Source: a candidate division Kazan bacterium RIFCSPLOWO2_01_FULL_48_13 (lineage in GTDB: Bacteria; Patescibacteriota; Kazan-3B-28; UBA10110). From it: a DNA stretch of 36,021 nucleotides. The notes under the pieces were generated by a model. That model searched no databases. It was not told the DNA's origin and saw only the letters and a program-made list of their open reading frames with translations. The position numbers were made by a program, and so were the translations under genes. Numbering within the stretch: position 1 is the stretch's first letter; every line of letters starts with the position of its first letter. The stretch lies in assembly GCA_001771275.1 (NCBI GenBank), contig METE01000002.1:5924-41944 (forward strand), written 5' to 3'. This document shows positions 1 through 36,021 of this stretch, piece after piece.

Positions 1-33
1 CCGGGAGCCACAGTTTAGTTTACGGTAATTATT

Positions 34-1401
34 ATGACAGCTGAGCTGTTTGCTAATATATTCTCGAGCGCTTATTTTCTGGCCTTTGCCTATATTGTGG
101 CTGGGGTTTTTACTATTAGTGGCATGGATGATCTGCTGTTTGACTTGCTCTATTTAAAATGGAGACTGCGCCGATTATTTTATTGGCAGGCTATCCGGGA
201 ATTTACTTCTGAGGCATTGGCCAATCACGCCGAGCATCGCATTGCCATTCTGGTTCCGTGCTGGCGCGAGAGTAATGTAATCGGTCGAATGGTTAAGCGG
301 GCGGCGGACAGCTTGGAATACCAGAACTACATGCTGATCATCGGGGTATATCCCAATGACGCGGCCACTATCCGAGCAGTCGGCCGGCTGGTTAAACAAT
401 ATCCCAAATTGGTGCGAATGGTAGTAAATCCTCAATCGGGGCCAACTACCAAGGCCGATAATCTTAATAGTATGTTGAATGCGCTGCATCGGATCGAAGC
501 CAAAAAAAGATTTCGGATCGTTGTGTTGCACGATAGTGAAGATATTATTCATCCCCACTCCCTGCGCGTCTTTAATTATCTGATCTGTTATCTGGGCAAG
601 GATATGGTGCAGCTGCCAGTACTGCCGTTGGAACAGCCGGCCTGGGATCTGGTCCACTGGACCTATGCCGATGAATTTGCCGAGAATCATCTGCGCCATA
701 TGATCGCTCGCGAGGAGGTGGGGTCGTTTGTGCCATCAGCCGGGGTGGGAACGGCCTATCGGCGGGAGTCGTTAGAGGTATTGCAGCATTATCATCAACG
801 GGTGTTTCATCCCGATTCCTTAACTGAGGATTACTCAAGCGCGATCGAGTTGCATCATCGGGGGCATGGCACTATCTTTGCGATAATCCGGGATCGAGAC
901 GGCCAGGTAGTGGCTACCCGATCGCTGTTTCCCCATACGGTTAAAGCGGCGATTCGCCAAAAGACTCGATGGATCATCGGTATCGCGCTGCAGGGCTGGG
1001 CGCATCATGGCTGGCAGGGTCACTCCTGTGTTAAATACACGCTGTTTCGGGATCGCAAACAAGTGTTGGTGGGATTTGCCAATATTGCTGGGTACATTTT
1101 ATTAATTATTCTGATGGCTCCGAAGATACTGCGTCTGGACGAATCGTTTTCTATACCCGATCCGTTGTGGCATTTGTTTATTATCGCCACCTCAATGTTT
1201 GTGTTGCGATTAGTGATGCGAATGTCGGCGGTCTGGACATTTTATAGCTTCAAGCATTCATTATTGGTGATCGTCCGGTATCTGATAGCCAACTACATTA
1301 ACTTTATGGCTGCCTATCTGGCGGTTTATAAATTCTTTAAACTGTATAATCAGCCGATTCCCTGGGATAAAACTGCCCATGAATTTCCCCGGTCAGCTTA
1401 A
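34..1401 (+). CDS. Membrane-associated family 2 glycosyltransferase (NfrB/phage N4 adsorption protein B-like)
   Basis: 455-aa ORF; GT2-like segments (AILVPCWRESNVIGRM, VVLHDSEDIIHPHSL, LTEDYSSAIELHHRG, QKTRWIIGIALQGW); N- and C-terminal hydrophobic segments. Confidence 0.8.
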   Translation: MTAELFANIFSSAYFLAFAYIVAGVFTISGMDDLLFDLLYLKWRLRRLFYWQAIREFTSEALANHAEHRIAILVPCWRESNVIGRMVKRAADSLEYQNYMLIIGVYPNDAATIRAVGRLVKQYPKLVRMVVNPQSGPTTKADNLNSMLNALHRIEAKKRFRIVVLHDSEDIIHPHSLRVFNYLICYLGKDMVQLPVLPLEQPAWDLVHWTYADEFAENHLRHMIAREEVGSFVPSAGVGTAYRRESLEVLQHYHQRVFHPDSLTEDYSSAIELHHRGHGTIFAIIRDRDGQVVATRSLFPHTVKAAIRQKTRWIIGIALQGWAHHGWQGHSCVKYTLFRDRKQVLVGFANIAGYILLIILMAPKILRLDESFSIPDPLWHLFIIATSMFVLRLVMRMSAVWTFYSFKHSLLVIVRYLIANYINFMAAYLAVYKFFKLYNQPIPWDKTAHEFPRSA

Positions 1402-1424
1402 TCCCTCATTCTAAGGCCCAACCA

Positions 1425-2081
1425 ATGGACGACTACATCAAGCGCACCATCCAGGCCTACGATGCCCACCCCGAGAAATACGAGGAGGCGACTGCCGATA
1501 TGACACCGCTCCAGGCATTAGAAAAATTCATCGAGCAGGTGCCAACCAGAGATTTTCCCATACTCGATGTGGGTTGCGCTTTCGGGCGGGATACTATTCT
1601 ATTTGCTGGGCGCGGCTATCAAGTCATTGGCATAGATATCTCGGATGTCTTGTTAAAAAGAGCCCGCGAACTGCACCCGGAGTTGGTGTTTAAGAATATG
1701 GATGTAAGAAATCTGGATTTCGATAATAACAGCATCGCGGGCATTTGGTGCAATGCCACCTTGTTGCATTTAACAGACGAAGATATAACCAAATCGCTTA
1801 AAGAATTTAGACGAGTATTGATCCCTGATGGGATTATATTTATCTCATTCAAAGAAGGAGTAGGAGAGGAGGAAGTAGTTGATAAATTTAGCAGCGATAG
1901 TGCGCGATACTATAACTATCAAACAATAAATACGGTGAGAATGATAATTGAAAAGGGTGGTTTGATTGTCGCGGAAATCTACACCGTTAACGAACGACAG
2001 ATCTGGGGCGATGATAAACGAGATTTAGAGTGGGTGCATTGTTTTGCCAAGAAGCCACCGCTCTCAGCATTGGATGAGTAA
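1425..2081 (+). CDS. Class I SAM-dependent methyltransferase
   Basis: ILDVGCAFGRDTILFAGRGYQVIGIDIS motif I/II, WCNATLLHL, FRRVLIPDGIIFIS. Confidence 0.85.
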   Translation: MDDYIKRTIQAYDAHPEKYEEATADMTPLQALEKFIEQVPTRDFPILDVGCAFGRDTILFAGRGYQVIGIDISDVLLKRARELHPELVFKNMDVRNLDFDNNSIAGIWCNATLLHLTDEDITKSLKEFRRVLIPDGIIFISFKEGVGEEEVVDKFSSDSARYYNYQTINTVRMIIEKGGLIVAEIYTVNERQIWGDDKRDLEWVHCFAKKPPLSALDE

Positions 2082-2086
2082 ATAAA

Positions 2087-2112
2087 AACGCTCCGATTAA
2101 TATCGGAGCGTT
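2087..2112 (-). terminator. Intrinsic terminator of the minus-strand M49-like gene
   Basis: AACGCTCCGAT-TAAT-ATCGGAGCGTT stem; followed on the minus strand by TTTTTATT. Confidence 0.7.
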
Positions 2113-2138
2113 GTTGGTGAGTTTCGTTGCCGCATTGG

Positions 2139-3911
2139 CTATGCAGGGGCGGTTTTGGTGGCTTCGCGTTGGCACCAGTCGATCAAAGGCTGCAGTTGCC
2201 GCAGGCGAGGTTCGTAACCGTAGTACTCGCAAGCAACCTGATTGACTGCTTTTGGGTCCAGGCAGGCGTAAGCCTCGGTAACGGTGGTGCAGAACAGGCT
2301 TAGCTCTTCCTTCCAGGCGCGGGCGGTGGCGGCGTCCCAGTTGATATGAATTCCGTCTTCTCCCAGCGAGAGGATGCCAGCATCTATCAGGGTGACAGCC
2401 GCGACCTTGTTCTCGCGAATATATGGTCCGGCGGTTAGGTCGCTCATCTTGTGCTTTTGGAAGAAGCGGATGCAGCGGGCCACGGTGGCGGCGATGCGAG
2501 CCTGGCGAGAGCGAACACTGCTGTCCATCCGATCCAGGCATAGGTATCCGACCAAGCTGGCTTTGGCCTCCTCAAGTTCGGTTGACATCTCTTTGAGTGA
2601 TGCGTCGATTTTAGTCGTTCGGCCCAGTGGGTGGGCGCATTCATGGCTGTAAACATGCAGACGCAGTTCGCGAGTGGTCAGCAACTTTTGCGCCGCGGTA
2701 GCCGTTTCCGGGTCGCAGAATTTCCCCAACAGCTCATGCAGGACACGAAGCGACTCCCGCTCGCCCGTGGCACCAACGAAGATACGCGCGCCGGTGTCCT
2801 GGACTGCTTGTCGGTTGGGAGCCGATTGGCCGGCCAGTCGGAAGTTGAGATCGAACCCGGCTTTGATCGCCGTGACGAAGACCCCCATATCGGTATGGGA
2901 GAGCCGTTGCTTGATGCGTTCGACCATCTGGGTTGACAGGCCTAAATCGTGACCGACTTCGACGGTGCAGAGCTTAACTGAGTGGAGGGTGCCCAGATCT
3001 TCTCTGGTTCTAAACTCTAACCGAAATTCCGGTTGAACCGCTTGAGGCGCGCCATAGGTTTCGATCCCGTGAACCGGTAGCACCAGCAGATCGGAGCCGA
3101 AGTCAATCCAGGCCCGGTCTACCTCCATCCACCGCTCCTCTAACTGATCAACCTCGCGGCAATCATAGGCGGCGATCAGACGGTTGAAGTAGTAGAGTAG
3201 CCCCCTTTCACTGCCGGGCAGATTGTTCATAATGCTCGACACGGCCCGATAGATTTCCCCGATCTCATCGGGGAAGGCGACTGCCCACGGCCGTCGATTG
3301 GTTAGCTCGTAGTGCCCGTCGTCTTTTTTCTCGATGTCGTAAACGGTGTAATCGTACTCCGGAAGCTGTCGGGTCGCATCGGCATTAAACTGCCGGCGTT
3401 CGTCTTCGCTGAGCAGCTGATACGGCGCTACCACGCGCCGGAATACACCCAAGAACAGCTGGTCCACCGCATCTGCCAGTTGAGGACTGAATCTGAGTAG
3501 CGCCTGTTCTCTGGCATCCAGCTTCAGCCGACCGGCTCTCACTTCGGAATCGATCGCTTCGATCAGCTTCTGGCGTTCGAATTTAAAAACCGGCCGTATC
3601 AACTGATTCATCCAACCGTGGTTGATAAAGGGATCGCTCTTGTCGATTCCCTTTACTCCAACCATTCGAGCGACATGACTAACCAGCTCGTCTACTGGGT
3701 CGTTGGGGCAACAGGTGCCCGGACCCTTGGGCAGGCCGGTTAGATAATCGCGAACGAGGGGAGAGGTCTCGAGGTGAGCAGCCACTGCCTCGACTACCGC
3801 CTTTCCAATTTCGGGCAATAACATCCCAGTTACATCCGGTGGTTGGAATTTAGCGCTAATAGCGGATAGCCAACCTGGTGCGGTGATTTTAAAGCCATCG
3901 TCCATGCACAT
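2139..3911 (-). CDS. Divergent M49 (dipeptidyl peptidase III)-like zinc metallopeptidase
   Basis: HECAH (2631-2645, minus) followed by ELEEAKASLVGYL, resembling the M49 HExx(x)H...EECRAE pattern; upstream HGIETYGAP resembles M49 IEvY-type motif. Start chosen at ATG 3911 after AGGAGG (3923-3918); the ORF-track TTG at 4007 looks like a promoter -35 box. Confidence 0.65.
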   Translation of the reverse strand: MCMDDGFKITAPGWLSAISAKFQPPDVTGMLLPEIGKAVVEAVAAHLETSPLVRDYLTGLPKGPGTCCPNDPVDELVSHVARMVGVKGIDKSDPFINHGWMNQLIRPVFKFERQKLIEAIDSEVRAGRLKLDAREQALLRFSPQLADAVDQLFLGVFRRVVAPYQLLSEDERRQFNADATRQLPEYDYTVYDIEKKDDGHYELTNRRPWAVAFPDEIGEIYRAVSSIMNNLPGSERGLLYYFNRLIAAYDCREVDQLEERWMEVDRAWIDFGSDLLVLPVHGIETYGAPQAVQPEFRLEFRTREDLGTLHSVKLCTVEVGHDLGLSTQMVERIKQRLSHTDMGVFVTAIKAGFDLNFRLAGQSAPNRQAVQDTGARIFVGATGERESLRVLHELLGKFCDPETATAAQKLLTTRELRLHVYSHECAHPLGRTTKIDASLKEMSTELEEAKASLVGYLCLDRMDSSVRSRQARIAATVARCIRFFQKHKMSDLTAGPYIRENKVAAVTLIDAGILSLGEDGIHINWDAATARAWKEELSLFCTTVTEAYACLDPKAVNQVACEYYGYEPRLRQLQPLIDWCQREATKTAPA

Positions 3912-4139
3912 CATCTTCCTCCTAAAACAGTACTTGATCTCAAAGGGCCAGCCATTGCACTGCCCCCAAGTCGGCTTTACTATGTCAATTTTAGCGGTTG
4001 TAGTCAATGGAAGTTGATTTTGGTTAGTTATGGGGTGACGATTGACTGAGAGGCGGTTTTTTGGGTTAAATTAGATTGCGGAAGATGCATCCGTCAATCT
4101 TTGGATTGCTTGAAAAAACATTCTTGGGAGGTTGCCACT

Positions 4140-4889
4140 ATGGAAACGACAACATTATCATTGGTACCGGAATCATTACGGCACTTGTTACCACCGGTAG
4201 GGAAGTTGTTGGAAACAGTGCCGTCGCCGCAGATGGTATATATAGTTCGCCATGCGACACCTCATGACTACACCACTGGCTCGCGTTTGCAGAAGGTGTA
4301 TGGGACTCACGCCCGGCAGGTATGGCTGAGCAGCGAGGGTATCGATGAGGCTAACTGTGGCCGGGATTATATCTGCCGAGAGGTCGGTCGGGTTAGGGCG
4401 GTGATTCACTCACCGCTGCCCCGCGCGAAACAGACGGCTGATATTCTGATGGGCTACTACATTGTTAATCCACCGTCATTCATTTCGGATGTTCGGTTGG
4501 AAGACATTCGATTGGGGCCCTGGCTGGATATTCCCCGACAGGACTGGAGCAAATACCGGTCACTTTACTGGGAGGAGCAGCTTAAATCGCACGGTCGTGA
4601 TGGAGAGCCGGAGAATCCTTGTCAGACTCAACAGCGGGTGGTTGAGAGCTTCTTTGAACATATTCAAAAGGATTCGAATGGGCTGCCCCTTCTCTTCGTT
4701 TTTCACGGGGATCCGATCTGCTTTCTGTTTCAATACCTGCTAAGCCACGATCTGATGCATTTAGTAGACTATCGGGTGATGTCCGACGGTGAGTCGCAGT
4801 TGGTTGGCAAATGTACCATTTGGCAGGTGCGGCTATCTTTGGATCGACCGGTGGAGATTAAGCTGATGTTCAACCCACAGTCGGTGTGA
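4140..4889 (+). CDS. Histidine phosphatase superfamily (phosphoglycerate mutase-like) protein
   Basis: YIVRHATP catalytic motif, SPLPRAKQTADIL, FVFHGDP; start moved to ATG 4140 preceded by GGAGG. Confidence 0.85.
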   Translation: METTTLSLVPESLRHLLPPVGKLLETVPSPQMVYIVRHATPHDYTTGSRLQKVYGTHARQVWLSSEGIDEANCGRDYICREVGRVRAVIHSPLPRAKQTADILMGYYIVNPPSFISDVRLEDIRLGPWLDIPRQDWSKYRSLYWEEQLKSHGRDGEPENPCQTQQRVVESFFEHIQKDSNGLPLLFVFHGDPICFLFQYLLSHDLMHLVDYRVMSDGESQLVGKCTIWQVRLSLDRPVEIKLMFNPQSV

Positions 4890-4919
4890 TCCTCAGCGCA
4901 GGCTTAAAAGTTAGCATTG

Positions 4920-4951
4920 GCGCTCCGATTAATCGGAGCGCTTTTATTATT
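4920..4951 (+). terminator. Intrinsic terminator
   Basis: Perfect palindrome GCGCTCCGATTAATCGGAGCGC followed by TTTTATTATT. Confidence 0.8.
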
Positions 4952-4977
4952 CGGTTTATGCTACGCTGAAGGGTGCT

Positions 4978-6135
4978 ATGGAACCACTGGCATCTCAAAT
5001 CAGGCCATTAACTCTCTCCGAATTTGTCGGACAGACCCATCTGGTAGGCGAGGGGAAACCCTTAAGAATTGCCGTAGAGAATAAACATCTCTTCTCATTT
5101 ATCCTCTGGGGGCCACCGGGAGTAGGTAAAACCACGCTGGCCAAGATCTACGCGCGGGCTTTGGATGCCGAACTAACTGAACTGTCGGCGGTATCGGCTG
5201 GTAAAGAAAATATAAGGAAGATCGTTGATAAAGATTCTGGACAAGCCAGAATGACGATCAAGCCAAAGGTATTGTTTTTGGATGAGATTCATCGGTTTAA
5301 TAAAGCTCAACAGGATTTTTTGTTGCCGTATGTCGAGCGGGGAGAGCTGACGCTGATCGGGGCGACCACCGAGAACCCCAGTTTCGAAGTGATCCCGGCG
5401 CTACTCTCGCGCTGTCGGGTTTTTACTTTGAACGAACTTTCTCATAATGAGATGTTGCAGATTATTGTTCGCTCCAAAATGAAATTAGATGACGAAGCGC
5501 GAAATTGGTTAATTAATATGGCCAACGGCGATGCTCGGCAAGCGATTACGATGTTAGAAAATACGCAGAAGTTTTATGGTGAGGTAACGGTCGAGAGCTT
5601 AACTGACACGCTCCAAAATAAGTTTTTGCGGTTCGATAAACAAGGTGATGAACATTTTAATACCATTAGCGCGTTTATAAAAAGTCTGCGGGCCAGCCAA
5701 CCCGATGCGGCTTTGTATTATTTGGCAAGGATGGTGGAAGCGGGGGAAGACCCTAAATTTATCGCTCGGAGAATGGTAATTTTTGCTTCAGAGGATATTG
5801 GTATCGCTCAGCCAACTGCGTTAGTGGTAGCCAACGATGTTTTTAGGGCGGTCGAAACCATAGGGTTACCAGAGTGCGCGATTAATTTAGCGCACGGAGT
5901 AGTGTATTTAGCTAAATGTCCCAAAGACAGGCGTTCGTATGATGCGTATTTTTCAGCAGTCGAAGATGTAAAACAATATGGTAATCTGCCGATTCCGCTT
6001 AAAGTACGCAATGCGCCAACTAAATTAATGAAAAGCTTAGGTTACGGAGCTAATTACGAAAAATACGATAAAGAAAGCTATCTGCCAGAGCAGATCAAAG
6101 ATAAGCGCTACTTTCAGCCGGTAAAACCGGAATAA
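4978..6135 (+). CDS. rarA: AAA+ ATPase RarA/MgsA, replication-associated recombination protein
   Basis: [12 protein letters not shown] Walker [16 protein letters not shown] Walker [24 protein letters not shown]-terminal MgsA domain ([11 protein letters not shown]...). Confidence 0.93.
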
Positions 6136-6176
6136 ATCTGTGGGGGTTAGCCTTTGTTGGGACCGATATCCATTCA

Positions 6177-6204
6177 TTGACACAGGGCCGGGTTGGAGTA
6201 AGAT
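6177..6204 (+). promoter_or_regulatory. Sigma70-like promoter TTGACA-N16-TAAGAT
   Basis: -35 TTGACA 6177-6182, -10 TAAGAT 6199-6204, just upstream of the 20-aa sORF. Confidence 0.5.
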
Positions 6205-6220
6205 AGAAGCGGAGGTAAAC

Positions 6221-6283
6221 ATGCTTGGTTGTGTCATACAATCAGCGGGGAGCCCCAGAAACAAGACGAAGAGACGCGCCTAA
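6221..6283 (+). CDS. Putative 20-aa leader peptide MLGCVIQSAGSPRNKTKRRA
   Basis: GGAGG 5 nt before ATG; TAA lies in the loop region of a terminator hairpin. Confidence 0.4.
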   Translation: MLGCVIQSAGSPRNKTKRRA

Positions 6284-6299
6284 CTGGGCGTGTTTTTTT
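6274..6299 (+). terminator. Intrinsic terminator / possible attenuator
   Basis: ACGCGCC-TAACTG-GGCGTGT followed by a T-run. Confidence 0.7.
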
Positions 6300-6463
6300 G
6301 TGTTCGTTGACAAATTTAATCTGCGCGTCGACGAAGGTAGAGGGCAGGTCTGAGGAGGTATCAAGGAAGCGTGGACTAAGTAATAGTATTGTTGTGAGCT
6401 GACCACCACTGGTGAGTCAGCCAACCGTCTCGTGAAGCAAACCGAAGAAGGAGGTTGATACAC

Positions 6464-9400
6464 GTGATTCGTGTGAATTTGATCTTGATGCTGGTCGTCA
6501 TTTTGTTGACGATCGGTTTATTGGCTTGCGGAGGGGGCGGTAGCAGCTCTACCCTACCTCCCGCAAATGACAACAGTGGCGGCACTTACAATCCGCCACC
6601 CGATAACCCTAACCCGCCGAACGATCCGACTCCGCCACCCGCAGTAGAAGAACCACCAGTGTTGACGGTGCGAGTGATCAACAATGTGTCCGCTCCCGTG
6701 GTGATGGCTGATGTAAAAGCGAGTCACGGCGGGCTGATGTGGTCTGAGCAAACCAACGGTGATGGCAGGGCGCGAATGGTGCTGGACGGGCTCGATAAGA
6801 CTGACGCCAATAATGTCGTTGTGGAAGTACGCAAAGACGGTTATCAGTCCACTTCACAGCCTATTGCGCTGTCTCCGCAGGATGATCAGACTTTTGCTGA
6901 GATGCAGATCGTCCCGGTAGGAGATGAGTTATCTTCCACTCTCCACCTACAGTTATGGAACAACGCCACCGGTGTGGTAGTAGTTAGCGACATATCCGGA
7001 AACCGGGTGACAAAGGTTCTCTCTCCCACCGGATTCACCAGTGTGGAGTTTACTCCATTAGTTTGCAGCGAGATCAAGATGGAGGTTCGAGTGGATGGCT
7101 ATGAAGCTTATGTTGAGCGAATAGCCTACACGGTTATCAGTAACATGAGCTATGTATTGCGCCTTGAGCCCTCCGACTTGTTTCATCTGGCCGATCCCGT
7201 GTGTCCGGCATTGAGTTGTGACTACCTGTACAGCAGCGCCACAACTTGGTTACCAACACTGGGTGAGAATGGGGCGCGCTTACAATTGAATATGCCGTCC
7301 GATTTCCAGGCAGGAGTAATTGCTGATGGTGATTCGATGCTGCTCTGTCTTTCTTACTCTGGGAATACGGCTCTCATTCCGTTAGAAGCCGCGGGAACCC
7401 ATGCACCCAGCTCGGTTGGAGAAATTGCCTTCCTGGCTAAACTCGGTGCCGTGGATTTTGCTGCCACTATTGGTGATGGTGCCAAAGAGCTGCTTTCTTC
7501 GGGCGACCCTCAGTTGGCCGCAGCGATAGCCGGCACAGGTGGAAGTGTTATAGCCTCCATAATCATGAATGGTGGTTATGGACCGGTCGCGGCATTTCCC
7601 GGGACATTCACCTATCAACAGGCGATCAACAAAGTTCAGGAGGCTTTTTGGCAAAAAGCGGAGCGGATGATTTTGATGGTAGCCGCAGGTGCCATGACAG
7701 GAGCTAAATATGGTCCACCCTCAGCAATCTTCGGGGCGCGGGTGGGTCTGGTGGCTGCTGGGCTGACAGGCAATAGCGTAGGATTCAGCGACGCGTTCTC
7801 CACATTTGATCAGCTGGTGCGAGACACTATCGGGGTTGATTGGCCCGCTGACCAGCGGTTTGTGGTGATAAAGAATCCCCTTGTTAGTCTTTCGGTTGTG
7901 GTGGCAGGATCGCTGCAGCCCTGGCCAATGGGAACGATGTGGGCGATTGTCCCCGTTGAGCCCATTTCACTTCATCTGTATGCAGGTGATTTGAGCCAAA
8001 CTTCGGTTGCAGCGGGAGATACTCAGACTTTCTACTGGCATTTGGGATTTGGCGACGCGATAAGTGAGATAGTCGGTTGGAGAGCGGATTCGTTAACGGT
8101 ATGGACCGATGATCCGACCGTTGCATCTGTAACGAGCAAGAGCAATGGATACGGAATCCAGATAGAGGCACATCAAGTCGGCACAACAACTCTCCGTGCC
8201 TTGTATCAATCGCCCCCGCCGTTTAACGATCGACCGCCTTTGCCAGTGGCGCTTCATCCAATCAATGTGACCACCGGGTCAGGTTCTACGGGGTGGATTG
8301 TCTGTGGGTTCAACAACTGGGACGACGATCGGCTGACGGTACTGTGGAGCATCGACTCTGCCAGTTACGATCGAGCAGTCGATGTCTACAGTATGAGCGG
8401 CAAAGAGACTAACGCCGTCGCAGTATCACCCGGCCCACACACCGTGTATGTGAAATGGTTTGATGCTGACACTGGTCAGTATTACACCAAGCAGCAAACC
8501 AATACGGTGATGGCAGATCAAACAACGACATATGTGTTCGATCTCGATGAGCACTTGTCGGCCACTGTTTACTACACGCTGTCGGTGGATACTCAGCCAG
8601 TGAATGGCGATATCTACGCCAATGGCTGGTTGTTGGGCAACGGCTACGCCGAGAGCGATTACCCAGCCGGTACTTCCATTAACCTATCGTTTGGTGAGGT
8701 GGCCAGTTACTCCACTCCGGTCGATCAGAACTTTACTCTCAACGGCAATGCTAACAAGGTCGGAATCTATAGTCCGATTGGTCCGAATCAATGTCGTCTG
8801 ATTATCGATACCGAGCCAATCGCCGGCGAAATTTACATCAACGGCGATTTGGTGGGTGAGGGCCACTACGAGTCCGATTACGATTCGGGGTCCTTCATCC
8901 ACTTGCACTACGGTGATGTGTGGAACTACATCTCGCCTTCCAACGAAGATTTTACCATCACTGCAGATACAAATCGGCTGGCTACTTATACCTATGTTTC
9001 GCCGCCGATCGATAAACGGGACTTGACCGTTTATTGCGAACCTGGTGGAATTGGAGCTCCCATCACTGTCGATTGGAGTGGCGGTCATGCCGATGGTATC
9101 GACTCTCTCGAAGTCAAAGATTTAGATGATGGCACGCAGGTAACCATTGCCTTTGGCCCGGTAGCGGACTACATTGCGCCCGATCCGATCGTGTTTGACA
9201 TCCACAGCGACATAACGAAGGTCGGCACATACGAGTACGACCCCGAACCCATACCAGCAACAGTTATCGTGAAGACGCACAACATCGGCGTTGATGTGTG
9301 GCTGAACGGTGAGAATCAGGGTAGCGGCCAACATAATGGTAGCAACTGTCATGGGATGTGGACGGTGACGAAGACTTTTAATGTCGGAGACACCGTGCTG

Positions 9401-9811
9401 ATCCATTGGCATCAAGCTGGTAGTTGGCAGATGCCAAATGATGTAACCATCACCGATCTTCCATTAGAAGGGGTGACACTCGAGCGTTGGCCAGAACGGA
9501 TCAATACTGGTGGCCTGACTTACACTCAGTTCACCTGGCCGAAGTGGTACGACGGGCTCCGTTATGTTAATGCTCGCTTCAGTCCATCTATCTCCTCTGG
9601 GAACATCTACATCAAGGATACTACCGGACAGTACCACTCAGTACAGGATATTAGCTGGTACATCGACGGTAGTCTCTACAACGGTTTTGAGTTCCCCACT
9701 GAAACAGGCAACAACAGCCATATCTTTACGGCTGGAGGTTCCTACCAAGTGGTCTTGGAGAGCTGGCTAGGCGATACTTGTCGCCGCGCTATGCAGAACA
9801 TCGGCTGGTAA
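6464..9811 (+). CDS. Large surface lipoprotein with PEGA-type repeats
   Basis: MIRVNLILMLVVILLTIGLLACGGGG lipobox-like signal; Pro-rich linker; repeats LSVDTQPVNGDIYANGWLLGNG..., LIIDTEPIAGEIYINGDLVGEG...; GTG start at 6464 after AAGGAGG. Confidence 0.75.
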   Translation: MIRVNLILMLVVILLTIGLLACGGGGSSSTLPPANDNSGGTYNPPPDNPNPPNDPTPPPAVEEPPVLTVRVINNVSAPVVMADVKASHGGLMWSEQTNGDGRARMVLDGLDKTDANNVVVEVRKDGYQSTSQPIALSPQDDQTFAEMQIVPVGDELSSTLHLQLWNNATGVVVVSDISGNRVTKVLSPTGFTSVEFTPLVCSEIKMEVRVDGYEAYVERIAYTVISNMSYVLRLEPSDLFHLADPVCPALSCDYLYSSATTWLPTLGENGARLQLNMPSDFQAGVIADGDSMLLCLSYSGNTALIPLEAAGTHAPSSVGEIAFLAKLGAVDFAATIGDGAKELLSSGDPQLAAAIAGTGGSVIASIIMNGGYGPVAAFPGTFTYQQAINKVQEAFWQKAERMILMVAAGAMTGAKYGPPSAIFGARVGLVAAGLTGNSVGFSDAFSTFDQLVRDTIGVDWPADQRFVVIKNPLVSLSVVVAGSLQPWPMGTMWAIVPVEPISLHLYAGDLSQTSVAAGDTQTFYWHLGFGDAISEIVGWRADSLTVWTDDPTVASVTSKSNGYGIQIEAHQVGTTTLRALYQSPPPFNDRPPLPVALHPINVTTGSGSTGWIVCGFNNWDDDRLTVLWSIDSASYDRAVDVYSMSGKETNAVAVSPGPHTVYVKWFDADTGQYYTKQQTNTVMADQTTTYVFDLDEHLSATVYYTLSVDTQPVNGDIYANGWLLGNGYAESDYPAGTSINLSFGEVASYSTPVDQNFTLNGNANKVGIYSPIGPNQCRLIIDTEPIAGEIYINGDLVGEGHYESDYDSGSFIHLHYGDVWNYISPSNEDFTITADTNRLATYTYVSPPIDKRDLTVYCEPGGIGAPITVDWSGGHADGIDSLEVKDLDDGTQVTIAFGPVADYIAPDPIVFDIHSDITKVGTYEYDPEPIPATVIVKTHNIGVDVWLNGENQGSGQHNGSNCHGMWTVTKTFNVGDTVLIHWHQAGSWQMPNDVTITDLPLEGVTLERWPERINTGGLTYTQFTWPKWYDGLRYVNARFSPSISSGNIYIKDTTGQYHSVQDISWYIDGSLYNGFEFPTETGNNSHIFTAGGSYQVVLESWLGDTCRRAMQNIGW

Positions 9812-9871
9812 GCATCTCAGGTAAAGATCAAGCTTGACTTGGGAGCTACTATCCAGCTTCTGGAAAATGAA

Positions 9872-9909
9872 CTCCCGGTTCCGCTCAGCGGAACCGGGAG
9901 ATTTTTATT
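9872..9909 (+). terminator. Strong intrinsic terminator
   Basis: CTCCCGGTTCCGCT/AGCGGAACCGGGAG perfect stem followed by ATTTTTATTT. Confidence 0.9.
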
Positions 9910-9949
9910 TACAGGGGTGGGCGGGTTGGCAGAGTGGTAGAATGGGGAG

Positions 9950-10372
9950 GTGGACAGATCAAATAAATTTCTGTGGATTTTAGTGCTGCTATTGGTGATG
10001 GCTGGGGTCATAGTAGTAGGGATTAGATTATTAAGCGGAGATGAGGATACCTGGCTTTGCCAGAATAACCAATGGGTTAAACACGGTAACCCCTCTGCCC
10101 CGATGCCGACTACTGCCTGTATCTCTTCGGATAATCAAAACCTGCCGGAAGAGGATAAGGCAGCTGACAGCGGAGCGATCGAATGGTCTGAGGCCTTATC
10201 TTTGATCAACAGCTGTGAAGTGCTGAGGATTTCGCAGTTACCTAATCGCAATGTGGATATGTGGCTGAAGGATGGCCGACAAATATGGGCGGTAGAACCA
10301 AAGTTGGATGATGTGTTGCAGACGGTGCAAGCTGCTTCCCGGTGCGGCAATATTATTGTTTCAACTGAATAA
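9950..10372 (+). CDS. Hypothetical single-TM protein
   Basis: N-terminal TM (FLWILVLLLVMAGVIVVGIRLL); overlaps the murB start codon. Confidence 0.6.
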   Translation: MDRSNKFLWILVLLLVMAGVIVVGIRLLSGDEDTWLCQNNQWVKHGNPSAPMPTTACISSDNQNLPEEDKAADSGAIEWSEALSLINSCEVLRISQLPNRNVDMWLKDGRQIWAVEPKLDDVLQTVQAASRCGNIIVSTE

Positions 10373-11286
10373 TGATTAATCTAGCCCAGCGATATAAAAA
10401 ATTATTGGCGGCTTACCCGGGGATCCGGCGGAGGGTTAAACTCTCTCACTACTCAACCTTTAAGATCGGCGGACCAGCTGATCTGTTGGTTGAGGCAAAA
10501 CTGCCCGAGCAGTTGATGGAAGTGATTAAAAGAGCGCAGGAGTTTAAGGTGCCGTACCTGTTAATCGGCGGTGGCAGTAATTTATTATTTGATGATATGG
10601 GCTTTCGGGGGCTGGTGGTGAAATATTCAGCCGATAGAATCGAAGTAGATAAAAAATATAATACTGCTTGGGTGATGGCTGGTTGTTCATTAAATCGGTT
10701 AGTGAAACAGTTGGCGTTTCATAACTTGGGCGGGATCGATTTTCTGGCTAATATCCCGGGCAGCGTGGGGGGAGCGGTAGTTGGCAATGCTGGTTGTTAT
10801 GGCCGATCGATCGGAGAAGCGTTGATGGAAGTGGAGATATTAGAGGCGATGACTGGCCGGGTCTATTCGGTTGGGCCCGACAAATTAAAGTTTACCTACC
10901 GTCACTCGCTGCTGAAAGAAAAACCAAACTGGATCGTCCTGCGGGCAAACTTACAGTTAACGCCGGACGGCAAGGTTCGCATCTTGCGGCGAATTGAAGA
11001 GGAGCGGCAGGAGCGGCTGCGCAAGCACCCGCACGCACCCTGTGCTGGCAGTTTTTTTAAGAACCCTAAGGGTGAGGCGGCCTGGAAGTTAATTGATGCG
11101 GCTGGAATGCGTGGAGTAACCGTGGGTGGAGCCCGGGTATCGAACAAGCATCCCAACCATCTGATTAACTACCGAAGGGCCACGGCTAAAGATATCAAAA
11201 AACTGGCTGATCAAGTGGTGGCGGCAGTCAAAAAACGGTTGGGCACTACCTTGGAACCAGAAATCCGCTATATCAGCCCCAAATAA
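10372..11286 (+). CDS. murB: UDP-N-acetylenolpyruvoylglucosamine reductase
   Basis: YSTFKIGGPADLLVEA, LIGGGSNLLFDD, IPGSVGGAVVGNAGCYG, CAGSFFKNP. Confidence 0.95.
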   Translation: MINLAQRYKKLLAAYPGIRRRVKLSHYSTFKIGGPADLLVEAKLPEQLMEVIKRAQEFKVPYLLIGGGSNLLFDDMGFRGLVVKYSADRIEVDKKYNTAWVMAGCSLNRLVKQLAFHNLGGIDFLANIPGSVGGAVVGNAGCYGRSIGEALMEVEILEAMTGRVYSVGPDKLKFTYRHSLLKEKPNWIVLRANLQLTPDGKVRILRRIEEERQERLRKHPHAPCAGSFFKNPKGEAAWKLIDAAGMRGVTVGGARVSNKHPNHLINYRRATAKDIKKLADQVVAAVKKRLGTTLEPEIRYISPK

Positions 11287-11361
11287 CCCCATCCAACCTC
11301 CCCTTATATAAAGGGAGGGGAGGAAGAGCTAATCCCGAATAAATGAGGGGCGGTTTCGGCG

Positions 11362-11390
11362 TTGCAGCATAGGAGATGGACAGGTATAAT
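11362..11390 (+). promoter_or_regulatory. Sigma70-like promoter TTGCAG-N17-TATAAT
   Basis: -35 11362-11367, -10 11385-11390; AAGGAGGAG precedes the downstream ATG. Confidence 0.6.
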
Positions 11391-11415
11391 ATAGGCAGTA
11401 AAGGAGGAGTAGACT

Positions 11416-12489
11416 ATGGCTCATAGCGACCCATCCGACCGGGGCTCTGCCACCGGCCCGGTCTCCGACTCGGAGAGTTATCCGACTCGGAGAGAAGGGC
11501 CTCAGGCCCGGAGGGATGAAGTTATCTATGAAGAAGTAGAAAAGATCCGCCGAGCAACTCGCCCGCGGGCTTTAACGATCCTGGCTACCACCTTTGTGGG
11601 GGTTCTAATCGTAATGATCGGGGGCTTGGCGTCGTATTATTACTACACCGTTCAAAGCCAAAATGGATCGGGTGTCAAAACCACCGGCGAGCAGTGGGAG
11701 ATGATTGCCGCATCTACTGATCAGTTGACTGATAGTTTTGGCGACCTGATTAAATTTGAAGATATGATCGCCGAAGGCGGCAATAGTTTTGAAAGTAAAT
11801 TAAATAAAACCAACGGCCAGCTGCGCGATGTGTTGTACGAATTGGACGGAGCGGCCGGATATTCGCTTTCCAGCAGTGTGTTTAACAGCCGCTTGACCAG
11901 TTTCTTAGACGATTACATCGCATATTTGCGAGAAATGGGCCGAGTGATTGAAAAAGGCCGAGGTGATTTGATTAAAGAGATCGCCGATATTGATGCGCTC
12001 AAAACTCTGAGCGACAAGATGAACGAATCTTACGACAACTTGTTGGTTGCGGATAAGAGTAAAGTAATAACCGAAACGCTGCCGCGTGAACTGTTTGCGA
12101 TAGCCGGCGAGGTGGAAGATTTCGCGCAGACCTATTTGGATGAGCAGAAGACCAAAGGCGAGGCAGATGATGCCGAAAAAACCTCGGCTAATGATGTAGC
12201 TACCAAATTTATGCAGGCCTATATGGGCAAGGATGTTGCGGGCATGCGGCTTTATCTAACTAAGGCGGCAGAAGCTGAATTCCAACCCGGAGCAATTCAG
12301 GAGGAAACTTCGGAGATCAAAAGCTATAAGATTACTAATACCAGGAAGCTTTCCGATACCAAGATCGAGATAGACGCTCAGATGGCCAAGGAGACCCCCG
12401 ACGGAGTAGCCGTTACAGACAAGCGATTATTTGTTATGCTCAAGCAGTCTGACGGGAAATGGCTAATCGATTCGTACCGGTCAGTTTAG
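11416..12489 (+). CDS. Hypothetical membrane protein with C-terminal NTF2/DUF4878-like region
   Basis: TM RALTILATTFVGVLIVMIGGLASYYYY; C-terminal ATKFMQAYMGKDVAGMRLYLTK...KWLIDSYR pattern. Confidence 0.5.
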   Translation: MAHSDPSDRGSATGPVSDSESYPTRREGPQARRDEVIYEEVEKIRRATRPRALTILATTFVGVLIVMIGGLASYYYYTVQSQNGSGVKTTGEQWEMIAASTDQLTDSFGDLIKFEDMIAEGGNSFESKLNKTNGQLRDVLYELDGAAGYSLSSSVFNSRLTSFLDDYIAYLREMGRVIEKGRGDLIKEIADIDALKTLSDKMNESYDNLLVADKSKVITETLPRELFAIAGEVEDFAQTYLDEQKTKGEADDAEKTSANDVATKFMQAYMGKDVAGMRLYLTKAAEAEFQPGAIQEETSEIKSYKITNTRKLSDTKIEIDAQMAKETPDGVAVTDKRLFVMLKQSDGKWLIDSYRSV

Positions 12490-12562
12490 CGAGCTATATA
12501 ATTAAGAATCAGATTTTTTAAAGTAGTCCGTTAGCGTTAACGGAAGAGGTATCGACTTAGGT

Positions 12563-15397
12563 ATGAAGAAGGATCACGAAGAGAAAGATCGGGTAGGCAA
12601 GGTGACTCCCAGGATCTTGGAAGAAGAGATCCAGCAGTCGTATTTAAGCTACGCGATGAGCGTGATCGTAGCGCGGGCGCTGCCCGATGTCCGCGACGGC
12701 CTCAAACCGGTGCATCGTCGAGTGCTGTTTGCGATGAACGAAATGGGCCTGCACCCCACCGCCAAATACCGGAAATCGGCGACCGTGGTCGGTGAGGTCT
12801 TGGGTAAATATCATCCGCATGGCGATATAGCGGCTTATGATACGCTGGTGCGCTTGGCTCAGGATTTCTCGATGCGCTATCCTTTGGTCGATGGGCAAGG
12901 TAACTTTGGCTCGATCGATGGCGACAGCGCCGCCGCCATGCGTTACACCGAGGCCAAGATGACTAAGATGGCCGAGGAGATGTTAGGCGATATCGACCGC
13001 GATACGGTTGATTTTATGGATAACTATGACGGTACCCGCAAGGAGCCAAAAGTGCTGCCGGCCAAAGTACCGCAGTTGCTGTTAAACGGCACGATGGGGA
13101 TCGCGGTGGGGATGGCCACTTCGGTGCCACCACACAACCTGAGTGAGCTGATGAATGCGATCGTTGCGTTAGTGGATGCTCCCGACAGCTCATCGGAGGA
13201 TCTAATGGAATACATCAAGGGTCCGGATTTTCCGACTGGCGGCGGGATCTACAATCCGGGTGAGATCAAGCAGGCTTATCTGACCGGCAAGGGCAGCATT
13301 ATTATGCGGGCGGTGGCGGAGATCGAAGAGACCAATCGGGGTTTTAGAATCTTAGTGACCGAGCTACCGTACCAAGTCAACAAATCAACCTTGGTCGAGA
13401 AGATCGCCGATCTGGTTAAAACCAAAAAACTAATCGGCGTCTCAGATCTTAGGGATGAGTCGGATCGGGACGGAATTAGGATCGTGATCGAACTAAAAAA
13501 AGACGCCTATCCCAAGAAGGTATTAAACCATCTGTTTAAGCAGACGGCAATGCAATCTTCGTTTCATGTTAATAATTTAGCGTTGGTGGATGGCATTCAG
13601 CCGCAGGTATTGGATCTTAAATCGACGCTGCAATACTTTATCGACCATCGCCGGATCGTGATTACCCGCCGCACGGAGTTTGATCTGGCCAAAGCGCAGG
13701 AGCGGGCCCATATTTTAGAAGGGCTGAAGATCGCTTTAGATAATTTAGACGCGGTAATCAAAACTATCAAACAGTCGGCGACCAAAGAAGAGGCGCACGC
13801 TAATTTAATGAAGAAGTTTAAGTTGTCGGAAGCGCAATCGACGGCAATCTTGGAGATGCGGTTGCAAGCGTTGGCCGGTTTGGAGCGCCAAAAGGTCGAA
13901 GATGAGTACAAAGAAAAGAAGACGCTGATCAAAGAGTTAAAAGACATTCTTGCTTCCGATAAGCGGATTATGGAGATTATTAAAAAAGAATCGTTGGAAC
14001 TAAAAGATAAATATGGCGATGAGCGGAGAACTAAGATAGTTCAAAAAACTCTGGGTCAGTTTAGCGAAGAAGATCTGGTACCCAACGAAGAAGTGGTGAT
14101 TACTATTACTCAAGGCGGCTATATTAAGCGACAGCCAGTTACGGCCTATAAAGCGCAGAAGCGCGGGGGCAAGGGCATCATCGGAATGACGACTAAAGAC
14201 GAAGATCAGATCGACCGGATCCAGGTAGCCAAAAATCACGACGACATTCTTTTCTTTACCAACCGCGGACGGGTTTTCCGGCAGCGGGTATACGAAATTC
14301 CGCAGGCTTCCCGCATCGCCAAAGGTTCGGCGATGGTTAATGTGATCCAATTAGGCCCAGAAGAGGTGGTCACCGGTATTCTGACGATGCCCAAATATGA
14401 AGCAGCGGATAATTTTGTGATGATCACCCAGCGGGGCGTAATTAAAAAAACCGAGGCAGCCAAATACGCCAATATTCGCGCCAATGGCTTGATTGCGATT
14501 AAATTAGACGAAGGCGATGAGCTAAAGTGGGTTAGCAAATCCCGGTCCGGTGATTCGGTGGTAATTGTGACCCGCGAGGGTCAGGCTGTTCATTTTGCCG
14601 AAGTGGATGCGAGACCATTAGGCCGCAGCACGCGGGGTGTGCGCGGAATCCGGTTGCGCCCCAAGGATGAGGTGGTCGCTGCCGATGTGGCGGTAAAGGA
14701 CGGTGATTACGGTATGCTGACCATCTCGGAAAAAGGTTTAGGTAAACGCACCAGCTTAACTCAGTATCCTCTGCAACATCGTGGCGGGATTGGGGTAAAG
14801 ACCTTTAATGTTAATGAACGCACTGGCAAAGTAATCGGCGGGCGCTTGGTTGAGCGGACTTTAGCTGCTGATTTAATTATTACTTCCAAAAATGGTCAGG
14901 TAATTCGGATGCCTCTAAAGGGCGTACCGATGTTGGGCCGAATTACTCAAGGAGTTACTCTAATGAGGTTTAAATCCTCGGATAGAGGCGATAAAGTAGT
15001 TTCGTTTACGGTGATGGCCCAAAACGAAGACGAGCTACCCCCCACTGATATCAGAGCAGTAATTAAGAGCGAAGCTCGGGTAACTAAGGTTGAACAGCCG
15101 GAGCCAGAGATTAAAGCTACTATTCGGTTAAGAAAACTTTCTCCAGCCAAAACTCCAGACAGGCCGGCTAAGCTGATGGCGGCCAAGCAGCCAATAGTTA
15201 AGCCAGTCGCCAAGCCAACTGCAAAACCGGCTACAAGCTTTACTAAGCGGAAATTATCGGTTAAATTATCAGCTAAGTTCCAATCGCGAGTATCAGCCAA
15301 GAAAAAGGCATCGGGTGGGTTTATTAAACGGCAGGTGAGCGTTAAATCTAAGGGCAAAACTAATAGCCGTCTTAGCCGCCAGAAAGGTAAAAGATAA
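12563..15397 (+). CDS. gyrA: DNA gyrase subunit A with basic C-terminal tail
   Basis: [32 protein letters not shown], active-site [11 protein letters not shown], GyrA-box-like QKRGGKG. Confidence 0.93.
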
Positions 15398-15813
15398 TGT
15401 CACTATTGCATCTATTCAAGATTAGTTACTATTTTGACCCGGTGGTATCGTACGATTTCCCAGGATTTTGGGTGGTAGTTGTGCTATTGGCGGCCGCGTT
15501 GATGTTTAGCGTCTGGTTTGGTCGAACAATCGCGCACCGTAAAAACCTCTCTGGCCATGTGAGAGAGTTCTGGCAGGGATGGGTTAATCTGGGTGGCACA
15601 CTTTCGATAGTCGGACTGATCTATCTGTTCTTCCGATTCGAGAATTTAATGTATGTTAACTGGCGGTTATGGCCAGCTTTGCTGATACTTTATGTGATTG
15701 GCCGGTCGCTTTATCTAATTTATGTTTATAAGAAGGTGTTACCCAAACGGGCGGCCGAGAAGGAGAGTCGCAAGATGATGTCTTATTATTTCCGTCGTCG
15801 CCAAAGGAAGTAG
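15397..15813 (+). CDS. Hypothetical multi-TM membrane protein
   Basis: 138-aa ORF with hydrophobic segments, start overlapping the gyrA stop (TAATG). Confidence 0.6.
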   Translation: MSLLHLFKISYYFDPVVSYDFPGFWVVVVLLAAALMFSVWFGRTIAHRKNLSGHVREFWQGWVNLGGTLSIVGLIYLFFRFENLMYVNWRLWPALLILYVIGRSLYLIYVYKKVLPKRAAEKESRKMMSYYFRRRQRK

Positions 15814-15819
15814 GACAAG

Positions 15820-15946
15820 GGTTGACCCCGTTAGAAGTCGCTGATGAGATTTGTGAAATGGGGCCTGCTGAGAGTGGAACGACGGTCGCTGAACAGAGTT
15901 TCCAATTTGTTCCCAGGTCTTCTCCGGACTTCTAACGGGGTTGACC
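15820..15946. mobile_element. MITE-like element: 12-bp TIRs and 8-bp flanking direct repeats
   Basis: GGTTGACC (15820-15827) / CCGTTAGAAGTC (15828-15839) ... GACTTCTAACGG (15927-15938) / GGTTGACC (15939-15946). Confidence 0.5.
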
Positions 15947-16026
15947 AGCGTAGGATATTCTCCTATAGTTGGTAAGTATTTGGGGCCTGCCCACCGGAGG
16001 TGGGAGAAAGTGAAGGATTTAGATTT

Positions 16027-17355
16027 ATGACGAAAGAAGTTAAGGAACAGACCAAAGAGCAGGGGAAGATGGCCAAGCTGCTGGAGAAGACCGAGACCTT
16101 GGGCGTACCCAAGGAGCGGGATTTGATCGAGGGAGAGGTGATGGCGGTTACTGGCAACCGGGTCTGGGTTGATATTCAGAACGGCAAGTTCGTCGGGATC
16201 ATCTCCAGCCGGGAGCTAGCCGAGGCCGGTCTCTCGATGCCCGACTATCAGAAAGGCGATAAGATTACCGCTTCAGTGGTCGAGCCAGAGAACGAAGAGG
16301 GTTTTGTATTATTAAGCGTCCGGGAGGCTCTGCGCAATCGCGGTTGGAGCGCCTTGGATAAGCTGTACGCCGAAGGTGTTACGCTTAAGGCCCGGGTAGT
16401 CGAAGCTAACCGGGGTGGTTTGATTATGGAGTCCGAAGGGATCCGCGGCTTCCTGCCAGTATCGCAATTAACGCCGGAACACTATCCGCGGGTAGGTAAC
16501 GATAAGGATGAGATCTTAAATAAACTATCCAAGTTTGAGAACCAGCTGTTGGATATAAAGATCATCGGGTTGGATCAAGGGCTTAACAAGCTGATCTTCT
16601 CCGAGCGCGCGGCGCATCAGGCTGAGTTTGATCAGGCTACTGCCAAGATCCAAGTGGGCGAAGTGCTGACTGGCAAGGTTAGCGGTGTAGTAGATTTTGG
16701 TATCTTTGTTAGCTTGGGAAGCTTGGAGGGGTTAGTGCACATCTCGGAGATCAGCTGGGATAAGGTTGATGATCCGAGAAAGTTTGCTCATGTGGGCGAT
16801 AAGATCCAGGTACAGGTCATTGGCATTGAAGGAGACAAGATATCACTGTCGATGAAGCGCCTGACCGAGGATAAGTGGCTGCATCTAACCAAGGATTATC
16901 AGGTCGGTCAAACCGTTAAGGGTGAAGTAACCCAAATTATGCCGTTTGGCGTATTTGTCAAAGTTGATGATCGGATTGATGGATTGATTCACATCTCTGA
17001 ACTGTCGTTTGACCATGTGGCTGATCCATCCAACATCGTCAGCGCGGGCCAAACTTTGGAGTTAAAGGTGATTGATATCGAACCGGAGAGCCACCGATTT
17101 GGCCTGAGCCTTAAGGCCATGCAGATGCCGGCCGATAGTGAGGCCACAGCCAAGCCTAAAGCCAAATCCAGAAAAGGATCTGGCGCCGGTGTCAGCACCC
17201 TGGGTATTAGTGACGCGCTGGCCAGAAAGCTGAAATCAGCGGGCATCGAGAGCGTAGTTGATCTTAAAAGTAAATCGGCAGAAGAGATCAAAGCCATTCC
17301 CGGCATCGGCGAGAAATCGGCTGCCAAGATCATAGAAGCTTTAAGTCAACTCTAA
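16027..17355 (+). CDS. S1-domain RNA-binding protein (ribosomal protein S1-like) with C-terminal helix-hairpin-helix domain
   Basis: Four S1-like repeats (e.g. GEVLTGKVSGVVDFGIFVSLGSLEGLVHISEISWDKVDDP, GQTVKGEVTQIMPFGVFVKVDDRIDGLIHISELS); C-term LGISDALARKLKSAGIESVVDLKSKSAEEIKAIPGIGEKSAAKIIEAL. Confidence 0.85.
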   Translation: MTKEVKEQTKEQGKMAKLLEKTETLGVPKERDLIEGEVMAVTGNRVWVDIQNGKFVGIISSRELAEAGLSMPDYQKGDKITASVVEPENEEGFVLLSVREALRNRGWSALDKLYAEGVTLKARVVEANRGGLIMESEGIRGFLPVSQLTPEHYPRVGNDKDEILNKLSKFENQLLDIKIIGLDQGLNKLIFSERAAHQAEFDQATAKIQVGEVLTGKVSGVVDFGIFVSLGSLEGLVHISEISWDKVDDPRKFAHVGDKIQVQVIGIEGDKISLSMKRLTEDKWLHLTKDYQVGQTVKGEVTQIMPFGVFVKVDDRIDGLIHISELSFDHVADPSNIVSAGQTLELKVIDIEPESHRFGLSLKAMQMPADSEATAKPKAKSRKGSGAGVSTLGISDALARKLKSAGIESVVDLKSKSAEEIKAIPGIGEKSAAKIIEALSQL

Positions 17356-17428
17356 AGCATTATTCCACTATTAAATTTAGCCCACCGCAGTTGCGATTTA
17401 GAGTAACTGATGGGCGCAGTTAATCTAT

Positions 17429-19204
17429 ATGGAAGAAACTAACAAAGAAATTCCCAAACAACCGATCGCTTTGCCACCCGTGGTGCGGGTGAGTGAGTTG
17501 GCGACCATCCTCGACAAGCCGGTAACGGAAGTTATTCGCTATCTATTGAAGAACGGTGTGCTGGCTACTATTAATGATAGTATCGATTTTGATACCGCCG
17601 CGATCGTAGCAGACGATTTTGGGTTTGCGGCCACTGCCGCAGCCAATGAGTTTGCCGAAACTGCGGCCGAAGAGGACCAGGAGGGGGGAGAACGCCAAGA
17701 GCGGCCACCAGTAGTTACGGTTATGGGACATGTCGATCACGGCAAGACCTCGCTCTTGGACTATATTCGCAAAACCAAAGTGGCGGAAAAAGAGTCGGGT
17801 GGCATCACTCAGCACATCGGTTCTTATCAGGTGGAATATAAAGGCAAGCGCATCACTTTTTTAGACACGCCGGGGCACGAAGCTTTTTCAGCCATCCGGG
17901 CGCAGGGGACCAAGGTCACCGATGTAGTGGTGTTGGTAGTGGCGGCCGATGACGGGGTCAAACCGCAAACAATCGAAGCGATCGATTTGGCCAAGGCGGC
18001 GAATGTACCGCTGTTGGTGGCGGTGACTAAAATTGATAAGCCGGGCGCCAATGTGGAGAAGGTTAAACAGGAATTAAGTGTTCAACAGATCCTAACCGAA
18101 TCGTGGGGCGGCCAGGTGCCGTTAGTTGGCGTTTCTTCCAAAACTGGCGAGGGAGTGGACGATTTGCTGGAACTGATTGCTCTAACCTCGGAGGTCAGTG
18201 AGCTAACTGCCAACTATTCGGGTAGAGCGCGCGGGATTATTATTGAGGCCCGGCGCGATCCCAAGATGGGACAGATCGCCACCATCATTGTTAAAGCGGG
18301 AAAATTCTCGATTGGTGATCACTTTAGCGCTGGTGGAGCTTATGGCAAGGTTAAAGCGATGTTCGATTACAATGGCAAGCGGATTAAAGATAGTTTTCCA
18401 TCTCAGCCGGTGAGCATGGTCGGATTTGTTGGTGAACCGCAAGTGGGGACGGAGTTGATTGAGATGGACAACGAAAAGGCAGCTCGCAGTCGAGCGGGCG
18501 AAAGTGCCGTGGCTTCGGCCCGCCGCTTTACAGTCATCAAGAGCGATTTGGATGTGCTGGCCAGCCAGATTCGGGCGCAGCAGGTACAGAATTTAAATAT
18601 TGTATTAAAAACGGATGTGCAGGGATCGCTGCAGGCGATCAGGGATCAGCTAACCAAGATCAAAACCGATCGGGGCGGCTCAATCCAGATCGTTAGCGAC
18701 GGGGTAGGCAATATCGCCGAATCGGATATCTTGGCAGCTCAGGGCGGCAACGCCTTTGTGGTCGGATTTAAAATTAGAATTCTGCCGGGCGCCAGCAAGA
18801 TGGCCGAAAAAGACGAGGTTAAGATTCTTACCTATGATATTATTTATGAACTGACTGCCGACCTTAAGAACCTATTATTGGAATCGACCGGCCTTCAGAA
18901 AAAAGAGACGACCGAGGGCGAAGGCAAGGTGCTAAAAGTGTTTTTCTCTACCGCCAAGAACAAGATCATCGGATGCAAAGTGACCAAAGGGTTGGCCCGC
19001 AAAGGCCAGCTGCTGCGGGTCTATCGAGATGAGGCAGTAGTGGGTGAGGGCCCGATCGAGAAGGTACAGCAGGTGGCGCAGGAAGTGGACGAAGCCAAGA
19101 GTGGCGCCGATTATGGCTTTGCTGCCAACATCAAAGCCAAGATTAAAGAGGGGGATCGGGTGGAGTTTGTAAAAGTAGAGTACATCAAGGCTAAGATAGT
19201 TTAG
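17429..19204 (+). CDS. infB: Translation initiation factor IF-2
   Basis: [54 protein letters not shown]. Confidence 0.96.
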
Positions 19205-19564
19205 ATGGGTCATCGGGTTGCGCGGATTCAAAGTGAGATAGAACGGATCTTGGGTGAGTTCTTTTTAAAAGAGGGGCGGGGTTTTGGTATCGGAATGGTG
19301 TCGGTTAATGGTATATTAGTTAGTTCGGACCTTGCCTCGGCCAAAGTGTTAGTCAGTTTTATCGGCGAACAGCATCCAGAAGCCGCCTTTAAGAAACTGA
19401 TCAAGCATGGCCGGGATGTCCAAACCTTTATCTTTCGCCGGTTGCAGATTCGCAAGGTTCCCAAACTGATATTCGAATTAGATAAAGATCCGGCCGGAGC
19501 TTATCGAGTAGACCAACTGTTGGATGATATCGACCGATCTAAAACTAAAGATCCAAACATTTAG
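19205..19564 (+). CDS. rbfA: Ribosome-binding factor A
   Basis: RVARIQSEIERILGEFF...FIFRRLQIRKVPKLIFELDKD; adjacent to infB. Confidence 0.88.
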   Translation: MGHRVARIQSEIERILGEFFLKEGRGFGIGMVSVNGILVSSDLASAKVLVSFIGEQHPEAAFKKLIKHGRDVQTFIFRRLQIRKVPKLIFELDKDPAGAYRVDQLLDDIDRSKTKDPNI

Positions 19565-20462
19565 AGAGCAGGCTCTGTCGGCGGCTAAAATTTTAATAGT
19601 TACTCATATTAAGCCCGATGGCGACGCTATTGGGTCGGCTTTGGCGCTTCGGATACTGCTAAAAGAGCTGGGCCGAGAGACAGAGGTGGCCCTGATGGAC
19701 GATCCGCCCGAAGCGTTCTCGTTTCTGCCATATTTTTTAAAGATCAAAAACGACTTTCGGCCCGAGCACTTTGATATGGTGGTGATGGCGGATTGCGGCG
19801 GTTGGAGTCGTACCGGCTGGTTTGAGGATGACGAACTGCGGATCGATTGGCCCAAATATTTAGTGATATTGGATCACCACCATACGCAGGATTACAGCCC
19901 GGGGATGGTAATTGCGGATGAAAGTTTATCTTCTACCGCCCAACTCGTCCACTATATATTCCGTGAGTGGGGGATAGAGATCAACTCGGATGCCGCCAAC
20001 TGTTTAATGACCGGCCTCTCAACTGATACTGGCAGTTTTAAGCACACCAATACTACTCCCGAAGTGTTTCGCATAGCGGCCGAGTTAATGGAGAGCGGTG
20101 CCAATCTCAATAAGATCACTCAGCATATCTATTTAGGCAGAAGTGTGGCCAGTCTTAAATTGTGGGGCCGGACCTTGGATAAGATTCAACAGGATCGGGC
20201 GCTGGGGATAGTGATCTCGGTGATCACCACGGCAGATTTAGAGGAATGCGGGGCGACACTGGAAGATTTGGAAGGAGTAATCGATCTGATGAACACGGTG
20301 CCTGATACTAAGGCCACCTTCTTGCTATCAGAACGGGGCGACAAGTTAAAGGGAAGCGTGAGAACGAACGATCCGGATGTGGATGTCAGTAAATTGGCCG
20401 CCATCTTCGGCGGCGGCGGACATATTAAAGCCGCTGGCTTCAACATCTCCCTCGACGGATAA
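19524..20462 (+). CDS. DHH-family phosphoesterase (NrnA-like)
   Basis: VTHIKPDGDAIGSALAL, VILDHHHTQ, LMTGLSTDTGSFKHTNT, FGGGGHIKAAGF. Confidence 0.9.
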   Translation: MISTDLKLKIQTFREQALSAAKILIVTHIKPDGDAIGSALALRILLKELGRETEVALMDDPPEAFSFLPYFLKIKNDFRPEHFDMVVMADCGGWSRTGWFEDDELRIDWPKYLVILDHHHTQDYSPGMVIADESLSSTAQLVHYIFREWGIEINSDAANCLMTGLSTDTGSFKHTNTTPEVFRIAAELMESGANLNKITQHIYLGRSVASLKLWGRTLDKIQQDRALGIVISVITTADLEECGATLEDLEGVIDLMNTVPDTKATFLLSERGDKLKGSVRTNDPDVDVSKLAAIFGGGGHIKAAGFNISLDG

Positions 20463-20507
20463 ACCAACTTGTCCTTGGACTTGACCCGGGGACCCAGAAA
20501 CCCAACT

Positions 20508-20537
20508 TGTCATCCCAGACTTGATCTGGGATCCAGG
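20508..20537. repeat. Palindromic intergenic repeat unit
   Basis: GTC-ATCCCAGA-CTTGA-TCTGGGAT-CCAGG. Confidence 0.7.
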
Positions 20538-20547
20538 CTCTCCCTTC

Positions 20548-20606
20548 GTCATTCTGGCTTGCCGCGCCCCGTAGTGAGCTCTGCTCTACTACTGGGGTCC
20601 AGAATC
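20548..20606. repeat. Palindromic intergenic repeat unit
   Basis: GTCATTCTGG ... CCCCGTAGT ... ACTACTGGGG ... CCAGAAT nested inverted repeat. Confidence 0.6.
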
Positions 20607-20615
20607 GTACTATTC

Positions 20616-20639
20616 GTCATTCCTGCGAAGGCAGGAATC
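20616..20639. repeat. Palindromic repeat GTCATTCCTGCGAAGGCAGGAATC
   Basis: Perfect 8-bp stem ATTCCTGC/GCAGGAAT with GAAG loop. Confidence 0.7.
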
Positions 20640-20649
20640 TTGTCTTTCT

Positions 20650-20710
20650 GTCATCCTGGAAACACTTTACTGCCGTAGGCTTACTATAAATAACTTATTC
20701 AGGATCCAGG
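20650..20710 (+). repeat. Dispersed ~60-bp repeat, copy 1
   Basis: GTCATCCTGGAAACACTTTACTGCCGTAGGCTTACTATAAATAACTTATTCAGGATCCAGG; near-copy at 22028-22087. Confidence 0.85.
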
Positions 20711-20884
20711 TCTTCTGGGCCGTTTTTTGTTATTCTTAACTTACTTTTGCCACCCATCCGTCAGCTGACGGACTCAAACAACGACCCCGCGACGGCGATT
20801 TTACAAACGGCTCACGCTCGACTCCGGAGGGCGGAGTAGAAGGCCAAATATAGGAGAAAATCAGGTCTGGGAGCGGAAAAGTTG

Positions 20885-20913
20885 TTGACACCAGCCCGGA
20901 TTAGTAGTATAAT
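20885..20913 (+). promoter_or_regulatory. Perfect consensus sigma70-like promoter TTGACA-N17-TATAAT
   Basis: -35 20885-20890, -10 20908-20913, 17-nt spacer. Confidence 0.85.
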
Positions 20914-20932
20914 ACGAGAGCATAAAGGAAGC

Positions 20933-21046
20933 ATGGTTGTCAAGGAATGGGGTTGCCCTTTGACAGTGAGAAGACAGGAAATAAAAGAGAGCATGACCGT
21001 GAGGTCAGGCGCTCTATCCGATAATTCTCTTTTAAGTCCGTCTTAG
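20933..21046 (+). CDS. Putative 37-aa leader ORF
   Basis: ATG after AAAGGAAGC; MVVKEWGCPLTVRRQEIKESMTVRSGALSDNSLLSPS; TAG stop falls in the loop of a CCGTC/GACGG hairpin. Confidence 0.35.
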   Translation: MVVKEWGCPLTVRRQEIKESMTVRSGALSDNSLLSPS

Positions 21047-21106
21047 GACGGCACGATGAACTCTGGGGTTCTACCAACATGTAGTTGGCCCCACGGAGAA
21101 AAAATG
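21034..21106 (+). promoter_or_regulatory. Structured two-hairpin RNA leader, copy 1
   Basis: CCGTC-TTAG-GACGG; GGGG-TTCTA-CCAAC-ATGTA-GTTGG-CCCC; CGGAG SD; ATG. Confidence 0.6.
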
Positions 21107-21559
21107 AGAAAGAATAATTACGGGATAGTAGCGCTGGTTATGGGGTTGGCTATCATTCTCCTTATCGGAATCGTAGTGACTGTCGTCAATGCTCGCATGC
21201 GCGGTGCTGCCACGCAGAGTCCGTCGAGAATTAATAGTGACTTGCGTCTCTCCGAGGCACTGGACGCTTATTCCAAACGCGCCGACTCCGTACCAATCGA
21301 GATGTGGGGGGACGAGCTACTTATCTCCAAGAGTGTCGAGTTTCGGACGAGGTATTCCCAGCACCTTAGTGCTGAAGTGTTACCGTCGTGTAACCTTATG
21401 TGGGGAGATGAATTAAGTGTAATTATTGGTTCTTCGACCGAACCTGTTGAGATGACTGTCACGAAAGCTGGCGATGCTGAAGTGACGATTTCCCTCAGGC
21501 CGATGGGCTGGTGGGAAGATTCTAACGAAAAACAACAAGATGTTGGACCTAAGCAGTAA
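21104..21559 (+). CDS. Orphan small single-TM protein with duplicated MWGDEL motif
   Basis: CGGAG SD; TM YGIVALVMGLAIILLIGIVVTVV; MWGDELLIS and MWGDELSVI. Confidence 0.65.
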   Translation: MRKNNYGIVALVMGLAIILLIGIVVTVVNARMRGAATQSPSRINSDLRLSEALDAYSKRADSVPIEMWGDELLISKSVEFRTRYSQHLSAEVLPSCNLMWGDELSVIIGSSTEPVEMTVTKAGDAEVTISLRPMGWWEDSNEKQQDVGPKQ

Positions 21560-21582
21560 AACTGAAAATCCGTAGATGTCGT

Positions 21583-21659
21583 AAGTCCATTCATTTTATG
21601 AATGGCACGCTGATCGAGGGGTTATTTACAGCATTAGCTGGCCCCACGGAGAAAAAATG
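21583..21659 (+). promoter_or_regulatory. Structured two-hairpin RNA leader, copy 2
   Basis: CCATTCA-TTTTA-TGAATGG; GGGG-TTATTTA-CAGC-ATTA-GCTG-G-CCCC; CGGAG SD; ATG. Confidence 0.6.
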
Positions 21660-21860
21660 ATAGGAAAAGCCGATTTCTGGCTGTTATATTCCTACGGGAT
21701 GTTTTGTTTCTTGAGTGGAGTATATATGCTTTGCTCCCACCCCGTAACATCTTTCGGCGGCTGGTTTGCATGCATATCTCTGGTATTGGGACTGGTGTTG
21801 ATGCCTCTCGCAGCGTATCTTCACACGCCCAAACCAATTAAGGAAAAACGAAAAAATTAA
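21657..21860 (+). CDS. Orphan 67-aa two-TM membrane protein
   Basis: SD/start segment identical to the upstream gene; hydrophobic segments FWLLYSYGMFCFLSGVYML and WFACISLVLGLVLMPLAAYL; basic tail. Confidence 0.6.
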   Translation: MIGKADFWLLYSYGMFCFLSGVYMLCSHPVTSFGGWFACISLVLGLVLMPLAAYLHTPKPIKEKRKN

Positions 21861-21885
21861 AAACCTTGGGGCCTAAAAACCCCAA

Positions 21886-21935
21886 AGACTTGCCAAAGGT
21901 TCACCCCGAGGGGTGTTAATAGGCAGTCTTTTTTT
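21886..21935 (+). terminator. Terminator closing the two-gene unit
   Basis: AGACTTGCC ... CACCCC-GA-GGGGTG ... GGCAGTCT then T-run; extra TTGGGG/CCCCAA hairpin at 21866-21885. Confidence 0.75.
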
Positions 21936-22027
21936 ATGCAAAAATCACTGTCATCCCGAAAATACCTAACGCCAATAAAAAATATCGAATATAAAACTAA
22001 CTGGCGGATAAAGAACGACAAAAAGGT

Positions 22028-22087
22028 GTCATCCTGAAAACACCTTACTGCCGTAGGCTCTATAAAATAACTTATTCAGGATCCAGG
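22028..22087 (+). repeat. Dispersed ~60-bp repeat, copy 2
   Basis: GTCATCCTGAAAACACCTTACTGCCGTAGGCTCTATAAAATAACTTATTCAGGATCCAGG. Confidence 0.85.
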
Positions 22088-22093
22088 CCTTAA

Positions 22094-22135
22094 GATTCTG
22101 GAGTCGTCCGTCAGCCGACGGACTCCCCAGAATGA
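22094..22135. repeat. Palindromic repeat with nested TCCGTCAGCCGACGGACTC
   Basis: ATTCTGG ... CCGTCAGCCGACGG ... CCAGAATGAC; related TCCGTCAGCTGACGGACTC at 20757-20775. Confidence 0.65.
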
Positions 22136-22196
22136 CGGATGGGGGTTATTGGGAATGATGCGGATTAGGTTTTTGTAATTCTTAATTTGTAATTGC

Positions 22197-22877
22197 TCAG
22201 CGGTATTTTTCGAGGGCGGCTTCGGCGGCGGCCATCTCGGCGGACTGTTTAGAGGGACCGATTCCCCGGGCAATCTCTTGTTCGCCCAATAACACCGCGA
22301 CTTCGAATATTTTATTGTGATCTGGGCCAGATTCGGCTACTACTTTGTAGATCGGAGTAATGCCCGCCTTGTCTTGGGCTGCCTCTTGGAATTGGCTTTT
22401 AGCGTCTAAGTAGGCTTGGTTGGCGATGATCACATCTAATTTGGGTAGCAGGTAGGTAGCCAAGAATTTCTGCGCCGGTTTAATGCCACCATCCAAAAAG
22501 ATGGCGCCGACCAATGATTCGACCACATTGGCCAAAATCGTTACTTGGTTGTTAACGCCCTTGGCTTCGCCTTTGCTTAGTTTTAAGTATTGATAAAGTT
22601 TTAATTCGTCGGAGATCTGCTTTAGAGTTTCTTTTTTTACCAAGGCCGACCGCAGAGCAGTTAGCTCGCCTTCTGGTTTATCGGTAAACTTGTGGTACAG
22701 ATATTCGGTAACCACCAACTCTAATACCGCATCGCCCAAAAACTCCAGCCGCTCGTTGTGGCCGGGTTCGAATTCGTTCTCATTTAAATACGATCGATGA
22801 ACAAACGCCTGCTCAAGCAGGATGGGTTTCTTGAATTTAATGCCTAACTGTTTTTCTAATGTGGTTAGGGGAGTCAT
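22197..22877 (-). CDS. rnc: Ribonuclease III
   Basis: HNERLEFLGDAVLELVVTEYL, NVVESLVGAIFLDGG, C-terminal dsRBD. Confidence 0.95.
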   Translation of the reverse strand: MTPLTTLEKQLGIKFKKPILLEQAFVHRSYLNENEFEPGHNERLEFLGDAVLELVVTEYLYHKFTDKPEGELTALRSALVKKETLKQISDELKLYQYLKLSKGEAKGVNNQVTILANVVESLVGAIFLDGGIKPAQKFLATYLLPKLDVIIANQAYLDAKSQFQEAAQDKAGITPIYKVVAESGPDHNKIFEVAVLLGEQEIARGIGPSKQSAEMAAAEAALEKYR

Positions 22878-23413
22878 TCCTTTTTCTTTTTGTTCTGCCG
22901 TACAGCAGAATTAGGTTTGGCCGTCTTTTTAGTGGTTTTGGCTACCTCTGATTTTACCGCTCCGGCAGCCGGTTTTTCTGGCTCGTTTTCTTCTGGCTGA
23001 TATTTGGCAGAGTTGCGATAGACCGTACCCAACACGCCATTCACAAATTTGCTAGTGTTCTCCCCGCCAAACGCTTTACCCAATTCTACCGCTTCGTTGA
23101 TAACCGCTTTGGGTGGGACCTCGTCATCAAACAGCAGCTCAAACATTGCCAAACGCAGAATGGAAAGATCAACCTGGGCGATCTGGCTTAAGGGCCACTC
23201 GGGCGCGGCGATGGCGATAATTTTATCAATCTCTTCCAGGTGCCCCACTATCCCACTGGCGATCTTGCGCATAAAATCTTGGTTGTTGTCTTCAAAATCG
23301 TGCTGAGCGATGTTTCGTTCAACAATTATTGAGAGATCAACGCCACCCCGGGTGCTCAGCTCATACAAGCTTTGCATTAGGATGATCCGCGCGAAGTGCC
23401 GGTTAGAAGCCAT
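22874..23413 (-). CDS. nusB: Transcription antitermination factor NusB
   Basis: RHFARIILMQSLYEL...LPLSQIAQVDLSILRLAMFELLF-type core, PPKAVINEAVELGKAFGGENTSKFVNGVLGTV. Confidence 0.93.
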   Translation of the reverse strand: MASNRHFARIILMQSLYELSTRGGVDLSIIVERNIAQHDFEDNNQDFMRKIASGIVGHLEEIDKIIAIAAPEWPLSQIAQVDLSILRLAMFELLFDDEVPPKAVINEAVELGKAFGGENTSKFVNGVLGTVYRNSAKYQPEENEPEKPAAGAVKSEVAKTTKKTAKPNSAVRQNKKKKE

Positions 23414-23454
23414 AAAATTAGCGGTTAGAGAATAGTGGTTAGCGGTGAACGCTA

Positions 23455-23781
23455 TTATTTATCAGTTTTTCTCTTGACGCTGGCTTTGGCCTTGGGTTTT
23501 GCCGCTTTAGGCTTGGGAGCGGCCTTCTTTTCGGCCTCAGCTTTGGCCTTACGGGCGGCCGCGGCCTGATCCTTTTTAAGACGGGCGGCGATCCGCTTAT
23601 CCGTCTTGGTGGTCAGGATCTTTTTATTGCCGTAAAAGCCGCAGTGCGGGCAGGCAATATGGGCCGGTTTGGGTTGCTGACAGTTGGTGCAGAGTACCAA
23701 ACCCAGCAGCTTGACGGCTGAGTGAGCTCTCCGGGTGCGACCCCGAACTCGACTGATTTTCTTCTTAGGTAGTGCTGCCAT
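23455..23781 (-). CDS. rpmF: 50S ribosomal protein L32 with K/A-rich C-terminal extension
   Basis: MAALPKKKISRVRGRTRRAH...CTNC...CPHCGFYGNKKIL. Confidence 0.92.
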   Translation of the reverse strand: MAALPKKKISRVRGRTRRAHSAVKLLGLVLCTNCQQPKPAHIACPHCGFYGNKKILTTKTDKRIAARLKKDQAAAARKAKAEAEKKAAPKPKAAKPKAKASVKRKTDK

Positions 23782-23920
23782 ACTTATAGAGTATAGGGGA
23801 TTTTAAGGGTATAGGGCAAGTTTTTCTTGTTTTTCTGGGGTAGAGGGGTCGGTGTTGACACCAATCGGCCCTTAGGGTAACCTTGATTCTGTACATGGAT
23901 TACCCCTTAATGGTGCGAAA

Positions 23921-24391
23921 TTGCTTGTAATCAGATTATCCCGCAAAGGTCGTCGCAATCACCCGATGTATCGGCTATTGGTCGCTGAGCACAGCAAGCC
24001 GACCGATGGTGATTTTGTCGAAATTGTGGGTCACTACAATCCGACTGCTACCGATCAGCCCCTGACTGTTAATAAGGAGAGGGTGCAGTATTGGATATCT
24101 AAGGGCGCTCAGCCTACCAATTCGGTCAGCAAGCTGTTGAACCGGACGGGTTTTGAGCTACCGGTAGAGCAGCGCAATCGCAAACCTAAGCACGAGCCCA
24201 AGGCGGTAGAAGCTCCCGCGGCTGCCCCAGTGGCTGCCGAGACTCCAATAAAGGAATCCCCGGTGGTCGTCGAAGAGACCCCAGTAGCTGAGGCCTCGGC
24301 TGAACCCGCCCCAGAAACTGGTTCGGGCGAGGAGCCCAAGGCAGAAGAGGCCCCCGCCTCCGACGAATCGGATTCGGGCAAGGAGGCTTAA
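23921..24391 (+). CDS. rpsP: 30S ribosomal protein S16 with acidic C-terminal extension
   Basis: MLVIRLSRKGRRNHPMYRLLVAEHSKPTDGDFVEIVGHYNP; apparent TTG start. Confidence 0.93.
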   Translation: MLVIRLSRKGRRNHPMYRLLVAEHSKPTDGDFVEIVGHYNPTATDQPLTVNKERVQYWISKGAQPTNSVSKLLNRTGFELPVEQRNRKPKHEPKAVEAPAAAPVAAETPIKESPVVVEETPVAEASAEPAPETGSGEEPKAEEAPASDESDSGKEA

Positions 24392-24448
24392 TTTAGATTT
24401 CGGAAGCTCATTAGTTATATAAGTTTAAGGTTTAGGAAGGAGCAGATT

Positions 24449-24823
24449 ATGGCTGACAACGACAAGGCATTCGTAGAGTATGTGGTTAAGGCTATCGTCG
24501 AAAATCCTGACAAGGTTAAGGTTGAGCGCAAGGTGGATGAGATGGGCGTGTTGTTAGAGCTCACCGTTGATCCCTCGGATATGGGTAAGATCATCGGTAA
24601 AGAAGGTCGTACCGCCAAAGCTATTCGCACATTACTGCGGGTATTGGGCGCGCAACTTAACGCTCGAGTTAACTTAAAGATTATTGAGCCCGAAGGTGGA
24701 CTTGGTCGTACCAGTATGGCTAATGCCGAATCGGCTGAAACAACCGAGACGGCCGAGGTAGCAGGGGACGAGCCTAAAACTACCACCAAAGACGATCTCA
24801 AAGATTTGAGCGACGAAGAATAA
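24449..24823 (+). CDS. KH-domain RNA-binding protein (KhpA/YlqC-like)
   Basis: VEYVVKAIVENPDKVKV..., DMGKIIGKEGRTAKAIRTLLRVLG; next to rpsP. Confidence 0.9.
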   Translation: MADNDKAFVEYVVKAIVENPDKVKVERKVDEMGVLLELTVDPSDMGKIIGKEGRTAKAIRTLLRVLGAQLNARVNLKIIEPEGGLGRTSMANAESAETTETAEVAGDEPKTTTKDDLKDLSDEE

Positions 24824-24827
24824 TCTA

Positions 24828-24850
24828 GTTACTTTTCCGAGAAAAGTAAC
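24828..24850. repeat. Perfect hairpin GTTACTTTTC-CGA-GAAAAGTAAC
   Basis: 10-bp perfect stem, no T-run. Confidence 0.75.
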
Positions 24851-24858
24851 CAAAATCT

Positions 24859-24999
24859 TCCGCCAGTCGCTATTACTACTCATCAGATAAAATTAGCTTT
24901 CCGCCTCTCGCTGAACTCGGTCCGATTAATCGGACCTCAGACAACAGCTTCGGCAGCACTAATTTTATCGTTTCAGGACGCTCAAGCTCCAATGGCGGA
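24859..24999. repeat. Large nested inverted-repeat structure
   Basis: TCCGCCA/TGGCGGA, GATAAAATTAG/CTAATTTTATC, central palindrome GGTCCGATTAATCGGACC. Confidence 0.6.
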
Positions 25000-25056
25000 T
25001 AGAAAGCCAGAAAGCTGGGCTGGGAGTGGGGTTTTGGTGACCTAGGGCTGGTTTTG

Positions 25057-25065
25057 TGATATACT
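25057..25065 (+). promoter_or_regulatory. Extended -10 promoter TGATATACT
   Basis: TGn-TATACT upstream of ATG 25114. Confidence 0.4.
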
Positions 25066-25113
25066 GGAGTGTTAGCGGATGTACCGCTGAATCTTGAAAA
25101 ACAGGTGACGGCG

Positions 25114-25824
25114 ATGAAAAACATTGACGGCGCTGTATTGAGAAAGTTGGGAGAGTTGTGCCGACTGGTGCAGGATGCTCTCTCGAGTTTTACCCCAGCC
25201 TCACTGCAGAAAATCATTGAGCAGGGCGGAGAGTGGAAGAAGGGGATTAGGAAGTTGGTACTTGAACTCGGCGGGCAGGAAGCCGTTGTGGCGGTCGAGG
25301 AGTCCGAAAAACCACCAGTCGAGATTTCTGATGCGGCTTATCGCCGTCAGACCTGGACTCTGATTTGGCGGTGGGCGATGTTTACTGCATTCCTGACCGC
25401 CATATTTTGGGGTGTCTGGTATGCAATTGCTGGAGAAATCCCGACTGTAGAAAAAGTGCTCTGGTCGGTAGGCGAGAAAGGCCCACCCGTCCAGTGGCTA
25501 CAACTTCCATTCGCTATTTCCAGATGGTGGGATGTGATGTTGGCTCCGGTATGGAGTTCGATGATTATTTTGATTTTTAGAACAACGACCGACAAAGCCG
25601 TTTTAGATAGTGTCGGTGTCGGACTCGGTGTCGGACTCGTTGCTGGACTCGTTGCTGGACTCGGTGTCGGACTCGGTGCCGGACTCGTTGTCGGATTCTA
25701 TTTCGGACTCTGTTTCGGGCTCGTTGCCGGACTCGTTGCCGGACTTGTTGTCGGACTCGTAGGGCTAATCGTGAGCCCTCAATCACTGTTGAGAAGTTTT
25801 GGGAAATGGCTGGCTGGCGACTGA
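25114..25824 (+). CDS. Membrane protein with C-terminal glycine-zipper tetrapeptide repeats
   Basis: TM segment plus about 12 xxGL units (GVGL/VAGL) encoded by a 12-nt tandem repeat. Confidence 0.65.
   Translation: MKNIDGAVLRKLGELCRLVQDALSSFTPASLQKIIEQGGEWKKGIRKLVLELGGQEAVVAVEESEKPPVEISDAAYRRQTWTLIWRWAMFTAFLTAIFWGVWYAIAGEIPTVEKVLWSVGEKGPPVQWLQLPFAISRWWDVMLAPVWSSMIILIFRTTTDKAVLDSVGVGLGVGLVAGLVAGLGVGLGAGLVVGFYFGLCFGLVAGLVAGLVVGLVGLIVSPQSLLRSFGKWLAGD
25611..25762 (+). repeat. 12-nt tandem repeat (GTCGGACTCGGT-type)
   Basis: Serial degenerate copies of GKYGSACTCGKT in frame with the CDS. Confidence 0.85.
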
Positions 25825-25837
25825 CATTAGCATTTTG

Positions 25838-25866
25838 GGGCGGGAATTTATTCCCGCCCTTTTTTC
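25838..25866 (+). terminator. Intrinsic terminator
   Basis: GGGCGGGAA-TTTA-TTCCCGCCC TTTTTT. Confidence 0.92.
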
Positions 25867-26078
25867 GTGTCAAAAGGGGATGGGAACAATCTGGCCTTGC
25901 TCCGATGGCGAGGTAGGACTGGATAATAAGCTTGACTGGGAGCCACTTTTTTGCTACTCTTGGGCCGGTTGGGGATGTTTCCCCAAAGATCATTAAAGGA
26001 TAGGTGATAGAAATGGATGATGGCTCGATGTGGCCGTTGTGGTCTTCTTTACCCGTAGCATTCCTATGATATTTCCCC

Positions 26079-26106
26079 AAAATACAGAGCGATCGCTCTG
26101 TATTTT
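26079..26106. promoter_or_regulatory. 28-bp perfect palindrome, probable operator
   Basis: AAAATACAGAGCGATCGCTCTGTATTTT directly upstream of the extended -10 at 26106-26114. Confidence 0.7.
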
Positions 26107-26114
26107 GTTATAAT
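26106..26114 (+). promoter_or_regulatory. Extended -10 promoter TGTTATAAT
   Basis: TGn + TATAAT; ATG 26121 sits about where transcription would start. Confidence 0.65.
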
Positions 26115-26120
26115 GCTGAT

Positions 26121-26600
26121 ATGAAGACCAGTCGAGGGGCATATAGAATGATGAAGGTTGTTTTAGGTTGGGCAGACGATGCAGGTGAGTTTTTGTTGAG
26201 CAAGATTCGTCGAGATAGTTTGTCTTTAGATGTTAGCACTAAGCGTACATGGGAATATTTACAATACGCTGGTTATGTTAATCAATTAGGAGAAGATCGA
26301 TTCCAAATTGGGGATGAGGTTAAAATCGATTTATTAAAAGAATTTGTCCGTCATCGTCGACCAGATGGTAGACTGCGAGTGATAATGTTTGATATTCCAG
26401 AAAAATTTAAGATGAGTCGGAATCTATTTAGAAAACATTTAGTAGATTTAGGTTTTGTTATGCAGCAGAAAAGCGTATGGGCCTCGAAATTGCCATGCGA
26501 AGATTTGGTGGAGTTGGTGGTTAAATATCATGGGCTGGGTCGCTATGTAAAATTACTCGTAGGGGATATAGTCCCAATTAGCAGAGCGGTCGCTCTGTAA
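26121..26600 (+). CDS. PaaX/Cas2-like protein: winged-HTH-like N-terminus + Cas2-like ferredoxin-fold C-terminus
   Basis: RLRVIMFDIPEKFKMSRNLFRKHLVDLGFVMQQKSVWASKLPCEDLVELVVKYHGLGRYVKLLVGDI. Confidence 0.7.
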   Translation: MKTSRGAYRMMKVVLGWADDAGEFLLSKIRRDSLSLDVSTKRTWEYLQYAGYVNQLGEDRFQIGDEVKIDLLKEFVRHRRPDGRLRVIMFDIPEKFKMSRNLFRKHLVDLGFVMQQKSVWASKLPCEDLVELVVKYHGLGRYVKLLVGDIVPISRAVAL

Positions 26601-26606
26601 ATTGGG
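26573..26606. repeat. Imperfect palindrome overlapping the stop codon of the Cas2-like gene
   Basis: CCCAATTAGCAGAGCGGTCGCTCTGTAAATTGGG; core CAGAGCGGTCGCTCTG matches the upstream CAGAGCGATCGCTCTG. Confidence 0.75.
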
Positions 26607-26649
26607 AAGGAAGAGCCTGATAGAATAAAAGAGAAAAGAGAATATTAGT

Positions 26650-27348
26650 ATGAAGATTACATTTGTGACAATTTTTCCTGGGTTGGTGGAGGATTTTTTT
26701 AAGGAAGGCCTTTTGTCTAAGGCGCGACGGACTAATAAGATAGAAATCCAAACTATTAATCCCAGAGAGTTTACAACCGATAAACACGAAACGATTGATG
26801 ATTTTCCATATGGTGGAGGAGCGGCCGGTACAGTGATGAAGGTGGAACCATTGGTGGCGGCGATTAGAAAAGCAACTGCCCCGAAGGGGGGCCTTAGGCC
26901 GTACAAGAAATCCCTGGCCGCGTCCCGCGTCCGCGGGCAGGCAAAAAGTTGTTTAGTAATTTTGTTGGGGCCATCTAAAAAAGTTTTCAATCAAACGATG
27001 GCCAAAAAACTAACCCAATATAAACATTTAGTGTTTGTCTGTGGTCGTTATGAGGGTATGGATGCGCGGGTAGAAAAATATGTGGATACAAAAATTAGTT
27101 TGGGCGAGTTTGTGGTGATGGGAGGTGAGGTGGCTGGGTTAACTATGACCGAAGCCATCGTCCGGCTGTTGCCGGGCGTGATCGGCAACGAGGTATCGTT
27201 AAAGGAAGAGAGCTATGGCTCAATGTTTAAATTAGAATATCCGCACTATACTCGACCAGAAGTGTTCGAGGGCAAAAGGGTGCCGAAGGTTCTACTTTCT
27301 GGTAATCATCAAAAGATCGCGGCATGGCGGAAAAAGATGAGCAAGTAA
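26650..27348 (+). CDS. trmD: tRNA (guanine-N1-)-methyltransferase
   Basis: MKITFVTIFPG, DDFPYGGGAAGTVMKVEPL, LVFVCGRYEGMDARVEKYVD, GEFVVMGGEVAGLTMTEAIVRLLPGVIG. Confidence 0.95.
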   Translation: MKITFVTIFPGLVEDFFKEGLLSKARRTNKIEIQTINPREFTTDKHETIDDFPYGGGAAGTVMKVEPLVAAIRKATAPKGGLRPYKKSLAASRVRGQAKSCLVILLGPSKKVFNQTMAKKLTQYKHLVFVCGRYEGMDARVEKYVDTKISLGEFVVMGGEVAGLTMTEAIVRLLPGVIGNEVSLKEESYGSMFKLEYPHYTRPEVFEGKRVPKVLLSGNHQKIAAWRKKMSK

Positions 27349-28088
27349 TTTGGTATTGGGAGAATCTTCCCGGTGTGATGGCCGGGATTTCGCATAAAAA
27401 CGCCGGTTGGATGAATGCCGATGCGGTTGATCTAAAACGCGGGGCGATCGGCAGAACCAATCGGCATAAGTTTTTCTCTAAATTGGGCTTTGACCCGGAT
27501 AAAACCGTAACGATCACTGGCTTGCGGCATACTACCAATGTGCAAGCGGTAGATTCTGACAGCGCTGGTCGGATTGTTTACGGTCCCAACGGGATAGATG
27601 GCTTAAGTACCGATCGGCCGGGATTAGTTTTAGCCAGCACGATGGCTGATTGTTTGCCGTTATATTTTTATGATCCGATGGCTAAAGTGGCAGCCATCGC
27701 CCACGCTGGGTGGCGGGGCGTGCTTAACAATATGGCAAGCCGAATGATAGACCACTTAACCGCCCATTACCCGGCAGTAGGGATAGGTTCCCTGCGGGCG
27801 CTGATCGGACCGGGTCTGCGGTCGTGCCATTTTGAGGTTAAACCGGATGTCGAGGAATTATTTAAAGCCAACTACGCAGAGTATATCGATTATCGGGAGA
27901 ACAGGATCTATGTCGATCTGCCAGCCATCGTTAGGTATCAGCTGTCCCAAGCAGGGCTGGCGAGCGATAGTATAGTGGATGCGGACGAGTGCACCTACGA
28001 TCTATCGAATCATTACTTCTCGTTTCGGCGCGATCACCCGCCTAAGCCCCAGTCGATGATCGCATTTATAGTTTTGCGTAATGAATAA
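27324..28088 (+). CDS. pgeF: YfiH/PgeF-family (laccase-domain, 'polyphenol oxidase') protein
   Basis: [50 protein letters not shown]. Confidence 0.9.
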
Positions 28089-30069
28089 ATTCAAGCTGAT
28101 ATCGGTATTTAAACCTTCTGGAGACCAGCCGCAGGCGATCAAAAGCTTGGTGGAGGGTTTAAATAAAGGGTATCGGGATCAGACACTGCTGGGGGTAACC
28201 GGCTCCGGTAAAACCTTTACTATGGCGAAGGTGGTGGAACAGATTCAAAAACCGACCTTAGTCATCGCTCACAATAAAACCTTGGCGGCCCAGTTGGCGG
28301 CCGAGTTTCGCGACCTGTTCCCTAATAATGCCGTCCACTATTTTGTTTCTTACTACGATTACTATCAACCCGAGGCGTATATTCCACATACCGATACTTA
28401 TATTGCCAAAGACGCTTCGATTAATGATGAGATAGATAAGTTGCGTCATGCCGCCACCCAAGCACTTCTCACTCGTAAGGATGTATTGATTGTAGCTTCG
28501 GTATCGTGCATTTATGGGTTAGGTTCGCCAGAAGATTATCAGAATACGGCGGTGACAATCGAAAAAGGCAAGATGTTTAAGCAAAATCAATTAATGCGCA
28601 GATTAATTGATGTGCAGTATAAACGCAATGAGATTGGTTTTGGACGCGGTAATTTCCGATCTCGGGGTGAGACTTTAGAAATCTACCCATCGTATAGCGA
28701 TTATGTTTATCGAATTGATTTTGATGGTGATACGGTAGAGCGAATTCGACAGATGGATTATTTAACCGGCGAGGTATTGGATAATTTGGAAAATCTGGAG
28801 GTGTTCCCAGCTAAACATTTTGTTACTCCTGATGAAAGATTAAAGGGTGCTTTGGGGGATATAGAAAAAGAGATGAAAAAGCGGGTAGCGGAGTTAAAAA
28901 AGATTGGCAAATTAGTTGAGGCGCAACGGATAGAACAACGCACCCGATACGATTTAGAGATGCTTAGGGAGGTTGGCTATGTATCTGGAATCGAGAACTA
29001 CTCTCGCTATTTGGGAGATAGAGGGGTGGGCGAGGAACCAGCGACTTTGATGGATTATTTCCCGAGCGATTTTTTGATGTTTATTGATGAATCGCATATG
29101 ACTATCCCTCAGATTAGAGGGATGTATCACGGGGACCGGTCCAGAAAAGAAACACTAATCGAACACGGATTTAGATTACCTTCCGCATTAGACAATCGCC
29201 CTTTAAGATTTGAAGAGTTTGATAAACATATTAATCAAGTAGTGTATGTATCGGCCACACCCGAAGATTATGAACTTCAACTAAGCAGACAAGTAGTAGA
29301 GCAGATTGTGCGGCCGACCGGATTGGTCGATCCCGAAGTAGAGGTAAGAAAAACAGCAGGCCAGATCGACGATCTGATCAACGAGATTGATGCGCGCGTT
29401 AAAAAGGATCAGCGGGTTTTGGTTACCACTCTGACTAAAAAGATGGCAGAGGATCTGACTGATTTCTTGTCCGAGCATGGCATTAAGGTGCAGTATCTGC
29501 ACTCCGATGTTGATACTTTTGAACGCATTCAAATATTAAAGAGCCTACGGTTAGGCGAATACGATGTGGTGGTGGGTATTAACTTGCTTCGTGAAGGGTT
29601 AGATCTGCCCGAAGTATCGTTAGTCGCGATTTTAGATGCCGATAAAGAAGGGTTTTTGCGGTCTAAGACAGCATTAATCCAAACCATTGGTCGGGCTTCG
29701 CGCCACTTAGAAGGTCGGGTGATTATGTATGCCGATAAAGAAACTGCCGCGATGCGATTTGCAATTGAAGAATCGAGTCGCAGACGCGCCAAACAGGTGG
29801 TTTACAACAAAGAACACAAGATTACTCCTAAATCGATTGTCAAAAAGATTAGCCAGATTGAGGTATCCGAAAAATCAGAAGCGACAACTGAGCAGAAAGA
29901 ACAATGTCGGCGATTAACTAAGTTTGCCAAATCGGCCAGTACCTCCGAGATGGAGTTACTGGTTCGCGATTTAGAGAATCAAATGGATCTGGCCGCTCAG
30001 AACTTAGAGTTCGAAAAAGCCGCCGAGCTGAGAGATGAGATCGATCTATTAAAACAAAACTTGAAATAA
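28081..30069 (+). CDS. uvrB: Excinuclease ABC subunit B
   Basis: [87 protein letters not shown]. Confidence 0.98.
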
Positions 30070-30070
30070 A

Positions 30071-31099
30071 CTACTTGCGGGATTCGGAGAGCTTAGGCCA
30101 TTCTTCCAGTAGGACATAGATCACGGAAGCGACTGGGATCGATAACAGAATGCCCAAGATGCCCATTAGTTTGGCGCCAATCAGAATAATAATAATGATC
30201 GTTACTGGATTAAGCCCGACAGCGTACTGCATTATTTTTGGTACCAGCAGCTTATTCTCCATCTCCTGCACTAAAATATAGAAAGCAGTTACGATCAGCG
30301 CGGCAGTAGGAGAGATGGTAAAGGCGATAAGAATCGCCGGGATAGCAGCGATGATCGGGCCGATCACCGGAATAATTTCCAACGCTCCAGCCAGGATGCC
30401 CAGGGTGAGGGCGTAAGGCATACCGATGATCAGCAGGCCGATGTAGACCACCAAGCCTACCGCCAACGCCAACACGATCTGGCCTCGGAGCCAGCCGCCG
30501 AGTTTGATGCCCATTTTATTAGCGATGGCGATCATCTGGTTTTTCTGCTTGACCGGGAACAACGAGACAAAAAACTTCTTAATTCCATTTTCATCCAACA
30601 GAAAGTAGAGAGTCAGAATAAACACCATTACAATAGCGGCAGCTCCGCTAAAGAATCCGATGGTGGTATTAAATAGATTGTTGGCGATCTGGCCCAAGAA
30701 GTTGGAGATCGAGTTGAGGCTGTCTTGAGAGGCGTTGAGCACTCCGTTGATACTGCCCTCGCGTAGATTTTTAAGCAGATCGGTAAACGCGGTAAAGTAA
30801 GCGGGCAGGCTCTCGGCCAGTTGTTTGATCTGGGTAATCATTGGCGGCAGCACAAAGTAAACAATACCGCCCAACAAGCTTAAGACTAACAGATAGATTA
30901 AGATGATCGAGATGGTGCGGGGGACCTTCCATTTAGTCAGCCGATCGACGGTGGGAGAGAGGGCGGCGGCGATAATAATCGACACAAAGACGATCGCGAT
31001 GATGTCGCGGATGAAATACAAAAAACCGATCGCCAGCAGCACGATGACCACCCGTAAAACCGATGCGGTAGAAATGTCTAAGATATCTCGTTGCTTCAC
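30071..31099 (-). CDS. AI-2E family (PerM-like) transporter
   Basis: Multi-TM; ALTLGILAGALEIIPVIGPIIAAIPAILIAF motif. Confidence 0.88.
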   Translation of the reverse strand: MKQRDILDISTASVLRVVIVLLAIGFLYFIRDIIAIVFVSIIIAAALSPTVDRLTKWKVPRTISIILIYLLVLSLLGGIVYFVLPPMITQIKQLAESLPAYFTAFTDLLKNLREGSINGVLNASQDSLNSISNFLGQIANNLFNTTIGFFSGAAAIVMVFILTLYFLLDENGIKKFFVSLFPVKQKNQMIAIANKMGIKLGGWLRGQIVLALAVGLVVYIGLLIIGMPYALTLGILAGALEIIPVIGPIIAAIPAILIAFTISPTAALIVTAFYILVQEMENKLLVPKIMQYAVGLNPVTIIIIILIGAKLMGILGILLSIPVASVIYVLLEEWPKLSESRK

Positions 31100-31641
31100 T
31101 CTGCCCCCAATGCTTTAGAGATGGTTTGAGTTGCCCCGTCGGTTAAGTTGGTAAACACAAAGTGAACCGGCACAAAATTTGGCAGATCGGTGCGGTTAAG
31201 AGCGATAAACAGCTGGGGGTAGGTGATAATACTGGCGTGGCTCTGGCCCTCTTCCGGCTGAGTAACGCGATAATTGATCAGTACCTGATTATTGCGAGTG
31301 GCGGTAGAATCGATTACTACACTATAGCCGGCGGTGGGCTGGCCCGCCAATACTACTCCAACCAGTACCTGATTATCTGGATTAAAACCGATTAGGGTAG
31401 AAAGTTTTAGCTGCTGCTTTAAGCCAGCGGCCGAATCGATCAGATACGGTTTATCGATAGTGGCCGGGTTAGTTAATCGAGCGGATACGGCTACCTCGGC
31501 GTTGATGATAGGAGTGCTGATGGGAATCGACTGATTCCGGCGATAGTTGTTGAATAGGATCAAGCCGATGGCGGCTACAAATACCACCACCAGTGTTGCT
31601 ATACTAATAATAGCGGTCGATTTGGTCATTCGTTTTTTCAT
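31096..31641 (-). CDS. Membrane-anchored protein with PrcB_C-like domain
   Basis: N-terminal TM; LAGQPTAGYSVVIDSTATRNNQVLINYRVTQPEEGQ resembles PrcB. Confidence 0.5.
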   Translation of the reverse strand: MKKRMTKSTAIISIATLVVVFVAAIGLILFNNYRRNQSIPISTPIINAEVAVSARLTNPATIDKPYLIDSAAGLKQQLKLSTLIGFNPDNQVLVGVVLAGQPTAGYSVVIDSTATRNNQVLINYRVTQPEEGQSHASIITYPQLFIALNRTDLPNFVPVHFVFTNLTDGATQTISKALGAE

Positions 31642-31678
31642 ACGCGCATATTATACAAGATATCGGAGGTTTATTTAA

Positions 31679-32557
31679 GTGAACACGCCCACGGTAGCCG
31701 CCATAGTTAAACAAGGGGATGCCGCCTATCCCGCCGCCTTAAATGAGATAGCCGATCCACCGGAACAGCTGTATGTCTGGGGCGACATTGCTGCCTTAAG
31801 CGCCGTACCAATGATTGCTATTGTAGGAACGCGTAAGCCCACCGATTATGGAATTAGGGCAGCCGGGCGGCTGTCGACTGATTTATCGGCCGCGGCAACG
31901 ATAGTCTCGGGACTGGCTTATGGTGTGGATACGGTAGCCATTGCTTCTGCCATAGCGGCCGGGGGCAGGGTGGTGGCGGTGATCGGCTCGGGCTTGGATC
32001 GAGATAGTTTTTATCCGTTAGTCAACTACCAACTGGCCGAGCAGATCGTGCAGGGCGGGGGAGCAGTGGTATCTGAATATCCGCCCGGGACGCCGCCACT
32101 AAAATATAATTTTCCTGCCCGGAATCGCATTATCGCCGGCCTAACCTTGGGTACGGTGGTGGTGGAGGGATTGCCGGGGAGTGGGGCTTTGATTACTGCC
32201 GAACACGCGGCAGAGTTTGGCCGCGAAGTTTTTGGCGTGCCGGGCAGTATTTTTGTACCGGAGGCATGGGCGCCCAATCAGCTGATCAAAGATGGCGCTA
32301 CCCCGGTAGTTTCCGCTTCCGATATTTTGGAATCCCTGGGATTGGGTGATCAGCCGCGGCTGCCTAATTCGGAAACAAAAACCGATTCGGTTGAAGATAA
32401 AATTTATCAACTATTAAATCAACAGTCGCTGCCGATTGATGAGATTGCCAAAGAGCTTGCGCTTGACAGTCAGTTGGTCAGCAGTACACTAACCTTGATG
32501 GAAATCAAGGGAACGATAAAATCAACCCCCGCCGGTAAATTTACACGGCTTCGCTAA
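31679..32557 (+). CDS. dprA: DNA-processing protein DprA
   Basis: IVGTRKPTDYGIRAA, VSGLAYGVDTVAIASAI, VIGSGLD, FPARNRIIAGLTLGTVVVEG. Confidence 0.95.
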   Translation: MNTPTVAAIVKQGDAAYPAALNEIADPPEQLYVWGDIAALSAVPMIAIVGTRKPTDYGIRAAGRLSTDLSAAATIVSGLAYGVDTVAIASAIAAGGRVVAVIGSGLDRDSFYPLVNYQLAEQIVQGGGAVVSEYPPGTPPLKYNFPARNRIIAGLTLGTVVVEGLPGSGALITAEHAAEFGREVFGVPGSIFVPEAWAPNQLIKDGATPVVSASDILESLGLGDQPRLPNSETKTDSVEDKIYQLLNQQSLPIDEIAKELALDSQLVSSTLTLMEIKGTIKSTPAGKFTRLR

Positions 32558-32563
32558 CTTTTA

Positions 32564-34651
32564 TTGGATTTGAGCAAATCGGCAGGGATATTAGTAGTAG
32601 TGGAGTCGCCGACCAAGGCCAAGACCATTGGCCGGATTTTGGGCACGGGGTATGTGGTCGAGGCGTCGATGGGGCATTTGCGGGATCTGCCCAAATCCAA
32701 GCTGGGCGTCGATACCGAGAATAATTTTGAGCCCGATTATGTTATTCCCACGGTTAGCCGCAAGGTGGTCAGTCGGCTTAAAAAACTCAATGCCGAGGCT
32801 AATAAATTGATCTTAGCTACTGATGAAGACCGGGAAGGAGAAGCGATCGGCTGGCATGTAACGGAGGCGCTGGGGATGGATGGCGATAAAATTGATCGCA
32901 TAGTTTTTCATGAGATCACCGATGAAGCGGTGAAAGAAGCTATCGATCATCCGCGCAAATTAGATATGAACTTAGTGCATGCGCAACAAGCGCGCCGGGT
33001 ATTAGATCGATTAGTAGGCTATAAACTTTCCCCACTGTTGTGGAAAAAAATCTTTCGCGGACTGTCCGCCGGCCGAGTGCAATCGGTAGCCGTGCGGTTG
33101 ATCGTGGAGCGCGAACGCGAACGCCAGGCGTTTGTTCCGGAAGAATACTGGAAGATAAAAGTTGATTACTTGAATGATAGTAAAAATTTTATCGCCGAGC
33201 TGACCGAAGTTAATGGCGCTAAGGCAAATATTACCAACCAAGCAACCGCGGATGCGATAGTTTTAGATATTAAAAAAGATCCTTCCACAATTGCCAATAT
33301 TGAACACGCCGAAAGATCCAAATCTCCCAACGCGCCGTTTACCACCTCTACCTTACAGCAGCAAGCGGGCACCGTTCTGGGCTATAGCGTTAAAAAGACA
33401 ATGATGTTGGCGCAGCAGTTGTACGAAGGGGTGGCCTTAGATGGGGCCGGACAAGTTGGTTTGATCACTTATATGCGTACCGATTCCACTTTTATGGCTG
33501 CCAAAGCGATAGCTGAGATCAGAGATTATGTGAGCAAGAATATTGGCGAGCAGTATGTACCACAGGAGGTTAGAGTTTATAAAACTAAGAGTAAGAGGGC
33601 GCAAGAAGCCCACGAAGCGATCCGGCCAACCTTGGCCGCTCGCTCACCTAAGTCGTTAGAGAGCGTTTTATCACGCGATCACTGGCGGCTGTACAAATTA
33701 ATTTGGGAGCGGGCGCTATCTTCGCAGATGAAAGATGCGATTATCTCCGAACAGAATGTAAAGATCGCTTGTGGCGACAAGATTTTATCGGCGCAGGGCG
33801 TGGGAGTAAAGTTCCCGGGCTTTATCGCCGTTTTGGATAAAAATCCCATCAATGAAGTTCAGTTGCCGCCCCTAAGCGAGGGAGAGGTATTGCAAGTTAA
33901 TAATATCTTGCCGGAGCAGAAATTTACCGAACCGCCCGATCGATTTACCGAGCCCAGCCTGGTTAAGACTCTGGAGAAATTAGGGATCGGCCGACCCAGC
34001 ACCTATGCCCCTACCATCACTACTATTATAAGTCGGGGATATATCAAGAAAGAGAAGCGGACATTAGTCCCGCAAGAGGTGGGATTCTTGGTCAACGATT
34101 TTTTGGTCGAGCATTTTCCGGATATTGTCGATAGCGGTTTTACTGCCGAGATGGAAGACAATTTAGATTTGATTGCTGAGGGTGATAAAAAGTGGAACAT
34201 GGTCATTGCTGATTTCTACGGACCGTTTGCCAAACAATTAGCCGAGAAAGAAGCGACGGTCGAGAAAAAAGATCTGGCTCAGCAGACTGATCAAGAATGC
34301 GATAAGTGCGGCGGCCCGATGGTGATTCGCATGGGCCGGTTTGGTAAGTTTTTGGCCTGCTCTAATTTTCCCAAATGCAAAAATACCAAAAGCTTGGAGC
34401 CAGAGGGCGGGAACCCGGCCCCCAAGATGAACTGCCCTAAATGCGCCGATGGCGCCGTGGTCTCTCGCAGAACCAAGCGGGGCAAAGTGTTTTACGGCTG
34501 CAGCAACTACCCCAAATGTGATTTTGCCAGCTGGGACGAACCGGTGCCAGACAAATGTCCCACCTGTGGCAGTTTGATGGTAATAAAACCGAAGACTAAA
34601 CTGCCCACCTGCACCAACTGTGGGTTCGAAGACAAGGCGATCAAGGAGTAG
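32564..34651 (+). CDS. topA: DNA topoisomerase I with C-terminal zinc fingers
   Basis: LVVVESPTKAKTIGRILG, LATDEDREGEAIGWHV, GLITYMRTDST, three Cys4 motifs. Confidence 0.97.
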   Translation: MDLSKSAGILVVVESPTKAKTIGRILGTGYVVEASMGHLRDLPKSKLGVDTENNFEPDYVIPTVSRKVVSRLKKLNAEANKLILATDEDREGEAIGWHVTEALGMDGDKIDRIVFHEITDEAVKEAIDHPRKLDMNLVHAQQARRVLDRLVGYKLSPLLWKKIFRGLSAGRVQSVAVRLIVERERERQAFVPEEYWKIKVDYLNDSKNFIAELTEVNGAKANITNQATADAIVLDIKKDPSTIANIEHAERSKSPNAPFTTSTLQQQAGTVLGYSVKKTMMLAQQLYEGVALDGAGQVGLITYMRTDSTFMAAKAIAEIRDYVSKNIGEQYVPQEVRVYKTKSKRAQEAHEAIRPTLAARSPKSLESVLSRDHWRLYKLIWERALSSQMKDAIISEQNVKIACGDKILSAQGVGVKFPGFIAVLDKNPINEVQLPPLSEGEVLQVNNILPEQKFTEPPDRFTEPSLVKTLEKLGIGRPSTYAPTITTIISRGYIKKEKRTLVPQEVGFLVNDFLVEHFPDIVDSGFTAEMEDNLDLIAEGDKKWNMVIADFYGPFAKQLAEKEATVEKKDLAQQTDQECDKCGGPMVIRMGRFGKFLACSNFPKCKNTKSLEPEGGNPAPKMNCPKCADGAVVSRRTKRGKVFYGCSNYPKCDFASWDEPVPDKCPTCGSLMVIKPKTKLPTCTNCGFEDKAIKE

Positions 34652-34690
34652 GGGTGGACTCATCGGTCGATTTAAGGTAGAATACCGAGT

Positions 34691-35092
34691 ATGAAAAAGT
34701 TTGATCACAAAAAAGCCCGCCGGTGGGTAAAAGCCGCTCAGATACTGTTTGGACTGTTGATAGTTTTGTTTGTGATAGCGGTGATGCTGTATGGAAGCAA
34801 CTCGTCACTGGCTGGTGGCCCGGGGGGAGGTTCCAGCTCATTCACCGGTTTCATTGAGGCGCTGCGGGGGAAGGTTAGCGCCTTAATCGGCACCTTAGCC
34901 GTGGTGATGACTATCTCGGGTGGCGTAGTTTATGCTACTTCGCAGGGGAATCCTAATCAGATGTCGCTGGGCCGCGATCTGATCATCTCGGCAATCAGTG
35001 GATTGGCGTTGTATGCGTTTGCCAGTTTTCTACTGGGCGATATCGGAACAGGCGGCAGCGGTGGATTGATTAAACAATACTTTTCATTCTGA
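34691..35092 (+). CDS. TrbC/VirB2-like small membrane protein
   Basis: Two TMs; GGVVYATSQGNPNQMSLGRDLIISAISGLALYAF. Confidence 0.6.
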   Translation: MKKFDHKKARRWVKAAQILFGLLIVLFVIAVMLYGSNSSLAGGPGGGSSSFTGFIEALRGKVSALIGTLAVVMTISGGVVYATSQGNPNQMSLGRDLIISAISGLALYAFASFLLGDIGTGGSGGLIKQYFSF

Positions 35093-35108
35093 CGGTAACT
35101 GATTTTTA

Positions 35109-36021
35109 ATGTTTGATTTCATTGAGGTTCACGGGGCGCGTGAACATAATCTGAAAGATGTTAATCTCAAGTTGCCTCGTAATCGTTTTGTCGTGATTAC
35201 GGGGCTTTCGGGTTCCGGTAAATCGTCTCTCGCTTTTGATACGATCTACGCCGAAGGCCAGCGCCGTTATGTCGAATCACTCTCCGCTTATGCGCGGCAG
35301 TTTTTGGGAGTAATGGAGAAACCGAATGTGGAGCACATCGATGGATTGTCGCCCGCCATTTCCATCGATCAAAAATCATCTTCGTCCAATCCGCGTTCAA
35401 CCGTGGGCACTATTACCGAGATCTACGATTATCTGCGGCTGTTATACGCCCGGGTGGGTATGCCACACTGTCCCGATTGTGGCGGAGTAGTGGAGCGGCA
35501 ATCGATTGATCAAATCGTCGGGCAGGTGCAGAAACTGCCCTTAGGCAAGTTTGCGGTATTGGCGCCGGTGGTCTCGGATAAAAAAGGCGAGGCCAAGGAT
35601 GTCCTCACCCAGATTAAAAAGGCCGGTTTTTCGCGGGCGCGAATCGACGGGATACTGCGCGATTTAGAAGAAAAGATCGAGCTGCCCAAGACTCGCAAGC
35701 ACACGATCGAGGCGGTGGTGGATCGACTGGAGCTAACGGCAGTGGCCGAATCGGGTGGACGAGGACGCTTAACTGGATCGCTGGAAGCGGCGCTACAGTT
35801 GGGCGATGGCACGGTGATTATTTGGGATATCGATAAAGACAGAGATCATTTCTTTTCCGAAAGTTTGGCTTGTCCCAAATGTGGTATTAGCATCCCCGAA
35901 CTCGAGCCCAGGAGCTTCTCGTTTAATAATCCGCACGGAGCGTGTCCCGCTTGTACCGGTTTGGGTTTTACCTTGGAGATCGATCCCGAGCTGCTAATTC
36001 CCAATAAAAAGCTGACCATTG
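35109..36021 (+). CDS. uvrA: Excinuclease ABC subunit A (partial, truncated by window end)
   Basis: Manual translation from ATG 35109: [67 protein letters not shown]...; absent from the ORF track because it has no stop in the window. Confidence 0.97.

Follow-up and report, generated by a model that had tools for sequence, protein, structure and literature searches.

Two copies of a two-hairpin RNA leader precede two small genes of one predicted operon in the 36,021-nucleotide stretch of DNA analysed here (the window). We give about an even chance to the reading that this element is a cis-acting translation-control leader that has been duplicated within the operon, one copy per cistron, and that answers to a factor inferred from its conserved bases. 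If the leader is a regulator, translation of each cistron of the operon would be under a separate copy of a duplicated operator, in bacteria with small genomes. An open-access literature search returned very little on RNA regulation in this bacterial group, and one review on the group brings up riboswitches solely as possible future genetic tools (PMC11665869).

Anatomy and likeness of the two copies

Both copies lie on the + strand, at 21034-21107 and 21583-21660. The original prediction had described them as two copies of a two-hairpin leader, and its strings are exact, with copy 1 ending at 21107 instead of 21106. As assigned from the covariance model and folding, each consists of a hairpin (P1), a linker and a second hairpin (P2), followed by the SD sequence and start codon. 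In copy 1, P1 spans 21036-21054, the linker CACGAUGA starts at 21052, P2 is closed by GGGG (21065-21068) and CCCC (21089-21092), and the SD (GGAG, 21095-21098) precedes a start codon at 21104-21106. The corresponding features of copy 2 are P1 at 21585-21608, the linker CACGCUGA from 21606, GGGG (21618-21621) and CCCC (21642-21645) of P2, the SD (GGAG, 21648-21651) and the start codon (21657-21659). The 3′ 22 nt are identical, as originally claimed: the 22-mer TGGCCCCACGGAGAAAAAATGA, which spans the SD and start codon of each copy, occurs at 21086 and 21639 and at no other + strand site in the window.

A covariance model of the element, the check that had been suggested, was built from copy 2 alone and recovers copy 1 at 49.7 bits (E = 3.7e-11; window, filters off). 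The next full-length match in the window has an E of 1.6 and is a chance fragment. In a BLAST search of the whole genome, 26 nt are common to both copies (E = 5.5e-6). The likeness of the two sequences is thus beyond chance. Both copies also fold more stably than their shuffles (z = -2.55 for copy 1 and -2.56 for copy 2). The conserved unpaired bases are GGCACGnUGA on the 3′ side of P1 and CACGGAGA over the SD. Within them, a CACGnnGA motif follows P1 and P2 in both copies (21052, 21092, 21606 and 21645, the P2 site being CACGGAGA); the motif is present elsewhere in the window too.

Both copies form P1 as a perfect Watson-Crick stem (CCGUC/GACGG in copy 1, CCAUUCAU/AUGAAUGG in copy 2), flanked in each by GU/AC with a bulged C. 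The stems differ in bases and length while pairing is kept, and shuffled interiors form both P1 stems with a probability of only ~3.6e-5. In a structural alignment of the two copies, all pair cells are standard (37/37, 100%). Four pairs change on both sides, three in P1 and one in the inner P2 stem, versus none in every slid control; a letter-shuffle control reached this in 35 of 500 runs, which is not significant, and n = 2 sequences limits such pair statistics. The GGGG/CCCC stem of P2 is invariant. The inner P2 stem has a single compensatory pair, stems of equal length arise in 4.6% and 22.6% of shuffles, and in copy 1 a CUAC/GUAG fold competes with it. The P1 hairpin is therefore well supported as a predicted structure, and the inner P2 stem is weak. 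The earlier claim that both stems keep pairing with different bases accordingly stands for P1, with its three two-sided changes, and is weak for inner P2. Its corollary, that compensatory stems indicate selected RNA structure, is borne out insofar as P1 keeps pairing as its bases change, but two copies and the letter-shuffle result hold it back, as covariation cannot be established beyond two sequences.

Reading P1 as a DNA-binding palindrome is disfavoured because the dyads of the two copies differ in sequence. Copy 1 P1 was also likened to a dispersed palindrome, GTCCGTCAGCYGACGGAC, but only three pairs extend past the bases common with copy 2, and the resemblance is not compelling.

The element appears to be confined to this species. 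With the covariance model, no third copy was found in its own genome (0.79 Mb, 97% complete), in the eight other genomes of the order, which together with its own make up nine genomes covering the whole class as sampled, or in 380 genomes sampled across the phylum. The top match among the 380 (G308, E = 0.0098) was rejected because it falls within apparent coding sequence for tyrosyl-tRNA synthetase (tyrS). Exact-anchor DNA patterns gave either zero or 42 scattered matches in GTDB contigs, none backed by the covariance model (best E = 0.54), and pattern scans of viral contigs gave 8 and 3 matches, again none backed by the model. The original prediction had named the absence of further copies in related genomes as grounds for refutation; in these genomes none were found. 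It had fared better in recognising no known riboswitch class: Rfam 15 has no match at the gathering cut-off across the whole window, and relaxing E to 5 over 20850-21950 yields only a chance antisense-RNA match on the opposite strand. A new class of cis-regulatory RNA calls for several homologues with significant covariation, and here there are two copies, with pair statistics limited by n = 2. On this sequence evidence the element fits no catalogued family, and two copies do not make a new class; we would file it as a species-restricted cis-regulatory leader of a generally known kind.

The transcription unit and its place in related genomes

Transcription would start from a predicted sigma-70-type promoter on the + strand (20849-20913) with an upstream box, TATAGGAGAAAATCAGGTCTGGGAGCGGAAAAGTTG, a -35 hexamer TTGACA (20885-20890), a 17-nt spacer and a -10 hexamer TATAAT (20908-20913); the match to consensus over 20885-20913 is 12/12. 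All features that follow are on the same strand. The leader, ~185 nt long, consists of hairpin A (UGUCAAGG...CCUUUGACA; 20938-20965), predicted by folding and by alignment with the sister species, hairpin B (AGAGC..GACC-GUGA-GGUC..GCUCU; 20988-21015), predicted by folding, and element copy 1. It is followed by ORF1 (21104-21559), then, after 23 nt, by copy 2, by ORF2 (21657-21860) and by an intrinsic terminator predicted from its fold (AAGACUUGCC...GGCAGUCUUUUUUU; 21885-21935). As a single promoter, leader, ORF1, copy 2, ORF2 and terminator stand in series, a single mRNA very probably carries both copies. An upstream frame in the leader (20933-21046; 37 codons, with an AAGGAAG ribosome site) was considered as a gene and rejected: it shows no coding signal, and the sister species lacks its start codon. 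The stop codon of this frame lies right in the copy 1 P1 loop.

ORF1 encodes 151 residues with one N-terminal transmembrane helix and has a moderate codon signal (z = 3.0). ORF2 encodes 67 hydrophobic residues, probably with two transmembrane segments. Its codon signal is z = 0.5 and two other frames outscore it, so that codon usage alone is no proof of coding and the reality of ORF2 rests on the shared start module. As the original prediction held, the two genes are orphans by family and genome searches. Neither product belongs to a family in Pfam, NCBIfam or PHROGs, the sole Pfam match of ORF2 falling below the cut-off. For ORF1, the PDB holds no relative, and the predicted structure is poor (mean pLDDT 48). 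Matches of either among the phylum genomes are weak and mostly of hydrophobic stretches. The two proteins are unrelated to each other, yet the homology of the elements in front of them is strong, so what the two genes share is the leader.

The whole unit (20462-22197) is inserted between convergent nrnA and rnc, and the locus is anchored by the latter, the RNase III gene, which is the next gene and lies on the opposite strand. Two more distant members of the same family (G002 and G003) have nrnA immediately next to rnc, with no insertion. The sister species (G001), whose RNase III is 87% identical, has at the same place (locus L020) a homologous promoter, hairpin A, a hairpin B with a GUG loop (GAGAC-GUG-GUCUC) and a similar terminator at ~1201-1265, with a BLAST match at the terminator 3′ end. 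Both terminators fold stably, with z = -2.7 here and -5.3 in the sister species. The interior of the sister locus holds two different ORFs, with no meaningful alignment to ORF1 or ORF2, and the element was not found there. Since two relatives lack the insertion and the sister species has the same ends around other ORFs, the unit is, by sequence comparison, a genus-level insertion whose ends are conserved and whose interior has been replaced. The original prediction had missed the single transcription unit, the conservation of promoter and terminator in a sister species without the element, and the promoter family described below.

Direct repeats (TGTCATCCTG..AAACAC... and AAATAACTTATTCAGGATCCAGG) flank the operon at 20641-20775 and 22019-22125. 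A palindrome, TCCGTCAGCYGACGGA, also brackets it and recurs near other loci of the promoter family.

Possible translational control and competing explanations

The leader is kept before unrelated genes, P1 is conserved in shape more than in sequence, and the start site is the most conserved part, which fits a duplicated translational operator. In keeping with such an operator, both copies lie between a 12/12 promoter and a terminator, and several further leaders of this promoter family have structure as well. Counting against it are the restriction to two copies in all sequence searched, the sister species' use of the same promoter without the element, SD masking that is not conserved, and a neighbourhood with no obvious regulator or ligand-linked gene.

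The original prediction had proposed that copy 1 sequesters its SD. In folds at 37 °C, CUC(U) is indeed predicted to pair with the copy 1 SD, each pairing base having a probability of 0.88-0.94. The bases surrounding the copy 2 SD are 54-85% unpaired, the value varying with the sequence context, so masking is predicted for copy 1 and is not a conserved feature. A long-range UCCGU/ACGGA stem over the SD was also considered. It reaches a probability of 0.6-0.7 for copy 2 in one context, falls to ~0.05 in a longer one, is absent from copy 1 and is unproven; ATCCG is present upstream of both copies.

With masking limited to copy 1 in these predictions, any mechanism common to both copies should depend on a factor that binds the conserved linker and SD bases, and not on masking alone. 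The two cistrons, very probably co-transcribed, each have a copy of the element lying right over the ribosome-binding site, and from this anatomy we infer a trans factor, its signal and the direction of control. The factor, more likely an RNA-binding protein than a small ligand, would read GGCACGnUGA and CACGGAGA as presented by P1 and P2, and its binding would block or allow ribosome entry at both genes together. The extra CUCU-GGAG pairing in copy 1 could add an intrinsic off state, while ribosomes coming from ORF1 may help to open the site in copy 2. A dimeric RNA-binding protein might use the pair of CACGnnGA sites after P1 and P2, though the pairing of sites is suggestive only. A bolder version appears doubtful to us: that of a lineage-specific class of translational operators, placed once per cistron under a conserved promoter family for fast-evolving genes and read by an RNA-binding factor at a pair of CACGnnGA sites, one behind each hairpin.

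The element resembles several known systems in part. Like the autogenous operators in ribosomal-protein leaders, it is a structured mRNA element over a start site, an arrangement by which an operon's translation can be tied to a protein, but here each cistron has its own copy, the products are orphan membrane proteins and no Rfam leader matches. The mini-ykkC (guanidine-II) riboswitch likewise has two tandem hairpins before a start site and repeated ACG-type conserved bases. Its conserved bases are in the hairpin loops, whereas those of the element are 3′ of the stems, and Rfam gives no match even at an E of 5. The ACGGAG motif overlapping the SD recalls CsrA/RsmA operators. These have at least two ANGGA sites, at least one of them in a hairpin loop, whereas the SD site is the only one common to both copies of the element and lies outside the loops. 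RNA thermometers (ROSE-like, fourU) share the pairing over the SD seen in copy 1, but they pair it at low temperature in every member; in folds at 37 °C the SD of copy 2 is mostly open, and the main stem of the element is a strong GGGG/CCCC.

Apart from regulation, the element could be a constitutive ribosome-binding module, whose hairpins would keep SD-AAAAAA-AUG open or protect the transcript and which was copied with its strong start site and senses nothing. Such a module agrees with the conservation of the SD and start codon above all else and with the mostly open SD region of copy 2, and neither regulator nor ligand is in sight, no obvious ligand-linked or regulator gene adjoining the element. 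However, a plain ribosome-binding site needs neither the closing bases of P1 nor GGCACGnUGA, ~40 nt from the SD, yet both are conserved, and the copy 1 SD is predicted to be paired; we consider the module rather unlikely.

Drift would not hold a perfect P1 of differing sequence and length while 22 nt stay identical, which argues against the copies being relics of a local duplication, one or both without function and alike by common descent only. We judge this improbable, although there are only two copies and the locus is rapidly replaced, with different genes in the sister species and no insertion in two other family members. A DNA-level origin as a cassette-type recombination site (attC-like), one per gene, would explain the head-to-tail repetition of the element-ORF unit and the replacement of gene content between species. 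It is nonetheless very improbable, as the integron core (RYYYAAC/GTTRRRY) is absent from both copies on direct reading, each element includes the SD and the start codon for the gene behind it, and no third copy was found in the genome.

A promoter family in the order

The box upstream of the -35 hexamer belongs to a wider family. The pattern CTGGGAGCG-N7..10-TTGA has 15 matches in 8 of the 9 genomes of the order, versus one for the reversed pattern. Twelve of the 15 align as (G)CTCTGGGAGCG-N2-AAAA-N3-TTGACA (in short form, CTCTGGGAGCG-N9-TTGACA) followed by a -10-like hexamer at mostly fixed spacing. No Pfam match was found in any of nine downstream proteins tested, and several leaders behind the box are strongly folded, with z down to -3.8. 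This conserved box is predicted to drive lineage-specific genes with structured leaders, a side result that possibly outweighs the element itself, and it offers a handle on lineage-specific genes that have no other annotation.

Several members of the family have features of their own. Leaders L089 (own genome, contig C2, ~1560-1650) and L096 (sister species, ~1560-1660) have GCACCUUGAAGACU in common, which resembles the element linker GGCACGnUGA; this likeness is a lead only, because the covariance model has no match there. The two form a different structured leader, CCACC-RGCACCUUGAAGACU...GGUGG, in which a GGUGG farther upstream is a possible alternative partner for CCACC. At L085, L087 and L094 (~1580-1640; three other genomes), the promoter drives a short conserved gene of 45-52 aa (e.g. 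MQKSPKIIDFSGMQFDVNRR...), with its ribosome-binding site beside or within a GGGUGG...CCACC hairpin. Elsewhere in the window, 25069-25824 encodes a predicted membrane protein that ends in a long Gly-Val-Leu repeat (VGLVAGLVAGLGVGL...).
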